Assembly: GCF_000380505.1 (NCBI RefSeq)
Contig: NZ_AQYH01000007.1
Coordinates: 310,001-374,000 of the forward strand
DNA: 64,000 nt
DNA from: Kaistia granuli DSM 23481
Lineage (GTDB): Bacteria; Pseudomonadota; Alphaproteobacteria; Rhizobiales; Kaistiaceae
Reading direction: 5' to 3'
The notes beneath the pieces were generated by a model. The model was not told where the DNA came from and made no database searches. It saw only the letters and a program-made list of their open reading frames with translations. This document shows, one piece after another, positions 1-64,000 of the stretch. Each line of letters opens with the position of its first letter. Within the stretch, counting starts at the first letter, position 1. The translations under genes were made by a program, and so were the position numbers.

Positions 1-312
1 CTCGGCGACGAAGGTGTAGCGATCCAGCCATTCCAGCAGTTCCGCGCCGAAGGCGCCGATCATCTGCATCTGCGGAAAATGCACATGCGCGTCGATGAAA
101 CCCGGGCAGATCAGGGCGTCGGCATGATGCGTCAGCGGCACGCCGGCCGGCAGCCGGGCCAGGCCCTCGGCCGCGTCCTCGACGCTGGCGATGCGGCCGT
201 CCTCGATCCGGATCAGCGCATCCGGCCAATAGTGCAGGGCTTCGCCGGCCGGCAACCGGAACGGGTCGCCGCGAAACGTCAGGGCGGGACCGCGGATCGC
301 CCGCTGCGTCAT
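1..312 (-). CDS. guaD: guanine deaminase, N-terminal part (runs off left edge)
   Basis: Partial gene: 104 codons from an ATG at 312 to the window edge, with no stop. Guanine deaminase hydrolyses guanine to xanthine and ammonia in purine breakdown in the cytosol. The visible part shows the amidohydrolase metal-binding motif GFIDAHVHFPQ (about residues 72-82) followed by MIGAFGAELLEWLDRYTF, which is the characteristic segment of the guanine deaminase subfamily rather than other amidohydrolases. The start is supported by an AAGGAAG-like ribosome binding site just upstream. The HpxZ-like gene 3.7 kb away also belongs to purine/ureide breakdown families, so a loose functional link is possible but not shown. 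The remaining zinc ligands lie outside the window. Confidence 0.85.
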   Translation of the reverse strand, partial: MTQRAIRGPALTFRGDPFRLPAGEALHYWPDALIRIEDGRIASVEDAAEGLARLPAGVPLTHHADALICPGFIDAHVHFPQMQMIGAFGAELLEWLDRYTFVAE

Positions 313-615
313 GGTGGCTTCCTTTTCCGGGAGGGGCGGAATCCGCCCCGAATACCTGCACTGGACACGAACGACCACGATCTCCCGGCCAGCCGGGAAA
401 TGCCAGTGGGGAAGATGCGCGAGTTTGAAATAGGATGCAGGCGAGGCGGTTCGCCCCTCGCCGGCCGCGCCGCGAAAGGCTCCGTCGCCGCTCTTCGCCG
501 ATTTCGAGGGCGCCGCGGGGGCACGGGCTCGAATCGGCCGCAGGGCGATTTGTGGACAGCGATGGCCGCAGCCGATAAAAGGCGCTGTCAGTAACCAGAC
601 GGAGCAGAGGTCGGT
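313..615. other. intergenic region, no gene seen
   Basis: This gap of about 300 bases separates the divergent guanine deaminase and ABC transporter genes. It must contain both promoters, but I cannot pick out convincing -35/-10 boxes. An open frame on the plus strand across it has no homology-like features and looks like a high-GC shadow. Ribosome binding sites for the two flanking genes lie at its ends. Confidence 0.4.
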
Positions 616-2526
616 GTGCGTCTCAGGACGCCGGACCAAGCGCACATGACAAAGCCCCAGGCTCAATTGCATCCCAAGACGCCGATGCCTCCCGAGGAGG
701 CAAAGCTCAATCTGCGTCGATGGGGCGATTTCTACCGCGCAATCGTCAACAATGACGAGGGAACGATCGGCGTGGTGGCGCGGATCCTGCGGGCCAACTT
801 CCGCGATCACCGCAAGGGCTATCTGATCTCTTTCGGCTTCCTGTTCCTTGTCGCTGCGATGACCTCGCTCTCGGCCTGGATCATGCGCGACGTCGTCAAC
901 CAGATATTCGTCGCCCAGAATGTCCAGATGCTCTGGGTGCTGTCCTTCGGCGTGATGGCGATCTTCATCGTCAAGGGCTTTGCCACCTATGGCCAGGTGG
1001 TCATCCAGAGCCGCATCGGCAATCGCATTGTCGCGGAGAACCAGAAGCGGTTCTACGATCGCTGCCTGAATTTCGGCCTCGATTTCTACAATGATCGCGC
1101 CTCAAGCGAACTGATCATGTCGATTTCGCGCGGTTCGAATGCCATCCGCTCGATCCTCGACACCATCGTGCTCAGCCTCGGCCGCGATCTCGTCACGCTG
1201 ATCGGCCTGATCTTCGTCATGGTCTACCAGGCGCCGCTGATGTCGATCATCGCGCTGCTGGTGGCGCCGATCGCGATCGTTTTCGTCACGCGTCTGGTGA
1301 AGCGCATCCGCAACATCTCCAAGTCGGAATTCGCCTCCAGCACGCAGATCGTCTCGATCATCCAGGAGACCGTGCACGGCGCCAAGATGGTCAAGGCCTT
1401 CGGGCTTGCCGATCACATGCGCGGCCGGATGACGGAGGCCGTATCGGCGGTCGAGCAGCGCGCCAACAAGGTGTCGCAACTGCAGGCCCGCACCAGCCCG
1501 CTGATGGAAACGCTTGGCGGCATCTCGATCGGTCTCGTCATCCTCTATGCCGGCTGGAGCACGATCTCCGCCGGCAAGACGCCGGGCGAGTTCATGTCGT
1601 TCATCACCGCGCTGCTGCTCGCCTACGAGCCGGCGAAGCGGCTGGCCCGCATGAATGTCGGCATCGCCGAAAGCCTGATCTCGGTGCGGGCGCTGTTCAA
1701 CATTCTCGACCATCCGCAGAGCGCGACGGAATCGGATGATCATCCGCCGCTGCGACTGACGCGTGGCAAGATCGAGCTCGAGGATGTGAGTTTCGGCTAC
1801 CGCAAGACCGATCCGGTGCTGCGGGATGTCAATCTGTCCGTCGACCACGGGCAGCGCCTGGCGCTGGTCGGGCCTTCGGGCGGCGGAAAATCGACCATCC
1901 TGTCGCTGATCCAGCGCTTCTACGATGTGCAGACGGGCGCGGTGAAGATCGACGGACAGGATATCCGCACCGTTTCAGTCGGCTCGCTGCGCCACCAGAT
2001 CGCCTTTGTCAGCCAGGACGTCTTCCTGTTCTCGGGCACCGTCGCCGACAACATCCGCATTGGCCGGCTGGGCGCGACCGATGCCGAGGTCGAGCAGGCG
2101 GCGCGTGATGCCTTCGCCTATGACTTCATCATGGGACTGCCGAAGGGCTTTCAGAGCCATGTCGGCGAGAACGGCGTGCAGCTTTCCGGCGGCCAGCGCC
2201 AGCGTATCGCCATCGCGCGCGCCATCCTGAAGAATGCGCCGATCCTGCTGCTCGACGAGGCCACATCGGCGCTCGATTCCGAATCCGAGCACATGATCCA
2301 GATCGCGCTCGACAAGCTGGTGGAGGGGCGCACGACGATCGTTATCGCCCACCGCCTGGCGACCATCCTGAACGCTGACAAGATCGCGGTGATCGAGCGC
2401 GGGCATGTCGTCGAGGTCGGAACGCATCCCGAGCTCGTGCGGCTCGGCGGCGTCTATGAGAAGCTCTACCGCTACCAGTTCGACGAGGGTGTTTCCGAAA
2501 AGGAAGCCGCCCAGGTGGCGCTCTGA
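616..2526 (+). CDS. ABC transporter, fused permease and ATPase (MsbA-like half transporter)
   Basis: A 636-residue half-transporter: an N-terminal six-helix ABC membrane domain (about residues 65-350) fused to an ATPase domain (about 380-620). Seen in the ATPase: Walker A GPSGGGKS near residue 419, signature LSGGQRQR near 523, Walker B ILLLDEATSALD near 543-555 and the H-loop IAHR. The protein resembles lipid A/multidrug exporters of the MsbA/LmrA type acting as a homodimer in the inner membrane; the substrate cannot be told from sequence. The GTG at 616 has AGAGG five bases upstream; an ATG at 646 is the alternative start. A strong hairpin terminator follows the gene, so it is probably monocistronic. 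Confidence 0.88.
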   Translation: MRLRTPDQAHMTKPQAQLHPKTPMPPEEAKLNLRRWGDFYRAIVNNDEGTIGVVARILRANFRDHRKGYLISFGFLFLVAAMTSLSAWIMRDVVNQIFVAQNVQMLWVLSFGVMAIFIVKGFATYGQVVIQSRIGNRIVAENQKRFYDRCLNFGLDFYNDRASSELIMSISRGSNAIRSILDTIVLSLGRDLVTLIGLIFVMVYQAPLMSIIALLVAPIAIVFVTRLVKRIRNISKSEFASSTQIVSIIQETVHGAKMVKAFGLADHMRGRMTEAVSAVEQRANKVSQLQARTSPLMETLGGISIGLVILYAGWSTISAGKTPGEFMSFITALLLAYEPAKRLARMNVGIAESLISVRALFNILDHPQSATESDDHPPLRLTRGKIELEDVSFGYRKTDPVLRDVNLSVDHGQRLALVGPSGGGKSTILSLIQRFYDVQTGAVKIDGQDIRTVSVGSLRHQIAFVSQDVFLFSGTVADNIRIGRLGATDAEVEQAARDAFAYDFIMGLPKGFQSHVGENGVQLSGGQRQRIAIARAILKNAPILLLDEATSALDSESEHMIQIALDKLVEGRTTIVIAHRLATILNADKIAVIERGHVVEVGTHPELVRLGGVYEKLYRYQFDEGVSEKEAAQVAL

Positions 2527-2615
2527 GGCCACGCGGCGGCCGGTTCGTCCGGCTGGCCTCGATCGTGTCCCGTTCGGGAGGCCCGCGCCATCGCGGCGCC
2601 CATCCCTGAAGGCTT

Positions 2616-2646
2616 CGGCCCTCCCTGCGCGGGAGGGCCGTTTTCG
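2616..2646 (+). terminator. Rho-independent terminator after the ABC transporter
   Basis: A perfect 10-bp GC stem (2616-2625 pairing with 2631-2640, five-base loop) is followed by TTTT. It lies 90 bases after the ABC transporter stop and just before the end of the convergent FAH-family gene. Confidence 0.8.
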
Positions 2647-2665
2647 TTTGCGACGCGCGCCGGGC

Positions 2666-3844
2666 TCAGAGCAGGCCGCGGCCGGCGAGGTTGCGCATCA
2701 GCGCCGCCGTGCCGAAGGTCCAGGGCTCGGCGTCGGGGCAGAGCACGACCCGGTTCGACAGCTTGCCGAGCTTCGGCGCGCTGATCGTGACGATGTCGCC
2801 GACCTTGTGGGTGAAGCCCTGGCCGGGGCCGTCGCGGTCCTGCACCGGCGCGAACATCGTGCCGAGATAGAGCACGAAGCCGTCCGGATACTGGTGGTTC
2901 TTGCCGACCGTCTGCTTGACCAGGTCTTCCGGGTCGCGGCTGATCTTCGACATGGCGCTGGAGCCGTCGAGGCGGAAGCCGTCGGTCTCGCCGTCAACCG
3001 TCAGCCGGACCTCGGTCTGCCGCACGTCGTCGAGCGAGAAGCCGCCGTCGAACAGGCGGATCATCGGGCCGACCGAGGCGCTGGCGTTGTTGTCCTTGGC
3101 CTTAGAGAGCAGCAGAGCCGAGCGGCCTTCGACGTCGCGCAGGTTGACGTCATTGCCGAGCGTGGCGCCGATGATCTTGCCGGCCGAGGAGACGACCAGC
3201 ACAACTTCCGGCTCGGGATTGTTCCAGGTCGAGATCGGATGGATGCCGATCTCGGCGAGGTGGCCGACCGCTGACATCGGCTGGGCCTTCGAGAAGATCT
3301 CGGCGTCGGGGCCGATGCCGACCTCGAGATATTGCGACCACATGCCCTTCTCGATCAGCAGCTTCTTGAGCGCCATGGCCTGCTCGGAGCCGGGGCGCAG
3401 CGCCGCCAAATCGTCGCCGATGGTGGTGGTGATCTCGGAGCGGATCGCATTGGCGCGCTCGGGCAGGCCGCGGGCCTGCTCCTCGATGACGCGCTCGAGC
3501 ATCGAGACGACGAAGGTGACGCCGGCCGCCTTGACGGCCTGCAGGTCGATCGGCGCGATCAGATAGGGCTTGGACGGGTCGCGGTTGGCGAGCGGCGTGT
3601 TGGCCAGAATTTCCTCGAAGCTGCCGACCAGCTCACCGTCCGCCGTCGTGGCGACGCGGGCCGGATCCTGCTCCTCGCAGAGATCGCGCATGGTGACGAC
3701 GGAGGCGGTGATGTCGATCAGCTGGCCGTCGCGCAGGACGACGACCGACGGGCCGTCGACGTCGGGACGGAAAACGCGGCCGACGAGCGTCGCGGCCTCC
3801 GCGTCCTCGGGCAGCGCAAAGCGGGCGGCAGTGTCGAGCGGCAT
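2666..3844 (-). CDS. fumarylacetoacetate hydrolase (FAH) family protein
   Basis: A 392-residue protein of the FAH superfamily, metal-dependent enzymes that hydrolyse, isomerise or dehydrate 2-keto acids. The C-terminal half carries the family pattern: a segment SVGPMIRLFD, then VVSSAGKIIGATLGNDVNLRD, and near the end GQGFTHKVGDIVTISAPKLG, which matches the conserved end of the FAH fold where a G-D-x-V turn is typical. It is longer than the roughly 280-residue bacterial isomerases, with an extended N-terminal domain (residues 1-110). The substrate is unknown; relatives of this length are often found with sugar-acid or aromatic catabolism genes. The gene is convergent with the ABC transporter and divergent from the HpxZ-like gene. 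Start ATG at 3844. Confidence 0.8.
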   Translation of the reverse strand: MPLDTAARFALPEDAEAATLVGRVFRPDVDGPSVVVLRDGQLIDITASVVTMRDLCEEQDPARVATTADGELVGSFEEILANTPLANRDPSKPYLIAPIDLQAVKAAGVTFVVSMLERVIEEQARGLPERANAIRSEITTTIGDDLAALRPGSEQAMALKKLLIEKGMWSQYLEVGIGPDAEIFSKAQPMSAVGHLAEIGIHPISTWNNPEPEVVLVVSSAGKIIGATLGNDVNLRDVEGRSALLLSKAKDNNASASVGPMIRLFDGGFSLDDVRQTEVRLTVDGETDGFRLDGSSAMSKISRDPEDLVKQTVGKNHQYPDGFVLYLGTMFAPVQDRDGPGQGFTHKVGDIVTISAPKLGKLSNRVVLCPDAEPWTFGTAALMRNLAGRGLL

Positions 3845-3996
3845 AGGGACGGTCTCCGGATTTTCGGCGTGGGGCCGACAGTTGAAAAACGGCGCCCCCG
3901 TTATAGCCTGCGATGCGCGATAGGCCAGATGTCTGTCGCTTTTCGTGTGGGTGCCGTCGCGACCCCGCGCGTTGCGATCGTCGCCGCGACCGAAAG

Positions 3997-4398
3997 ATGC
4001 CGATGCAGATCGATATTCCGGAGATCAAGGCGGAGCTGGAGGCGGCCTTCGCCCGCTACGAGCGGGCGCTGGTCGGCAATGACGTCGAGACGCTCGATGC
4101 GCTCTTCCTCGACGCGCCGACGACGATCCGCTACGGCGCCGGCGAGAATCTCTATGGCTATGCCGAGATCCAGGCGTTCCGCGCCGGCCGCTCGCCGGCC
4201 GGCCTGGCGCGTGCGCTGGAGCGCACGGTGATCACGACCTATGGCCGCGACTTCGGCACCGCCTCGACCTTGTTCCGGCGCGACGGCGCTCCCGGCCGCG
4301 TCGGCCGCCAGATGCAGAGCTGGGTCCGTACGCCTGCCGGCTGGCGCATCGTCGCCGCCCATGTCAGCGTCATTGCCGATCCGGATCCGGGTCGTTGA
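3997..4398 (+). CDS. HpxZ/AtzH-like protein (DUF3225)
   Basis: A protein of about 133 residues with the SnoaL-like (NTF2-like) fold of the DUF3225 family. Recognisable are the N-terminal helix EIKAELEAAFARYERALVGND, the segment FLDAPTTIRYGAGENLYGYAEI, and the C-terminal VGRQMQSWVRTPAGWRIVAAHVS. In Klebsiella the family member HpxZ is encoded with oxalurate amidohydrolase genes; AtzH in the cyanuric acid pathway is a relative with 1,3-dicarboxyurea deamidase activity. No HpxW/HpxY or AtzE/AtzG partner is next to it here, so the exact reaction is open. The open frame reaches back to 3913, but the family N-terminus fits ATG 3997 or 4003. It ends seven bases before the convergent mtgA. Confidence 0.72.
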   Translation: MPMQIDIPEIKAELEAAFARYERALVGNDVETLDALFLDAPTTIRYGAGENLYGYAEIQAFRAGRSPAGLARALERTVITTYGRDFGTASTLFRRDGAPGRVGRQMQSWVRTPAGWRIVAAHVSVIADPDPGR

Positions 4399-4405
4399 GC
4401 GTCGC

Positions 4406-5107
4406 TCAGATGCAGCCGACGTAGTCGCGCGCCGCGCGGGCCCTGGCCTGGATGTTGCGGGCGCGGTTCTGCAGATAGCGCGTCGGCTTGGCCGGATTGC
4501 GGGTGATCGGATTGGGCAGGGCGGCCGTCAGCAGGGCGGCCTCGCGCGCCGTCAGTTTCGACGCCGGCTTCTTGAAATAGTACTGCGCCGCCGCCTCCGC
4601 CCCGAACAGGCCTGGGCCCCATTCGGCGATGTTCAGGTAGATTTCCATGACGCGACGCTTCGACAGGATGAAGTCGGCGTAGTAGGCGAGGGGAATTTCC
4701 AGCGCCTTGCGGACATAGGATCGCGATTGCCAGAGGAAGAGGTTCTTGACTGTCTGCATGGCGATCGTGCTGGCGCCGCGCGACGGACCGCCCTCGCGGT
4801 CGAGCACCTCGTTGAGGGCGCCCCAGTCAACGCCGGAATGGCTGCAGAACTGGCCGTCCTCCGACATCACCACTGAATTGACCAGCGCCGGGGCGATCTG
4901 GTCGATCGGCACCCAGCGCCGATCCATGCCCTGGCCGGTGATGCCCGACCAGAGCATCAGCGTCGAGACGGGCGGCACGAAGGCGTAGATCGGCGTCAGC
5001 ACCAGCGGCAGGGCGATGACGACCAGTGCGACACGCAGCGCGACGCCGACGAGGCCCCGACTATTGGCGAAGGGGCGAGACAGGGCTGCCGGCAATCTGA
5101 GGCTCAT
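4406..5107 (-). CDS. mtgA: monofunctional peptidoglycan glycosyltransferase MtgA
   Basis: A 233-residue membrane-anchored GT51 enzyme that polymerises lipid II into glycan strands without transpeptidase activity. A single transmembrane segment lies at about residues 22-50. The catalytic glutamate region reads SEDGQFCSHSGVDW (Glu83), followed by the second family motif GASTIAMQTVKNLFLW and the lysine-rich stretch SYVRKALEIPLAYYADFILSKRRVMEIYLN. The length fits the family. The start codon overlaps the stop of the upstream oxyR gene (ATGA at 5104-5107), so the two are probably co-transcribed and translationally coupled, an unusual pairing of cell-wall synthesis with a peroxide regulator. Confidence 0.93.
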   Translation of the reverse strand: MSLRLPAALSRPFANSRGLVGVALRVALVVIALPLVLTPIYAFVPPVSTLMLWSGITGQGMDRRWVPIDQIAPALVNSVVMSEDGQFCSHSGVDWGALNEVLDREGGPSRGASTIAMQTVKNLFLWQSRSYVRKALEIPLAYYADFILSKRRVMEIYLNIAEWGPGLFGAEAAAQYYFKKPASKLTAREAALLTAALPNPITRNPAKPTRYLQNRARNIQARARAARDYVGCI

Positions 5108-6036
5108 GCGGCATCCAGTGCAGGTCGGTGCGGAACCGGCTCGACGGCGAGTTTGCGGAGGAAGGCGGTCAGAAGCCGGAAATCCGCCTCGCGGCTTGAT
5201 CCCTTGCGCCAGACCAGGCCGAGCGAACGGCGCGCGGGAAGTCCGGCCAGTTCCAGGAGCTGGATGTCGGTGCCCGACAGGATGCCCGCCTCGACCGCGA
5301 TGCGCGGCAGGAAGGTGATGCCGAGCTGGTTGTCTACCATCTGGACCAGCGTCGACAGGCTGGAGGCCCGGATCTCCTCGTTCTGCCGGTCGGCCAGGGC
5401 AGGCGCGACGGCGCGGATGTGATCGCGCAGGCAGTGGCCGTCTTCCAGCAGGAGCAGCGTCTCGTTGGCCAGTTCTTCGCGGCGAACCTGGCGGCGGCCG
5501 GCGAGCGGATGATGTTCGTCGACCGCGAGCAGCAGCGTGTCCTCGGCGATGATCTCGCTCGCAAGGCCGTCGGTCTGGACCGGGAAGGCGATGAGGCAGA
5601 TATCGAGCCGGCCGGCGCGCAGGTCGTCCAGCAGCGTCCGCGTCAGATCCTCGCGCAGATGCAGCCGGAGGTCCGGATAGGCCCGGCGCAGGTCGGGCAG
5701 GGCGCGCGGCAGGAAATAGGGCGCGATCGACGGGATGACGCCGAGGCGGATGCGACCGGAGAGTGGCGCCTGGCTGGCGCGGGCGGCGTCGACCATCTCG
5801 CGAGCATCGACCAGAAGCGTCTTCATCCGCCGAACGGTCTCCTCGCCCGCCGAGGTCAGCGACAATCCCCGGTTGGAACGGTCGATCAGGCTGACGCCGA
5901 TGATCTCTTCCAATTGGCGGATGGCATCGGAAAGGGTCGACTGGGTGACATGCGACGCTGCCGCCGCGCGGCTGAACGAGCCGGTCTCGGCGAGGGCCAC
6001 GAAATACTGCATCTGGCGGAGCGTCGGGAGCAACAT
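5104..6036 (-). CDS. oxyR: LysR-type peroxide regulator OxyR
   Basis: A 310-residue LysR-family regulator. The winged helix-turn-helix is at residues 1-60 (RQMQYFVALAETGSFSRAA, then TQSTLSDAIRQLE) and the effector domain follows. The OxyR signature LLEDGHCLRD is present, placing the peroxide-reactive cysteine at Cys202 (equivalent to E. coli Cys199). The second, resolving cysteine nine residues on is replaced by Ala211; the only other cysteine is Cys147. The gene is divergent from ahpC-ahpD, the classic OxyR target arrangement. The open frame extends back to 6801 but homology begins at ATG 6036. Its stop overlaps the mtgA start. Confidence 0.9.
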   Translation of the reverse strand: MLLPTLRQMQYFVALAETGSFSRAAAASHVTQSTLSDAIRQLEEIIGVSLIDRSNRGLSLTSAGEETVRRMKTLLVDAREMVDAARASQAPLSGRIRLGVIPSIAPYFLPRALPDLRRAYPDLRLHLREDLTRTLLDDLRAGRLDICLIAFPVQTDGLASEIIAEDTLLLAVDEHHPLAGRRQVRREELANETLLLLEDGHCLRDHIRAVAPALADRQNEEIRASSLSTLVQMVDNQLGITFLPRIAVEAGILSGTDIQLLELAGLPARRSLGLVWRKGSSREADFRLLTAFLRKLAVEPVPHRPALDAA

Positions 6037-6090
6037 GGTCCTGCTATAGCGGCCGTACGGCGGAACGACAATCGAGTTTTCCGATGGCAC

Positions 6091-6118
6091 GCTTCGGTTA
6101 TTACGATTTGACCGAAGC
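6091..6118. promoter_or_regulatory. inverted repeat between oxyR and ahpC, putative OxyR operator
   Basis: A perfect 8-bp inverted repeat, GCTTCGGT and ACCGAAGC, is separated by 12 bases in the 183-base gap between the divergent oxyR and ahpC genes. LysR-type regulators bind dyad-symmetric sites in such gaps, so this is the best candidate operator. It does not match the E. coli OxyR consensus closely. A second short palindrome, GCTATAGC, lies at 6043-6050 close to the oxyR start. Confidence 0.45.
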
Positions 6119-6219
6119 ACCGGCGCATGGGATCTCTTCGCACCTGCAGCAGCGAATCTAACTTCTTGGATGCGCTGCGATATCTTGCAACCCGATCCAG
6201 TTCTGGACAGGAGATTAGA

Positions 6220-6771
6220 ATGCTCGGCATTGGCGACAAGCTGCCTGAATTCTCGGTTACCGGCGTCAAGCCCGGCTTCAACCAGCACGAGGAAAACGGC
6301 GAGAGCGCCTTCGAGACGATCACGGCGGCGAGCTTCCCCGGCAAGTGGAAGGTCATCTTCTTCTACCCGAAGGATTTCACCTTCGTCTGCCCGACCGAGA
6401 TCGCCGAATTCGCTCGCCTCGCCGGCGATTTCGAGGACCGCGACGCAGTTGTCCTCGGCGGCTCGACCGACAACGAGTTCGTCAAGCTGGCCTGGCGCCG
6501 CGATCACAAGGACCTGGACCGGCTGCCGATCTGGAACTTCGCCGATACCAATGGCTCGCTGGTCGATGGCCTCGGCGTGCGTTCGCCGGACGGCGTCGCC
6601 TATCGCGTCACCTACATCGTCGATCCGGAAGGCACGATCCAGCACAGCTACGCGACCAACCTGAACGTCGGCCGTAACCCGAAGGATACGCTGCGCGTCC
6701 TCGACGCCCTGCAGACCGACGAGCTCTGCCCGTGCAACCGCGAAGTCGGCGGCGCCACGCTGGCGGCCTGA
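6220..6771 (+). CDS. ahpC: alkyl hydroperoxide reductase C (2-Cys peroxiredoxin)
   Basis: A 183-residue peroxiredoxin that reduces hydrogen peroxide and organic hydroperoxides. The peroxidatic cysteine is Cys57 in [13 protein letters not shown]; the C-terminus carries two further cysteines, Cys170 and Cys172, in DELCPCNRE. This three-cysteine arrangement is that of the mycobacterial-type AhpC that is reduced by AhpD instead of AhpF, and ahpD is indeed the next gene. The ATG at 6220 has AGGAG at 6209-6213; the open frame further upstream is not homologous to the family. Expression is expected to be controlled by the divergent oxyR. Confidence 0.95.
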
Positions 6772-6917
6772 TTGGAATAGCCGGACGGGCGGTCGTGCCA
6801 AGGCATGGCTGCCCGCCCGGAACCCTGCGACGAGCTTCGTCCGATCCGTGTTTCAAGCGCCCTCGCGATCCGCCCGTCGACCGGACGGGACCGCCGGCGC
6901 GATGCCAAAGGTTTCCC

Positions 6918-7454
6918 ATGTCGATCGATCAGCTGAAGTCCCGGATCCCGGATTTCGCCAAGGACGTCCGCCTCAACCTGTCGACGCTCGCCTCCGACGA
7001 GACGCTGCCGCCGCAGCAGAAATACGGCCTGATCGTCGCCTGCGCGATCGCCAGCCGCAATCCGGTGGTCAAGTCGGCGCTCGAGGCCGAGGCCGCGCAG
7101 CATCTGTCGCCGGCAGCGCTCGCCGCCGCCAAGTCGGCCGCGTCGATCATGGCGATGAACAACGTCTATTACCGCTTCAGCCATCTGGTCGCGAATACCG
7201 AATACCGCACCATGCCGGCAAAGCTGCGCATGAACGTCATCGGCAATCCCGGCGTCGACAAGCTGGACTTCGAGCTCTGGTCGCTCGCCGTGTCCGCCAT
7301 CAATGGCTGCGGCATGTGCATGGACAGCCATGAGGCGATCCTGCGCAAGGCGAATGTGTCGTCCGAAGTGATCCAGACCGCGGTGCGCTTCGCCGCGATC
7401 ATCCAGTCGGTCGCCGTCGCGCTCGAAGCGGCGGAAGCTGTCGAAGCCGCCTGA
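6918..7454 (+). CDS. ahpD: alkylhydroperoxidase AhpD
   Basis: A 178-residue all-helical AhpD protein, which transfers electrons from dihydrolipoamide-type donors to AhpC and has weak peroxidase activity itself. The active-site motif [12 protein letters not shown] holds Cys131, Cys134 and His138, and the glutamate of the proton relay is probably Glu119. Length and motif positions match Mycobacterium AhpD almost exactly. It lies 146 bases after ahpC, probably in one transcript. There is no ahpF nearby, which is consistent with this reductase system. A GC hairpin (7464-7488) without a T-run follows the stop. Confidence 0.95.
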
Positions 7455-7548
7455 CCATCGATCGGCCCGCCGTCGCGAATGGCGGGCCCGACACACCGCT
7501 CGCGGGCCTTATCCCGGGCGGAAGCGCTATCCGCCGTCCGGTAGCGCG

Positions 7549-9558
7549 CTATGGCCTCAGAATGGCCGCGTCGATGAAGTCGAGGCGGCCATCGCGAATA
7601 GCGCGCGCCGTCAGATGGTTGGTGTCGCGATAGTCCGGCCGCACGCCGTCGCGTGACACCGGACAACCGGTCGCCGCGTCGCACATCGCCTCGAGCGGAT
7701 CGACCAGCCGGGCCCCGGACGAGGCGGCGAGCGCCTCGAGATAGCCGCGCGCCTCCGCCGCCGCCTGGCGCGTCGCCTCGAGCCCGATTGGCGCCAGCGC
7801 GTCCGGCTCGCCCCCCAGGAAGGCCCGCTTCACCGAATTGCGCGGAATGTCGATCGCCGCATAGGGGATCGGCATCACCACCGTCACGGCAATGCCCTTG
7901 TCGCGCAGGCCACGAATCCGCTCCGCCAGCCGCTCGAAGGTCGCCTGGATTTCGCGCCGGTAGTCGGCCGCGTCGTGCTCGAACCGGCAGGCGCCGTCAT
8001 GATCGAAGCAGAGCAGGTGGTTGTTGGCGCCATGCCGCCGATAGGGATCGAGATAAATCGGCCAGTATGCCGCCAGCACCACTTCCTGATAGTCGCCACT
8101 CTCGGCGCGCGCCCAGGCCGCATCGAAGAAGGTATGGCAGCGCGCGCCCGGCATGACCTGATCGACATCGGGAAGCGGCGGACAGCCGCCATAGGTCAGG
8201 AAGGTGAAGGCGTGGCCCGGCCGGCCTTCCTTGAAATGCGTATAGAACAGCTCGGCGTGCGAATCGCCGATGAACAGGATGTTGGTGGCGGCCGGCTCGC
8301 CGATCACGCAGGGACGGAGCGCGCCCTTGAAGCTGTAGCCGCCGCATTCCGGCGGATAGGCGCCGTCGGCCATCGCCTCCTCGGCGGCGATCATGCGGGC
8401 GGCCAGCGTGTCGCGCGGCGAGATCGGGCCGCTGGCGGCGACGAAGGAAGCCGTCGTCGTGCCGGCCAGCACGACCAGGCCGCCCAGCATGATCGCGCGC
8501 GGCCGATGCACCCGGGCGTCGCGCGCCGGCTTCTGGCGGAACGGTGTCTCGATGAACCGATAGGAGAGCCCGGCGAGAACCAGCGTCGCCGCCATGCCGG
8601 CGAGCGCGACCAGCGTGCCGCCGAAGCCGTAATAGGCCAGGCCGACGACGATCGGCCAGTGCCAGAGATAGATCGAATAGGACCAGAGCCCGAGCGCCCG
8701 CAGCACCTGGCTGTCGAGGCCGGGCGCGGTTTCCTGGCGGGCGACCAGGACCAGCACGGCGCCGGCGACCGGCAGCAGCGTGGCGAAGGACGGCCAGGCG
8801 ACGAGGTCGTCGAGGCCGACAAAGGCGATGGCGATCAAAGCGAGGCCGGCAAGCGCCAGGCCGGCCGAAAGGCGCGGTCCCGGCCGACGCTCGCCGAGAT
8901 GCAGGTAGACCAGGCCGCCGGCCAGCATTTCCCATGCGCGCGTCGGCAGCAGATAGAAGGCGAAGACGGGGCGCGTCGGCGCCAGCCACACCGCGAGGGC
9001 GAAGGACAGGATCATGCCGGTCCAGAACGCCGCGATCAGCCAGTTGCGGCCGGGCAGCAGGTAGCGCAGCGCCAGCATGACGAGCGGCAGGACCAGATAG
9101 AACTGCCATTCGACCGACAGCGACCAGGTATGCAGCAGCCATTTCTCCTTGGCGGCCAGGTCGAAATAGCCGGCCTCGCCCCAATAGGCGAAGTTCGACA
9201 CGAACAGCATCGACGCGGCGATGCCGGATGCGATCTCGCGGCGCGTCAGCGGGTCGATCAGGAATTGCGAGAACAGCAGCAGGACGAGGCAGAGGGCGCC
9301 GAGCGCCGGCACGATCCGCCGCGCCCGCGCCGCATAGAAGCCGAGCAGCGAGAAGCGGCCGCGATCGAGCCCGTCAGCGATGATCCGCGTCATCAGATAG
9401 CCGGAGACGACGAAGAACAGGTCGACACCCGCGAAACCGCCCGTCACCGGGCCGATCCGGAAGTGGAAGAGCACGACTCCGACGACGGCGATCGCCCGCA
9501 ACAGATTGATGTCGAGGCGGAAAGCGTTTGGCGAGGGCGAAGCGGAGGAAGTCGTCAT
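7549..9558 (-). CDS. OafA-type acyltransferase with SGNH hydrolase domain
   Basis: A 669-residue inner-membrane protein. The N-terminal acyltransferase-3 domain (about residues 10-350) has the family start FRLDINLLRAIAVVGVVLFHF and VDLFFVVSGYLMTRII and about ten hydrophobic segments. The C-terminal periplasmic SGNH domain (about 430-669) shows the block I motif IGDSHAELF and the final DTNHLTARA histidine block. Such fusions O-acetylate lipopolysaccharide, exopolysaccharide or peptidoglycan. The acceptor here is unknown, and no polysaccharide cluster surrounds it. The open frame extends to 9741, but ATG 9558 is the natural start. The gene is divergent from the farnesyl diphosphate synthase gene. 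Confidence 0.87.
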   Translation of the reverse strand: MTTSSASPSPNAFRLDINLLRAIAVVGVVLFHFRIGPVTGGFAGVDLFFVVSGYLMTRIIADGLDRGRFSLLGFYAARARRIVPALGALCLVLLLFSQFLIDPLTRREIASGIAASMLFVSNFAYWGEAGYFDLAAKEKWLLHTWSLSVEWQFYLVLPLVMLALRYLLPGRNWLIAAFWTGMILSFALAVWLAPTRPVFAFYLLPTRAWEMLAGGLVYLHLGERRPGPRLSAGLALAGLALIAIAFVGLDDLVAWPSFATLLPVAGAVLVLVARQETAPGLDSQVLRALGLWSYSIYLWHWPIVVGLAYYGFGGTLVALAGMAATLVLAGLSYRFIETPFRQKPARDARVHRPRAIMLGGLVVLAGTTTASFVAASGPISPRDTLAARMIAAEEAMADGAYPPECGGYSFKGALRPCVIGEPAATNILFIGDSHAELFYTHFKEGRPGHAFTFLTYGGCPPLPDVDQVMPGARCHTFFDAAWARAESGDYQEVVLAAYWPIYLDPYRRHGANNHLLCFDHDGACRFEHDAADYRREIQATFERLAERIRGLRDKGIAVTVVMPIPYAAIDIPRNSVKRAFLGGEPDALAPIGLEATRQAAAEARGYLEALAASSGARLVDPLEAMCDAATGCPVSRDGVRPDYRDTNHLTARAIRDGRLDFIDAAILRP

Positions 9559-9743
9559 GCGGCGCTTTGGTCGATAGGAGTTGCCCAGCAATAGGCGGCC
9601 CGGCCGCCGGGAGCAATCGCGCTCTTGGTGCGGCGCCTCCGCAGAAGGGATAGTGACGCACCCCAGAACGGCGGGACGGCTTGACGGCGGCCCGCCGGAA
9701 GCGGCAAGGCTTGCCGCATCTCCCTCGTTCGCATGAGGCAATC

Positions 9744-10658
9744 TTGGTTCTGCTCGACGACGAATTCCAGCTCCGTCTCACCGACGCCGCCGCCGCCACC
9801 GAAACCCTCCTGGAAGCCATTCTGGTCGAGAGCCCGGCGGAAGGCGAAATCGCCCGGCCGGCGCGGCTGGTCGAGGCCATGCGCTATGCGGCGCTGGGCG
9901 GCGGCAAGCGGTTGCGCCCGTTCCTGGCGATCGAGGCGGCGCGGCTGTTCGGCGAGGACGGCGCCGGCGCGCTTCGCATCGGCGCGTCGATCGAGTGCCT
10001 GCATTGCTACAGCCTTGTCCACGATGACTTGCCGGCCATGGACGATGACGATCTGCGCCGGGGCAAGCCGACCCTGCATCGCGCCTATGACGAGGCGACC
10101 GCCATCCTCGCCGGCGATGCCCTGCAGACGCTGGCCTTCGACCTGATGGCGGATCCCGCGACCACGGCCGATCCGCTGGTGCGGGCAGAGCTGGTGCTCG
10201 GGCTTGCCCGCGCTTCCGGCCTCGGCGGCATGGCCGGCGGCCAGATGCTCGACCTGCAGGCCGAGACGGAGGCGCCGGACGAGGCGTCGATCCGCCAGCT
10301 GCAGGCGATGAAGACCGGCGCGCTGATCCGCTTCTCCTGCGAGGCTGGCGCCATTCTCGGCCGTGCCTCGACGGCGGACCGCGGCCGCATCCGCCGCTTC
10401 GGCGAGATCATCGGCCTGGCCTTCCAGCTCGCCGACGACATCCTCGACGAGACGGCGACGCCCGAGGCGCTCGGTAAGGCGACCGGCAAGGACTCTTCCC
10501 GCGGCAAGGGAACCTTGGTCGGGCTTTACGGCGTGGAGCGCGTCCGCACCATGCTCGACGAGCTCGTCGCCGAGGCCGAGGCGCTGCTGGCGCCGTTTGG
10601 CGAGCGCGCCGCGACCCTGGCCGCGGCGGCGCATTTCGTCGCCCATCGCGGCGCCTGA
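9744..10658 (+). CDS. ispA: farnesyl diphosphate synthase (IspA-type polyprenyl synthetase)
   Basis: A trans-isoprenyl diphosphate synthase that condenses IPP with DMAPP and GPP to FPP. The first aspartate-rich motif reads YSLVHDDLPAMDDDDLRRG, nearly identical to E. coli IspA and typical of type II FPP synthases; the second is QLADDILDE. GGGKRLRP supplies the IPP-binding arginines. The frame opens at TTG 9681, but a TTG at 9744 has TGAGG five bases upstream and gives a 304-residue protein, the usual family length, so I prefer it. No xseB or dxs gene is adjacent, unlike many proteobacteria. ispG, from the same isoprenoid pathway, is about 2 kb downstream on the other strand. Confidence 0.9.
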   Translation: MVLLDDEFQLRLTDAAAATETLLEAILVESPAEGEIARPARLVEAMRYAALGGGKRLRPFLAIEAARLFGEDGAGALRIGASIECLHCYSLVHDDLPAMDDDDLRRGKPTLHRAYDEATAILAGDALQTLAFDLMADPATTADPLVRAELVLGLARASGLGGMAGGQMLDLQAETEAPDEASIRQLQAMKTGALIRFSCEAGAILGRASTADRGRIRRFGEIIGLAFQLADDILDETATPEALGKATGKDSSRGKGTLVGLYGVERVRTMLDELVAEAEALLAPFGERAATLAAAAHFVAHRGA

Positions 10659-10672
10659 CGCGCCGCCTTGAG

Positions 10673-11479
10673 CTAGGCCTTGTTCTTGACGAGACGTACG
10701 AGCGGCTGGCCGCGGCCATCGAGCAGGACCAGCTTGGCGCCGTCGAGGCGATAGCCCTGCGTCGCCGACAGCGCGTCGAGGAACTTCCGCTCCTGCTCCA
10801 TCTGCGCCGGCACGCAGGCCATCTGCGTCGCGCCGAGCGGGCCGACCTTGAGGGCGCCGTCCTTGACCGTCACCGTGCCGAAATAGCGGTTGCAGCCACC
10901 CGAGCCGGAGATCTTGCCGCCCGCCTCGATCGCCAGCGTCGACTGCACGATGGCGAGCACGCCTTGGCCGCCAATGTCCTCGGCGAGCCACTCCGTGCCC
11001 TGCAACGCCGCCGCCGGCGTCGGAGCCGGGTTCGGGACCGGGGCCGGGCTGGGCGGTGGAGGCGTGGCGCCCGTCCGGGCGGACGCCTGCTGCACCAGGA
11101 TCGTCACCGGTCCCCGCGTCTTCAGCGGTTCGACGGGAATGGCGGTCTGGTTGATGAACAGCAGTTCGGGGCCGCGCTCGATCCGGGCCTGCAATTCGTA
11201 GCGACGGCCCGGGCGGATCTTCGAGGCGCGGTAGGTGAGCTTGAAGGCGAACGGCACCTGTTTGCCGCGCGACCGAATTCGCTGCTGGGCGATGACGTTC
11301 GCCGGCGCATCGGCGCGCGAGACGTCGACCAGCTGGACGGTGATCCTGGCGCGCGGATCGAGGGCGATCCGCTCGCGATAGGTCACCTCGCCGGAAAGCG
11401 TCCGTGCCAGTGCCAGGGTCGACGGCAGGATGATCAGCGCCAGGGCACATAACAGGCGCAGGGGCAGGATGCGGGTCAC
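10673..11479 (-). CDS. YbaY-like plus META domain envelope protein
   Basis: A secreted protein of 268 residues. A signal peptide (about residues 1-26, hydrophobic core LLCALALIILPSTLALA) is followed by a YbaY/type III secretion lipoprotein-like domain (LSGEVTYRERIALDPRARITVQLVDVS, about 28-130), a Pro/Ala-rich linker (about 137-160), and a C-terminal META domain (LQGTEWLAEDIGG through SGGCNRYFGTV and ATQMACVP, about 160-265) like that of heat-shock protein HslJ. The combination suggests an envelope stress or outer-membrane integrity role, but no reaction is known. The start is GTG 11479, with GAGG seven bases upstream; the open frame runs further into the repeat region. Convergent with the FPP synthase gene. 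Confidence 0.75.
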   Translation of the reverse strand: MTRILPLRLLCALALIILPSTLALARTLSGEVTYRERIALDPRARITVQLVDVSRADAPANVIAQQRIRSRGKQVPFAFKLTYRASKIRPGRRYELQARIERGPELLFINQTAIPVEPLKTRGPVTILVQQASARTGATPPPPSPAPVPNPAPTPAAALQGTEWLAEDIGGQGVLAIVQSTLAIEAGGKISGSGGCNRYFGTVTVKDGALKVGPLGATQMACVPAQMEQERKFLDALSATQGYRLDGAKLVLLDGRGQPLVRLVKNKA

Positions 11480-11572
11480 GATCGAACCTCGTCGGGCGAA
11501 AGAAGGGAGAAGAGATCTAAACGCAACCGTAAGGGCAGTAAACGGGGGAGATGGAGAGGCGCCGTCCGAACG

Positions 11573-11635
11573 CCCCCTCCCCAAAACGGCCTTCGCCCGT
11601 TTTGACCCTCCCTCAAGGGGAGGGTTCAAGCGGAG
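11573..11635 (+). repeat. left composite double hairpin of the DUF559 unit
   Basis: This repeat is made of a C-rich head (11573-11582), a hairpin with AAAACGG and CCGTTTT arms (11583-11603), and a second palindrome ACCCTCC-7 bases-GGAGGGT (11605-11625) with the tail TTCAAGCGGAG. The last 28 bases (11608-11635) recur exactly, inverted, at 12049-12076. The other parts also recur in order but with base changes. Confidence 0.85.
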
Positions 11636-11689
11636 CTTGCTGAAGCAATGGAATGGCGCGGAGCTGGACGATGATCTTGGGAGGCCGAG

Positions 11690-12058
11690 ATGAGCCGGCG
11701 CAGCGTAGATCCTCGCCAGCTTTCTTTTGCCCGGACCATGCGCCGGAACATGACGGAAGCGGAGCTCCGGCTCTGGCTACGACTGCGTGCTCGTGGTGCA
11801 GAGGGCCTGAAATTCCGCCGCCAGGTCCCGATCGGCCCCTACATTGTCGACTTTCTCTGTGCCGAGCGACGCCTGGTCATCGAGATTGATGGCAGCCAGC
11901 ATTTTTCGGATGAGGCGATGGCCGCTGATGTCCGACGCACTGCATGGCTCGAAGCGCGAGGTTTCCGGGTCCTGCGCCTGACCAATCTCGAGGTGATGCA
12001 GAATATCGAAGCTGTCTATCAGGTTCATCGCCGAAGCATCGGGACGAACTCCGCTTGA
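11690..12058 (+). CDS. DUF559 domain protein, Vsr-like PD-(D/E)XK nuclease fold
   Basis: A 122-residue DUF559 protein, related to very-short-patch-repair endonucleases. It has the family helix MTEAELRLWLRLRAR, then FRRQVPIGPYIVDFLC (Asp54), and VIEIDGSQH (Glu65, Asp67), which together form a PD-(D/E)XK-type active site; C-terminal VLRLTNLEVMQNIEAV completes the domain. GGGAGG lies five bases before the ATG. No methyltransferase or other restriction partner is near. The gene sits between inverted composite hairpins, and its stop codon lies inside the right repeat (12049-12076), so the last residues NSA are encoded by the repeat. The biochemical role of single DUF559 proteins is unknown; a part in repeat mobility or repair is inference. 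Confidence 0.85.
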   Translation: MSRRSVDPRQLSFARTMRRNMTEAELRLWLRLRARGAEGLKFRRQVPIGPYIVDFLCAERRLVIEIDGSQHFSDEAMAADVRRTAWLEARGFRVLRLTNLEVMQNIEAVYQVHRRSIGTNSA

Positions 12059-12109
12059 ACCCTCCCCTTGAGGGAGCGTCGAAAACGCCTTGGCGTTTTC
12101 GGGGAGGGT
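12049..12109 (-). repeat. right composite double hairpin of the DUF559 unit
   Basis: Inverted counterpart of the repeat at 11573-11635. Bases 12049-12076 are the exact reverse complement of 11608-11635. Then follow a perfect 9-bp hairpin with a two-base loop (12081-12100, GAAAACGCC/GGCGTTTTC) and GGGGAGGG (12101-12108), matching the C-rich head of the left copy. It ends five bases before the ispG stop codon. Confidence 0.85.
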
Positions 12110-12113
12110 AGTC

Positions 12114-13391
12114 CTACTCCGCCGCCTCGCCCGCCTTCGAGCCGAGCCCGAAGCGCTTCTCGATGTACTCGCCGACCAGCTTGCGGAAATCGTCGGCGAT
12201 GGCGGGGCCGCGCAGCGTCACCGCCTTCTTGCCGTCGATGAAGACGGGGGCGGCCGGCGTCTCGCCGGTGCCGGGCAGCGAGATGCCGATATCGGCATGC
12301 TTCGATTCGCCGGGGCCGTTGACGATGCAGCCCATCACCGCGACCTTCAGCGCCTCGACGCCCGGATAGCGCTCACGCCAGATCGGCATCGAGGTGCGGA
12401 TATCCTCCTGGATCCGGCTTGCCAGTTCCTGGAACACAGTCGAGGTCGTGCGGCCGCAGCCGGGGCAGGCGGCGACGATCGGCAGGAAGGCGCGGAACCC
12501 CATGGTCTGCAGCAGTTCCTGCGCCACCTGCACCTCGCGGGTGCGGTCGCCGTTCGGCTCCGGCGTCAGCGAGACGCGGATGGTGTCGCCGATGCCCTCC
12601 TGCAGCAGGATGCCCATGGCGGCGGACGAAGCGACGATGCCCTTGGTGCCCATGCCGGCCTCGGTGAGGCCGAGATGCAGGCAATGGTCGGAACGGCGGG
12701 CGAGATCGCGATAGACGGCGATCAGATCCTGCACGTTCGACACCTTGGCCGATAGGATGATTTTGTCGCGAGACAGGCCGATCGACTCGGCAAGGTTCGC
12801 CGAGAGGATGGCCGACTGGCAGATCGCCTCGCGCATCACGGCGGCGGCCGAGATCGGCGCAGCGGAAGCCGCGTTCTCGTCCATCAGCCGGGTCAGCAGG
12901 TCCTGGTCGAGCGAGCCCCAGTTGACGCCGATGCGGACCGGCTTGTCGTATTGGATCGCGAGCTCGATCAGGGTGGCGAACTGGCGGTCGCGCTTTTCGC
13001 CGAAGCCGACATTGCCGGGATTGATGCGGTATTTGTCGAGCGCCTCGGCGCAGGCCGGGTGATCGGTCAGGAGCTTGTGGCCGATATAGTGGAAGTCGCC
13101 GATCAGCGGCACGTCGATGCGGCGCGCGAGCAGCTTTTCCTTGATGAACGGCACGGCCGCCGCCGCCTCGTCGCGGTCGACGGTGATCCGCACTAGCTCC
13201 GAGCCGGCGCGGGCGAGCGCCGCGACCTGGGCGACGGTCGCGTCGATGTCGGCCGTGTCGGTATTGGTCATCGATTGCACGACGACCGGCGCGTCGCCGC
13301 CGACGCGGACCTTGCCGACGCGGACGGAGGTGGCGTGGCGGCGCGGCAGCGGACCGGCGAGCGTTTCGGAGGCGGGGGTCATGTCATTCAT
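12114..13391 (-). CDS. ispG: 4-hydroxy-3-methylbut-2-enyl diphosphate synthase (IspG)
   Basis: A 425-residue [4Fe-4S] enzyme of the MEP isoprenoid pathway that reductively dehydrates methylerythritol cyclodiphosphate to HMBPP. The N-terminal TIM-barrel part has [16 protein letters not shown]-like sequence ([18 protein letters not shown]) and the C-terminal ferredoxin-like part has the cluster ligands in CPGCGRT and [10 protein letters not shown]. The family's usual length for the alphaproteobacterial form is 400-430 residues. It is downstream of zur in the same direction, separated by 165 bases of palindromic repeat, so co-transcription is uncertain. The DUF559 unit abuts its 3' end. Confidence 0.95.
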
Positions 13392-13416
13392 GCGAGATCA
13401 CGCGCTGTCGCTGCCT

Positions 13417-13520
13417 CGCCCGCTGTGCGGGGAAGGGCTGGGGTGAGGGGGCGCCGGAGGCGCGAATTCGGAAAGTCGGTTGCAAGCAAGCCCTCACCCG
13501 CGAGCCGGCGAGGGCTTTTG
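13417..13520. repeat. palindromic intergenic repeats between zur and ispG
   Basis: The gap holds at least one clear hairpin (AAGCCCTC 13488-13495 pairing with GAGGGCTT 13510-13517, with an inner GCCGGC) and a G-rich tract at 13427-13451 of the kind seen in other gaps of this window. No open frame here has coding features. Confidence 0.5.
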
Positions 13521-13556
13521 GGGCTCGGGGGAAGGAGGGCTTTGCCAGACATCTTC

Positions 13557-14069
13557 CTACGCCGCCTCGCGGCAGCGGGCGCATAGGCCGCGGATCTCGA
13601 TGATTGGCGCGCGCGGCGCAAAACCGGCGGCCTTGGTGACGGCGGCGAGGGCGTCGGTCAGCGCGGCGGACGAGGCCTCGCCGGCGGCGCCGCAGTTCTC
13701 GCAGAGCAGGAACACGGTGGCGGCGCCATGGCCGGGCTTGTCGTGCCCCTCCGGCCCGCGCGAGCAGGCGATATAGGCGTTGCGGCTCTCGATGCGGTGG
13801 GCAAAGCCGTGCTCGACCAGGAAATCGAGGGCGCGATAGACGGAGACGGGCGCCGGGCGCGGGCCTTCGACGGCGAGCCGGTCGATCACGTCATAGGCGC
13901 TCGCGGGGACATGGCTTTCGGCAAGCGCCGCCAAAACCTTGCGGCGCTGCTCGGTGAAGCGCAGCCCCTCGGCGGCCGAGATCGCCTCAGCATGGGCGAT
14001 GGCGTCGCGGGCGCAATGGTCGTGGTCATGGTCGCGATGTTCGAGCACGACCCGGTCTGCTTCGTTCAT
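13557..14069 (-). CDS. zur: Fur-family transcriptional regulator, zinc type (Zur)
   Basis: A 170-residue Fur-superfamily repressor. The N-terminus is histidine/aspartate rich (HRDHDHDHC, residues 11-19). The DNA-binding helix region is FTEQRRKVLAALAES through PVSVYRALDFLVEHGFAHRIES. The C-terminal dimer domain carries two CxxC pairs (CENCG and CARC) that hold structural zinc. Two CxxC pairs and the HD-rich head fit Zur, the zinc uptake repressor, better than Fur, Mur or Irr. No znu transporter genes are in the window, so targets would be elsewhere. ATG 14069 is the start; the gene is divergent from bdhA. Confidence 0.83.
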   Translation of the reverse strand: MNEADRVVLEHRDHDHDHCARDAIAHAEAISAAEGLRFTEQRRKVLAALAESHVPASAYDVIDRLAVEGPRPAPVSVYRALDFLVEHGFAHRIESRNAYIACSRGPEGHDKPGHGAATVFLLCENCGAAGEASSAALTDALAAVTKAAGFAPRAPIIEIRGLCARCREAA

Positions 14070-14259
14070 GGCCGCCCTATTCTGGTCGTCTCTTCCTCAA
14101 GCCGCGTGGAGTATCTTTCCGCGCGCCGCGTTCTAGCATGGATCGACGAAGAGGCCGACTCCGCGCCGATTGCCGCACGCCTTCCCTTGCTGCTGCACCG
14201 CAATATATGGTCGTCTCGGTCACTTCTCACCCCTTTTCCTCCCTCTAGGAGACGAATTC

Positions 14260-15057
14260 ATGTCGAAGGACGGCCATCTCAAGGACAGGGTCGCGCTGGT
14301 GACGGGCTCGACCTCGGGCATCGGGCTTGGCATTGCCCGCTCGCTCGCCGGGGCCGGCGCGCATGTCGTGCTGAACGGCTTCGGCGATCCGGCGGTGATC
14401 GAGAAGCTCCGGGCGGGCCTTGCGGCCGAGTTTGGCGTCGAGGTGCGCTACTTTGGCGCCGACATGACCAAGGAAGACGAGATCGCCGGGATGATCCGCG
14501 ATGTCGAAAGGGAATTCGGCGCCATCGACGTGCTCGTCAACAATGCCGGCGTCCAGCATGTCGCGCCGGTCGACGAGTTCCCGGTCGACAAGTGGAACCT
14601 GATCCTGGCGCTCAACCTCTCGGCCGCCTTCCACGCCATCCGCCTGGCGCTGCCGGCAATGAAGCAGAAGGGCTGGGGCCGGATCATCTCGACGGCATCC
14701 GCGCACGCGCTCGTCGCCTCGCCCTTCAAGGTCGCCTATGTCGCCGCCAAGCACGGCATCGCGGGCATCACCAAGACCGTCGCGCTCGAAGTGGCCGACA
14801 AGGGCATCACCGTCAATGCCATCTGCCCCGGCTATGTCTGGACGCCGCTGGTCGAGAAGCAGATCCCCGATACGGCCAGGGCGCGCGGCATGACCGAGGA
14901 GCAGGTCAAGAAGGACGTCATCCTCGCCGCGCAGCCGACCAAGGAATTCGTCACCGTCGAGGAAGTGGCGGCGCTGGCGCTGTTCCTCACCACGGACGGC
15001 GCCCGCTCGATCACCGGTTCGCTGCAGTCGATCGACGGCGGCTGGACCGCGGCATGA
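14260..15057 (+). CDS. bdhA: 3-hydroxybutyrate dehydrogenase
   Basis: A 265-residue short-chain dehydrogenase that oxidises D-3-hydroxybutyrate to acetoacetate with NAD, the step after polyhydroxybutyrate depolymerisation. Seen: cofactor loop TGSTSGIGLGIA, NNAG, catalytic Ser in STASAHALVASPFK, and YVAAKHG (Tyr and Lys). The HALVASPFKVAYVAAKHG and KEFVTVEEVAALALFL segments are typical of BdhA rather than other SDRs. ATG 14260 is preceded by AGGAGA. The stop overlaps the start of the patatin gene (ATGA at 15054-15057), forming a coupled operon with it and the following GNAT gene. phaA, phaB and phaR are elsewhere in the window. Confidence 0.92.
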   Translation: MSKDGHLKDRVALVTGSTSGIGLGIARSLAGAGAHVVLNGFGDPAVIEKLRAGLAAEFGVEVRYFGADMTKEDEIAGMIRDVEREFGAIDVLVNNAGVQHVAPVDEFPVDKWNLILALNLSAAFHAIRLALPAMKQKGWGRIISTASAHALVASPFKVAYVAAKHGIAGITKTVALEVADKGITVNAICPGYVWTPLVEKQIPDTARARGMTEEQVKKDVILAAQPTKEFVTVEEVAALALFLTTDGARSITGSLQSIDGGWTAA

Positions 15058-16082
15058 CGGTCACGCTGGAAGGGCGCAAGATCCTCAATCTCGGCCTGCA
15101 GGGTGGCGGCGCGCATGGCGCCTTCACCTGGGGCGTGCTCGACCGGCTGCTGGAGGATGGACGCCTCGATTTCGAGGGGATCTCCGGCACCAGCGCCGGC
15201 GCGCTCAACGCGGTGGCGCTCGCCGACGGGCTGGCGCGCGACGGCGCGGCCGGCGGACGGGCGCGGCTCCGCGAATTCTGGATGCGGGTCAGCGCCGCCG
15301 GTCGTCCCGGCGCCTCGGCGCGCGACCTGATGGAGGCCTGGATGGGGGCGTGGCGGATGCCGGCCATGCAGCCTTTCCACATGATCGAGGCGATGACCAA
15401 TTTCGCCTCGCCCTATGGCTTCAACCCGATGAACATCAATCCGCTCCGCGAGATCGTCGCGGAACTGGTCGATTTCGATCGCCTGCGCGCCGCGGACGCG
15501 CCGAAGCTGTTCATTTCGGCGACGGCGGTCCGTACCGGCAAGATCAAGGTCTTCTCCGGCCATGGCATCACGGCCGAGGCGGTGATGGCGTCGGCCTGCC
15601 TGCCCTATCTGTTCCAGACCGTCGTCGTCGACGGCGAGCCTTACTGGGACGGCGGCTTCATGGGCAATCCGGCGCTGTTTCCGTTCTTCACCGAGACGAA
15701 GGCGACCGACATCCTGCTGGTGCAGATCAACCCGATCGAGCGCAGCGCCGTGCCGATTTCGGCCAAGGAGATCCTCGAGCGGATGAGCGAGATCACCTTC
15801 AACGCCTCGCTCCTGCGCGAATTCCGCGCCATCGACTTCGTCAACCGCATGCTCGACGAGGGCCGGCTCGATCCGGCGCGCTACCGTCGCAACCGAGTGC
15901 ACCGCATCGACGCCGGCAGAGCGCTCGAACGCTTCTCCGCCTCGACCAAGTTCGATACGTCGCGCGCCTTCTTCGAGGAATTGCATGCGGCGGGCCGTGC
16001 GGCGGCCGGGGACTGGCTCGCTGCGCATTTCGACGATATAGGCGTTCGGGATACCGTGGATTTGCGGAGCCAGTTCCAGTGA
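15054..16082 (+). CDS. patatin-like phospholipase family protein
   Basis: A 342-residue patatin-type serine hydrolase. The oxyanion loop is LQGGGAHGAFTWGVLD, the nucleophile elbow GTSAGA (Ser47), and the catalytic aspartate lies in WDGGFMGNP near residue 200, so the Ser-Asp dyad is complete. No signal peptide is visible, so it is probably cytoplasmic. Its coupling to bdhA, also seen in rhizobial genomes, suggests a job in lipid or polyhydroxybutyrate turnover, but the substrate is not known. The start overlaps the bdhA stop, and its own stop overlaps the GTG start of the next gene. Confidence 0.87.
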   Translation: MTVTLEGRKILNLGLQGGGAHGAFTWGVLDRLLEDGRLDFEGISGTSAGALNAVALADGLARDGAAGGRARLREFWMRVSAAGRPGASARDLMEAWMGAWRMPAMQPFHMIEAMTNFASPYGFNPMNINPLREIVAELVDFDRLRAADAPKLFISATAVRTGKIKVFSGHGITAEAVMASACLPYLFQTVVVDGEPYWDGGFMGNPALFPFFTETKATDILLVQINPIERSAVPISAKEILERMSEITFNASLLREFRAIDFVNRMLDEGRLDPARYRRNRVHRIDAGRALERFSASTKFDTSRAFFEELHAAGRAAAGDWLAAHFDDIGVRDTVDLRSQFQ

Positions 16083-16555
16083 CGGATCTCGCCTTTTCGA
16101 GCCTCGCGCTTCGATCCGACTTCATCGGCACCGTCGCCGACCGGATGTGGCATGCCTGGTGGCGCGAGGCGGGCGAGCCGCTTTCGACCCTGCTCGGCCA
16201 CCTGCGCGAGTTCCGCAACGATGCCATCCCGCTCGGCATCGTCGCCCATCGCGACGACGACTTTGTCGGTTCGGCGCTGCTGATCGACAGCGACCTCGAG
16301 GAGCGGCCGCAATATTCACCCTGGCTGGCGGCGCTGTGGGTCGAGCCGGAGGCGCGCTCGCGCGGCGTCGCCACGGCGCTCAGCGATCGCATCCTCGCCG
16401 AAGCGGCGGCGCTCGGGCACGAGAGCGTCTATCTCTGCGCCAGCGCCGACAAGGCAGCCTACTACCTCGCGCGCGGCTGGCAGGAGGTCGAGCGCGATGT
16501 CGGCGAGCACCGGCTGGCGGTCTTCGTCAAGCCGACAGGCGCTCCCGGGCGATAG
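16079..16555 (+). CDS. GNAT family N-acetyltransferase
   Basis: A 158-residue GNAT protein. The acetyl-CoA binding motif A is LAALWVEPEARSRGVATALSDRIL (R-x-x-G-x-A pattern), preceded by motif D/beta strands DDDFVGSALLIDSD and followed by VYLCASADKAAYYLARGWQEVER, typical of the fold's C-terminal strand. The substrate is unknown. The start is a GTG at 16079 that overlaps the patatin stop (GTGA), so it is the third gene of a translationally coupled operon after bdhA and the patatin gene. Confidence 0.82.
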   Translation: MTDLAFSSLALRSDFIGTVADRMWHAWWREAGEPLSTLLGHLREFRNDAIPLGIVAHRDDDFVGSALLIDSDLEERPQYSPWLAALWVEPEARSRGVATALSDRILAEAAALGHESVYLCASADKAAYYLARGWQEVERDVGEHRLAVFVKPTGAPGR

Positions 16556-16565
16556 GATCTTCCTT

Positions 16566-16681
16566 CGCCTCTCCCTGAGGGATCGACGCCCGCAGGGCGG
16601 CGGGAGGGTTTACGGCCCCACCGGATGGCTCCTCAACCCCTCACCGGCTCTTCGAGCCGACCTCTCCCGGCGGGAGAGGTG
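16566..16681. repeat. CT-rich palindromic repeats after the GNAT gene
   Basis: The gap contains a 10-bp perfect palindrome centred at 16670 (ACCTCTCCCG and CGGGAGAGGT, 16660-16680) and further CT/GA-rich inverted segments from 16566. It belongs to the same style of intergenic palindrome found at 34809, 36091 and 46964. Confidence 0.55.
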
Positions 16682-16780
16682 AAGGCGGGATTCCCTCCGA
16701 CCGGTCCGGTGCTTTACGAACCGGCGCGCCATCGTGTTAGATCGCGCAATGGTTCAGAAAATGCACTCAGGGCGGAATGA

Positions 16781-17719
16781 ATGGCCAAGCATAAGATTGC
16801 GATCATCGGTCTCGGCAAGATCACGCAGGACCAGCATCTGCCGGTGATCGACAAGAGCGGCGACTTCGAGGTCGCCGCCGTCGTCAGTCAGCGCGGCCTG
16901 AGCCATAACGGCGTTCCGAGCTTCAAGACGGCGGCCGAGCTCTACGCGGCGATGCCGGAGATCGGCATCGTCTCGGTCAACACGCCGCCGGATGTCCGCC
17001 ATGCGATCGCACGCGAGGCGCTCGTTGCCGGCAAGCATGTCCTGCTCGAGAAGCCGCCGGCGGCGACCTTGGCCGAGTTCGAGGATCTGAAGGCGTTTGC
17101 CGAGGCTGAGGGCAAGGTTCTCTTCGCCACCTGGCATTCGCAGTTCAACCCGGCGGTCGACGAGGCGAAGGCGTTGCTCGCCAAACAAGGCGTGCGCTCG
17201 GTCAAGATCGAGTGGCGCGAGGACGTCAAGAAGTGGCATCCGGGCCAGGACTGGGTCTGGGAGCCGGGCGGCTTCGGCGTCTTCGATCCCGGCATCAACG
17301 CGCTCTCCATCTTCGTCAAGATCCTGCCCTTCGCGCCTTTCGTGAAGGCGGCGGAGCTGACCTATCCGGCGAACCGTCAGACGCCGATCGCCGCCAAGCT
17401 CGTCTTCGGCAGCGCAGCCGCTTCCGCCCCGGCGCTCACCGCCGATTTCGACTGGCGCGAGCAGGGCGACGAGAAGTGGCACATGACCATCGAGACGGCC
17501 GACGGCAAGAAGCTTCGCCTCTACAAGGGCGGCGCGGCGCTGGAGGTCGATGGCAAGCTGGTCGTCGAGGCGCCGAGCGAGGAATATGAGCGGATCTACG
17601 CGCATTTCGCTGACCTGCTCGCGTCGGGCAAGAGCGATGTCGATGGATCGCCGCTGCGGCTGGTGGCCGACGCGATGCTGGTCGGCCGGCGAAACGTGAC
17701 GGACGCCTTCGACTGGTAG
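16781..17719 (+). CDS. D-galactose / L-arabinose 1-dehydrogenase (Gfo/Idh/MocA family)
   Basis: A 312-residue NAD(P)-dependent oxidoreductase. The N-terminal Rossmann part has IIGLGKITQDQHLP, then the family lysine motif LLEKPPAAT; the C-terminal part has FATWHSQFNPAV, VKKWHPGQDWVWEPGGFGVFDPGINALS and LRLVADAMLVGRR. These segments match Azospirillum L-arabinose/D-galactose 1-dehydrogenase closely, the first enzyme of the non-phosphorylative pentose/galactose route, giving the sugar lactone. No lactonase or dehydratase is next to it, so it may serve a dispersed pathway. It appears to be a single-gene unit with ATG 16781. Confidence 0.82.
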   Translation: MAKHKIAIIGLGKITQDQHLPVIDKSGDFEVAAVVSQRGLSHNGVPSFKTAAELYAAMPEIGIVSVNTPPDVRHAIAREALVAGKHVLLEKPPAATLAEFEDLKAFAEAEGKVLFATWHSQFNPAVDEAKALLAKQGVRSVKIEWREDVKKWHPGQDWVWEPGGFGVFDPGINALSIFVKILPFAPFVKAAELTYPANRQTPIAAKLVFGSAAASAPALTADFDWREQGDEKWHMTIETADGKKLRLYKGGAALEVDGKLVVEAPSEEYERIYAHFADLLASGKSDVDGSPLRLVADAMLVGRRNVTDAFDW

Positions 17720-17817
17720 TTGTCCGCCGGTCGGAACGGATGGCCAGCGCCGCGCATTGAAGACAGCAGGATTTCGGCTGTGAGGCGACGTTGGGCACAA
17801 ACGAGACGGGCGCGAAC

Positions 17818-19185
17818 ATGGCACGATGGCGACATGTCCGATCCGGGATAGGCGGCTTGCTGGCCGCCTTTCTCGTGACCGCGATGCCGATCGAAGCGCG
17901 GGCGATCAGCCCGGACGAACTGTTCCAGAAGATCATCCCCAAGGTGGACCCGGGCTCCGAGCGCAAGCCGGCGAAGCGGCGGACGCAGCGTGCCACCCCG
18001 GCCGCGCCGCAGGCGAAGGCCGCGTTGCCGGAAGGCGCGAAGAGCGACGCGTCGCCGGCGATGCCATTGCCGGCGCGCCGTCCGGACGCCGCGGCAGAGC
18101 CCCCGGTCGCCGCTGTCGCCGTGCCGGTCACGCCGGCGCCGGTTGTTGCGGACCGTCCGGCGACGCCCTTGCCCCGCTCCAAGCCCGAGAGCGAGCGCAA
18201 GGCAGCCGGTCTGGTGGCGATTCCGCCTCCCGCCGATGCCGCCGTCGAAAAAGTGACGACCGAAACCGTGCCGGCGGATCCTGCCCTGGCGGCGGGCGCG
18301 GCGGCGGCGTTGGCCGGGGCGGTTCCTGCCGATCCGCCGACAGCCGAACAGCTGGCGTTCGCGCCGCCCGTCCTGCCGAGCGCGCTGAAGCCGGCGCCCG
18401 GTGAAGCGGGCGGGCGAAACACCGACGGCAGCCTGAAGAAATCCGACCGGTTGCCGCCGCCGCAGAAGGAGGCGGCGATCGCGTCGCCGGAGGCCGCCGC
18501 GACGGCCGGGGAAGGGCCGCTTGACGAAGTCGGGCGTGCGCCAGCCAATCTGCCGGCGCCGTTACCGACTCCGCGGCGAAAGCCCGAGATCGTGATGGCG
18601 GCGATGATCCCGACCGTCACGCCAGCGTTGCCGGAGGGGCTCGCCGCCTGCCGTGCGTCGATGGCGAGCATGAAGATCTCCGCCAAGGCTCTCCCGGCGA
18701 TCCAGTCCGGCAGTTGCGGTGGTCCGGATCCGTTCGATGTGAGCGAACTGGAGGGCGGGGCGATCGATCTGAGCCCGGCCGCCAAGGTCAATTGTGCGGT
18801 GGCGACGACGCTGGCGCGCTGGATCGAGGAAGATATCCAGCCCTCAGCGCAGGCGCTGCTCGGGGGGCGTGTCACGGGGCTGCGCATCGCCGACTCCTAT
18901 TCCTGTCGCGGTCGCAACCGGGTCGCCAACGCCCAGCTTTCCGAGCATGCCTTCCTGAACGCCGTCGACATCGGCGCCTTCGAGATCGGTGGCCGCTGGG
19001 TGACGGTGACCAAGGCCAAGGACCGCACGGAGAAGGAAGACAGTTTCCTGAAGGCGGCGCGCGTCTCGGCCTGCGACAAGTTCATGACCGTGCTCGGCCC
19101 CGGCTCGGATGGCTACCACGAGGATCACTACCACCTCGACCTGCGCCAGCGCGGCAAGGGTGCCGGCAAGAAGTATTGCCATTGA
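17818..19185 (+). CDS. extensin family protein (secreted)
   Basis: A 455-residue secreted protein: signal peptide (about residues 1-29, ending MPIEARA), a long low-complexity Pro/Ala/Lys-rich region (about 40-270), and a C-terminal extensin-like domain (about 275-455). The domain has conserved cysteines (LAACRASM, GSCGG, NCAV, YSCRGRN) and the metal-site-like end YHEDHYHLDLR, resembling D-Ala-D-Ala carboxypeptidase/VanY-like folds. It probably acts on or near peptidoglycan, but the activity is unproven. An in-frame TTG at 17791 with GAGG upstream is an alternative start; ATG 17818 gives a normal signal peptide. Confidence 0.8.
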   Translation: MARWRHVRSGIGGLLAAFLVTAMPIEARAISPDELFQKIIPKVDPGSERKPAKRRTQRATPAAPQAKAALPEGAKSDASPAMPLPARRPDAAAEPPVAAVAVPVTPAPVVADRPATPLPRSKPESERKAAGLVAIPPPADAAVEKVTTETVPADPALAAGAAAALAGAVPADPPTAEQLAFAPPVLPSALKPAPGEAGGRNTDGSLKKSDRLPPPQKEAAIASPEAAATAGEGPLDEVGRAPANLPAPLPTPRRKPEIVMAAMIPTVTPALPEGLAACRASMASMKISAKALPAIQSGSCGGPDPFDVSELEGGAIDLSPAAKVNCAVATTLARWIEEDIQPSAQALLGGRVTGLRIADSYSCRGRNRVANAQLSEHAFLNAVDIGAFEIGGRWVTVTKAKDRTEKEDSFLKAARVSACDKFMTVLGPGSDGYHEDHYHLDLRQRGKGAGKKYCH

Positions 19186-19340
19186 GCCTTGTCGGGACGC
19201 TGGCCGAGTTCCGGTCCGGCTAGGGGAATTCCTGTCGGCCCGCTGGTTGTCTCGTCGTTCCCGCTTTTGCAGCCCGATCGGAAACACAGTAATTTACCCA
19301 ACGTCAGCATGCCCTTCTCCTGTTGCGCAGAGAGGAATGG

Positions 19341-19712
19341 ATGATGCGGTACGTCGGGTCTTTCTTCGTCTTCGCCTGTCTGGTGCCGTGCGGGGCTGTC
19401 GCGGCGGAGTTGCGTTGCATCGAGGAAGCGCGCGCCTATGCGTCGCTGCCTTCCGAAGCAGCCTATGTGACGCTGGCCGATTGTGTTCAGCCCGGCATGA
19501 AATTGACGACGCCTGTCTTTGGCGCGCCGAAGGCGACCCTGTCCAGCCACGACACCAAGCGCCTGCATGACTGGCTCGGCCAGTTCGCCGGCAAGATCCC
19601 GGAAGGCAAGGGGGCCGTCATCCTGCAATGGAATGACCCCGCCTCCTTCACTGCCCGCGGCAAGGTCGAGGACGGCAAGCCGCCGATCATCGAATTCAAG
19701 TCGCAGATGTGA
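19341..19712 (+). CDS. small secreted protein of unknown function
   Basis: A protein of 123 residues that I do not recognise. It has an N-terminal signal peptide (MMRYVGSFFVFACLVPCGAVAAE) and two cysteines in the mature part. GAGG lies five bases before the first ATG (19341); the second ATG (19344) is equally possible. The stop overlaps the start of the next gene (TGATG), so the two are probably made together, one exported and one in the membrane. Confidence 0.6.
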   Translation: MMRYVGSFFVFACLVPCGAVAAELRCIEEARAYASLPSEAAYVTLADCVQPGMKLTTPVFGAPKATLSSHDTKRLHDWLGQFAGKIPEGKGAVILQWNDPASFTARGKVEDGKPPIIEFKSQM

Positions 19713-20254
19713 TGAGCGATTTCGAATTCTCGGTTTCGGTGTGGAAGCTCGTCATCTGGCGCTTCGGCATCATGATGATCGTCGCCCTACTGGTGGCGGC
19801 CGTCACCATGGCACTCTTCTTCTATCTGAGGCGTCACCGTTCGCCGGCTCCCTGGCGCCCGGCCCCGATCGGGGGCGTCGAGGCTGCCGTGGTGCTGTTC
19901 AGCATCGCCCTGATCGGTGCGATGGTCGGGGATCTCAGCGGATCCAGCCAGGAATCAATTGCCGGCCAGCTGGTTCCGGCGATCCTGACCTTGCTGGGCG
20001 TCGTCGCAGTCTATCTGTTCGGCAAGAAGCACGACGAAACGGGGCTGGTGAGCCTGGCCGTGCTGGCCTTTATCGTCACGCTGACGATCTGCTATTCGCA
20101 TGCCCTGGCGCGCAAGAACGACAAGGACGCCTTCACGTTCTGCCGGGATAAATATTCCGATGCCGCCGTTCTCGCGGATCCCCGGATCATCGAACGACTC
20201 AACGAGATCTTCGGACCCTACTGCAAGGCAGCCATCGGCCGTCACACGCAGTGA
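19712..20254 (+). CDS. small inner-membrane protein of unknown function
   Basis: A protein of about 180 residues with four predicted transmembrane segments (about 14-37, 57-75, 87-103, 115-132) and a soluble C-terminal tail containing two cysteines (TFCRDKYS and GPYCKAA). No family recognised. The ATG at 19712 shares its A with the stop of the preceding secreted protein; a GTG at 19709 is also possible. It is followed by a strong terminator. Confidence 0.6.
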   Translation: MSDFEFSVSVWKLVIWRFGIMMIVALLVAAVTMALFFYLRRHRSPAPWRPAPIGGVEAAVVLFSIALIGAMVGDLSGSSQESIAGQLVPAILTLLGVVAVYLFGKKHDETGLVSLAVLAFIVTLTICYSHALARKNDKDAFTFCRDKYSDAAVLADPRIIERLNEIFGPYCKAAIGRHTQ

Positions 20255-20258
20255 GCTT

Positions 20259-20298
20259 CGGGCGCCTGTCTCCGTCGAGGCACAGGCGCCCGTTTTTG
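20259..20298 (+). terminator. Rho-independent terminator between the convergent membrane protein and pyc
   Basis: An 11-bp perfect stem (20259-20269 with 20282-20292) is followed by TTTTT. It starts five bases after the upstream stop and ends at the pyc stop codon. Confidence 0.85.
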
Positions 20299-23200
20299 TC
20301 AGCCGAACACCACCAGAAGGTCCTTGGCGTCGATCTGGCTGCCGGCGTGGACCAGCACCTCGGCGATGGTACCGTCGCGGTCGGCGTGGATGGCGGTTTC
20401 CATCTTCATCGCCTCGATCGACAGCAGCACGTCGCCGGCCTTGACCGTCTGGCCGGCCTTGACGGCGAGCGTCGAGACGACGCCCGGCATCGGCGCGGCG
20501 ACATGGTTCGGATTGCCGTCCTCGGCCTTGCGCTTGGCGACGACCGAGCCGGCATTGGCCCGGTCGGGGACCTTGATGACGCGCGGCTGGCCGTTCAGCT
20601 CGAAGAAGACGCGGATCAGGCCTTCCTCATCGGCGTCGCCGATGGCCTGCATCCGGATCACCATGGTCTTGCCCTTTTCGAGCTCGACCAGGATCTCCTC
20701 GCCGACCGGCAGGCCGTAGAAATAGACCGGCGTCGGCAGCACGCTGGTCGGTCCCCAGTTCTGCAGGCCCTTGGCGAAGTCCGTGAAGACCTTCGGGTAC
20801 ATCAAATAGGAGGCGAGGGCGAAATCGTCGATGTCGCCATTGCCGACCTTCTCCTTGGCCGTCTTGCGCTCGGCCTCGAGATCCGCCGAAGCGATCAGCG
20901 AACCCGGACGGGCCGTCGACGGCTTCTCGCCCTTCAGCGCCTTCTTCTGGATGCCTTCCGGCCAGCCGCCCGGCGGCTGGCCGAGATCGCCGCGCATCAT
21001 CTGCACGACGGAATCCGGGAAGGCGATGTCCTTGGCCGGGTTCTCGACATCGGCGACCGAGAGGTTCTGCGACACCATCATCAGCGCCATGTCGCCAACG
21101 ACCTTCGAGGACGGCGTCACCTTGACGATGTCGCCGAACATCTGGTTGACGTCGGCATAGGCCTGCGCCACCTCGTGCCAGCGCGTGTCGAGACCGAGCG
21201 AACGGGCCTGTTCCTTCAGATTGGTGAACTGGCCGCCCGGCATCTCGTGCAGATAGACTTCCGAGGCGCCGGCCTTGAGGTCGCTCTCGAAGGCGGCGTA
21301 CTGGCCGCGCACTGCTTCCCAGTAGAACGAGATCTTGCGGATCGCGTCAGGATCGAGCCCGGTGTCGCGCTCGGAACCCTTGAGGGCTTCGGCGATCGAG
21401 CCGAGGCATGGCTGCGAGGTGAGGCCGGAGAGCGCGTCCATCGCCGCGTCGACGGCGTCGACGCCGGCTTCCACCGCCGCCAGCACGGTCGCGGCCGAAA
21501 TGCCCGACGTGTCATGCGTGTGCAGATGGATCGGCAGGTCGGTCTCGGCGCGCAGCGTCGTGATCAGCTTCTTGGCGGCGGCCGGCTTCAGCAGGCCGGC
21601 CATGTCCTTCAGGCCGATGACATGCGCGCCGGCCTTCTCCAGCTCCTTGGCGAGCGCGACATAGTACTTCAGATCGTACTTGGCGCGGTCGGGATCGAGG
21701 ATGTCGCCGGTGTAGCAGATCGCCGCCTCGAGGACCTTGCCCTCTTCGCGCACGGCGTCCATCGAGACGCGCATGTTCTCGACCCAGTTCAGGCAGTCGA
21801 ACACGCGGAAGAGGTCAACGCCGCCGGCGGCTGCCTGCTTGACGAAGAACTTGACGACGTTATCGGCGTAATTGGTGTAGCCGACGCCGTTGGCGCCGCG
21901 CAGCAGCATCTGCAGCAGGATGTTCGGCGCGCGCTCGCGCACCATGGCGAGACGCTCCCAGGGATCCTCGGTCAGGAAGCGCATCGAGACGTCGAAGGTG
22001 GCGCCGCCCCAGCATTCGAGGCTGAGCAGCCCGGGAAGGCCGCGCGCATAGGCATCGGCGATGCCGACGATGTCATGCGTGCGCATGCGGGTCGCGAGCA
22101 GCGACTGGTGCGCGTCGCGCATCGTCGTGTCGGTGACGAGCACGCGGCTCTCCGCGCGCATCCACTGGGCGAGCGCCTCGGGGCCGTGGGCGTCGAGATA
22201 CTGCTTGGTGCCCGGCGCTGGTTCGGCCGCGAATTGCGGAATCACCTTGGCGAGGGCATCGGCCTTGGGGCGCACGCGGCCGCGCGTCTCCGGATGGCCG
22301 TTGACGGTGACGTCGGCGATGTAGTTGAGCAGCTTGGTGCCGCGATCGCGCCGACGCACGGCCGAGAACAGCTCCGGCGTCGTGTCGATGAAGCGCGTCG
22401 TGTAGGAATTGTCGCGGAACTGCGGGTGGTTGATGATGTTGGCGACGAAGGTCAGGTTGGTCGCCACGCCGCGGATGCGGAACTCGCGCAGCGCGCGGTC
22501 CATGCGGGCGATCGCCTCCTGCGGCGTCGGCGCCCAGGCGGTGATCTTCTCGAGCAGCGGATCGTAGAAGCGGGTGATCACCGCGCCGGAATAGGCGGTG
22601 CCGCCGTCGAGGCGGATGCCGAAACCGGACGCCTCGCGATAGGCGGTGATGCGGCCGTAATCCGGGATGAAGTTCTGCTCGGGATCTTCGGTCGTGATGC
22701 GGCACTGCAGGGCATGGCCGTTGAGGCGGATGTCGGCCTGCTTCGGCACGCCCGATTCGGCCGTGCCGATGGCGGCGCCCTCGGCGATGTGGATCTGCGC
22801 CTTGACGATGTCGATGCCGGTCACCTGCTCGGTGACGGTGTGCTCGACCTGGATGCGCGGGTTCACTTCGATGAAGTAGAACTTGCCGGTATCGGCATCC
22901 ATCAGGAATTCGACGGTGCCGGCGCCGTAATAGTTCGAGGCCTTGGCGATCTCGACGCCGTAATCGGTGATGCCCTTGCGCTCGGCGTCCGACAGGTAGG
23001 GCGCGGGCGCGCGCTCGACGACCTTCTGGTGGCGGCGCTGCACCGAGCAATCGCGCTCATAGAGATGGACGATGTTGCCGTGCTGGTCGCCGAGGATCTG
23101 CACCTCGACGTGGCGGGCGCGCTCGACCAGCTTCTCCAGATAGATCTCGTCCTTGCCGAAGGCGGCCTTCGCCTCGCGCTTGGCGGTGATCGCATCCTTG

Positions 23201-23736
23201 AGCAGGGTCTCCTCGTCGCGGATGACGCGCATGCCGCGTCCACCGCCGCCCCAGGAGGCCTTGAGCATCAGCGGGTAGCCGATGCGGGCCGCCTCAGCCT
23301 TGATGGTCTCGATGTCGTCCGGCAGCGGGTCGGTCGCCGGCATGACCGGCACGCCGGCGGCGATCGCCAGATTGCGAGCCGCGACCTTGTTGCCGAGCAT
23401 CCGCATCGTATCGGGCGACGGGCCGATGAAGATGATGCCGGCCTCGGCGCAGGCCTCGGCGAATTCGGGGCTCTCGGCCAGAAGGCCATAGCCCGGATGG
23501 ATGGCGTCGACCTTCGCCTCGCGGGCGATGCGGATGACGTCTGCGATGTTCAGATAGGCCTCGATCGGGCCCAGGCCCTTGCCGACCTGATAGGCTTCGT
23601 CGGCCTTGAACCGGTGCAGGGCGAGTTTGTCTTCCTCGGCGAAGATCGCGACGGTTGTGATGCCCAGTTCGTTCGCAGCGCGGAAGACGCGGATGGCGAT
23701 TTCGGACCGGTTGGCGACCAGGATTTTCTTGATGGT
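20299..23736 (-). CDS. pyc: pyruvate carboxylase
   Basis: A biotin-dependent enzyme of about 1145 residues that makes oxaloacetate from pyruvate, bicarbonate and ATP. Order of domains: biotin carboxylase (about 1-460; ATP-grasp with KASWGGGGRGMR and RDCSVQRRHQKVVE), carboxyltransferase (about 530-800; TTMRDAHQSLLATR, metal site HTHDTSG), PC tetramerisation region, and C-terminal biotinyl domain with EAMKMETA. It is close to Rhizobium etli Pyc throughout and full length. The GTG at 23736, with GGGGAA upstream, matches the R. etli N-terminus; an in-frame ATG at 23754 with GGAG is the alternative and adds six residues. Confidence 0.96.
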   Translation of the reverse strand, partial: TIKKILVANRSEIAIRVFRAANELGITTVAIFAEEDKLALHRFKADEAYQVGKGLGPIEAYLNIADVIRIAREAKVDAIHPGYGLLAESPEFAEACAEAGIIFIGPSPDTMRMLGNKVAARNLAIAAGVPVMPATDPLPDDIETIKAEAARIGYPLMLKASWGGGGRGMRVIRDEETLLKDAITAKREAKAAFGKDEIYLEKLVERARHVEVQILGDQHGNIVHLYERDCSVQRRHQKVVERAPAPYLSDAERKGITDYGVEIAKASNYYGAGTVEFLMDADTGKFYFIEVNPRIQVEHTVTEQVTGIDIVKAQIHIAEGAAIGTAESGVPKQADIRLNGHALQCRITTEDPEQNFIPDYGRITAYREASGFGIRLDGGTAYSGAVITRFYDPLLEKITAWAPTPQEAIARMDRALREFRIRGVATNLTFVANIINHPQFRDNSYTTRFIDTTPELFSAVRRRDRGTKLLNYIADVTVNGHPETRGRVRPKADALAKVIPQFAAEPAPGTKQYLDAHGPEALAQWMRAESRVLVTDTTMRDAHQSLLATRMRTHDIVGIADAYARGLPGLLSLECWGGATFDVSMRFLTEDPWERLAMVRERAPNILLQMLLRGANGVGYTNYADNVVKFFVKQAAAGGVDLFRVFDCLNWVENMRVSMDAVREEGKVLEAAICYTGDILDPDRAKYDLKYYVALAKELEKAGAHVIGLKDMAGLLKPAAAKKLITTLRAETDLPIHLHTHDTSGISAATVLAAVEAGVDAVDAAMDALSGLTSQPCLGSIAEALKGSERDTGLDPDAIRKISFYWEAVRGQYAAFESDLKAGASEVYLHEMPGGQFTNLKEQARSLGLDTRWHEVAQAYADVNQMFGDIVKVTPSSKVVGDMALMMVSQNLSVADVENPAKDIAFPDSVVQMMRGDLGQPPGGWPEGIQKKALKGEKPSTARPGSLIASADLEAERKTAKEKVGNGDIDDFALASYLMYPKVFTDFAKGLQNWGPTSVLPTPVYFYGLPVGEEILVELEKGKTMVIRMQAIGDADEEGLIRVFFELNGQPRVIKVPDRANAGSVVAKRKAEDGNPNHVAAPMPGVVSTLAVKAGQTVKAGDVLLSIEAMKMETAIHADRDGTIAEVLVHAGSQIDAKDLLVVFG

Positions 23737-23864
23737 CACGTATTCCCCCAACATGAAGCAGCTCTCCGCCCTGCGAACGAGCCTCTGGACACTTGCTTAC
23801 AAGGTTTGTGCGGGTGCGAAAAGGCCGCAGGTTTATGTTGCGGTGCGAGTAAAATCGGGCTGTT

Positions 23865-26072
23865 TCAGCCTGGCAAGGCGCTGAGCCGGCTCAGCAGGGC
23901 GGGCGTCGCCATGACCATCGCGCGCTCCTGGGGGGTCAGGAAGGAAACCGCCTCGGCGATGCTGGCGGCGTCGTCGATCTTGGCCGCGGACAGCGCTTCG
24001 ACCGCCTCGACCTTGCCGGGCTTGCGCTCCGGCACAGCGTCGATCAGGGCGAGATGGACCGTGCGCAGCTTGTCGTCGCTGGCGATGGCGACGAGATCGG
24101 GGGCGCTCTCGACCGCCGCCTCGTAGACCGGGCGGATCGCCGCGGCGTTGCGGGCGACCGTTGGCGGATCGACTTCCTCCGGCGTGCGGAGCAGGCCCAT
24201 CCGGCGGATGAAGCGGCCGACCCGGTTGGAGCCGGTCCAGCCGGAAACCGGCACGACCAGCAGCAGACCGAGAAGGGCCGGCGACAACCACGCCACCAGC
24301 ACCCAGCTATCGAGCGAGGCGGCGAAGAGCAGCGCGATGCCGATCAGGAAGTGCCAGCGATGACGGGCGATCAGATCGCGCAGCGGCACGCCACCATCAT
24401 CGCGGCGCTGCGGCTTCCAGCCGGAATCGCGGCCGAGCAGGATCGACAGGATGGCGCCGGTATGGACCAGCATCATCACCGGCGCGACGAGGGCGGAGAT
24501 CAGGATCTCGAACAGGAAGCTGGCGATGGTGCGGAAGCCGCCGACGGTTCGGCGGTCGTCGCGGTTGCGCAGGAAGGCGACGAGACCCAGCAGCTTCGGC
24601 CCGAACAGGATCGCCAGCGTCAGCCCGAACAGACGCAAGGCGCGCTCGGCGTCGATCACCGGCCAGGTCGGAAACAGCTGGAACTCCTCGGTGAAATATT
24701 CCGGCCGGATGAAATGCGCCTGCAGCGACAGCACCAGGCCGGCGAGGATCAAGAGCAGCCAGAGCGGCGAGGCGAGATAGGAGCCGATGCCGGTCAGGAG
24801 ATGGATCCGGCTGACCCAGTGCAGCCCGCGCGCTGGCAGCACGAGAAGGTGCTGCAGATTGCCCTGGCACCAGCGGCGGTCGCGCACGGCGAGGTCGATG
24901 ATCGAGGGCGGGCTCTCTTCATAGGAACCCGCGAGATCCTCGGCGATCCGCACCGTCCAGCCGGCCCGGCGCAGCAGCGCCGCCTCGACGAAATCATGGC
25001 TCAGGATATGGCCACCGAAGGGCGGCTTGCCGGGAAGATCCGGCAGTCCCGCCGATTCCATGAAGGCGCGGGTGCGGATGATGGCGTTGTGGCCCCAGTA
25101 ATTGCCTTCCGAACCGGTCCAGAAGGCGAGGCCGGCACCGACGATCGGGCCATAGACGCGGCCGGCGAACTGCTGCAGCCGCGCGATGATGGTGGTGCCG
25201 TTGACGAGCGCCGGAATGGTCTGGATCAGGCCGGCATCCGGGTCCTCTTCCATGCGGCGCGCCAGCTCGATGATCGTCTCGGGGGCGATCAGGCTGTCGG
25301 CGTCGAGCACCAGCATGTGGTCGTAGGCCGAGCCCCAGCGCGTGCAGAAATCGGCGACATTGCCGGATTTGCGGGCGACGTTCTTGCGGCGGCGGCGATA
25401 GTAGATCCGCGCCCGGTCGCCGAGGCGCTCGCGCAGCGTCAGCAGCGCCGCCTCTTCGGCCAGCGCCACGTCGGGGTCGGTGGTATCGGAAAGGATGAAC
25501 CAGTCGAAAGCCGGTCCCTGGCGCAGCTCGTCGAGCCCCGACGCCATCGCCTCGACCGCGGCGAAGACCCGCGACGGGTCCTCGTTATAGGTCGGCATCA
25601 GCATGGCGGTGCGGGATTCGAGCGGCCCTGCCGGTGTCCGTTTCGGTCGGTACAGCCGGTTCATGACGACGCCATAGCCGGCGATCGCGCTGGTGAAGGC
25701 CATCGCGATCCAGCCGAAATTCAGCGCGAACAGCACCAGAACGGCGATCTCGACCGGGGTCAGGCCGCCGACGATGAGCACCTGCTCCATCTCGTAGACG
25801 GCGACGACCGCCAGCAGGAAAGCGCTGCCGAGGATGGCGATGCGCCGGATCCAGGACGAGCGCGAACGACGGGGATCGACGAATTTGCGCCGGTCGCGCC
25901 GGCGGAAACGCCAGAGCGATTGCGGCGGCATGTCGCCAGGGGTCTCCGTCGGCATGCCGGGTTCGGGATGAAACGTCGTCTCACCGTCCGTGCCGGGGGC
26001 GTGGCGGGCAGCCGGCGATGTCTCCGCCGTCTGCTTCGCCTCACCGGCCGGGAAAGCGATTACGCCGTCCAT
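23865..26072 (-). CDS. opgH: periplasmic glucan glucosyltransferase OpgH (MdoH)
   Basis: A 735-residue inner-membrane GT2 glucosyltransferase that builds the linear beta-1,2-glucan backbone of osmoregulated periplasmic glucans from UDP-glucose. Two transmembrane segments (about 70-125) precede the catalytic loop, which has the D (VLDADS), TED-like and RDRRWCQGNLQ (Q/RxxRW) motifs, and several C-terminal membrane segments follow (about 420-590). The start lies 13 bases inside the end of opgG, showing translational coupling. Rhizobia usually make cyclic glucan with NdvB instead or in addition, so opgGH here is informative about the lineage. Confidence 0.93.
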   Translation of the reverse strand: MDGVIAFPAGEAKQTAETSPAARHAPGTDGETTFHPEPGMPTETPGDMPPQSLWRFRRRDRRKFVDPRRSRSSWIRRIAILGSAFLLAVVAVYEMEQVLIVGGLTPVEIAVLVLFALNFGWIAMAFTSAIAGYGVVMNRLYRPKRTPAGPLESRTAMLMPTYNEDPSRVFAAVEAMASGLDELRQGPAFDWFILSDTTDPDVALAEEAALLTLRERLGDRARIYYRRRRKNVARKSGNVADFCTRWGSAYDHMLVLDADSLIAPETIIELARRMEEDPDAGLIQTIPALVNGTTIIARLQQFAGRVYGPIVGAGLAFWTGSEGNYWGHNAIIRTRAFMESAGLPDLPGKPPFGGHILSHDFVEAALLRRAGWTVRIAEDLAGSYEESPPSIIDLAVRDRRWCQGNLQHLLVLPARGLHWVSRIHLLTGIGSYLASPLWLLLILAGLVLSLQAHFIRPEYFTEEFQLFPTWPVIDAERALRLFGLTLAILFGPKLLGLVAFLRNRDDRRTVGGFRTIASFLFEILISALVAPVMMLVHTGAILSILLGRDSGWKPQRRDDGGVPLRDLIARHRWHFLIGIALLFAASLDSWVLVAWLSPALLGLLLVVPVSGWTGSNRVGRFIRRMGLLRTPEEVDPPTVARNAAAIRPVYEAAVESAPDLVAIASDDKLRTVHLALIDAVPERKPGKVEAVEALSAAKIDDAASIAEAVSFLTPQERAMVMATPALLSRLSALPG

Positions 26073-27646
26073 CGATAGACCCAGGTCTCCGCTGGTCGTT
26101 CATCGGGGAACTGCAGCACGACCCGCAACTCGACAAGCGTCGCGTCTTCCGGATCGAGCTCGAAATTGACCCGCCAGCCCTCGCCCAGCTTCGGGTTGGG
26201 GATCAGCACGACATTGCTGATCTTACCCTTGGACGTGGTCACCGTCGCCTTCGGTTCCGGCGCCGGCTTGTCTTCGAGAGGCTGCGGCGGGAAGAAATCG
26301 ATCACAAAGCGGCGATTGGGCGTGTCGCCGTCGAGCGTGGAGCGACCCACGCGCGTTCCGGCGACGACCATGCCGCCCGGCACGTAGTTCGGATCGCCGC
26401 CCCAGGACAGGCGATAGGCGAAGGAATATTCCGATCCGGCTGGAATCGGGTCCTTTGGCTGCCAGTAGGCGACGATGTTGTCGTGGATTTCCGAATTGGT
26501 CGGAATCTCGACGAGGGTGACGGCGCCCTGGCCCCAGTCGCCGACGGGCTCGACCCAGAGGCTCGGACGGCTTTCATAAGCGGCTTCGAGATCCTGATAG
26601 GTCTCGAACACGCGATCGCGCTGCATCAGGCCGAAGCCGCGCGGACCGGCGTCGACGAAGGCGCTGATCTGCAGCGTAGACGGGTTGGAGAGCGGCCGCC
26701 ACAGGCGCTCGCCGCGGCCGTTCACCATCAGAAGGCCGTCCGAATCATGCACCTCCGGACGGAAGTCGTCGACATTGGTGCGGTCATTGGCGCCGAAGAA
26801 GAACATGCTGGTGCCGGGCGCGAGGCCGACCTTGGTCAGTTCGGTACGCGGGAAGAGCGTCGCCTCGACATCCATCGTCGTCGGATAGCCCGGACGGACG
26901 GTGAAGCGGTAGGCGCCCGACGCGCTCGGGCTGTCGAGCAGCGCGTGCAGGACGATGGTGTCGCCCTGCTGCACCGGGGTCTCGACCCAGAAGGCGCGGA
27001 AGATCGGGAATTCCTCGCCCTCGGGCTCGGCCGTCTTCAGGGCCAGTCCGCGCGCGGAGATGCCGTAAACCTGGCCCTTGCCGAGCGAGCGGAAATAGCT
27101 GGCGCCCTGGAAAACGAGGATCTCGTCGAAATAGTCCGGCTTGTTGATCGGGCCGTGCACGCGAATGCCGGCGAAGCCCATGTCTTCGTCCGGAATGCCC
27201 TTCGGGACCAGCGGGCCGAAATCGAACAGGTTGGTCGAGTAGGGCAGGTGCTTCGCCTCGCCATCCTTGACGATGGCGACCTCGATCGGCTCCTTGAAAT
27301 AGAAACCGGGATGGAAGAGCTGCATCTTGAACGGCAGCCCGTCATCGGCCCAGACCGAAGCGGCGGACTTGAAGCGGATGTCGCGATACTGATCGTAGGT
27401 CAGGTTCTGCAGGACATCCGGCAGACGCGAGGTCGGCGCGGCGAACGGCACGCGCGACAGGCGGCGGGCGATCTCGGCGACGGTCGAACGGGTGAAGGGG
27501 CCATCCGTCGCAAGCGAGGCGGCGACGTTGGTCGCCTGTGCCATGGCCTGGTCGGGATACAGGTCGCCGATGGCGGCCACGGCAACAAAGGCGCCGGCAG
27601 AAGCCAACAGGCGGCGCCGCGTGATCTTGTACGGAGTCTCAGTCAT
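26060..27646 (-). CDS. opgG: periplasmic glucan biosynthesis protein OpgG/OpgD
   Basis: A 528-residue periplasmic protein required for osmoregulated periplasmic glucan synthesis, thought to branch or release the backbone. The N-terminus TRRRLLASAGAFVAVAAIG with a preceding twin arginine is a Tat-type signal, as in E. coli OpgD, whereas OpgG uses Sec. The MdoG domain follows (FDFGPLVPKGIPDEDMGFAGIRVHGPIN, FFGANDRTNVDDFRPEVHDSDGL, SPVGDWGQGAV-like GDWGQGAVTLVEIPT). It is the first gene of an opgG-opgH operon. I name it opgG by operon position; opgD is possible on the basis of the signal. Confidence 0.9.
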   Translation of the reverse strand: MTETPYKITRRRLLASAGAFVAVAAIGDLYPDQAMAQATNVAASLATDGPFTRSTVAEIARRLSRVPFAAPTSRLPDVLQNLTYDQYRDIRFKSAASVWADDGLPFKMQLFHPGFYFKEPIEVAIVKDGEAKHLPYSTNLFDFGPLVPKGIPDEDMGFAGIRVHGPINKPDYFDEILVFQGASYFRSLGKGQVYGISARGLALKTAEPEGEEFPIFRAFWVETPVQQGDTIVLHALLDSPSASGAYRFTVRPGYPTTMDVEATLFPRTELTKVGLAPGTSMFFFGANDRTNVDDFRPEVHDSDGLLMVNGRGERLWRPLSNPSTLQISAFVDAGPRGFGLMQRDRVFETYQDLEAAYESRPSLWVEPVGDWGQGAVTLVEIPTNSEIHDNIVAYWQPKDPIPAGSEYSFAYRLSWGGDPNYVPGGMVVAGTRVGRSTLDGDTPNRRFVIDFFPPQPLEDKPAPEPKATVTTSKGKISNVVLIPNPKLGEGWRVNFELDPEDATLVELRVVLQFPDERPAETWVYRWTA

Positions 27647-28117
27647 TTTCTGTCTGTTTTTCTCGGGAAACCGTCGGATGGCCCGAACCTAGGATCGAAC
27701 TGTGGTGAAAGTTTCACGGTCAAGCTTGCGTAGCTGATTTGGCGGCGAACGTCGATGGCAGGGAGCGAGTTCCGTCGTCGGCGGCGGGGGGGAGGCCGAT
27801 TGCCGACGCGAGCCTTGAATCCGGCCGTTTCGTTTCTCCACACCGCATAGATCAAGTCCGACAAGGCCGCGATCCCCGATGCCACGTTTCCAGTGGGTTC
27901 GCTGGCAATCTAACCATGTTTTTTTGATTGCGGAATGTCGCAGGGGGCAGGCGCGGGATCATATTTGAGGCGCGCCCTTCGATTTGCCGCCCGAACCCCT
28001 CAGCGGCGCGACGGCGCTGCCTCTTGTGCGCCTCGCGGCGCCCCGGCATTCTCTGCGCCGCCGCCGCGGCAAGATCGCCACGACACGCAGGAAGGCGGCC
28101 GGTTTGAGGAAGCGTTC
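27647..28117. other. intergenic region upstream of opgG and the ribokinase-family gene
   Basis: A gap of 471 bases between divergent genes. I see one short palindrome (GTGAAA-G-TTTCAC, 27705-27717) about 60 bases ahead of opgG and the ribosome binding site GAGGA for the kinase gene. Open frames inside (for example at 27739-27927) show no coding character. The region is long enough for two promoters and a regulator site. Confidence 0.4.
27705..27717. promoter_or_regulatory. small perfect palindrome upstream of opgG, possible operator
   Basis: GTGAAA and TTTCAC are separated by a single G, 59 bases ahead of the opgG start codon. Its place fits an operator, but no regulator can be assigned. Confidence 0.25.
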
Positions 28118-29035
28118 ATGATCACGGTATTTGGTTCGGTCAATATCGACCTCGTCAGTCGCACCGCGCGCCTGCCCCGGCCGGGGGAGACAGTGCCCGG
28201 ATCGGACTACCAGCTTATTCCCGGCGGCAAGGGCGCCAACCAGGCGCTCGCGGCCCGGCGGGCCGGCGCCTCGGTTCGGATGATCGGCGCGGTCGGCACG
28301 GACGACATGGCGACGATCGCCTTGAGCGAGCTCGAGGCCGGTGGCGTCGACCTTTCCGGCATCCAGCGCAGCGGTGCCACCACCGGCATGGCGGTGATCA
28401 CGGTCGACGACAATGCCGAGAACACCATCGTGCTGTCGCCGGGCGCCAATGCCCGCCTCTCCGCGAGCGGATTGCAGGCCGGTGCTATCGGCGCCGGCGA
28501 CACGCTGCTGCTGCAGATGGAAGTGCCGTTCGCCGAGAACCTCGCGGCCGCGCGCATCGCCAAGGCGGCCGGCGCTCGGGTCATCCTTTCCATCGCGCCG
28601 TTCCTGCCGGTCGAGCGCGAAGCCTTCGCCGACGTCGACATGATCCTCGTCAACGAGACCGAGGCCGCCGACCTCGCCCGCCATCTCGGCCTGCTGCCCG
28701 GTTCGAACGGCGCCGCGACCGTGGCGAAGCTCGCCTCGGAGCTCGGCCGCACCGTGATCGCGACGCTCGGCCCGGAGGGCGCCGTCGCCGCCACCCAGAC
28801 CGAGACGATCAGCGTCCCGGCGCTCAAGGTGGTGCCCGTCGACACGACCGGCGCCGGCGACACGTTCTGCGGCGTGCTGGCGGCCTTGCTCGACGAGGGC
28901 GCGGACCTGGCGACGGCGATGCGGCGGGCGTCCGTCGCCGGATCACTCGCTTGCGCCAAGGCCGGCGCACAACCCAGCTTTCCCCTGCGTGAGGCGATCG
29001 AATTGTCGCTGGCCAGCGATCCCGCTTTTCCGTGA
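28118..29035 (+). CDS. ribokinase-family sugar kinase
   Basis: A 305-residue PfkB-family kinase. Signature 1 is GGKGANQALAARRAGA (about 40-55) and signature 2 DTTGAGDTFCG, with the catalytic Asp of the GAGD motif near residue 248; N-terminal GSVNIDLV and LVNETEA complete the ribokinase pattern. It phosphorylates ribose or a similar sugar with ATP in the cytosol. No ABC transporter or lacI gene adjoins it; it lies upstream of the altronate dehydratase-family gene in the same direction with a 157-base gap that has its own putative promoter and operator. GAGGA precedes the ATG by seven bases. Confidence 0.85.
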   Translation: MITVFGSVNIDLVSRTARLPRPGETVPGSDYQLIPGGKGANQALAARRAGASVRMIGAVGTDDMATIALSELEAGGVDLSGIQRSGATTGMAVITVDDNAENTIVLSPGANARLSASGLQAGAIGAGDTLLLQMEVPFAENLAAARIAKAAGARVILSIAPFLPVEREAFADVDMILVNETEAADLARHLGLLPGSNGAATVAKLASELGRTVIATLGPEGAVAATQTETISVPALKVVPVDTTGAGDTFCGVLAALLDEGADLATAMRRASVAGSLACAKAGAQPSFPLREAIELSLASDPAFP

Positions 29036-29082
29036 CAGAAAGTCGTCGCTGCTATATATGACAGGTAACTAGACTGATCACT

Positions 29083-29101
29083 GGTGAATGCTGCATTCAC
29101 C
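29083..29101. promoter_or_regulatory. palindrome upstream of the altronate dehydratase-family gene, putative repressor site
   Basis: GGTGAATGC and GCATTCACC form a perfect 9-1-9 palindrome about 90 bases ahead of the chosen start. A possible promoter lies just upstream (GTGACA at 29034-29039 and TATGAC at 29057-29062, 17 bases apart), which would put this site just after the transcription start, where a repressor would block. Confidence 0.45.
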
Positions 29102-29192
29102 TGAAAAGCCTGTCGAGGGTGAAATCCGAGATGCGCCAAGCGCGGAAATCCGGAGGAAACCCATCGTCCTTACTCCTATTTCGAGATCTCCG

Positions 29193-30725
29193 ATGAGCGT
29201 CACCACCGCTGCCCCGCCCCGCACACTCCGCCTGAATGCCGCCGACAACGTCCGCGTCGCCATCGACACGATCATGCCGGGATCGGTCGTGGAGGGTGTG
29301 ACGGCGACCCAGCGCGTGCCGAAGGGCCACAAGCTCGCCGTCACTGGCATCGCCGAGGGCGCGCCGGTGGTGAAGTTCGGCCAGATCATCGGCTTCGCCA
29401 AGATGCCGATCGCGCCGGGCGAATGGGTGCATGAGCAGAATTGCGGCATGCATGATTTCGATCGCGACTATCAGTTCGCCGAGGGCGCGCATGATGACGG
29501 CCTGCTGCCGCTCGCCGAGCGCCGCCATTTCGAGGGCTATCATCGCCCGAACGGCAAGGTCGGCACGCGCAACTATATCGGCATCCTGACCAGCGTGAAC
29601 TGTTCGGCCACCGTCGCCCGCTACATCGCAGACGCGTTCAATCGCACCGACATCCTGAAGGACTATCCGAATGTCGACGGTGTCGTCGCCTTCGTGCACG
29701 GCCAGGGTTGCGGCATGGGCGGCTCGGGCGAGGGCTACGACACGCTTGAGCGCACGCAGTGGGGCTATGCCACGCATCCCAACCTCGCCGGCGTGCTCGT
29801 CGTCGGCCTCGGCTGCGAGGTGTTCCAGATCCCGCGGCTGATGAAGCAGTACAATCTCGTCGAGCATGACGGCTTCCGGACGATGACGATCCAGGAGACC
29901 GGCGGCACCCGCAAGACGATCGAGACCGGCATCGCCGTGATCAAGGACATGCTGCCGGCCGCCAACGCCTACAAGCGCCAGGCGACGCCGGTTTCCGAGA
30001 TCATGGTCGGCCTGCAGTGCGGCGGTTCGGACGGTTATTCCGGCATCACCGCCAACCCGTCGCTCGGTCATGCCTCCGATATCCTCGTCAAGCATGGCGG
30101 CACGACGATCCTGTCGGAGACGCCGGAGATCTACGGCGCCGAGCATCTTTTGACCCGGCGCGCGGCCAACCGCGAGGTCGGCGAGAAGCTGGTCGACCTG
30201 ATCAAGTGGTGGGAAGACTACACCGAGCGCAACCAGGGCGAGATGAACAACAATCCGTCGCCCGGCAACAAGCTCGGCGGCCTGACGACCATTCTCGAGA
30301 AGTCGCTGGGCGCCGCCGCCAAGGGCGGCACCTCGACGCTTCGCGGCGTCTACAAATATGCCGAGCCGATCGACGCGCATGGCTTCGTCTACATGGACAG
30401 CCCCGGCTATGACCCGGCCGCCGTTACCGGCCAGATCGCTTCCGGCGCCAACATGATCGTCTTCACGACGGGCCGCGGCTCGGCTGCCGGCTACAAGCCG
30501 ACGCCTTCGATCAAGCTCGCCACCAATTCCGACGTCTACACCCGTATGATCGACGACATGGACATCAATTGCGGCGACGTCCTCGACGGCGTCTCGATCG
30601 AGGAGAAGGGCCAGGAGATCTTCGACGAGATCGTCGCGGTTGCTTCCGGCAAGCACTCGAAGTCGGAAGACCTCGGTTATGGCGACGCCGAATTCGTGCC
30701 GTGGCAGATCGGCGCCGTGATGTAA
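29193..30725 (+). CDS. altronate dehydratase-family protein (UxaA, fused SAF and catalytic parts)
   Basis: A 510-residue protein of the UxaA family, metal-dependent dehydratases that turn D-altronate or related sugar acids into 2-keto-3-deoxy acids. The N-terminal SAF domain (about 10-95, VPKGHKLAVTGIAEGAPVVKFGQIIGFA) is followed by the catalytic part with VGTRNYIGILTSVNCSATVA, HGQGCGMGG, GLGCEV, QCGGSDGYSGITANP and FTTGRGSAAGYK; the cysteines and histidines are the likely metal ligands. The true sugar acid is not certain. The open frame extends back to 29088, but ATG 29193 fits the family start. A perfect 9-bp palindrome sits upstream and a strong terminator follows. Confidence 0.83.
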   Translation: MSVTTAAPPRTLRLNAADNVRVAIDTIMPGSVVEGVTATQRVPKGHKLAVTGIAEGAPVVKFGQIIGFAKMPIAPGEWVHEQNCGMHDFDRDYQFAEGAHDDGLLPLAERRHFEGYHRPNGKVGTRNYIGILTSVNCSATVARYIADAFNRTDILKDYPNVDGVVAFVHGQGCGMGGSGEGYDTLERTQWGYATHPNLAGVLVVGLGCEVFQIPRLMKQYNLVEHDGFRTMTIQETGGTRKTIETGIAVIKDMLPAANAYKRQATPVSEIMVGLQCGGSDGYSGITANPSLGHASDILVKHGGTTILSETPEIYGAEHLLTRRAANREVGEKLVDLIKWWEDYTERNQGEMNNNPSPGNKLGGLTTILEKSLGAAAKGGTSTLRGVYKYAEPIDAHGFVYMDSPGYDPAAVTGQIASGANMIVFTTGRGSAAGYKPTPSIKLATNSDVYTRMIDDMDINCGDVLDGVSIEEKGQEIFDEIVAVASGKHSKSEDLGYGDAEFVPWQIGAVM

Positions 30726-30756
30726 GGGCCGGCCTTACCGCCTGACGCATTTCGGA

Positions 30757-30788
30757 AAGCCCCCGTCCAGCGGACGGGGGCTTTTTTG
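30757..30788 (+). terminator. Rho-independent terminator after the altronate dehydratase-family gene
   Basis: A 12-bp perfect stem (30757-30768 with 30772-30783, three-base loop) runs into TTTTTT. Confidence 0.9.
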
Positions 30789-30811
30789 TTGTGGGGGGCA
30801 GGCGCCGCTTT

Positions 30812-30944
30812 CTCCCTCCCCCTTGTGGGGAGGGCGGGGTGGGGGTGCGCACCTCGGTGCCGGGAGGTGCTTTCGAACGGCGTTCTGCTTGCAGGGGGGC
30901 GGAGCCGGTACCCCCTCCCTAACCCTCCCCACAAGGGGGAGGGG
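30812..30944. repeat. gene-less pair of inverted CT-rich palindromes
   Basis: Bases 30815-30834 recur exactly inverted at 30923-30942 (20 identical bases), separated by 88 bases with no open frame. Each copy is itself palindromic around CCTTGTGG and is related in sequence to the repeat core of the DUF559 unit (CCCTCCCCTTG). The spacer contains a weak hairpin (GCACCTC and GAGGTGC-like). Confidence 0.75.
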
Positions 30945-30957
30945 ATCCGGGCAGGGC

Positions 30958-32307
30958 TCACCCGCCGGTCGTGAAATCGATCAGCAGCTTCATGTTCAGG
31001 ATGATGATGACGGTGGCGACGACGGCGGCGATGGCGGTGAGCCAGCGCGGCGCGGTGAAGGCACCCATCTTGCGGCGCTCGGCGGTGAACATCACCAGGG
31101 GCAGCACGGCGAAGGGCAGTTGCAGGCTCAGGATCACCTGCGACAGGATCAGAAGCTGGCCGGCGCCGCTCTCGCCGTAGAAGATGGTCACTCCCGCCGC
31201 TGGCACGATGGCAATGCCGCGGGTGATCAGCCGGCGCAGCCAGGGCGCCAGGCGGATGTTGAGAAAGCCCTCCATGACGATCTGGCCGGCCATGGTCGCC
31301 GTCACCGTCGAATTGAGGCCGCAGCAGAGCAGGGCGATCGCGAACAGCGTCGGTGCCAGCGCCGAGCCGAGCAGGGGGTGCAGCAGCGCATAGGCCTTGT
31401 CGAGCTCGACCACCTCGGTCGAGCCCTTGGCGTGGAAGGCGGAGGCGGCGAGCACCAGGATCGACGCGTTGATTAGCAGCGCGAACATCAGCGCCAGCGT
31501 CGAATCGATCGTGGCGAAGCGGATCGCCTGGCGCTTGCCCTCCTTGTCGGCGTGATAAGCGCGCGTCTGCACGATGCCGGAATGCAGGTAGAGGTTATGC
31601 GGCATGACGGTGGCGCCGATGATGCCGAGCGCCAGATAGAGCATGTCCGGATTCCGGACGATCTCCGTGCTCGGCGCGAAGCCGCGGACCAGGTCACCCC
31701 AGTTCGGGTCGGCCATGATGATCTGCAGCAGGAACGAGACAGCGATGACGCCGAGGAGCGTGATCACCAGCGCCTCGACCCAGCGAAATCCCTTGGTCTG
31801 CAGATAGAGCACCAGGAAGACGTCCAGCGACGTGATGACGACGCCGATCTCGAGCGGGATGCCGAACAGGAGGTTGAGGCCGATCGCCGTGCCGATCACC
31901 TCGGCGAGGTCGGTGGCGCAGATGGCGATCTCGGCCAGGACCCAGAGCAGGGCGGCGACCGGCGCCGGGTAGGCGTCGCGGCAGGCCTGCGCCAGGTCGC
32001 GCCCGGTGGCGATGGCGAGCCTGGAGGCCAGCGCCTGCAGGATCATTGCCATCAGGCTCGATAAGAGCACGACGAACAGCAGCGTGTAGCCGAAGCGCGA
32101 GCCGCCGGCGATCGAGGTCGCCCAGTTGCCGGGATCCATGTAGCCAACGGCGACCAAGTAGCCGGGGCCTAGGAAGGCGGCGAACTTGCGCCAGTTCGGC
32201 GCGCCTTCGGCAACAGCGATCGATCCGTGCACTTCCGACAGCGACGGCATCCCTCGGGCGCGACGCCATCCGCCGCCTTCGCCCGTCTCCTGATCGATCG
32301 TCCGCAC
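30958..32307 (-). CDS. mntH: Nramp family divalent metal transporter (MntH)
   Basis: A proton-coupled Mn(II)/Fe(II) importer with eleven membrane segments. TM1 carries the metal-binding motif DPGNWAT and TM6 the MPHNLYLHS motif, the two hallmarks of Nramp proteins. The open frame runs to a TTG at 32346, but that codon lies in an AT-rich Fur/Mur-like box, so translation more likely starts at GTG 32307 (about 449 residues, comparable to rhizobial MntH, where WR...SLSEVHGS is near the N-terminus). ATG 32250 is another option. No good ribosome binding site is seen for any of them. Confidence 0.9.
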
Positions 32308-32319
32308 GACGTCGCATCC

Positions 32320-32346
32320 ATAATTAAGAATGAGAATTACTTGCAA
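32320..32346 (-). promoter_or_regulatory. Fur/Mur-like box and promoter region of mntH
   Basis: On the minus strand the segment reads TTGCAAGTAATTCTCATTC followed by TTAATTATGG. It is the most AT-rich stretch in its neighbourhood and resembles Fur-family operators (GAATTA/TAATTC core). It lies directly upstream of the mntH start proposed here, which fits manganese- or iron-dependent repression. Confidence 0.5.
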
Positions 32347-32508
32347 TAGATGGAGGCCACGCCGTCGCTGTCAAGGAAAACCTTGAGGCAGCCGGTGCCG
32401 GAGGCAGCCAGCGATGTCAGGGCGGTACGCGGCGCGACTGTCAGGCGTTGGCGCGGCACCCTAGTTTCCCTAGTCTCATCATCCTGCACAGGCAGGAGGG
32501 GCAGCAAC

Positions 32509-33441
32509 ATGCGGACACGCAGGCTCGGCAGTACGGATCTCGACGTTTCGGTGATCGGTCTCGGCACCAACAATTTCGGCGGACGGATCGATCTCGAGGC
32601 GTCGCGTCAGGTGATCGACGCCGCCATCGAGAACGGCATCAATTTCATCGACACGGCCGACATCTATGCCGAGACCCGCTCGGAGACCATTCTCGGCGAG
32701 GTGCTCGGATCGCGCCGCGACCAGATCGTGCTGGCGACCAAGTTCGGCAAGTCCGTCCGCGGCTCGACCGAAAAGCGGCGTGCCTCCCGCGACTATATTG
32801 CCCGCGCCGTCGAGGCGAGCCTGACGCGGCTCAAGACGGATCGCATCGATTTGTACCAGCAGCACGAGCCCGACCCGGACACGCCGATCGAGGAGACGCT
32901 GGCAGCCCTCGAGGATCTCGTGACATCCGGCAAGATCCGCTATTACGGCGCCTCGAATTTTACCGCGAAGCAGCTCCGCCAGGCGCAGGCGGCGGCGCGC
33001 GAGGCCGGCTATCGCGGCTTTGTTTCCAGCCAGGACGAGTACAGCCTGGTCAAGCGCTCGATCGAGCAGGAATTGCTGCCGGTGGTGCGCGAAGAGAAGA
33101 TGGCCCTGATCCCGTTCTTCCCGCTGGCGAGCGGCCTGCTGACCGGCAAGTACCGCCGGGGCGAGCGGCCCGCCGGCAGCCGGTTCGATGCCTGGTCGAC
33201 GATGGGCGACCGCTATCTCACGCCGCGCAACATGGTGCTGGTCGAGAAGTTCGACGCCTTCGCCAGCGCCTGGGGGCACAGCGTGCTCGAACTCGCCTTC
33301 GCCTGGCTGCTGGCGCAGGATGCCGTGCCCTCGGTGATCGCCGGTGCCACCACGCCCGAGCAGGTCGCCGCCAACGCCGCCGCGTCGCAATGGCAGCTGA
33401 CGGCGGCCGATGTCGCCGCCTTCGAGGCGCTCGGGGCCTGA
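32509..33441 (+). CDS. aldo/keto reductase
   Basis: A 310-residue aldo/keto reductase of the YghZ/Tas-like type, a TIM-barrel NADPH enzyme. Catalytic tetrad regions are seen as FIDTADIYAE (Asp and Tyr), LATKFGK (Lys) and YQQHEPD (His). C-terminal VIAGATTPEQVAANA is the usual cofactor-phosphate segment. The natural substrate is unknown. AGGAGG lies nine bases before ATG 32509; the open frame upstream is not conserved. It is divergent from mntH and is followed by a LysE-family gene 61 bases on. Confidence 0.87.
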   Translation: MRTRRLGSTDLDVSVIGLGTNNFGGRIDLEASRQVIDAAIENGINFIDTADIYAETRSETILGEVLGSRRDQIVLATKFGKSVRGSTEKRRASRDYIARAVEASLTRLKTDRIDLYQQHEPDPDTPIEETLAALEDLVTSGKIRYYGASNFTAKQLRQAQAAAREAGYRGFVSSQDEYSLVKRSIEQELLPVVREEKMALIPFFPLASGLLTGKYRRGERPAGSRFDAWSTMGDRYLTPRNMVLVEKFDAFASAWGHSVLELAFAWLLAQDAVPSVIAGATTPEQVAANAAASQWQLTAADVAAFEALGA

Positions 33442-33502
33442 GGAACCGACTGGAGTCGGCGACGGCCGCGTGCCATCCTCAGCGGCGCGGGAGGACAACG
33501 CC

Positions 33503-34117
33503 ATGTCGTTCGAGACCTATGCGGCCTTCGTGGTCGCCTGCATCGTCATCGCCATCATTCCAGGCCCGACCGTGACGCTGATCGTCGCCAACAGCCTGCG
33601 GCACGGCGCCCGAGCCGGGCTTCTGAATGTCGTCGGTACCCAGCTCGGCCTCGCGGTGATGATCAGCGTGGCCGGCATCGGCCTTTCCTCGATGATCGCC
33701 GCCGCTGGTCACTGGTTCGATTGGCTGCGGCTGGCGGGAGCCGCCTATCTCGTCTGGCTCGGCGTCCGCATGCTGCGCTCCGAGGGCATCGGCGCCATCG
33801 CCGGCCCCCCGGTACCGCCGCGCGGCGGCTTCCTGCTGCAGGGGCTCGTCGTGGCGCTGAGCAATCCGAAGACGATGCTGTTCTTCGGCGCCTTCTTCCC
33901 GCAGTTCATTGATCCCGCGCGCGACAAGGTCAGCCAGGTCGTCATCATGGGTGTCACGGCCCTGGTGGTCGCGGCGCTCAACGATACGGCGTTCACGGTG
34001 CTGGCGAGCCGGGCGGGGCGGTTGCTGACAAAGGCGCGGGCGCAGCTGGTCGCCCGCCTCGGCGGCGCCTTTCTGGTCGGCGGCGGCGTCTGGCTGGCGC
34101 TGGCGCGAACGCGCTGA
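33503..34117 (+). CDS. LysE/RhtB family amino acid exporter
   Basis: A 204-residue membrane protein with six hydrophobic segments. The family start reads FVVACIVIAIIPGPTVTLIVANSLRHG, with the G/PGP motif, and a later segment ALSNPKTMLFFGAFFPQFID is the LysE hallmark. Such proteins export amino acids or homoserine lactone-like molecules by proton antiport; the substrate cannot be predicted. It lies 61 bases after the aldo/keto reductase gene, possibly in one transcript, and is convergent with a small secreted protein gene. Confidence 0.87.
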   Translation: MSFETYAAFVVACIVIAIIPGPTVTLIVANSLRHGARAGLLNVVGTQLGLAVMISVAGIGLSSMIAAAGHWFDWLRLAGAAYLVWLGVRMLRSEGIGAIAGPPVPPRGGFLLQGLVVALSNPKTMLFFGAFFPQFIDPARDKVSQVVIMGVTALVVAALNDTAFTVLASRAGRLLTKARAQLVARLGGAFLVGGGVWLALARTR

Positions 34118-34129
34118 TCCGCTCGATTT

Positions 34130-34585
34130 CTAGAGCTGGATTTCCGGCGCGGTCGGGCAGGTGGAGGGCTTGCGGCGGTCCCAGCCGCGCGAGGTCCAGT
34201 CCTTGACGGGGCCGGCGTCCGGCCCGCCCTTCTCATCCGGCACGAAGAAGGTGAAGCAGTTGGTACCGTCGCGCTCGACGAAGAAGCACGCGCCCTGCTG
34301 CGTCTCGTAGAAGGTGCAGAATTTGCCCCCCTGCACCGACCATTGGCCGGAATCCGCGCCGTCGATGTCGTGATAGCGGACCGATCCGTCTTCGTTATAG
34401 GTCTCGGTGAAGAAGGCGCCGTTGTTGTAGATGCCGTCGAGCGTCACGCCGGCGAGCGACTTCTCGATCTCGCCTTCCGGCACGCGCTCGCCGGCACGGA
34501 CCGCGCTCGGCGACATCGCGGCCAGCATCACGCTCGCCAGCCCGGCGAGTAGGCGGCTGCGCGAGGGTTGCGGACCGACCATCAT
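34130..34585 (-). CDS. small secreted protein of unknown function
   Basis: A protein of about 151 residues with a signal peptide (about 1-32, LLAGLASVMLAAMSPSAVRA). The mature part has SLAGVTLDGIYNNGAFFTETYNEDGSVRYHDID, then GQWSVQGGKFCTFYETQQGACFFV and a C-terminal Cys, a pattern seen in alphaproteobacterial periplasmic proteins of unknown function with a lipocalin-like DxGxW motif. Three to four cysteines could form disulfides. ATG at 34585 or 34582 is preferred to the TTG at 34594, since the latter's spacing from GAGG is too short. Confidence 0.7.
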   Translation of the reverse strand: MMVGPQPSRSRLLAGLASVMLAAMSPSAVRAGERVPEGEIEKSLAGVTLDGIYNNGAFFTETYNEDGSVRYHDIDGADSGQWSVQGGKFCTFYETQQGACFFVERDGTNCFTFFVPDEKGGPDAGPVKDWTSRGWDRRKPSTCPTAPEIQL

Positions 34586-34594
34586 TGCGCTCAA

Positions 34595-34903
34595 GCCTCG
34601 TCTCCGTTGACTTCTCGCCGGTTTGGCGGCAGAAGATGCGCCATTCTCTTTCGGGTAGACCGATGATCGCGCACGCCGATGCTTCTTCGATCCTAATCGA
34701 CCTGGTGGCTTTCGTCACCCGGACAAGCACGGCTGCCATGCGCATCTCCACCACGCCCAAAACGTCGAAAACCACGACGACCGCCTGATCGTCCCTCCGT
34801 GCCCCCAATCTCCCTCGGGGCTAGAGGGAGACGGGGCCGGCCAGACGCGGATTTTCCGGCGACTGGACGGTGGGGGAGAGAGCCGGACAAGGAGCAGGAC
34901 ATT
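34595..34903. other. intergenic region upstream of asd
   Basis: About 309 bases lie between the divergent secreted protein gene and asd. They hold the palindrome at 34809-34831 and the asd ribosome binding site AAGGAG. A 67-codon open frame at 34585-34788 has no signal, family or codon support and is not called. Confidence 0.4.
34809..34831. repeat. CT-rich palindrome with 7-base loop
   Basis: TCTCCCTC and GAGGGAGA are exact inverted arms with a 7-base loop in the gap upstream of asd. The same design (CT-rich arm, 7-base loop) occurs at 36091-36117 and in the DUF559 repeats. Confidence 0.6.
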
Positions 34904-35938
34904 ATGGGTTACAAGGTCGCGATCGTCGGCGCCACGGGCAATGTGGGCCGCGAAATTCTCTCCATCCTCGACGAGCGCGGCTTTCCCGCCGACGAGGTCG
35001 TGGCGCTGGCCTCGCGCCGCAGCCAGGGCACCGAAGTCTCTTTCGGCGACCGCGTGCTGAAGGTGAGGCCGCTCGACCAGTATGATTTCTCCGACACCGA
35101 CATCTGCCTGATGTCGGCCGGCGGCACCATCTCGAAGGAATGGTCGCCGAAGATCGGCGCGCAGGGCTGCGTCGTCATCGATAATTCGTCCGCCTGGCGC
35201 TATGACGCGCAGGTGCCGCTGATCGTGCCGGAAGTGAACGCCGACGCCATCGTCGGCTTCTCCAAGCTCAACATCATCGCCAACCCGAACTGCTCGACCG
35301 CGCAGCTCGTCGTGGCCCTGAAGCCGCTGCACGACATCGCGACGATCAAGCGCGTCGTCGTCTCGACCTACCAGTCGGTGTCCGGCGCCGGCAAGGAAGG
35401 CATGGACGAGCTGTTCACGCAAACCCGCGCCGTCTTCGTCAACGACCCCGTCGAGTCGACCAAGTTCACCAAGCGCATCGCCTTCAACCTCATCCCTCAC
35501 ATCGACGTCTTCATGGAAGACGGCTACACGAAGGAAGAGTGGAAGGTGATGGCCGAGACGAAGAAGATCCTCGATCCGAAGATCAAGCTGACCTGCACCG
35601 CCGTGCGCGTGCCGGTGTTCGTCTCGCACTCCGAATCCGTCAACATCGAGTTCGAGAAGCCGATTTCGGCCGACGAGGCGCGCGACATCCTGCGCGAGGC
35701 GCCCGGCTGCCTGGTCATCGATAATCCGGAAGAAGAGCAGTACATCACGCCCTATGAGGCGACCGGCGAGGACGCGACCTACATATCGCGCATCCGCGAG
35801 GACGCCACCGTCGAGAACGGCCTCAACATGTGGGTCGTCTCCGACAATCTCCGCAAGGGCGCGGCGCTGAACGCGGTGCAGATCGCCGAAGTGTTGGTCA
35901 ACCGCAAGCTGATCCAGCCGAAGAAGAAGGCTGCCTGA
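34904..35938 (+). CDS. asd: aspartate-semialdehyde dehydrogenase
   Basis: A 344-residue enzyme that reduces aspartyl phosphate to aspartate semialdehyde with NADPH, feeding lysine/diaminopimelate, threonine and methionine synthesis. The NADP site is VAIVGATGNVGRE; the active-site cysteine lies in NPNCSTAQLVVALKPLH (Cys about 130) and the conserved region SVSGAGKEGMDEL follows. It is full length. AAGGAG precedes ATG 34904. A Rho-independent terminator closes the gene, so it is monocistronic, as expected for a housekeeping gene. Confidence 0.96.
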   Translation: MGYKVAIVGATGNVGREILSILDERGFPADEVVALASRRSQGTEVSFGDRVLKVRPLDQYDFSDTDICLMSAGGTISKEWSPKIGAQGCVVIDNSSAWRYDAQVPLIVPEVNADAIVGFSKLNIIANPNCSTAQLVVALKPLHDIATIKRVVVSTYQSVSGAGKEGMDELFTQTRAVFVNDPVESTKFTKRIAFNLIPHIDVFMEDGYTKEEWKVMAETKKILDPKIKLTCTAVRVPVFVSHSESVNIEFEKPISADEARDILREAPGCLVIDNPEEEQYITPYEATGEDATYISRIREDATVENGLNMWVVSDNLRKGAALNAVQIAEVLVNRKLIQPKKKAA

Positions 35939-35981
35939 GGCGAGCCGCTGTCCCTTCGGGTGACACGCTAGAATTGGAAAT

Positions 35982-36008
35982 GGCGCGGCCACGAGGCCGC
36001 GCCTTTTC
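35982..36008 (+). terminator. Rho-independent terminator after asd
   Basis: A 9-bp perfect stem (GGCGCGGCC, 35982-35990, with GGCCGCGCC, 35995-36003) is followed by TTTT. Confidence 0.85.
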
Positions 36009-36090
36009 TGTATGGGGTTTTGGTCAAGTGCGCTTTCGAGACGCGTCGGACGCTCGGATCGAAACGGCGATTTGGGAAGAGATCGGCTTT

Positions 36091-36117
36091 CTCACCTCTC
36101 GCTCAGGGAGAGGTGAG
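36091..36117. repeat. CT-rich palindrome with 7-base loop
   Basis: CTCACCTCTC and GAGAGGTGAG form a perfect 10-bp inverted repeat with a 7-base loop. There is no T-run, so it is not a usual terminator. It lies between the convergent asd and carbonic anhydrase genes. Confidence 0.65.
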
Positions 36118-36152
36118 GACGGCCTTCGTCTCAACGTAGCAGGATACGGCCC

Positions 36153-36815
36153 TCAGGCCTCGATTTCGTCCGGCACGGTGAAGCGGCCGGTCCGCTTGTC
36201 GAGCAAATAGAGCTCGCCGGTCGAGATGTCGAACCAGGCGCCGTGCAGTTCGAGCTCGTCGATTTCCTCAAGGCTCTTGATCCACGGGAAGGTGCGCAGA
36301 TTTTCGATTGTCTGGCGGATCGAGGCGAATTCCAGCGCCCGCTGGCGATCGGTCGTTTCGACCGGATCCTCGCAGATCAGCTTTTCGGCTGGCTTCAGCA
36401 GCGAGGTCCACTTGCTGATGTAGTCGTTCGGCGCCTGCATGCCCGGCGCGTCACGCTCGGCCATGTAGGCGGTGATGCCGCCGCAGCGGCCATGGCCCAT
36501 CACGACCAGATTGCGGACCTTCAGGCCCATGACGCCGAACTCGATCGCGGCCGAGGTGCCGTGATGCTCGCCATCGGGCGTGAAAGGCGGCACGAGCGCG
36601 GCGACGTTGCGGACGACGAACAACTCGCCGGGAGCGGCGTCGAAGATCGTTTCGGGCGCGGCGCGGCTGTCGCTGCAACCGAGGATCATCGTGCGCGGGC
36701 GCTGACCAGTCTCAGCAAGAACCTTGTAGCGGGAACTCTCCTGCGGCAGCCGCTGGTCGCGAAAGGTCGCATAGCCGCGCAGGAGCCGGGAGGGAAAATC
36801 AGGGGCCTGAGCCAT
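36153..36815 (-). CDS. beta-class carbonic anhydrase
   Basis: A 220-residue enzyme that interconverts CO2 and bicarbonate. The zinc site and catalytic dyad are Cys47, Asp49 and Arg51 in GCSDSRAAPE and His108-Cys111 in GHGRCGGI, all intact. LVVMGHGRCGG and the C-terminal LELHGAWFDISTGEL (strand typical of the family) fit. Bicarbonate made here could feed the pyruvate carboxylase encoded 13 kb away, though nothing in the sequence links the two. Start ATG 36815. Confidence 0.93.
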   Translation of the reverse strand: MAQAPDFPSRLLRGYATFRDQRLPQESSRYKVLAETGQRPRTMILGCSDSRAAPETIFDAAPGELFVVRNVAALVPPFTPDGEHHGTSAAIEFGVMGLKVRNLVVMGHGRCGGITAYMAERDAPGMQAPNDYISKWTSLLKPAEKLICEDPVETTDRQRALEFASIRQTIENLRTFPWIKSLEEIDELELHGAWFDISTGELYLLDKRTGRFTVPDEIEA

Positions 36816-36960
36816 CGGGTGGTGCTCCAGAGGTGGGCCTTGGAAGAAATCATGCAGTGCAGCATAATCTCAGCGATCCAATAAACCGGTTTTTCGCACG
36901 GGTCGAGAGGGTTCGCGCACGGGGCTGGGTTGCGTTCGGGCGGAAGGCCTTCCGCAGCGC

Positions 36961-37680
36961 TCAGGCCCAGATGGCCATCCGCAGTCCCCGCGCATCGCGC
37001 GTCGGTTCCGCCGGGAAGCTCTCCGCTTCGCCGCGCAGGATGCGGCGGGCGATCAAGGCGTTCACGGCCGCGTCGAGCAGATCGTCGGCGCCGGCGCCGC
37101 GCGGCGGCCTGGCGAGATCTTCCGCGGCGTAGCCCGACCGCGCCAGCAGGGCGCGGCGTTCCTCGAGGCCGTCCGGATTGGGCCGGCTCTTCACCTTCTT
37201 CGGCAGGCGCATCGCCGCGTCGCCGTTCAATCGCCAGAATGCCAGCTCCGGATGCGCCTCGAACACGCGCGCTTCGAGCGCCGGCGTCATCAGCGCGTCG
37301 ATCTCGCGGATCTTCGGGAAGATGTGGAAGCATTGCTTCGCTACCATGCGCGGTGGCTCGGAGGTGGCGCTCGCCACCGCGCAGGCGTCGCGATAGTCGG
37401 CTGTCATGACGGCGCTGCGCGACGGTACCGAGAAGACCGAGCTCTGGCGCGGACCGAGCCGCTGCCGCACCAGCCGTTCCGGGCCGCGCCCTTCGGGACC
37501 GACGAAATCCGGCAGGCCGATCGGCATGTCGACGGCGATCACGGTGTTGTCGGCGTCGGCGACCAACTCTGCGAAGCGGGCGACGATGCGGACCTCCGGC
37601 TCGACCGGGCCGTCGGCCGCGATCGAAACGGCGATCCAGCCCGTGGGGCAGCCGTCGACGCCGACGACGCGGACGGTCAC
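36961..37680 (-). CDS. DUF429 domain protein
   Basis: A 239-residue DUF429 protein with the family start VVGVDGCPTGWIAVSI, the DMPIGLP motif and the RQRLGPRQSSVFSVPSRSAV segment, then FHIFPKIREID and VFEAHPELAFWRLNG. The pattern of acidic residues resembles an RNase H-like nuclease fold, but the function is unknown. The start is a GTG at 37680 that overlaps the pdxY stop (GTGA), so it is translationally coupled to the pyridoxal kinase gene. Confidence 0.8.
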   Translation of the reverse strand: MTVRVVGVDGCPTGWIAVSIAADGPVEPEVRIVARFAELVADADNTVIAVDMPIGLPDFVGPEGRGPERLVRQRLGPRQSSVFSVPSRSAVMTADYRDACAVASATSEPPRMVAKQCFHIFPKIREIDALMTPALEARVFEAHPELAFWRLNGDAAMRLPKKVKSRPNPDGLEERRALLARSGYAAEDLARPPRGAGADDLLDAAVNALIARRILRGEAESFPAEPTRDARGLRMAIWA

Positions 37681-38558
37681 GGGATGATCCGGACCGGCGT
37701 CAGCGGCGCCAGCAGGCGATCCTGGATGGTGGCGAGCGGCAGTTCGTTGCTGCCGAGGCTGGCCGCCGCGTCGATCGCGTCGGCGACGGCTGCGGTGGCG
37801 AGCCGGAGGGCTTGCGCGTCCGACGCGCCGCCGACCAGGCGGGCGAGGAACAGCGCCGCGAAGAGATCGCCGGTGCCGTTCGGAACGCGGCCGCCGATGG
37901 CGGCGTGGCTGGCGCGGATGGTGTCGTGGTCGCCGCCGTTGCGCGATACCAGCAGGGTGGTGATCTCGCCTTCCGTGCCGGCGGCGGAGGTGACGGCGAC
38001 GCGCGCTGTCGTCAGGCTGGCGGCCGCCGCGTGCAGCGCCTCGGCCGGCAGGGCCAGGTTGCCGGTCAGGAAGCCGAGCTCGGTCGGGTTCGGCGTCAGG
38101 ATGTCGGCGCGCGGCACCAGATGGTCGCGGATGGCGCTGGCGGTGGCCTCCGGCACATAGAGGACGCCGGCGTCGCCCATCACCGGATCGCACAGATAGA
38201 GCGCGTCGGGTCGCGCCGCCTTGACGGCGTCGATCAGCCGGGCCACGGCGGCCGGCTGGCTGGCGGCGCCCATATAGCCGGTCAGGATGGCGCCGATCTC
38301 ACCGAGCCAGGGCGCGCGGATCAGATCGTCGATCAGCGCCTCGAAGGCGGCTTCGTCCGGGATGATCCGGCTCGACCGGCCGTGGCCGGGATGCCAGGGC
38401 AAGGTCACCGTCTGCATCGTCCAGACGGGATGGCCGAAGCGCTCCAGGGCAAAGACCGCGCCGCGCCCGCCGACGGCGCCGCGCACGACGCTAGAGGAGA
38501 GCACGAGAATGGCGGGTTTGGTCGCGAGAGGGGCGGTGGCGTCTGGCGAGACGGTCAT
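37677..38558 (-). CDS. pdxY: pyridoxal kinase
   Basis: A 293-residue ribokinase-fold kinase that phosphorylates pyridoxal to PLP in vitamin B6 salvage. The region AILVLSSSVVRGAVGGRGAVFALERFGHPVW is the pyridoxal-binding start of the family, with LCDPVMGDAG in the middle and the GTGD motif in NGTGDLFAALFLA. E. coli PdxY is 287 residues. ATG 38558 is preferred; an upstream GTG at 38579 is in frame. It is the first gene of a two-gene unit with the DUF429 gene. Confidence 0.88.
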   Translation of the reverse strand: MTVSPDATAPLATKPAILVLSSSVVRGAVGGRGAVFALERFGHPVWTMQTVTLPWHPGHGRSSRIIPDEAAFEALIDDLIRAPWLGEIGAILTGYMGAASQPAAVARLIDAVKAARPDALYLCDPVMGDAGVLYVPEATASAIRDHLVPRADILTPNPTELGFLTGNLALPAEALHAAAASLTTARVAVTSAAGTEGEITTLLVSRNGGDHDTIRASHAAIGGRVPNGTGDLFAALFLARLVGGASDAQALRLATAAVADAIDAAASLGSNELPLATIQDRLLAPLTPVRIIP

Positions 38559-38696
38559 GCGGGTTCTTTCTGCGGGCACCGGTCAGCAAGACGGCCGGCG
38601 GCACGAAATTATCCGATTCGGTTCCGCTCCGCGCCTGCCGCCATTATGGTCGCTGGGCGCGCGGCCGGCGCGCCGCCACGCCACGCTGGAGTTTGC

Positions 38697-39575
38697 ATGA
38701 AGCCGATCCGTCCCCGCCGTTCCGCCCTCTATGTGCCGGGCTCCAACCCGCGCGCCATGGCGAAGGCGCCGATGCTCGGCGCCGATGTCGTGATCTTTGA
38801 TCTGGAGGACGCCGTCGCCCCGTCCGCGAAGGAAGAGTCGCGCGCGCGGGTGGCCGAGGGGGTGGCGGCGCTGCGGTCGGGCGATGGCACGGCGAGCGAG
38901 ATCGTCGTCCGCGTCAACGGGCTCGATACGCCCTGGATCGAGGCCGATCTCGCCGTCATCGGCGCGACGCGGCCGGACGGCATCCTGCTGCCGAAGATCT
39001 CGCGCGCCAGGGACCTCGCCCGGGTCCGGGCGATGATCGCGCCCGACATCGCCTTTCCGCTCTGGGCAATGATCGAGACGCCGCGCGCTGTGCTCGATCC
39101 GATCGGGATCGCCGAGGCACAGGACGAGCGGCTGCCGCTGGTCGCGCTGGTGCTCGGCCTCAACGACCTCGCCCGGGAGACGGGCACGCGCCAGATTCCG
39201 GGACGGGCGCCGATGCTGCCCTGGATGATGACGGCGCTGGCGGCGGCGCGCGCGGCGGGGCTCGACATCCTCGACGGCGTCTTCAACGACATCGCCGATG
39301 CCGACGGCTTCGCGGCGGAATGCCGGCAGGGCCGCGATTGCGGCTTCGACGGCAAGACGGTGATCCATCCGAAGCAGATCGAGGGTGCCAATGCGGCCTT
39401 TGCTCCGGATGCGGCGGAGCTCGCCTGGGCGGCGCGCATCGCCGGCGTCTTCGACGAGCCGGACAACGCCGGCAAGGGGGTTGTCAGCGTCGATGGCCGC
39501 ATGGTCGAGCGACTGCACGCGGAGATGGCCGGCCGGCTGCTGGCGCTGGCCAAGGCGATCGCGGCGCGGGGGTAG
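38697..39575 (+). CDS. HpcH/HpaI aldolase / CitE-like CoA ester lyase
   Basis: A 292-residue TIM-barrel lyase of the citrate lyase beta/malyl-CoA lyase group. Seen: RRSALYVPGSNPRAMAKA, DVVIFDLEDAVAPSAK (metal-binding acids), VRVNG, WAMIETPRA (Mg ligand Glu) and LGLNDLARETG. Relatives cleave malyl-CoA, citramalyl-CoA or beta-methylmalyl-CoA to acetyl- or propionyl-CoA. Citrate lyase alpha and gamma genes are absent, so it is not citrate lyase proper. It is divergent from pdxY and a two-way terminator separates it from leuD. Confidence 0.83.
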   Translation: MKPIRPRRSALYVPGSNPRAMAKAPMLGADVVIFDLEDAVAPSAKEESRARVAEGVAALRSGDGTASEIVVRVNGLDTPWIEADLAVIGATRPDGILLPKISRARDLARVRAMIAPDIAFPLWAMIETPRAVLDPIGIAEAQDERLPLVALVLGLNDLARETGTRQIPGRAPMLPWMMTALAAARAAGLDILDGVFNDIADADGFAAECRQGRDCGFDGKTVIHPKQIEGANAAFAPDAAELAWAARIAGVFDEPDNAGKGVVSVDGRMVERLHAEMAGRLLALAKAIAARG

Positions 39576-39611
39576 GGGGCTCCCGCGACGCCTGCGAGGA
39601 CGGTGCCTAAA

Positions 39612-39648
39612 AAACAAAAAAGCGCCCGGATCGCTCCGGACGCCTTTT
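39612..39648 (-). terminator. bidirectional Rho-independent terminator between the CoA lyase gene and leuD
   Basis: A stem of nine pairs (39622-39630 with 39635-39643, one mismatch) is flanked by A-runs on the left and TTTT on the right, so it can end both the lyase transcript (plus) and the leuD transcript (minus). Confidence 0.75.
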
Positions 39649-39673
39649 GAAAAATCGGGTCACCCGCGGCCGG

Positions 39674-40279
39674 TCAGGCCCAGGGGCGGACGGCTTCCGT
39701 GGTCTTCTCGAAGGCTTCGATGTTGGGCGCCTTGACCAGGGTCAGGCCAATATCGTCGAGGCCGCTCAGGAGCTTCTCCTTGCGGGCCGGGTCGATGTCG
39801 AAATGCACGGTGCCGCCGTCGGGACCACGGATCTCCTGCGCTTCGAGGTCGACCGTCAGGCGCGAATTGGCGCCCCGGTCGGCGTCGTCGAACAGCTTGT
39901 CGAGGTCTTCCTTCGACACGCGGATCGGCAGGATGCCGTTGTTGAAGCAGTTATTGTAGAAGATGTCGGCGAAGGACGTCGAGATCACGCAGCGGATGCC
40001 GTAGTCGAGCAGCGCCCAGGGAGCATGCTCGCGCGACGAGCCGCAGCCGAAATTGTCGCCGGCGACAATGATCGAGGCGTTGCGATAAGCCGGCTTGTTC
40101 AGCACGAAGTCCGGATTCTCGCTGCCGTCCTCGTTGAAGCGCATCTCGGCGAACAGGCCCTTGCCGAGGCCGGTGCGCTTGATCGTCTTCAGATAGTCCT
40201 TCGGGATGATCATGTCGGTGTCGATGTTGATCAGCGGCAGCGGAGCCGCAACACCGGTCAGCGTCGTGAATTTTTCCAT
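39674..40279 (-). CDS. leuD: 3-isopropylmalate dehydratase small subunit
   Basis: A 201-residue protein that forms the swivelling domain of isopropylmalate isomerase together with LeuC, in leucine synthesis. The N-terminus is [25 protein letters not shown] and the core [24 protein letters not shown] is the family hallmark. leuC lies about 2.2 kb away on the same strand with four other genes between, as in other Rhizobiales. ATG 40279 gives the same length as E. coli LeuD; ATGs at 40294 and 40288 are possible earlier starts. Confidence 0.95.
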
Positions 40280-40388
40280 GGTGATCATTCCCATTTAGCC
40301 GTCAGACGGCGGTAGATGCGATGAAAAGCCGCTGAGGTCAAGGGTTTCGGCGGCAGAGGCTGTCGTATCGGCAGGGTGGGCGGCCGAT

Positions 40389-40802
40389 TCAGCCCGCCGC
40401 TTCCTCGATCGCTTCCATGTCGTCGTCGGAGAGGCCGAAATGATGGCCGATCTCGTGGATCAGGACATGGCTGACGATGGCGCCCAGCGTCTCGTCATGT
40501 TCGGCCCAATAGTCTAGGATCGGGCGGCGATAGAGCCAGACGCGGTTCGGCAGCATGCCGGTCTGCTCGACGGCCGAGGCGTGGGCGAGGCCGACGCCCT
40601 GGAACAGGCCCAGCAGGTCGAATTCCGACTCGATGCCGAGCGCGTTCAGCGCCTCGTCATCGGGAAAATCGTCGACCCGGATCTCGATCTCGCCCGACAG
40701 CTGGCGGAATTCGTCCGGCAGGCTGTCTAGCGCGGCCTGGCCGAGCTTCTGGAAATCGTCGAGCGAGGGTGCCTTGAGCGCGTCGAGGTCGATGGGGGTC
40801 AT
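40389..40802 (-). CDS. metallopeptidase family protein (PF06262 type)
   Basis: A 137-residue small zincin-like protein with the zinc motif HEIGHHFGLSDDDM (HExxH, then a third ligand Asp/His) near residues 116-129 and a preceding helix DETLGAIVSHVLI. It is one of the shortest metallopeptidase families; activity has rarely been shown. It follows the GNAT gene by 16 bases on the same strand, so the two are probably co-transcribed. Confidence 0.8.
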   Translation of the reverse strand: MTPIDLDALKAPSLDDFQKLGQAALDSLPDEFRQLSGEIEIRVDDFPDDEALNALGIESEFDLLGLFQGVGLAHASAVEQTGMLPNRVWLYRRPILDYWAEHDETLGAIVSHVLIHEIGHHFGLSDDDMEAIEEAAG

Positions 40803-40818
40803 GGTGCCGGACTCGAGC

Positions 40819-41301
40819 TCAGACCGCGGGCCGGCCGCGGTCGATGCGGACGACGAAGCTTTCGAGGCGCGCCTTCTTGCCGAGCGTCTCGGCGAAGGTC
40901 GTGCGCATCGAAGACCCCTCCGGAACCATCCAGCGCAGCGACAGCCAGTCGCGCGACTGGCCCTTGCGGGCGAGCGCCTCGACCAGGGCGCGGGCGACGC
41001 CGCGACCGCGCGAATCGTGCATGACGAACAGGTCTTCCAGCTGTCCGGCCCGCATGCCGGTCATGGAGTCGGGCAGGTCGTAGAAGACGGCGAAGCCGAC
41101 CAGCACGCCGTCGAGGCGGGCGCCGAGGATTTCCGCGGTGCGGTCGCGCAGCAGGCTCTCCGCATAGTAGAGGTCCGGATGGCGCGGCGCACCGCGCTTC
41201 ATGTCCTGGACATAGGCTGCCAGCAGCGGGGCGAATTCCAGCGCGTCATCAATGGTCAGCGTGACGGTGTCGAAGCGTGTCGAGAGGGGCAGTGTACTCA
41301 T
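40819..41301 (-). CDS. GNAT family N-acetyltransferase
   Basis: A 160-residue GNAT protein. Motif A is QLEDLFVMHDSRGRGVARALVEALAR, with R-G-x-G-x-A and preceding strand ILGARLDGVLVGFAVFYDLPDSMTG. The following SLRWMVPEGSSMRTTFAETLGKKARLESFVV is like spermidine/diamine acetyltransferases, but the substrate is not certain. It is upstream of the small metallopeptidase gene. Start ATG 41301. Confidence 0.8.
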   Translation of the reverse strand: MSTLPLSTRFDTVTLTIDDALEFAPLLAAYVQDMKRGAPRHPDLYYAESLLRDRTAEILGARLDGVLVGFAVFYDLPDSMTGMRAGQLEDLFVMHDSRGRGVARALVEALARKGQSRDWLSLRWMVPEGSSMRTTFAETLGKKARLESFVVRIDRGRPAV

Positions 41302-41535
41302 TCCCTACTTGCCATTTCCGGCTGCCCACTGGCAGCGTTCGGTCCTGTTTCCCATGTCATAGCAATGTCGCATCGGTCCCGGCGATGCAATCCGCAATGT
41401 TCCGGAGTCCATGCGGCAAGCCGGACCCTCCGGCCGAATAGCCGGCCGGTCTCGGCTGTTGATGTCGGCACGGATTGGAATGGCGCGTCGGGATCGTCGC
41501 GGGGCGGCGCGCCATGGCTCCTTGGAGTAATGGCC

Positions 41536-41979
41536 ATGATGAAGCATGTCCTGATCACCGCCGCGGCTACGCTAGCCCTAACGCTCGGAACGCTGGGCGC
41601 CGCGACGGAGGATGCCTCGGCGCGGGGTGGCCGCTGGCAAGGTGGCGGGTGGCACGGCGGCGGCGGCAACTGGCACGGTGGCGGCAACTGGCATGGCGGT
41701 GGCGGCCGTTGGCACGGCGGCAACTGGCGTGGCGGTGGATGGCATGGCGGTGGCGGCTGCTGGAATTGCGGCGGCTTGGGATGGGGCTGGGGATGGGGTC
41801 CGGCCGTTGGGTTCGGCCTCGGCTATGGGCTCGGCTCGTGGAACTACGGCTACGACTATGGACCGACGCGGGTCTGTCGGCCGGCATTCCGGACCGTCAA
41901 GGTGCGGACCAACCGAGGCTGGCGCTGGCGCGACGTTTATGTCGGCAGGCGCTGCTACTGGGTCAATTACGGCTGGTAA
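41536..41979 (+). CDS. secreted Gly/Trp/His-rich repeat protein
   Basis: A protein of about 147 residues: signal peptide (about 1-30, VLITAAATLALTLGTLGAA), then a tandem repeat region (about 32-80) built from WHGGGG/NWHGGG units with almost only Gly, Trp, His, Arg and Asn, a Gly/Trp/Tyr-rich stretch with a CWNC pair, and a C-terminal block VCRPxxRxxKV...WxWRxVxVGxRCxWV. The same C-terminal block is present in the next gene, so these are diverged tandem paralogues. GGAG lies eight bases before ATG 41536; ATG 41530 is too close to it. The function is unknown; an envelope or surface role is an inference. Confidence 0.7.
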   Translation: MMKHVLITAAATLALTLGTLGAATEDASARGGRWQGGGWHGGGGNWHGGGNWHGGGGRWHGGNWRGGGWHGGGGCWNCGGLGWGWGWGPAVGFGLGYGLGSWNYGYDYGPTRVCRPAFRTVKVRTNRGWRWRDVYVGRRCYWVNYGW

Positions 41980-42118
41980 GGCGAGCTGACTATCGTCCCG
42001 CCCGGTGGTCATCGTGAACGTGGCATGAACGGGCGTCTCAGCGCCGGTTCATGCGCAATCTCCCCAAATGCGGGCAACAGGCCGGTCGGACCTGAATGCC
42101 TGAAAGGGAGACTGAACG

Positions 42119-42421
42119 ATGTTGAAGCAAACCATGATCGCCGCCGCCACCACCCTCGTGCTCGTCACGGGCGCGCTCAGCGTGTCGACGGGCAGCGCGC
42201 TCGCCGGGCATCGCGGCGAGTCGCATCGTGGCCAGTATCACGATCGCGGCTGGGACAACGGCCCGCGCGGCCACCATGGCTGGGGCCGCGCCCACAAGGT
42301 CTGCCGCCCGGTGGTCCGCGAGCGCAAGGTCTGGCGTCATCATCGCTGGCAGTGGCGCAAGGTGGTGGTCGGCGAGCGCTGCCACTGGGTGCGCGGCGGC
42401 AATCGTGGCCATCGCTGGTAG
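42119..42421 (+). CDS. small secreted basic protein, paralogue of the preceding gene
   Basis: A 100-residue protein: signal peptide (about 1-29, ending TGSALAG), a His/Arg/Gly-rich middle and a C-terminal block with VCRPVVRERKV, QWRKVVVGERCHWV. This block aligns without gaps over 31 residues with the end of the preceding gene's product, with 17 identities including both cysteines. AAGGGAG lies nine bases before the ATG. Function unknown. A strong terminator follows. Confidence 0.72.
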   Translation: MLKQTMIAAATTLVLVTGALSVSTGSALAGHRGESHRGQYHDRGWDNGPRGHHGWGRAHKVCRPVVRERKVWRHHRWQWRKVVVGERCHWVRGGNRGHRW

Positions 42422-42444
42422 GCGCCTCGTATCCTAAAACGCAG

Positions 42445-42479
42445 AAGGGCCCGGACGTCGCCGTCCGGGCCCTTTTTTG
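42445..42479 (+). terminator. Rho-independent terminator after the small secreted protein gene
   Basis: A 13-bp perfect stem (42445-42457 with 42462-42474, four-base loop) runs into TTTTTT. The A residues on the other side may help end the convergent leuC transcript too. Confidence 0.9.
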
Positions 42480-42498
42480 CATCCAGCGACGTCGCAGC

Positions 42499-43917
42499 TC
42501 AGCGCCAGCTGCGGATGTCGACGAAGTGGCCGGCGATCGCGGCGGCCGCCGCCATGGCGGGCGACACCAGATGGGTGCGGCCCTTGAAGCCCTGGCGACC
42601 CTCGAAGTTGCGGTTCGAGGTCGAGGCGCAGCGCTCATGCGGCTTCAGCCGGTCGTCGTTCATGGCCAGGCACATCGAGCAGCCCGGCTCGCGCCATTCG
42701 AAGCCGGCGGCCTTGAACAGCTTGTCGAGGCCCTCGGCTTCCGCCTGCTCCTTGACCAGGCCGGAGCCCGGAACGACCATGGCATTGACGCCCTCGCGCA
42801 CCGTCTGGCCGCGGATCATCGCGGCGGCGGCGCGCAGGTCTTCGATGCGGCCATTGGTGCAGGAGCCGATGAAGATGCGCTCGACCGGGATGTCGACCAT
42901 GCGGGTGCCGGGCTTCAGGCCCATATATTCGAGCGCGCGCCACTTCGACTTGCGCTTGTTCTCGTCGGCGATGTCGTCCGGGTTCGGCACGACGCCGGCG
43001 ATCGAGACGACGTCCTCGGGCGAGGAGCCCCAGGTGACGATCGGCGGCAGGCTGGCGGCGTCGAGACGGATCTCGGTGTCGAAATGCGCACCCGCGTCGG
43101 AGTGCAGCGTTTCCCAGTAGCGCACCGCCATGTCCCACTCGGCGCCGGTCGGCGCCTTGGGGCGGCCCTTGATGTATTCGAAGGTCTTCTCGTCCGGCGC
43201 GATCAGGCCGGCGCGGGCGCCGCCTTCGATCGACATGTTGCAGACGGTCATGCGGCCTTCCATGGAGAGCGCGCGGATCGCTTCGCCCGCATATTCCATG
43301 ACATGGCCAGTGCCGCCGGCGGTGCCGATCTCGCCGATGATGGCGAGCACGATGTCCTTGGCCGAGACGCCTTCCGGCGCCACGCCGTCGACGGTGACCA
43401 GCATGTTCTTGGCCTTGGACTGGATCAGCGTCTGGGTGGCGAGCACGTGCTCGACTTCCGACGTGCCAATGCCATGCGCCAGCGCGCCGAAGGCGCCATG
43501 CGTCGAGGTGTGGCTGTCGCCGCAGACGATGGTCATGCCGGGGAGCGTGAAGCCCTGCTCGGGACCGACGATGTGGACGACGCCCTGGCGACGGTCGAGC
43601 TCGGAATAATATTCGACGCCGAACTCGGCCGCGTTCTCGGCCAGCGTCGCCACCTGCAGGGCCGATTCCGGGTTCTCGATGCCGTGCGTGCGGTCGGTCG
43701 TCGGCACGTTGTGGTCGACGACGGCCAGCGTCTTCTTCGGCTGGTGAACCTGGCGGCCGGCCATGCGCAGGCCTTCGAAGGCCTGCGGGCTCGTCACTTC
43801 ATGGACGAGGTGGCGGTCGATGTAGAGGATGGTATTGCCGTCGTCGTTCTTCTCGACGACGTGGTCGTCCCAGATCTTGTCGTAGAGAGTGCGGGGATTG
43901 CCATTCGACGTGGTCAT
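42499..43917 (-). CDS. leuC: 3-isopropylmalate dehydratase large subunit
   Basis: A 472-residue aconitase-family [4Fe-4S] subunit that isomerises 2- to 3-isopropylmalate with LeuD. The cluster-binding cysteines are in [12 protein letters not shown] and [11 protein letters not shown]; other motifs are [31 protein letters not shown]. Full length. The start ATG 43917 is preceded by a region with a short upstream reading frame and a hairpin (43981-44115), which may be regulatory. leuD lies apart on the same strand. Confidence 0.96.
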
Positions 43918-43980
43918 GACGTCATCTTCCTGAAGGATAAATTGCTGCGCGAGGGTCGATCGATCGGGGCCACTGCCCCG

Positions 43981-44115
43981 TCAAAGTCGATCGGAACCGC
44001 GATCCTCTGTGGCCAGCAGACGGGCGAAAAACCGCCAGGGCAGCCGCGCATGATCCGTCAGCGCCGCGAATTCGGCGGTGGTCGGCTGATGGATGCGGGC
44101 GAAGGGGCTGTTCAT
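43981..44115 (-). CDS. possible 44-codon leader or small protein upstream of leuC
   Basis: An ATG at 44115 opens a 44-codon frame beginning MNSPFARIHQPTT and ending DRGSDRL, stopping at 43981, 63 bases before leuC. A -35/-10 pair (TTGTCG, 17 bases, TATCTA; minus strand, -10 eight bases before the ATG) would start transcription almost at the ATG, as in leaderless mRNAs. Between this frame and leuC lies a hairpin (GGGGC-AGTG-GCCCC). It has no run of leucine codons, so classic leucine attenuation is not evident. Coding status is uncertain. Confidence 0.35.
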   Translation of the reverse strand: MNSPFARIHQPTTAEFAALTDHARLPWRFFARLLATEDRGSDRL

Positions 44116-44155
44116 AGTAGTTCTAGATAGCAGTCAATTACCGGAACGACAATTC
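44115..44155 (-). promoter_or_regulatory. putative leuC promoter
   Basis: On the minus strand TTGTCG and TATCTA are 17 bases apart, with the -10 box ending eight bases before an ATG. This is the best-looking promoter in the gap between the leuC side and the methyltransferase side. Confidence 0.45.
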
Positions 44156-44171
44156 GGATCATGGCACGGAA

Positions 44172-44984
44172 TCAGAGCTTCGTCGCGCCCAGCGACAGGG
44201 CGAGCGGCATGCGCGGAATGCCGGCCGGCAGGCGGTACATGCGGTTTCCGGCATCGACCATCATCGGGAACATCTTGAACGGCAGCACTTCGTGCTCGCG
44301 CAGGAAGTCGAGCCGCAGTCCCGCCTTGAGCAGCGCGTCGATCACGTCGGACGTGCCGCGCATCCACTCATAGGTGAAATTGGTGACCAGCGGCGTCTCG
44401 TCGCCCGTATAGGTCGTCTCGGCGTCGAAGCGCTGCGGCTTCTCGCGGGCCGAACGCCAGTCGTAATGCGGGCGGAGTGTGCCGTCGACCTGTTCGAACA
44501 CCTCGATCGTCGGGCTGGTGTCGGCGAAATAGAGCCTGCCGCCCGGCTTCAGCACGCCGGCGATCGCCTGCGCCCAGGCGCGGATGTCGTCGAGCCAGGT
44601 GATCGTGCCCCAGCTGGTGAAGACGATGTCGAAATCCGAGCCAATCAGGGCCGGCGCGTCATACACCTCGCCTTCGACGAAATCGGCGCGGATGCCCGAG
44701 CGTTCCGAGAGCGAGCGGGCCTGCGTGATCGCGTGCGGCGAGAAATCGAGCCCGGTGGCAATGGCGCCGCGGCGCGCGAGGCAGAGCGTGTCGATGCCGA
44801 TATGGCACTGGAAATGGGCGAGCTTCTGGCCCGATATGTCGCCGATCTCGGCGGCCTCGATCGGATAGAGCACGTCCTCGCCCGCTAGGAAGCGGTCGAT
44901 CGCGTAGAAGCCTGTGCGGTCCTGCGCGTGGATATCGGCGCGCTCGTCCCAGCCGGCCCGGTTACTCTGCTTGAAGACGTCCAT
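44172..44984 (-). CDS. class I SAM-dependent methyltransferase
   Basis: A 270-residue methyltransferase. Motif I-like region is KLAHFQCHIGIDTLCLARRGAIATGLDFSPHAI (SAM-binding loop variant HxQCHxGxDT), then FDIVFTSWGTITWLDDI and LKPGGRLYFADTSP, matching Methyltransf_11/25 proteins that begin VFKQSNRAGWDERA-like. The acceptor is unknown. It stands between the leuC promoter region and rplS on the same strand but has no visible close coupling to either. Confidence 0.8.
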   Translation of the reverse strand: MDVFKQSNRAGWDERADIHAQDRTGFYAIDRFLAGEDVLYPIEAAEIGDISGQKLAHFQCHIGIDTLCLARRGAIATGLDFSPHAITQARSLSERSGIRADFVEGEVYDAPALIGSDFDIVFTSWGTITWLDDIRAWAQAIAGVLKPGGRLYFADTSPTIEVFEQVDGTLRPHYDWRSAREKPQRFDAETTYTGDETPLVTNFTYEWMRGTSDVIDALLKAGLRLDFLREHEVLPFKMFPMMVDAGNRMYRLPAGIPRMPLALSLGATKL

Positions 44985-45030
44985 GCTTGCCTCGTCGGGA
45001 ACGTGTCTGCCGATGGAAACCCTGCTCGCC

Positions 45031-45061
45031 TAAAGAAAAAGGCGGGTCTATGCGACCCGCC
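45031..45061 (-). terminator. Rho-independent terminator after rplS
   Basis: On the minus strand an 8-bp stem (45061-45054 with 45048-45041, five-base loop) is followed by TTTTTCTTT. It closes the ribosomal/tRNA-modification cluster. Confidence 0.88.
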
Positions 45062-45088
45062 TTCGAATGTCGTGCAGAAGGAAAGGTC

Positions 45089-45475
45089 TCAGACCTTCGC
45101 CTTCTCCTTGCGGGGCTCGACCCGCTCGACGATACGAGCCGACTTGCCGCGACGATCGCGCAGGTAATAAAGCTTCGCGCGGCGGACCTTGCCGCGGCGG
45201 ACGACTTCGATCGCTGCGATCAGCGGCGAGTAGACCGGGAAGACGCGCTCGACGCCTTCGCCATACGAAATCTTGCGGACGGTGAAGCTCTCGGAAAGGC
45301 CACCACCCGAACGGGCGATGCAGACGCCTTCATAGGCCTGAACGCGCGAACGCGAGCCTTCGACGACCTTCACGCTGACCTTGACGGTATCGCCCGGCTG
45401 GAATTCCGGGACGGCGCGCATGGCGGCGACGATTTCGAGCTGCTCTTTCTCGAGCTGTTCGATGATATTGACCAT
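45089..45475 (-). CDS. rplS: 50S ribosomal protein L19
   Basis: A 128-residue ribosomal protein at the 30S-50S interface. The conserved segments are [28 protein letters not shown] and the end [33 protein letters not shown]. Length and motifs match the family. It is the last gene of the ffh-rpsP-rimM-trmD-rplS cluster, 142 bases after trmD, and is followed by a terminator. Confidence 0.97.
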
Positions 45476-45617
45476 AGTCTCAACTCCTGCCGATGCGACC
45501 CTTTGCGGGCCGCTAGCGTTTCGGTGCGCTGTTTTCAGTTATTGGTCCTTAGCCGTGGAAGGCTTCGGATGGCGCGCGTGTACAGGATCGGGCGCTTCGA
45601 GTCCAGAGCTGGAGCGC

Positions 45618-46397
45618 TCAGCGGCGCTTTTCCTGCGTCGGCGTGACGTCAGGAAGGCCGGCGAGCAGGTCCGGCCGGCGCTCGGCCGTGATCCGCTCGG
45701 CCTCAAGGCGGCGCCACTTCGCGATCGCCGCGTGGTCGCCGGAGAGCAGCACGTCGGGGATGGTGCGGCCTTCCCATTCGCGCGGGCGGGTATAGTGCGG
45801 ATATTCGAGCAGGCCGCCCTCGAAGCTTTCGTCGGTGCCGGATTCGGCGCCGCCCATCACGCCCGGCAGCAGGCGGACGATGGCGTCGAGCAGCACCATG
45901 GCGCCGAGTTCGCCGCCCGACAGCACATAGTCGCCGATCGAGACTTCCTCGAGCTGGCGCGCCTCGATGACGCGCTCGTCGACGCCCTCGAAGCGGCCGC
46001 ACAGGATCAGCGCGCCGGGACCGGCGGCGAGTTCGCGCACGCGCGCCTGCTCCAGCGGCTTTCCACGCGGGCTCATCAGGAGACGCGGACGGGGATCGTC
46101 AGCGGGCGCCGCCGCATCGAGAGCGCGGGCGACGATGTCGGCGCGCATCACCATACCGGGACCGCCGCCGGCCGGCGTGTCGTCGACATTGCGGTGCTTG
46201 GTCGTTGCGGAATCGCGGATGTTGACGGCGTCGAGCGACCACTTGCCCTCGGCCATCGCCTTGCCGGACAGCGACTGGCCGAGCGGGCCGGGGAACATGT
46301 CGGGGTAGAGGGTGAGGATCGTCGCCCGCCAGGGCTTCGTGCCCACCAACGCGTCTGTCTCGGCCTTGTCCTTCGCCGTGGCGAAAGGTTCGCTCAC
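45618..46397 (-). CDS. trmD: tRNA (guanine-N1)-methyltransferase TrmD
   Basis: A 259-residue SPOUT enzyme that methylates G37 of tRNAs and prevents frameshifting. The trefoil-knot SAM site is seen in [16 protein letters not shown] and [24 protein letters not shown]-terminal [19 protein letters not shown] and GGGPGMVM are also conserved. The start overlaps the rimM stop (ATGA at 46394-46397), so the two are coupled. Confidence 0.97.
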
Positions 46398-46945
46398 GCC
46401 TCGTCCTCGCTCTCGCCGTCTTCCGGGCGCGCCTCGGTCTCGGGCGGCGGCACGACGACGGCGCGACCGGCCTTGATGTCGACGGTCGGCACGATGGCTC
46501 GGGTGAAGGGGAGGTAGAACGAGCGGGCGCCTTCCGACGGCTCGACCTCGATCAGATCGCCGGCGCCGAAATTCTGCACCGAGACGATCTTGCCATAGGC
46601 GCTGCCGTCGGCGAGCTCAAGCGAAAGGCCGACCAGGTCGGCGTGGTAGAAATCGTCTTCCTCGTCGAGCGGGGGAAGGGCGGAGCGGTCGACGAAGAGC
46701 TTGCGGTTGCGCAGGGTCTCGGCCGCGTTGCGGTCGCCGATGCCCTTGACGCGGGCGATGACGTTCTCGCCCTGGATGCGGACGCCGGTGATCTCGACGA
46801 CGCGGCCGTCATCCAGCGTGAACGGGCCGTAGTCGGCGATGCCGAGCGGCTCTTCGGTATAGGCGTTGACCTTGATCTCGCCACGGATGCCGTGGGCGGC
46901 ACCGAACTGGCCGAGGAGAACCCTGTCTTGCTCCGGAGCGGGCAT
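46394..46945 (-). CDS. rimM: ribosome maturation factor RimM
   Basis: A 183-residue 30S assembly factor that binds S19. The N-terminal RimM domain ([22 protein letters not shown]) is followed by a PRC-barrel ([33 protein letters not shown]). The C-terminal tail is acidic (DGESEDEA). It is separated from rpsP by 171 bases containing palindromic repeats, so the operon may be interrupted or processed there. Confidence 0.95.
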
Positions 46946-46963
46946 CGCGTGTCCTTATCGATG

Positions 46964-47011
46964 GCCCCTTCGGGGCGGAAACCGCGGAAGCGGTTTCGGG
47001 GAGGGGGCGTC
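46964..47011. repeat. palindromic repeats between rpsP and rimM
   Basis: The gap contains GCCCC-TTC-GGGGC (46965-46976, approximately), then GAAACCGC and GCGGTTTC (46978-46985 and 46990-46997) followed by GGGGAGGGGG. This hairpin-plus-GGGGAGGG order is the same as in the right repeat of the DUF559 unit (12081-12108). Confidence 0.6.
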
Positions 47012-47116
47012 GCGGCCCAAATCGAGCGACGACCCGGCAAGGCCGGGGACGTCCCCTCCCGAGCGCGGGCCGCGTCGCGCGCCCGCCTTGCGGCAGGGCG
47101 CGGCGCGGGTCCGAAA

Positions 47117-47479
47117 TTACTCGGCGGCTGCTTCGGCAGCCGCAGCGGCCTTCTTGGCCTTCTCGGCGGCGCGATCCTGGGCCTTCTTGCCCGGCAGTGC
47201 CTTCTCCGGGTTGTTGCGCGGGTCGCGCTTGACCAGGCCGGCATCGCTCAGGAAGCGGGCGACGCGATCGGTGGCCTGGGCGCCGACCGACAGCCAATGC
47301 TTGGCGCGGTCGAGGTCGAGCACGACGCGGTTGGCGGCGTCCTTGGCCAGCATCGGGTCGAACGAGCCGATACGCTCGATGAAGCGGCCGTCGCGCGGCG
47401 AACGGGCATCGGTGACGACGATGCGGTAGAACGGACGCTTCTTGGCACCACCGCGGGAAAGACGGATCTTCAGGGACAT
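47117..47479 (-). CDS. rpsP: 30S ribosomal protein S16
   Basis: A 120-residue small-subunit protein; the N-terminal part [42 protein letters not shown] is the conserved S16 core. The C-terminal tail (about 90-120) is Lys/Ala-rich, as is usual in alphaproteobacteria. It lies 84 bases after ffh in the same direction. Confidence 0.97.
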
Positions 47480-47563
47480 TGGTTTCTTCCTTTTGAAACG
47501 GGATCTGTAATCGGGTGGACCCTCGGCTTTCGCCAGCCTCGGGCCCCCTATGTCGGGAACGTG

Positions 47564-49108
47564 CTACTTCTTCTTGCCGAAGCCGGGAATGCCGCCGAGG
47601 CCCGGCAGCTTGCCGCCGAGACCGGGGAGGCCGGGCATGCCCTTGCCGAGGCCGGGCGGCAGGCCGGCGCCGCCACCCATCTGCTTGGCCAGCTTCTCGA
47701 GCTGGGCCGGATCGATATTGGGCATGCCGCCGGGAGGCATGCCGCCCATGCCGCCACCCATGCCGCCGCCGAGCGCGCCCATCATCTTGCCGAGCATGCC
47801 GCCGCCCTTCTGCTTGCCCATGGCCTTCATCATGTCGGCCATCTGGCGATGCATCTTGAGCAGGCGGTTGACGTCCTCGACCTTGACGCCGGAACCGGCG
47901 GCGATGCGCTTCTTGCGACTCGCCTTCAGGATGTCGGGATTGCGGCGCTCGGCCTTGGTCATCGACGAGATGATGGCGACCTGGCGCTTGATCATGCTGT
48001 CGTCGAGATTGGCGCCCTCGATCTGCTTCTTGATCTTGCCGACGCCGGGCAGCATGCCGAGCATGCCGGACATGCCGCCGATCTTCTCCATCTGGCGGAG
48101 CTGGTTGGCGAGGTCGTCGAGGTCGAAGATGCCCTTGCGCATCTTCTCGGCCGCCTTGGCCGCCTCTTCCATGTCGATGTTCTGCGCCGCCTTCTCGACG
48201 AGCGAGACAATGTCGCCCATGCCGAGGATGCGGTTGGCGATGCGGCCGGGGTGGAAGTCTTCCAGGTCCTCGGCCTTCTCGCCGGTACCGATCAGCTTGA
48301 TCGGCTTGCCGGTGACGGCGCGCATCGAGAGCGCGGCGCCGCCGCGGCCGTCGCCGTCGGCGCGGGTCAGCACGATGCCGGTGATGCCGACGCGCTCGTC
48401 GAAGGAGCGGGCAAGGTTGACCGCGTCCTGGCCGGTCAGGCTGTCGGCGACGAGCAGGATCTCGTGCGGCTTGGCGATGGCCTTGATCTCGGCCATCTCG
48501 AGCATCAGCGGCTCGTCGATATGGGTGCGGCCGGCGGTGTCGAGGATGACGACGTCGTAGCCGCCGAGGCGGGCTGCCTGCAGCGTGCGCGTGGCGATGT
48601 CGGTCGGCGACTGGCCGGCGACGATCGGCAGCGTGTCGATGCCGTTCTGCTCGCCGAGGATGCGCAGCTGCTCCTGCGCCGCCGGGCGGCGCACGTCGAG
48701 CGACGCCATCAGCACCTTGCGCTTCTGCTGCAGCGTCAGGCGGCGGGCGATCTTGGCGGTCGAGGTCGTCTTGCCCGAGCCCTGCAGGCCGACCATCATG
48801 ATGGCGACCGGGGCGGGGGCATTGAGGTCGATCGGCTCGGCTTCGGCGCCCAGCATCTCGACCAACTGGTCGTGGACGATCTTGACGACCATCTGGCCGG
48901 GGGTCACCGAGCGGATGACGTCGGCGCCGATGGCGCGCGAGCGCACCTTGTCTGTGAAGGAGCGGACGACGTCGAGCGCCACGTCCGCCTCGATCAGCGC
49001 GCGGCGAACTTCGCGCATCGCGTCGTTGACGTCGGCCTCCGACAGCGCACCGCGGCGGGTGAGCTTGTCGAAGATGCCGGAGAGGCGATCGGACAGGGTA
49101 TTGAACAT
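47564..49108 (-). CDS. ffh: signal recognition particle protein Ffh
   Basis: A 514-residue SRP54 homologue that binds 4.5S RNA and signal peptides and targets membrane proteins to FtsY. The N domain (1-90) and the GTPase G domain (91-300, VGLQGSGKTTSTAKI at 106-120, DTAGRT, TRADGDGRGGAALS) are followed by the Met-rich M domain (about 325-435) and a Gly/Met/Pro-rich tail with GGGMGGGMGGMPP. ATG 49108 fits the family; the open frame runs 51 bases further. First gene of the translation/secretion cluster. Confidence 0.97.
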   Translation of the reverse strand: MFNTLSDRLSGIFDKLTRRGALSEADVNDAMREVRRALIEADVALDVVRSFTDKVRSRAIGADVIRSVTPGQMVVKIVHDQLVEMLGAEAEPIDLNAPAPVAIMMVGLQGSGKTTSTAKIARRLTLQQKRKVLMASLDVRRPAAQEQLRILGEQNGIDTLPIVAGQSPTDIATRTLQAARLGGYDVVILDTAGRTHIDEPLMLEMAEIKAIAKPHEILLVADSLTGQDAVNLARSFDERVGITGIVLTRADGDGRGGAALSMRAVTGKPIKLIGTGEKAEDLEDFHPGRIANRILGMGDIVSLVEKAAQNIDMEEAAKAAEKMRKGIFDLDDLANQLRQMEKIGGMSGMLGMLPGVGKIKKQIEGANLDDSMIKRQVAIISSMTKAERRNPDILKASRKKRIAAGSGVKVEDVNRLLKMHRQMADMMKAMGKQKGGGMLGKMMGALGGGMGGGMGGMPPGGMPNIDPAQLEKLAKQMGGGAGLPPGLGKGMPGLPGLGGKLPGLGGIPGFGKKK

Positions 49109-49328
49109 CAGGTTCCGCTCTTCCTCGAAGGGATCGTTGCCGATCCGCCGATTTTCCAAAGACGTTCAGCGCCCGCGGGCGCGACGCGCTGGCGGACGTT
49201 GACCTCCGGGGTCGGGCCCCGGTCGGCGGCTCAGAGGAGACCTCTTCGCGAGAATTTGGGCGGCTTTTAGCGCGGAAAGGCAGGCGGAGTCAATCAAGCC
49301 GCCTTGTGCTGCGCGCCGGGCCGCAACG

Positions 49329-49356
49329 AAAAATGGCCGGGACAGCGCCCGACCAT
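49329..49356 (-). terminator. Rho-independent terminator after the IalB-like gene
   Basis: On the minus strand a 9-bp stem with one G-T pair (49356-49348 with 49341-49333, six-base loop) is followed by TTTTT. Confidence 0.75.
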
Positions 49357-49381
49357 CTGAAGCTGTCGCCTTTGGCGGACG

Positions 49382-49900
49382 TCAGCGGCAGGATTTCGCC
49401 AGCGCGTCGAGCGAGGCGGAAATTCCGGAAAGCGAATAGGTGTCCGTCGTCTGCGTGCCACGGCGCGACGTGCCGGACACCGACATCGAGCGGCCCTTCT
49501 TCATCGCGGCGATCAGCGCGGTTTCCTGCGCGGCGTTCTCGACCCAGGCGCCATCGTCCTTGGTGAACATCGAGAACTTCTGGCCGTCGATATCAATGGT
49601 GACCTTCGAGCCTTCCTTGAACGGATAGCCGATGATGATCGACACTTCGCTGCGGACATTCTCGCTCGGACGCGCCGTCACCATGAAATAGGCCGGGTCC
49701 CGATTGAGGCCCTGCGGGGCCTGGGCCGTCGGCTGCGAGGCCGCATAGCAGACCTTCCCGCGCGTGTCGGAATACGCGTAGGAGCTCCAGTCCTTGAAGG
49801 TACCTACCCGGTTCGGGGTCTGGGCCGAAGCCACGCCTGCGAAACCGCCAAAGAGAGCACCCATGAGGAGCGCTGCTGTTGCGATCCTTGTTCCGTTCAT
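49382..49900 (-). CDS. IalB-like (invasion-associated locus B) family protein
   Basis: A 172-residue secreted protein with a signal peptide (about 1-26, ending GVASA) and the IalB fold pattern: FKDWSSYAYSDTRGKVCYAAS, YFMVTARPSENVRSEVSIIIGYPF, VTIDIDGQKFSMFTKDDGAWV, and a C-terminal cysteine. The family was first named in Bartonella but is widespread in harmless Alphaproteobacteria, so the name does not imply virulence. The open frame reaches 49930, but ATG 49900 starts the signal peptide. Confidence 0.82.
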   Translation of the reverse strand: MNGTRIATAALLMGALFGGFAGVASAQTPNRVGTFKDWSSYAYSDTRGKVCYAASQPTAQAPQGLNRDPAYFMVTARPSENVRSEVSIIIGYPFKEGSKVTIDIDGQKFSMFTKDDGAWVENAAQETALIAAMKKGRSMSVSGTSRRGTQTTDTYSLSGISASLDALAKSCR

Positions 49901-50113
49901 GTTTTTCCCACCAATTTTGTCAGCACACACGTCGGGCGGGTGGATTCCGTCACCCGAGCAATTGCCTCAAATTGCGCGGATTTCCGTTAAGAATCCATGA
50001 ACCACGCCATGTGGAGAGCTGGCCGAGATTGAGGGGAGAGAGAGTCCGGCCAATGGGGCGAGAGTGTGACCTTGCCGGCCGGTTCCGTGTTCGAATGCCA
50101 CCGCTGGGCTGTG

Positions 50114-50494
50114 TCAGGCGTTGTTTCCGTTGCCGAGCGCGCGCTTGGCCGCCTCGTAATGCACGGGCTTCAGGTGGCCGCGCAGTAGGGTCAGCGCCGT
50201 CATCAGCACCGTCGCGTCGTCCGCGAAACCGATGCCGACCAGAAAGTCGGGGACGGCGTCCACCGGCAGGACGAAATAGGCGAGCGCGCCGATCAGCGTC
50301 GCCCGGACGCGCAGCGGCGTTGCGCTGTCGAAGGCGCAGAAATAGGCAGCTGCGACATCTTCTGCGAAGGGAATATGGCGGGCCGCCGTGCGGAATTTCT
50401 TCCAGAAGCCACGACGAACACGCTCGGCCCGGGCCGAATCGTCCTCGGGATCGAATCCCGGACCGAAAACGTCGCCGAACTTGGTGCTCTTCAT
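50114..50494 (-). CDS. DUF1232 (YkvA-type) small membrane protein
   Basis: A 126-residue protein with the DUF1232 core AYFCAFDSATPLRVRATLIGALAYFVLPVDAVPDFLVGIGFADDATVLMTALTLL, including the hallmark YxxxPxDxxPDxxxxxGxxDD pattern, and one or two hydrophobic segments. The function is unknown. GAGG lies eight bases before ATG 50494; the open frame extends upstream to 50590 without homology. Confidence 0.8.
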   Translation of the reverse strand: MKSTKFGDVFGPGFDPEDDSARAERVRRGFWKKFRTAARHIPFAEDVAAAYFCAFDSATPLRVRATLIGALAYFVLPVDAVPDFLVGIGFADDATVLMTALTLLRGHLKPVHYEAAKRALGNGNNA

Positions 50495-50670
50495 TGCCTG
50501 CAACCTCGTCTGCCAGCGGGGAGGGCGGCGAAAAAGTCGCGCACCGGGCCGGGCAGGTGTGCATTTAGGAAGTGCGACGGCGATCTGCAACGAATCGCGC
50601 CGATGCCTGCCGGCAAGCGCCGGTCATCCGGCGCCAACGCGCCGGATACGAAGCGAGGATCCGTCCGGGG

Positions 50671-51279
50671 TCAGCCCTTCTCGGCGAGGCGCTCGATCTT
50701 CTTCTGCATCTCGTCGAGCTGGCGCTTCAGCATGTCGAAGTCGCCATCGCCGCGCTCCGGCTTGGCGTCGGCGCGGGCTTCCGGCTTGCCATTCGCGCGC
50801 TCCGGCGACGCGGGCGCATCGGGGCGGCCGCCGCTGAAGGGCAGGAACATCCGCATCGCCTGCTCGAACATCTCGGTGTTGCGGCGGACGGTTTCCTCGA
50901 TCGTGGTGAAGGCGCCCGGTCCGAAGGCGTTGGCCATCTGGCCGCGCAGCTTGTCCTGGTCGCGGGTCAGGCTGTCGATCGAGAAGTCCAAATAGGTCGG
51001 CACCAGGTTCTGCATGCTGTCGCCATAGAACCGGATCAGCTGGCGCAGGAAGGTGATCGGCAGCAGGTTCTGCCCCTTGTTCTCCTGCTCGAAGATGATC
51101 TGCGTCAGGACGGAACGGGTGATCTCGTCGCCCGACTTGGCGTCGAACACCACGAAATCCTCGCCTGCCTTGACCATGTTCGCCAGGTCCTCGAGCGTGA
51201 CATAGGTCGAGGTCCCGGTGTTGTAGAGACGACGATTGGCGTACTTCTTGATCGTCGTCGGTTCTTTTTCCTTGGTCAT
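50671..51279 (-). CDS. phaR: polyhydroxyalkanoate synthesis repressor PhaR
   Basis: A 202-residue repressor that binds DNA and PHB granules and represses phasin and PHA genes when no polymer is present. The N-terminal DNA-binding domain ([31 protein letters not shown] and [22 protein letters not shown]) and the central PHB-accumulation regulatory domain ([28 protein letters not shown]) are complete; the C-terminus is charged and coiled-coil-like. GGGGAG precedes ATG 51279. Divergent from phaA, with TGC-rich dyads between. Confidence 0.95.
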
Positions 51280-51435
51280 GTCCGCTCCCCTGGCCCCTCT
51301 CTCGTGATCGATCGGTTGGTTCGCCGTCTGCGGCGTCTGCGCGCCCATTTGCCCGGCAAGCTGTCCCTCAGACTGTCCACGATAAGAGCATTCTCGAAAT
51401 CCACCAAACTGATTGTGCGCTGCATTGTCTTGGCC

Positions 51436-51463
51436 TTGCTGCGCACACGCTGCAGTGCAGCAA
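51436..51463. promoter_or_regulatory. TGC-rich inverted repeats between phaR and phaA, putative PhaR operator
   Basis: TTGCTGC (51436-51442) and GCAGCAA (51457-51463) form an inverted repeat, with an inner palindrome CTGCA-G-TGCAG (51450-51460). PhaR proteins are known to bind TGC-rich sequences, so this is a plausible operator controlling one or both genes. More CTGC/GCTGC runs lie at 51420-51475. Confidence 0.55.
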
Positions 51464-51554
51464 CGGCGCTGCACCATGCTTGATTGACAGCCCTCGTCCG
51501 CCGGTCTCTGATTGCTGCAACAGGCAGCCGCCGAACCCGCACCGAGGAAACATC

Positions 51555-52736
51555 ATGGCTTCAGAAAACGACATCGTCATCGCCGCCGCCACCCGCACGG
51601 CCGTCGGCTCCTTCAATGGCTCCTTTGCCAACGTTCCGGCGCATGAACTGGGCGCCGCCGTCGTCAGGGCCGTGCTCGAGCAGGGCAAGACCGAGGCCGA
51701 GGCTGTCGACGAGCTGATCTTCGGCCAGGTACTGACCGCGGCCCAGGGCCAGAACCCGGCCCGCCAGGCCTCCATGCTCGCCGGCCTGCCGAAAGAGACG
51801 ACCGCCTGGAGCCTCAACCAGGTCTGCGGCTCCGGCCTGCGCTCGGTCGCGCTCGGCATGCAGCAGATCGCCACCGGCGATGCCTCGATCATCGTCGCCG
51901 GCGGCCAGGAATCGATGTCGCTGTCGCCGCACGCCGCCCATCTGCGCGCCGGCACCAAGATGGGCGACCTAAACATGGTCGACACCATGATCAAGGACGG
52001 CCTCTGGGATGCCTTCAACGGCTACCACATGGGCGTCACCGCCGAGAACGTGGCGCGCGAGTTCCAGATCACCCGCGAGCAGCAGGACGCCTTCGCCACC
52101 GCCTCGCAGAACAAGGCGGAAGCCGCGCAGAAGGCCGGCCGCTTCAAGGACGAGATCACGCCCTTCACCATCTCGACCCGCAAGGGCGACATCATCGTCG
52201 ACCAGGACGAATACATCCGCGCCGGCGCGACGCTGGAGGCGGCGGCCAAGCTGCGCCCGGCCTTCGCCAAGGACGGCACGGTGACGGCGGGCAACGCCTC
52301 GGGCCTGAACGACGGCGCCGCCGCCTTGCTGCTGATGACGGCGGCGGAAGCGGCGCGCCGCGGTGTCACGCCGCTCGCGCGCATCGCCTCCTGGGCGACG
52401 GCCGGCGTCGATCCGGCCGTGATGGGCACCGGCCCTATCCCGGCTTCGAAGAAGGCACTGAAGAAGGCCGGCTGGTCAGCCGAGGATCTCGACCTGATCG
52501 AGGCCAATGAGGCGTTCGCGGCGCAGGCCTGCGCCGTCAACCGGGGCGTCGACTGGGACGCGGCGCGTGTCAACGTCAATGGCGGCGCCATCGCCATCGG
52601 CCATCCGATCGGCGCGTCGGGCGCCCGCATTCTCGTCACCCTGCTGCACGAAATGGTGCGGCGCGACGCAAAGAAGGGATTGGCAACGCTCTGCATCGGC
52701 GGTGGAATGGGAATTGCTTTGACCGTCGAGCGCTGA
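51555..52736 (+). CDS. phaA: acetyl-CoA acetyltransferase (PhaA thiolase)
   Basis: A 393-residue thiolase that condenses two acetyl-CoA to acetoacetyl-CoA, the first step of PHB synthesis. Catalytic residues are in place: Cys91 ([10 protein letters not shown]), His350 (GHPIGASG) and Cys380 (LCIGGGMG). The sequence is typical of biosynthetic PhaA. GAGGAA precedes the ATG. phaB follows 58 bases later, so the pair is an operon; PHA synthase (phaC) is not in the window. Confidence 0.96.
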
Positions 52737-52794
52737 CGCGCCGACGGATCAATTCGAAGACCGGAACTCAACCGGTCGCTCAGGGGAGGAACAC

Positions 52795-53523
52795 ATGGGG
52801 AAAGTCGCCCTCGTTACCGGCGGCACGCGCGGCATCGGCGCGGCCGTCTCGAAGGGACTGAAGGCTGCCGGCTACACGGTCGCGGCAACCTTCGCCGGCA
52901 ATGCCGAGAAGGCGCATGCCTTCCAGGCGGAAACCAGCATTCCCGTGTTCCAGTGGGATGTGTCGGATGCCGAGGCCTGCGTCGCCGGCGTCCGCACCGT
53001 CGAGGCGGCGCTCGGGCCCGTCGACATCCTCGTCAACAATGCCGGCATCACGCGCGACGGCTGGTTCCACAAGATGGACCAGGCTCAATGGTCGAGCGTG
53101 ATCCGCACCAATCTCGATTCGATGTTCACCATGACGCGGCCCCTGATCGAGGGCATGCGCGAGCGCGGCTTCGGCCGGATCATCAACATCTCGTCGATCA
53201 ACGCGCAGAAGGGCCAGCTCGGCCAGGTCAACTACGCCACCGCCAAGGCCGGCGTGATCGGCTTCACCAAGGCCCTGGCGCTGGAGAACGCCCGCAAAGG
53301 CATCACCGTCAATTGCGTCTGCCCGGGCTATATCGACACCGACATGGTGATGGCGGTGCCGCCGAAGGTGATGGAGGGCATCCTCGGCCAGATCCCGGTC
53401 GGTCGGATCGGCAAGGCCGACGAGATCGCCTCGCTGGTCGTCTATCTCGCCTCCGATGCGTCGGCCTTCATGACCGGCGCGGTACTGACCATCAATGGCG
53501 GCCAGTACATGGCGAACGGCTGA
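52795..53523 (+). CDS. phaB: acetoacetyl-CoA reductase (PhaB)
   Basis: A 242-residue NADPH-dependent SDR that reduces acetoacetyl-CoA to (R)-3-hydroxybutyryl-CoA for PHB synthesis. Seen: ALVTGGTRGIGAAV, NNAG, catalytic region SSINAQKGQLGQVNYATAKAG and TDMVMAVP, a segment typical of PhaB. GGGGAGGA is a strong ribosome binding site. It follows phaA and is closed by a terminator. Confidence 0.95.
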   Translation: MGKVALVTGGTRGIGAAVSKGLKAAGYTVAATFAGNAEKAHAFQAETSIPVFQWDVSDAEACVAGVRTVEAALGPVDILVNNAGITRDGWFHKMDQAQWSSVIRTNLDSMFTMTRPLIEGMRERGFGRIINISSINAQKGQLGQVNYATAKAGVIGFTKALALENARKGITVNCVCPGYIDTDMVMAVPPKVMEGILGQIPVGRIGKADEIASLVVYLASDASAFMTGAVLTINGGQYMANG

Positions 53524-53557
53524 GCGGTCGCCCTTTGGGCCCTAGTCGCTGAAAAGG

Positions 53558-53592
53558 AAACGGCCGGTGCGAAAGCGCCGGCCGTTTTCGTT
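53558..53592 (+). terminator. Rho-independent terminator after phaAB
   Basis: A 13-bp stem with one G-T pair (53558-53570 with 53575-53587) leads into TTTTCG. Confidence 0.75.
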
Positions 53593-53612
53593 CGGATCCA
53601 CCGGTCGACGCA

Positions 53613-55514
53613 CTAGCGTCCGGCGGGCGGCTTCCGGTTCTGGCTGTAGGCGGCGAGGATGCGTTGGATCTCGTCGCCTATATCGGCGTCCTCGGCCTCG
53701 GCGGGCTCCGGCTCCGGTTCGGGCGCGGGCGGCGGGGTGGCGGCGACCGGCTCGGCCGGCGGCTGCTTCTTGTCGCCGTCGTCGACCAGCACGTCGACCG
53801 CCTGGGCGATGGCGGCGAGGATCGAATTCTCGATCGGGTCGCGCTCGCCGGATTGCGGCTCCTGCGTCGCGACCAGGCTGCGTCGCACAGGCGGCCGCAT
53901 GGCAACGGCCGAGCCGCCGCGCAGGGCCGGCGTGCGGGGCGGCGCGATATTGGGCCGGGTCGTCGGCTCGGGGATCGCTTCGGGCCGGGCGGCGCGGGCT
54001 CGCGGCGGTGCGATCGAGGCGCGCGGCACCGGCTGATCGGACGAGATGTCGGCCAGCAGCGATTCGGTGTCGATCTGAACCCGTCTCGGCACCGGCGGCG
54101 GCGCGCTGACCTCCGGCTGTGGGGCATCCGGTACGGCGCGGACGCTGGCCGGCGCGCGCGGAGCCGGGGTCGCGACGGCTGGAGGCGGTGCGACGGGCGC
54201 GACGGCGGCAGGCGGGGTAACAGCCGGGGCCGGCGGGGCTACCGCAATGCTAACGGGCGCGGGCGCCGAAGTGGGGGCGGGGCGCGGCGTCTCGACGACG
54301 GGTTGCGGAGCCGACTCGGGTTCGGGGATGGCGCGGACCTGGATCGGCCGGGCCGGTTGCGGCATCGAGGCGGAGATCGGCTGCAGCGTGATTGGCCGGG
54401 CCTCGCGCGGGGCGGGCGCGGCGACCGGTGCCGGTTGCGGCACGGGGATCGGCGCCTGGCGGACCGCCGGTCGCTCGACCGCGAGCTCCGGATCCACCGT
54501 CGGCGCCGCGATCTCGGCCGGGGCGGATTGCGGCGGCACATTGCGGCCGACGATCCAGGTGCGGATCAGATCCTCCATGCCCTCGTCGATCTCGACGCCG
54601 GCATTGCGCGCCAGATAGAGCACCTGCTCCTTGAAGGCCTCCGCCAGCTTTTCCGGGCTGTCGCTGACCGAGAAGACATGGCCCTTGAGCGCCAGGCCCT
54701 TGACGATGAAGGCGATCTGGCGCCGCGAGGCGTTGCGGCCATTGGCCGTCAGCCGTGCCGCGACGTTTTCCGCCGTGGACTGGAAATGATAGCCGTTCTC
54801 CGCCACTTCGCGCGTCAGCGTGCGGAACAGCTCGCCATAGACCCGCGGCGAGAACAGCGGCACGTTGGTGGCCTGATGGACACGGCGAGCGAGGCCAGCG
54901 AGTTCGTCGCGCTCGTTGGAACTGGCGCGGCCGGGCGCGTTGTCGTCGTCGGCATCCTCGGATGTCTCCGGCGTCTCGGCGTCGGCGGTCGGGGCAAGCA
55001 GCGCGATCAGAGCCTGCTCGTCGATGGCGCTGTCGGCGATGGCGCGGTAGCCGGCGGCCGTCGTCGCGGTGGTGTAGATCGTCGTGGCGCGGTTGTAGGA
55101 GCGGAGCCGGAAGATCACCGGCGTCAGGTCGGAATCCGCCGAAAGCAGGATGAATTCCTCGAAGCCGGTCTGGTGCGCGAGCGCATCAACGGTATCGAGG
55201 ACCATGTGGATCTCGGCCGAATTGCGTTCGCGGCCGGCCAGCGGCGGGCAGTCGACGATCTGGAAACCCTGCGACGTGAAGGCCGAGCGGGCCTTGCCGA
55301 GCAGCTTGGGATCGGCATAGCAGCGGCGCATCAGGACCCGGCGACGGATGGCCTCGTCGCCGCGCGGCTCCAGCAGCAAGCCCGATTCAATGGCATCCAG
55401 CCAGACGCCGGGACGCAGGGCAAAGCGGCGCGCCATGCCGGGATCGCGGGCGCGAAGGCTCATATAGAGACTGTCGTAGTCGACGAAGAGGACGCTCTTG
55501 ATGGGGGCCGTCAT
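53613..55514 (-). CDS. NYN-domain nuclease-like protein with winged-helix and Pro-rich region
   Basis: A 633-residue protein. The N-terminal NYN (PIN-like) domain (about 5-170) has its acidic residues in LFVDYDSLY (Asp12, Asp14), Asp107 and SADSDLTPVI (Asp127, Asp129), consistent with an RNA-cleaving metal site. After an acidic linker, residues about 204-285 (RVHQATNVPLFSPRVYGELFRTL and RRQIAFIVKGLALKGH) look like an OST-HTH/LOTUS-type winged helix, a fusion known in bacteria and eukaryotes. The rest (about 310-600) is a Pro/Ala/Val-rich disordered region. Targets are unknown. Confidence 0.8.
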   Translation of the reverse strand: MTAPIKSVLFVDYDSLYMSLRARDPGMARRFALRPGVWLDAIESGLLLEPRGDEAIRRRVLMRRCYADPKLLGKARSAFTSQGFQIVDCPPLAGRERNSAEIHMVLDTVDALAHQTGFEEFILLSADSDLTPVIFRLRSYNRATTIYTTATTAAGYRAIADSAIDEQALIALLAPTADAETPETSEDADDDNAPGRASSNERDELAGLARRVHQATNVPLFSPRVYGELFRTLTREVAENGYHFQSTAENVAARLTANGRNASRRQIAFIVKGLALKGHVFSVSDSPEKLAEAFKEQVLYLARNAGVEIDEGMEDLIRTWIVGRNVPPQSAPAEIAAPTVDPELAVERPAVRQAPIPVPQPAPVAAPAPREARPITLQPISASMPQPARPIQVRAIPEPESAPQPVVETPRPAPTSAPAPVSIAVAPPAPAVTPPAAVAPVAPPPAVATPAPRAPASVRAVPDAPQPEVSAPPPVPRRVQIDTESLLADISSDQPVPRASIAPPRARAARPEAIPEPTTRPNIAPPRTPALRGGSAVAMRPPVRRSLVATQEPQSGERDPIENSILAAIAQAVDVLVDDGDKKQPPAEPVAATPPPAPEPEPEPAEAEDADIGDEIQRILAAYSQNRKPPAGR

Positions 55515-55668
55515 GTCCTATCCCTGCGGTACATCAACGTTCTTCCCCCAGCTCATATCGCGGAATTGTGACCGTTGCCCCAACGGTGACAGCACCTTAG
55601 CGGGCGATAGCCGATTTGGCGATTCCTGCTTTCCATCCGTCCACGACCATAGCGCGCCTTTCCTATCG

Positions 55669-56103
55669 TCATGCGCGCTGATCGTTCGGCAACCAATCCG
55701 GAGCGGCGAGTTCGAAGCCCTCGAAGCGGAAGCCCGGCGCCACCGTGCAGCCGACCAGCGTCCAGTCGCCGAGGCTCTTCGCCGCCTGCCACCAACTCGT
55801 CGGAACCACCAGTTGCGGCCGTTCGCCGGCGGCGAGATCCGGACCGAGGCGGTGAACTTCGCTGGTCGTGCCGTCCTCGGACAAGGAGAGGGCGATCGGC
55901 GCGCCGGCATAGTAGTGCCAGACCTCGATCGCATCGATACGATGCCAGTGCGACGTCATGCCCTTGGCAAGCAGGTAGTAGATCGCCGTCGAGGCGGGAC
56001 GACCGTCCGTCGTGACGGTGTCCTCGAACGTGCGCCGATAATAGCCGCCCTCGGGATGCGGAGCGAGATCGAGCCGGCGGATGATCGCTTCGGCCGAGCT
56101 CAT
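55669..56103 (-). CDS. cupin domain protein (DUF985)
   Basis: A 144-residue single-cupin protein of the DUF985/cupin_5 family. Typical segments are LAPHPEGGYYRRTFED, STAIYYLLAKGMTSHWHRIDAIEVWHYYAGAP (His and Glu of the cupin site) and QLVVPTSWWQAAKSLGDWTLVGCTVAPGF. Relatives are suggested to be sugar or signal-binding proteins; the function is unknown. It follows gloB with an ATGA overlap (56100-56103). Confidence 0.82.
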   Translation of the reverse strand: MSSAEAIIRRLDLAPHPEGGYYRRTFEDTVTTDGRPASTAIYYLLAKGMTSHWHRIDAIEVWHYYAGAPIALSLSEDGTTSEVHRLGPDLAAGERPQLVVPTSWWQAAKSLGDWTLVGCTVAPGFRFEGFELAAPDWLPNDQRA

Positions 56104-56870
56104 TTGAAATTGTCCTTGGCGGTGCGGATGGCGGCGAAGACGTCGGCGGCCGAGGCGTCGGCCAGCTTCATCGTCGCCCGCACGGCCGGGTCGTCGGCGC
56201 GGAGATAGGGGCTGGTCGCCTTCTCGGCGGCGATCGTCGTCGGCACGGTCGGCTTGCCGTCGGCGCGGAGCTTCTTGATCTCGGCGCCGCGGGCGATCAG
56301 CGCCGGATTGGCGGGATCAATGGTCAGGGCGAAGCGAAGGTTCGATTCGGTATATTCGTGGCCGCAATACACCACCGTCTCGTCCGGCAGGGCGGCGAGC
56401 TTCTGCAGCGATTCCCACATCTGCAGCAAGGTGCCCTCGAAGACGCGGCCGCAGCCGAGCGCGAACATCGTGTCGCCGGCGAAGGCGATGCCGTCCTCGG
56501 GCAGGTAGTAGGCGATGTGACCGAGCGTGTGGCCGGGCGTCCAGATCACATGCACCGGATGGCCGGCGAAGTCATAGACGTCGCCCTCGCGCAGCGTCTT
56601 GTCGATGCCGGGGATCTTGTCGGCCTCGTAGCCGGGGCCAGTGATGGTGCAGCCGGTCGCCGCCTTCAGGGCAAGATTGCCGTCGGTGTGGTCGGGGTGG
56701 TGATGCGTGGTCAGGATTTCGGTCAGCCGCCAACCCTTCTCGGCCAGCGCCGCCTTGACGGCGTCCGCGTCCGGGGCGTCGATCGACGCCGTGCGGCCGG
56801 TGGCCTCATCGTGGATCAGCACGCCGTAATTGTCGGACAGGCAGGGGAACTGAAAGATTGCGAGAGCCAT
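56100..56870 (-). CDS. gloB: hydroxyacylglutathione hydrolase (glyoxalase II)
   Basis: A 256-residue binuclear-metal beta-lactamase-fold enzyme that hydrolyses S-D-lactoylglutathione in methylglyoxal detoxification. The metal motif THHHPDHTDG, then TPGHTLGHIAYY, FAGDTMFALGCGRVFEG and CGHEYTESNLRFA are all family signatures; the glutathione-binding C-terminus is present. ATG 56870 is preferred over the far upstream open frame. It is divergent from a methyltransferase gene, an arrangement common in Alphaproteobacteria. Confidence 0.94.
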   Translation of the reverse strand: MALAIFQFPCLSDNYGVLIHDEATGRTASIDAPDADAVKAALAEKGWRLTEILTTHHHPDHTDGNLALKAATGCTITGPGYEADKIPGIDKTLREGDVYDFAGHPVHVIWTPGHTLGHIAYYLPEDGIAFAGDTMFALGCGRVFEGTLLQMWESLQKLAALPDETVVYCGHEYTESNLRFALTIDPANPALIARGAEIKKLRADGKPTVPTTIAAEKATSPYLRADDPAVRATMKLADASAADVFAAIRTAKDNFK

Positions 56871-56963
56871 GACGAACTCCAATATGGGCGTATGGATGGG
56901 GTGGCGCCGTTTCGGATCGTTACCTAACATCGTCGCGCCGACATATCGACAGGGAGATCGTGC

Positions 56964-57707
56964 TTGGAACAGGGCCGGACGTTGACGCCCGACGTGCTCG
57001 ATCTCGCAAGTTTCTACGCGGAGCGCCTCGGCGGCGTCGCGCAGGGCCTGATCGCGGCGCGTCTGGCGGCGCTCTGGCCCCGTGTTTCCGGCGACCGTGT
57101 GCTCGGCATCGGCTATGCGACACCCTATCTGGCGCCGTTCCAGCCGCAGGCGGAGCGGGTGCTGAACTTCATGCCGGCAGCGCAGGGCGTGATGAACTGG
57201 CCCTCCGATGGCGGCAACCTCTCCGCGCTCGTCATCGAGGACGAATTGCCGCTGACCGACTCGTCGATCGATCGCATCCTGGTCGTCCATTGTCTGGAGA
57301 CGGCCGGCAATGCGCGCGAAACGCTGCGCGAATTGTGGCGCGTGCTGGTGCCCGGCGGCAAGATGATCGCCGTGGTGCCGAACCGGCGCGGCATCTGGGC
57401 GCGGGTCGAGCGTACGCCCTTCGGCTATGGCCGGCCGTTCAGCCGCGGCCAGCTTTCGACGCTGCTGCGCAATACGGAGTTCAGCGAGACGGCGTGGACC
57501 GGCGCCTTGTTCGCACCGCCGTTTTCGAGCCGGCTGCTGATCCGTAGCGGCCGCGCCTGGGAGCGGGCGGGCGAGGCGCTCTGGCCGGGCTTCTGCGGCG
57601 TGCAGATCGTCGAGGCAACCAAGCTTGTCTACCAGGGCCTGCCGGCCCGCACGACCAGCCGCCGCCGTCAGCCGGCGTTCCGGCCGGCGCTGGCGCCGCC
57701 GGGATAG
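56964..57707 (+). CDS. class I SAM-dependent methyltransferase
   Basis: A 247-residue methyltransferase. SAM-site features are weak at motif I (RVLGIGYATPYLAPF) but the region LPLTDSSIDRILVVHCLETAGNARETLRELWRVLVPGGKMIAVVPNRRGIWAR is the typical post-motif II/III of Methyltransf_11 proteins. Its position next to gloB is conserved in many Alphaproteobacteria, without a proven role. The TTG start at 56964 has AGGGAG upstream; no better ATG is in frame. Confidence 0.8.
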   Translation: MEQGRTLTPDVLDLASFYAERLGGVAQGLIAARLAALWPRVSGDRVLGIGYATPYLAPFQPQAERVLNFMPAAQGVMNWPSDGGNLSALVIEDELPLTDSSIDRILVVHCLETAGNARETLRELWRVLVPGGKMIAVVPNRRGIWARVERTPFGYGRPFSRGQLSTLLRNTEFSETAWTGALFAPPFSSRLLIRSGRAWERAGEALWPGFCGVQIVEATKLVYQGLPARTTSRRRQPAFRPALAPPG

Positions 57708-57905
57708 GCGGCATGGACGGACCGTGTCGTGCCCTCCCGCAGTAGCCGACATTTCGGCCACCGGGCCGAAGGGGAAGCCGCACGCCTGCTCCCTCGATTG
57801 TTGTCAATGTTTTCTTTGATTTTGCAACGGGGCTTGCCTATGAATCGGCCGCCGTCGGCCAGCCTGGCGCGGCCTTCGATTTTCCCGCCCAGAGCCGACC
57901 CGACG

Positions 57906-58784
57906 ATGGCCCCGACCGAGACAAAGATTTCTGCGACCGAAGCGGATGCGGCGACCCTCGCCCGTATCCGGCAAACGATCGACGAGCTCGATGCCGAGAT
58001 GCATCGCTGCCTGATCGAGCGCGGCACCGCGATCGGCACTCTGATCAAGGTCAAGGGCACCAGCCGTCCCGGCGCCGCCTTTCGGCCCGGTCGCGAAGCC
58101 GACATGATGCGTCGCCTTGTAGCGCGGCACGAGGGCGCGCTGCCGCTCTGGACCGTTGAGCACATCTGGCGAGAGATCATCACCACCTTCACGCGCATGC
58201 AGGCGCCGTTCGATGTCGCCATCGACCAGGGCGTCGCGCGCGACGCGATCCGCGATACCGCCCGCTTCCTGTTCGGCTTCACCGTTGCGTTGCATGGCCA
58301 GCCCGATGCGATGGCGACGATCAATCATATCCGCGAGAGCGGCACCGATCTCGGCCTCGTCGCGGCCGAGCAGCCGGCGAGTGCCGGAGCTTGGTGGCGG
58401 GCGCTTGGACGCGCATCCGGTCCGCGCATTATGGCGCTGTCGCCCTATATCCGGATCGCCGGCCGGCCGGCCGAGCATGCCTCCTTCGTGATCGCGCCGG
58501 AGCTCGCCGATCCGACCCCGCCCGATCTGGAACTTTTTGCCGTGACGGTGATCAGCGGCGATCCGAACGCGGCCATCGCCGCCGCCGGCGGGGCGATCCT
58601 GGCCGAGGCCGGTGCGGAGAAGCTGGTGGCGCTACCGCATGGCACGGCCGTGGCGGCGCTGGCCGCGCGTGCCGGCTTCGACGACATCGCCCTGGTCGGC
58701 GCGCTATCGCGCGGCATCGCCATGGGCGATACCGACGCCAATCCCGTTCTTTATCAGCGCCTCGACGAGGCGGGAGTATCGTGA
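57906..58784 (+). CDS. chorismate mutase with C-terminal prephenate dehydratase-like domain
   Basis: A 292-residue protein. Residues about 18-101 form an AroQ chorismate mutase domain (IRQTIDELDAEMHRCLIERG, then GREADMMRRLVARHEGALPL and WREIITTFTRMQAPF). The rest (about 105-290) resembles a degenerate prephenate dehydratase-type fold (FVIAPELADPTPPDLELFAVTVI), but I cannot see intact catalytic residues. It is the first gene of an operon with an aminotransferase and TyrC, so it converts chorismate to prephenate for Tyr/Phe. The start is uncertain; ATG 57906 or 57840. Confidence 0.83.
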   Translation: MAPTETKISATEADAATLARIRQTIDELDAEMHRCLIERGTAIGTLIKVKGTSRPGAAFRPGREADMMRRLVARHEGALPLWTVEHIWREIITTFTRMQAPFDVAIDQGVARDAIRDTARFLFGFTVALHGQPDAMATINHIRESGTDLGLVAAEQPASAGAWWRALGRASGPRIMALSPYIRIAGRPAEHASFVIAPELADPTPPDLELFAVTVISGDPNAAIAAAGGAILAEAGAEKLVALPHGTAVAALAARAGFDDIALVGALSRGIAMGDTDANPVLYQRLDEAGVS

Positions 58785-59911
58785 TGAGCAAGTTGTCCGA
58801 TCCGAAGCCGGCCGACCGGCCCGTTCCCCGCCCGGGCGTGATGGACATCGCCCCCTATGTGCCGGGTCGCTCCAAGGCGACCGGCGGCGCCAAGGTCTAC
58901 AAGCTGTCCTCGAACGAGACGCCGCTCGGGCCGAGCCCGGCCGCGATCGCCGCCTACCAGGGCGTCGCGGCCAAGCTCGAGATCTATCCGGACGGATCGG
59001 CCGCCGAACTGCGCGCGGCGATCGCCGATGTCTTCGGCGTCAACGCGGCCCGCGTCATCTGCGGCAACGGCTCGGACGACGTGCTGGCGATGATCAGCCA
59101 CGTCTTCCTCGGCCCGGGCGACGAGGCGATCTATTCGAAGCACGGCTTCAACGTCTATCCGATCCTGATCCAGGCCGCCGGCGCCACCCCGGTCGTCGCG
59201 CCGGAGAAGGAGCTGACGACCTATGTCGACGGCATCCTCGAACTGGTGAACGAGAAGACCAAGGTCGTCTTCATTGCCAATCCGAACAACCCGACCGGCA
59301 CCTATCTGCCGTTCAGCGAGATCCGTCGCCTGCATGCCGGTCTGCCGCCGCGCGTGCTGCTCGTCCTCGACGCCGCCTATTCCGAATATGTCCGGCGCAA
59401 CGACTATGAGAGCGGCATCGAGCTTGCCGGCACCGCGCCGAACGTCATCATGACGCGCACCTTCTCGAAGATTTACGGCCTCGCCGGCATCCGGCTCGGC
59501 TGGGGCTACGGGCCAGCCGAGGTGATCGAGGCGCTGAACCGGATTCGCGGACCGTTCAACGTGTCGGCGCCGGCCATGGCCGCCGGTATCGCGGCGCTCA
59601 GGGACCGCAGCCATATCGACGCCGCCATTGCCCACAACGAGGAATGGCTGCCGCGTGTCACCGAGGCGATCCGTTCGCTCGGGCTGGAGGTGACGCAGAG
59701 CGTCGGCAATTTCGTTCTTATCCATTTCCCGGACGAGAAGGGTCGCCGCGCCAAGGACGCCGACGAATATCTGGTCTCGCAGGGCATCATTCTGCGGGTG
59801 ATGACCAGCTATCACCTGCCGAACGCGCTGCGCATGACGATCGGCTCGGCCGAGGCGAACGAGGCCACCATCGCGGCGCTGCGCGATTTCATGCACCGGA
59901 CCGCGCGCTGA
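58784..59911 (+). CDS. histidinol-phosphate / aromatic aminotransferase (HisC-like)
   Basis: A 375-residue class I/II PLP aminotransferase. Seen: SSNETPLGPSPAAI, GNGSDD, NPNNPTG, and the PLP lysine in RTFSKIYGLAGIRLGWGYG. The general family is HisC, but the gene sits between chorismate mutase and prephenate/arogenate dehydrogenase (ATG overlaps the previous stop in TGATG, and its own stop overlaps the next start), so I infer that it mainly transaminates prephenate or aromatic keto acids rather than histidinol phosphate. Confidence 0.87.
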   Translation: MSKLSDPKPADRPVPRPGVMDIAPYVPGRSKATGGAKVYKLSSNETPLGPSPAAIAAYQGVAAKLEIYPDGSAAELRAAIADVFGVNAARVICGNGSDDVLAMISHVFLGPGDEAIYSKHGFNVYPILIQAAGATPVVAPEKELTTYVDGILELVNEKTKVVFIANPNNPTGTYLPFSEIRRLHAGLPPRVLLVLDAAYSEYVRRNDYESGIELAGTAPNVIMTRTFSKIYGLAGIRLGWGYGPAEVIEALNRIRGPFNVSAPAMAAGIAALRDRSHIDAAIAHNEEWLPRVTEAIRSLGLEVTQSVGNFVLIHFPDEKGRRAKDADEYLVSQGIILRVMTSYHLPNALRMTIGSAEANEATIAALRDFMHRTAR

Positions 59912-60843
59912 TGGCTGATCCTCTTTTTGGCCAACTGGCTCTCGTCGGCATCGGCCATATCGGTGCCTCGATCGCGCTCGCCGCGCGCCGTGCCGGCGTG
60001 GTTGGCAAGATCGCCATCTCGACCCGCAGCCCGGCGACGTTGAAGCGCGCCGAGGAACTGGGCCTCGGCGACGTCTACTTCGCCGAGGCCGCCGACGCCG
60101 TGCGCGATGCCGATCTCGTCATCGTCTGCGTGCCGGTCGGCGCGTCGGGCGAGGTAGCGAAGCAAATCGGCCCGCATCTGAAGGCCGGCGCGATCGTCTC
60201 GGATGTCGGCTCGGTCAAGGCCTCCGTCATCCGGGCGATGGCGCCGCATCTGCCGTCGGCGGTCCATTTCATTCCGGGCCATCCGCTGGCCGGCACCGAG
60301 CATTCGGGACCGGATGCCGGCCTGGTCGATCTGTTCCAGAACCGCTGGTGCGTGTTGACGCCGGCCGAGACGGTCGATCCGGTCGCCGTCGAGAAGCTGA
60401 TGGCGTTCTGGCGCGCGCTCGGCGCCAATGTCGAGGCGATGAGCGCCGAGCACCATGACCTGGTGCTGGCCATCACCAGCCATTTGCCGCACCTGATCGC
60501 CTACAACATCGTCGGCACCGCCTCGGATCTCGAATCCGGCATCCGTTCGGAAGTGCTCAAATTCTCGGCTTCCGGCTTTCGCGATTTCACCCGCATTGCG
60601 GCGTCGGATCCGACGATGTGGCGCGACGTCTTCCTCAACAACAAGGAAGCCGTGCTCGAGATGCTCGGCCGCTTCAACGAGGATCTGGCGACGCTGACGC
60701 GGGCGATCCGCAACGGCGACGGCGATACGCTGTTCGACCTGTTCACGCGGACGCGCGCCATCCGTCGCTCGATCGTCGCCATCGGCCAGGATACGGCCGC
60801 GCCCGATTTCGGCCGCCGGGATCACACCAAGCCGCAGGGCTGA
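59911..60843 (+). CDS. tyrC: cyclohexadienyl (prephenate/arogenate) dehydrogenase
   Basis: A 310-residue NAD(P)-dependent enzyme of tyrosine synthesis. The Rossmann start is ALVGIGHIGASIALAARRAG; the prephenate-binding residues lie in FIPGHPLAGTEHSGPDAG and AITSHLPHLIAY. It resembles Zymomonas/Pseudomonas TyrC forms that use prephenate or arogenate. Its ATG overlaps the aminotransferase stop (TGATG). The gene ends 13 bases before the convergent racemase-family gene. Confidence 0.93.
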   Translation: MADPLFGQLALVGIGHIGASIALAARRAGVVGKIAISTRSPATLKRAEELGLGDVYFAEAADAVRDADLVIVCVPVGASGEVAKQIGPHLKAGAIVSDVGSVKASVIRAMAPHLPSAVHFIPGHPLAGTEHSGPDAGLVDLFQNRWCVLTPAETVDPVAVEKLMAFWRALGANVEAMSAEHHDLVLAITSHLPHLIAYNIVGTASDLESGIRSEVLKFSASGFRDFTRIAASDPTMWRDVFLNNKEAVLEMLGRFNEDLATLTRAIRNGDGDTLFDLFTRTRAIRRSIVAIGQDTAAPDFGRRDHTKPQG

Positions 60844-60856
60844 TCTCGACCGCTGC

Positions 60857-61561
60857 TCAGGCAGAGGCGAGGGGGGCTTCCGCCCTCGCCAGCGCGATCG
60901 CCTTGCGGATGGCGGCGCGGTGGGGATCGACCAGCGGCAGCGCCATTCCGTTCGCGACCTCGTCGAGAATCGGGACCAGCCCCGCGCCGCCGAGCACGAT
61001 GCGCGCCGCCCCGGTCCGCTCCGCCGCTTCCGTGATCATGGCGCGGCACAGTTCGGCATCGCGCGCCGCCGCATCGCCGATCGACAGGAAGGTCGGGATC
61101 CGGGCCGATAGCCCCATCACCAAGGCCAGTTCGGCGAGCATGTCGCACCAGGCTTCGCCATTGGTGGCGACCAGGAACGGGCCGGGCTCGGCCGCGGCGG
61201 CGAGCAGGCCCGCCTCGGCAAAGCCGACAACGGGACAGGCAAGTGTCTCCTGCAGCGCTCTCAGTCCCGGATCGCCGAAACAGGCGATGATGACGGCGTC
61301 GGGCCTGTCGCCGGCGTCCAGCGCCGCTTTGGCGACATCCAGCACGGCATGAGCGGCGACCACGGCGCCGGCACGATCGGAAATGTAGGGGGCGCCGAAA
61401 CGGGCGGTGACGGCGTCGACCTCGACTGTGTCGCCGGCCTCGGCCTGCGCGAGCGCCTTCACCCGCGCCGTGATCGGCGCCGACGTGTTCGGATTGATCA
61501 CGAGCAGACGGAGCGGCGCCTGCGCGTTTCGGTCATTGGCCCCTGTCGTCGTTTCAGTCAT
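60857..61561 (-). CDS. Asp/Glu/hydantoin racemase family protein
   Basis: A 234-residue protein of the Asp/Glu/hydantoin racemase superfamily. Family features are LLVINPNTSAPITARV, VIIACFGDPGLRALQE (first catalytic Cys in ACFGDPG), and GAARIVLGGAGLVPILDEV, where the usual second Cys is replaced by Gly-Ala, which may mean altered chemistry. Relatives include hydantoin and allantoin racemases and maleate isomerases. GAGGAG lies eight bases before ATG 61561. It is 55 bases downstream of the DUF2125 gene. Confidence 0.8.
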   Translation of the reverse strand: MTETTTGANDRNAQAPLRLLVINPNTSAPITARVKALAQAEAGDTVEVDAVTARFGAPYISDRAGAVVAAHAVLDVAKAALDAGDRPDAVIIACFGDPGLRALQETLACPVVGFAEAGLLAAAAEPGPFLVATNGEAWCDMLAELALVMGLSARIPTFLSIGDAAARDAELCRAMITEAAERTGAARIVLGGAGLVPILDEVANGMALPLVDPHRAAIRKAIALARAEAPLASA

Positions 61562-61616
61562 GCGCTCGCTCCTCGCCGCTTCCAAGGCCGACAGAGAAGC
61601 AAGCTCCGCGCCATCC

Positions 61617-62702
61617 TCAGCCGCCGGCGGCGGCACCGAGCTTCAGGGGCGGAATCCGGCCGAGCGGGATGAAGCCGGCCGAGACCTTGCCGTTCTTGAT
61701 CGTCAGCGTCGTCTCGCGCCAGGTCTTGCCGTCGACATCGACCGGCTTCAGGAAGGCGGAAAGCGGCCCGATGATCTGTGCGACGCGGTCGCGGCTGCCG
61801 GGATGGAGCGTTTCGGCGAGGTCAGGAAGCCGGTCCAACTGGTCGACACGGATCGCCACGCGGCCGGAGATCTCGCCGTTCCGGGCGACGGAGAGGTCGC
61901 CGCTCGCCATGGCGAGGAAGCCACCGACGTCGAGGCTCAGGCGTCCGAGCTTCAACTGGCCGCCGGCGGCGAGCCAGGCGGGAAGCGGATCGACCCGACC
62001 GTCGCGGAATTCGGGCAGGGCGCCCGGCAACGTCGCGTAGAGCTGGGCGGAGAGCTTCGGCAGCGCCGGCGCGCCGGGGATGGTGGTCGCGAAATCGTCG
62101 ACCGTGCCGGCGAAATCGAGAGCCGTCGCATCGGCCGAATTCTGCAGGAGGTGGATCTCGGCGTGCTTGGCGCTGGCCGCGGTTGGCAGCCTCGTCGCGA
62201 GGGGTGCCGTGATCGTGCTGGTGAGATTATCGGTGACGGCCGAGAAGCGCTTCAGGCGCGACGTGCCGACGCGCAGGCTCGTCTCCAGCAAGGTCCAGTT
62301 GGCCTCGACACCGATGTCGCCGGGCGCCTTGAGGCTGAGCGGCCCCTGGACCGAGGTCAGCACATGGCCGGGATTGTAGAGGAGAGCGATCGCCTCCAGC
62401 GCGCCGACGCGGGCCGACAGGCCGCGCTCCGGCAAGTCGAGCGAGGCGGGCGCGCAATTGAGGCTGAACTTGAAGGGGAAGCCGCCCAGCGACTCCTGGT
62501 CGCAACCGATGACGCCGCCGCGCGCGACGAAATCGGCCTTCAGCGCCGCGATTTTCTCGCTGGCCAGGTGATTCGCCACGAACCAGCCGCCGGCCCAGAG
62601 CGCGCAGAGGACAAGGGCGGCGACGATGACGAACTGGAACTTGCGGCGCACGGAACGTGGCTTGGCCGGCGCGGACGCGTCTTTCCCTGCGGGGTCGATC
62701 AT
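61617..62702 (-). CDS. DUF2125 domain protein
   Basis: A 361-residue protein with an N-terminal membrane anchor (about 22-44, FQFVIVAALVLCALWAGGWFVA) and a large periplasmic DUF2125 domain (GVIGCDQESLGGFPFKFSLNC and later DFATTIPGAPALP, GRLSLDVGGFLAMASGDLSV, GRVAIRVDQLDRLPDL). The family is alphaproteobacterial and of unknown function; it recalls AsmA-like envelope proteins. The ATG at 62702 is the start, divergent from the cyclotransferase gene. Confidence 0.83.
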   Translation of the reverse strand: MIDPAGKDASAPAKPRSVRRKFQFVIVAALVLCALWAGGWFVANHLASEKIAALKADFVARGGVIGCDQESLGGFPFKFSLNCAPASLDLPERGLSARVGALEAIALLYNPGHVLTSVQGPLSLKAPGDIGVEANWTLLETSLRVGTSRLKRFSAVTDNLTSTITAPLATRLPTAASAKHAEIHLLQNSADATALDFAGTVDDFATTIPGAPALPKLSAQLYATLPGALPEFRDGRVDPLPAWLAAGGQLKLGRLSLDVGGFLAMASGDLSVARNGEISGRVAIRVDQLDRLPDLAETLHPGSRDRVAQIIGPLSAFLKPVDVDGKTWRETTLTIKNGKVSAGFIPLGRIPPLKLGAAAGG

Positions 62703-62773
62703 CCGTTTCCTCCGTTGAATTGGCGGGCTGCGGCTGTTACGCGGGTGACGTCGCCGACGAGAGGACGCCACTC

Positions 62774-63310
62774 ATGTCCGATTTCTGGGTCTTTGGCTAT
62801 GGCTCGCTGATGTGGCGGCCGGGCTTCGCCTATGAGGAGGTCGTACCGGCGCACCTTGACGGCGAGCGCCGGGCCTTCTGCGTCCAGTCATACGTCTATC
62901 GCGGCACGCCGGAAAAGCCGGGCCTGGTGCTCGGTCTCGATCGCGGCGGATCCTGTCGTGGGATCGCGTTTCGCGTCGCGGCGGCGGAGCGGGATGCCGT
63001 GCTCGCCTATCTGCGCGAGCGCGAACTGGTGACGAACTCCTATATCGAGGTCGAACGCAATGTCCGGCTCGAGCGGGCCGCCCGCGACTATGTCCGGGCG
63101 GTAACCTATGTCGTCGACCGCAACCATCCGCAATATGCCGGTGACCTGGCCCGCGAGGCCGTGCTGGCGCAGGTGCGCGACAGCGTCGGCAAGGCGGGCA
63201 GCAATCGCGACTACGTGCTCGCCACGGCGGCGCATCTGGCCAGCCTCGGTATCGAGGATGCGCAGCTGGAATGGCTCGCCGAGCAGCTCAACGCCGGGCA
63301 GGCCGCCTAG
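62774..63310 (+). CDS. glutathione-specific gamma-glutamylcyclotransferase (ChaC-like)
   Basis: A 178-residue gamma-glutamylcyclotransferase that releases 5-oxoproline from glutathione or related peptides. The substrate-binding loop YGSLMW follows WVFGYGSLMWRPGFAYEEV, and the conserved middle CVQSYVYRGTPEKPGLVLGLDRGG, then VTNSYIEVE and AVTYVVDRNHPQYAG match ChaC. It is convergent with a PlsC-type gene nine bases away and divergent from the DUF2125 gene. Start ATG 62774. Confidence 0.88.
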   Translation: MSDFWVFGYGSLMWRPGFAYEEVVPAHLDGERRAFCVQSYVYRGTPEKPGLVLGLDRGGSCRGIAFRVAAAERDAVLAYLRERELVTNSYIEVERNVRLERAARDYVRAVTYVVDRNHPQYAGDLAREAVLAQVRDSVGKAGSNRDYVLATAAHLASLGIEDAQLEWLAEQLNAGQAA

Positions 63311-63319
63311 ATAACTGGA

Positions 63320-64000
63320 CTAGGGCGATTCGCTCGCCTGCAGCGCGTGGATGCGGGAGATGGTTTCCGGCGGCAGCGGCGGCGGATTGGGCCCCTCGGC
63401 GGCCTCCACCAGCAACTTGTCGGTCGCCGGCTCCAGCACGCCGATCAGCGTCGCCAGGAAAGTCTTCGAATCGAGACCGGGCGGGATCGGCTCGAGCACG
63501 TCGATGATGATCGTGCCGGGAAAGCGCAGGAAGCTCTTACGCGGCCAGTAGAGACCGGAATTCATCGCGATCGGCACGACCGGCACCTTCAGCTCGCGGT
63601 AGAGATGGATGATGCCGAACTTGTAGTCGGGCGGCGATCCGGCCGTGCGCCGCGTCCCTTCCGGGAACAGGATCACCTGCCGGCCCTGGTCGACGGCTTC
63701 CTTCGAATCGGCGGCGAGCTTCCGGAGTGCCTTGGAGCCGCCCGCGCGGTCGACCGGGATCATGCCGGCCTTCCATGTGTACCAGCCGAACAGCGGGATC
63801 CACATCAGCTGGCGCTTCATCACATAGGTCGGATCGTCGAGCAGGTGGAACAGCGCCATCGTCTCGAAGGCGGACTGGTGCTTCGGCGCGATCAGGCCGC
63901 CACCCTTCGGCAGGTTCTCGGCGCCGCGAATCTCGATCTTGGTGCCGGCGAACACGCGCAGCGCCCACATCGACGCCGCTGTCCAGAACTTCACCACGGC
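63320..64000 (-). CDS. PlsC-type 1-acylglycerol-3-phosphate acyltransferase (runs off right edge)
   Basis: An acyltransferase of the PlsC/AGPAT family that acylates lysophosphatidic acid. Visible are the motif I variant KHQSAFETMAL (HX4E instead of HX4D, common in alphaproteobacterial forms), WYTWKAGMIPVDRAGGSK, and motif III FPEGTRRTAGSPPDY. The frame opens at a GTG (63997), but family members have a preceding membrane segment, so the true start is probably outside the window and the gene is partial here. Convergent with the ChaC-like gene. Confidence 0.88.
   Translation of the reverse strand, partial: AVVKFWTAASMWALRVFAGTKIEIRGAENLPKGGGLIAPKHQSAFETMALFHLLDDPTYVMKRQLMWIPLFGWYTWKAGMIPVDRAGGSKALRKLAADSKEAVDQGRQVILFPEGTRRTAGSPPDYKFGIIHLYRELKVPVVPIAMNSGLYWPRKSFLRFPGTIIIDVLEPIPPGLDSKTFLATLIGVLEPATDKLLVEAAEGPNPPPLPPETISRIHALQASESP

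Follow-up and report, generated by a model that had tools for sequence, protein, structure and literature searches.

The window, as we call the whole 64-kb stretch of DNA that was analysed, carries a short block in which a DUF559 gene lies between two inverted copies of a palindromic repeat, and this block is probably a REP/REPIN-type mobile element in its gene-bearing, autonomous-like form, with a DUF559 protein that acts on its own palindrome. The pairing of repeat and enzyme recurs in many bacteria, with both changing together, which makes the DUF559 family a strong candidate for the agent that disseminates a large class of repeats in bacteria. REPs rank with the most frequent repeats of bacterial genomes, and the agent proposed for them so far is the RAYT transposase. 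If our reading is right, a second, unrelated enzyme family is tied to its own repeats, DUF559 gains a likely role, the CTCCC-type repeats of many proteobacteria gain a source, and the origin of REPs could be put to the test with an enzyme of 120 aa and a substrate of 60 bp. A minimal mobile element would then also have evolved convergently, perhaps twice (DUF559 and GIY-YIG).

From left to right, the block (Table 1) consists of a C-rich end, a hairpin, a palindrome, the DUF559 gene, and then the same parts inverted, and it measures 536-537 bp in the three carrier Kaistia genomes measured (G000, G123, and G124). Its inverted arms (11600-11635 and 12049-12084) span 36 nt and are 94% complementary. 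The 17-mer CCCTCCCCTTGAGGGAG, allowing up to three mismatches, has two sites in the window (0.26 expected), which are the two arms; at least two such sites are found in 3/100 shuffles, so the 17-mer core alone is mildly unusual and the long inverted arms are the non-chance part. The stop codon of the gene (TGA, 12056-12058) lies inside the tag (TTGAA) that forms the inner edge of the right repeat. The nearest named relative of the gene, in the same ispG/META gap of Kaistia defluvii, has a frame that extends into the palindrome and a protein ending in ...SEPSP, and the position of the stop codon relative to the repeat therefore varies. On the strength of this relative we assign the genome of the window to Kaistia. 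No intron or intein was seen around the window gene in the sequence and its open reading frames, and there is no methyltransferase among the five neighboring genes checked. An earlier note on this DNA had described a unit with terminal inverted repeats, 28 of whose bases (11608-11635 and 12049-12076) are identical and inverted, a stop codon within the right copy, and a Vsr-like nuclease fold for DUF559; alignment of the arms confirms the 28 bases, and the other points are borne out by the arms, the TGA within the tag, the Pfam match, and the presence of Vsr among the best structural matches. Its remark that no sister copy of the gene is visible holds for the window but not for the genome, where a divergent second DUF559 gene occurs with a different repeat subfamily.

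Table 1. Features of the repeat-DUF559 unit and its flanks (positions in the window), and loci discussed for comparison
Feature	Position	Strand	Details
Whole unit, repeat-DUF559-repeat	11573..12108	.	536 bp
Left repeat (repeat B)	11573..11629	-	Tag TTGAA, palindrome, hairpin, G-rich tail; GGGGAGGGGG as read on -
Terminal palindrome of left repeat	11606..11624	-	CCCTCCCCTTGAGGGAGGG
Second hairpin of left repeat	11582..11604	.	Basis: sequence; covariation in a sister subfamily of another genome
DUF559 gene, single-domain Vsr-fold nuclease (predicted)	11690..12058	+	122 aa; PF04480, E 1.9e-36
Right repeat (repeat B)	12055..12108	+	Tag TTGAA, palindrome 12060-12078, hairpin 12080-12101, G-rich tail
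ispG (GcpE), flanking host gene	12114..13391	-	PF04551, E 2.5e-111
META/YscW-domain gene, flanking host gene	10673..11479	-	Start 11479 set by comparison with relatives
Locus L418, with a DUF559-type repeat between ycjD and fabI	E. coli K-12 MG1655 1348500-1354500
Boxed GIY-YIG loci, examples			L266, L273, L276, L278, L281, L284, L288, L290, L293, L294

Pfam matches of the window protein are limited to DUF559 and MTES_1575 (the latter below the cut-off), and the HUH tyrosine transposase domain (Transposase_17) is absent from them. In two alignments, residues E25, D54, E65, H71, and D80 are invariant and D67 is invariant or nearly so (window numbering). The DUF559 gene is under purifying selection, with a dN/dS of 0.14 between the window and K. 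defluvii genes and of 0.106 between two copies in another genome, G066; the invariant residues together with the low dN/dS point to a working nuclease. An AlphaFold2 model (pLDDT 85) finds its best solved structures in 3hrl (a DUF559 protein called endonuclease-like), in the homing endonuclease I-Bth0305I (3r3p; Foldseek E 7.5e-5, profile search E 5.6e-5), whose motif is named EDxHD, and in Vsr. Unrelated PDB chains at E 0.01-0.09 in the profile search were taken as chance.

We scored boxing as the best ungapped inverted match (+1/-2, threshold 16) between the 400-bp flanks of the DUF559 domain, in three partly overlapping sets of loci: the best-scoring 71 of 109 matches in the same order, 65 loci among the matches listed for the phylum (25 + 40), and the best 80 of 549 relatives in named genomes. 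As an instance of the overlap, L212 and L084 are one contig, judging by length and arm. Inverted repeats box 46/71 of these order loci, 45/65 of the listed phylum loci, and 48/80 of the best named-genome loci, against 1/135, 1/129, and 1/630 same-size control windows from the same loci (3/894 in total); positives in the named set include Chloroflexi, a Deltaproteobacterium, and Legionella anisa, and within Kaistia 17/21 DUF559 genes are boxed. Counting direct repeats as well raises the numbers for the same best-scoring or listed matches to 49/71, 45/65, and 56/80, with direct repeats in 5/135, 4/129, and 6/630 control windows. The repeats are lineage-specific variants of a CTCCC-N-GGGAG palindrome: a CTCCCN2-10GGGAG core occurs within 400 bp of the gene in 66/71, 55/65, and 66/80 of these best-scoring or listed loci, compared with 3/38, 2/39, and 25/455 control windows, and the same pattern read backward in 3, 2, and 1 of the DUF559 loci (order, phylum, and named sets). 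Chance as the cause of boxing is rejected by the same-locus windows and the backward pattern, and the idea that repeats simply cluster at any small accessory gene was rejected on a control of ParE genes from the same order (30 loci fetched, 4 too short), in which 0/26 have inverted repeats, 2/26 direct repeats, and 1/26 the CTCCC core. Where a tail was found, the nearest repeat points it toward the gene in 115/139 upstream and 115/148 downstream cases of the pooled sets; in the window unit both tails face outward from the gene, as in the minority of cases (24/139 and 33/148, respectively).

The repeats are also dispersed through the genome. The 4.77-Mb genome from which the window comes has two DUF559 genes, which carry two different repeat subfamilies: the window gene is boxed by repeat B, and the second gene (locus L002) is boxed by repeat A, formed by TTCACCTCTCCCTGAGGGAGAGGTCG, a hairpin, and CGGGTGAGGGTTTA, with one pair on each side. 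Both share a common plan of tag, palindrome, second hairpin, and G-rich tail, and both frequently occur as inverted pairs. With up to two mismatches, we count 15 copies of repeat B (19-mer core) and about 40 of repeat A in this genome, and 0 copies of either pattern read backward. Pairs of repeat B in G123 lie 63-101 bp apart with tags inward and 124-142 bp apart with tags outward, and many pairs of repeat A in G120 lie at 97-101 bp. RIME of rhizobia and Bru-RS of Brucella, from the same order, are paired palindromes of about 100 bp, like repeat A. Second-hairpin structure was assessed in an alignment of 16 of the 17 G066 loci (L400 was left out): the stem of the terminal palindrome is invariant in all 16 copies, and the second hairpin has seven pairs plus the apex with compensated changes, each with some broken cases, so its structure (as DNA or RNA) is largely kept while its sequence changes.

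Among 14 Kaistia genomes, the five with a DUF559 gene of the clade linked to repeat B (clade support 86/87) have 15-31 copies of that repeat each, whereas of the nine without it two have 34 copies and seven have 0-2 (Fisher p 0.01). Repeat A does not fit its DUF559 clade so cleanly. In that clade (G000, G126, and G130) a repeat A pair lies just downstream of 3/3 genes, with an upstream pair as well in G000 only, G126 and G130 being one-sided; G130 has about 200 copies of repeat A, and G120 and G123 have about 102 and 68 copies without a DUF559 gene of this clade. As a separate observation, G122 has two near-identical DUF559 copies (L307 and L311), one of them next to ispG. Both are embedded in about 943 bp of common sequence, in which a third repeat subfamily, AACCCGCCC...GGGCGGGTC, is also present; the right end of this common block stops at the palindrome of that repeat, an arrangement of nested elements.

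Repeats and enzymes change together at close range. In pairs drawn from different genomes, the repeats have a similarity of about 0.31 when the proteins are 40-55% identical, 0.37 at 55-60%, 0.50 at 60-70%, and 0.74 at 70-85%; the rise above 55% partly reflects shared descent. Paralogs within one genome mostly have different repeats when divergent, with a mean similarity of 0.30 at 35-45% identity (25 pairs) and of 0.35-0.39 at 45-55% (27 pairs), slightly higher than the 0.30-0.32 seen between genomes, and similar enzymes have similar repeats (0.90 at 60-70%, three pairs). Over all 139 loci the correlation of repeat with protein similarity is weak (Spearman 0.05, a value reached by 29/300 permutations), and we rely here on the binned and same-genome values. 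One subfamily, AACCTCCCCN1-6GGGGAGGTCGAA, occurs in 4/120 genomes, with 29 copies in G066, 9 in G058, 3 in G000, and 1 in G053, and DUF559 genes boxed by it are found in G066 and G058; G058 has eight divergent DUF559 copies in one genome.

Genome-wide, the core outnumbers its backward control by a factor of two or more in 23/42 genomes that have a strong DUF559 match and in 5/66 that lack one (G001, G005, G037, G104, and G112). Twelve genomes with weak DUF559 matches only were kept apart in this comparison, and 2/12 (G060 and G118) show the excess. Across all 120 genomes, with those 12 counted as zero and with match classes and gene numbers taken from the search of the order, core excess follows the number of DUF559 genes (Spearman 0.60). 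In three genomes without a DUF559 match the core exceeds the backward control by 77:23 (G001), 132:17 (G005), and 50:18 (G112), which may reflect relics or another agent.

Evidence that the block is copied as a unit comes from G066, where two copies (L051 and L088) share a 499-bp repeat-gene-repeat block, 93.6% identical, in unrelated flanks. Identity starts at TAACCTCCCC and stops seven bases past GGGGAGGTTA, which are the outer palindromes, and this is the one clear pair of duplicated units with sharp ends in unrelated flanks. The four dispersed repeat pairs listed in G066 have the outward orientation of the gene-bearing blocks at a core-to-core spacing of 121-133 bp, compared with 464 bp in the blocks, and by this shared orientation and shorter spacing they look like gene-less versions of the block.

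Presence of the unit also differs between species. In the ispG/META gap, compared in seven of the 14 Kaistia genomes, G000, G123, and G124 have the unit, G128 has a single repeat, and G120, G127, and G130 have nothing. The G123 DUF559 protein is identical to that of K. defluvii, which makes G123 this species or a very close one, and the G123 gap with the unit removed (145 nt) is 71% identical to the G127 gap (146 nt), other pairings giving 0.39-0.69. Two of the four inner forks of an ispG+META tree of Kaistia are open, so the tree fits gain or loss of the unit. In the G128 gap (L063), a repeat pair of the type found at GIY-YIG genes, CATCATGCTGAGG...CCTTCGAGACGG, stands at the place of the left repeat and DUF559.

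Over 400 kb of each genome, 6/11 repeat clusters in G123 and 6/16 in G124 with both flanks mapped differ by at least 40 nt (16 and 26 clusters before flank mapping, some being the same site seen from both sides). At one site, a full pair in G124 corresponds to a lone palindrome, CTTCACCTCTCCCTGAGGGAGAGGTGAAG, in G123, a 101-bp difference that runs from palindrome center to palindrome center; insertion into the palindrome and deletion between palindromes would both fit, and such pair/solo differences between the two genomes could be plain deletions between 20-bp direct repeats. No target-site duplication is visible at the Kaistia ispG/META junctions or at the G066 copies; divergence limits the sensitivity of this comparison. 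The earlier note had likewise seen no such duplication, and had suggested that the unit pairs repeat and nuclease in the manner of REPs and RAYTs; the boxing rates, which place the repeats far more often beside DUF559 than elsewhere, the filled and empty gaps it had proposed comparing (three filled, one with a single repeat, and three empty, of seven), and the duplicated unit in G066 support that suggestion.

We now consider how such an element might work and how it compares with known systems. The DUF559 enzyme would recognize the palindrome of its own repeat, either as duplex or as an extruded hairpin, and would nick or cut there, after which host repair or replication would place copies of the element elsewhere; the scattered short repeats, single or in inverted pairs, would be non-autonomous relatives of the gene-bearing block. 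The likeness to REP-RAYT lies in a gene between two inverted REPs, in dispersed short palindromes, and in inverted pairs at regular spacing. RAYT, however, is an HUH tyrosine transposase, whereas the enzyme here is a nuclease of about 120 aa with a predicted Vsr fold; REPs of RAYTs have a GT(A/G)G head, in place of which the DUF559 repeat combines a CTCCC-N-GGGAG palindrome with a second hairpin and a G-rich tail; and RAYTs are described as always flanked by REPs, a higher rate than the boxing of DUF559. By its sequence, which lacks an HUH transposase, the DUF559 system is not a REPtron, but it is built like one. We found no report linking DUF559 to repeats in the open-access literature, a scope that leaves subscription papers mostly outside.

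DUF559 might instead be a homing-like parasite, in which case the repeats spread by other means and the enzyme homes into REP pairs, cutting the palindrome with the flanking repeats serving as homology. We regard this as unlikely. The DUF559 fold is close to that of I-Bth0305I, the G066 gene occupies the spacer position of a pair (same outward orientation, 121-133 versus 464 bp), and at one site a sister genome has the palindrome only where the other has the full pair, all as homing would have it; but the block copied in G066 takes in the repeats on both sides and has its limits there, variation among the repeats follows the enzyme more closely than the genome, and the correlation of DUF559 number with core excess suggests causation from enzyme to repeat. 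Compared with I-Bth0305I, the window gene differs in being flanked by its own inverted repeats. A role in host repair is improbable for the window gene, though it may apply to domesticated DUF559 members: the protein would be a very-short-patch nuclease like the proposed Caulobacter VsrA, and the repeats bystanders or regulatory hairpins. According to passages of one report, a DUF559 domain is present in VsrA, and the SOS response that appears when the methyltransferase ScmA is missing depends on VsrA (PMC12907096); the window protein resembles Vsr and VsrA in fold and in conserved acidic and His residues. It differs from them in that its gene is boxed by dispersed repeats, and repair leaves unexplained the lineage-specific inverted boxing, the eight G058 copies, the copied block, and the presence and absence between species.

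We give very little credence to the idea that the repeats are MITE-like and moved by an unrelated transposase, with DUF559 a passenger or a gene of insertion-tolerant regions. The core excess in some genomes without a strong DUF559 match would fit it, but ParE genes, which are small and accessory too, are boxed in 0/26 cases, the same-locus control windows are almost free of boxes, and repeats are paired with cognate enzymes. That the repeats act as terminators or insulators for a selfish gene and have multiplied solely as parts of its copies is hardly tenable: strong hairpins at both ends and a stop codon within the repeat are what this would predict, yet the genome of the window holds 15 plus about 40 repeat copies for two DUF559 genes, G066 holds 29 copies for two boxed genes, and scattered copies lacking any trace of a gene are seen. 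The reading we prefer remains a repeat element that carries its own nuclease.

DUF559 genes are not the only ones to be boxed. Single-domain GIY-YIG genes from this order, intended as a negative control (30 loci, 6 too short; the same-locus control windows cover the DUF559 sets), have an inverted box in 10/24 cases and inverted or direct repeats in 16/24, which weakens a role for DUF559 only and favors one for lone nuclease genes. The CTCCC core lies beside 0/24 of them, and their boxes are formed by other repeats, for example CGTCATTCCGGCGAAAGCCGGAATCCAG, CGTCATTCCGGC..., and CCTCATCCTGAGG...CCTCGAAGGATG. Lone nucleases may thus be partners of several REP superfamilies. The CGTC-tagged REPs (Di Nocera 2013) are palindromic like the DUF559 repeats but have a different palindrome and tag, and passages of that work describe them as mostly alphaproteobacterial and apparently without a dedicated transposase (PMC3733652). 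A GTCATYCCSG motif lies beside 4/24 GIY-YIG, 1/71 DUF559, and 2/26 ParE genes, and with 4/24 only, GIY-YIG as the partner of CGTC REPs is so far a lead. A looser CGTC-plus-palindrome pattern proved unspecific (5/24, 20/71, and 2/26, respectively) and was set aside.

The DUF559 gene ycjD of E. coli K-12 has no box (score 8), and a repeat of the DUF559 type, CCCCTCGCCCCTCTGGGGAGAGGGTTAGGGTGAGGGG, which we take to be boxC, lies about 170 bp downstream. A 43-nt query containing CCCCTCGCCCCTCTGGGGAGAGGGTTAGGGTGAGGGG finds matches in 5377/5426 E. coli genomes, with a median of 19 sites per genome (E-value limit 10). It is conceivable, with the chances a little short of even, that large orphan REP superfamilies of bacteria have their dedicated agents in lone single-domain nucleases, DUF559 serving CTCCC-N-GGGAG repeats (including the one beside ycjD) and GIY-YIG the CGTC-type and related ones. 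If true, such minimal mobile elements, about 0.5 kb long, would make up a class that moves by means of a nuclease (Vsr-like or GIY-YIG) without any transposase, and they would be a parallel invention to the REP-RAYT system.

Matches of the repeats to Rfam microRNA families were taken as chance. Both window repeats (11572-11627 and 12057-12109) align over the full 56-nt model of the Whalefall-1 RNA (RF01762), as do six further matches in L002, L051, L090, and L106, all weak, at 19-32 bits against a gathering score of 37. Whalefall-1 is described, in passages of its source, as a noncoding RNA known only from environmental sequences (PMC2864571), and these alignments suggest that an RNA motif of comparable two-hairpin shape is already on record.
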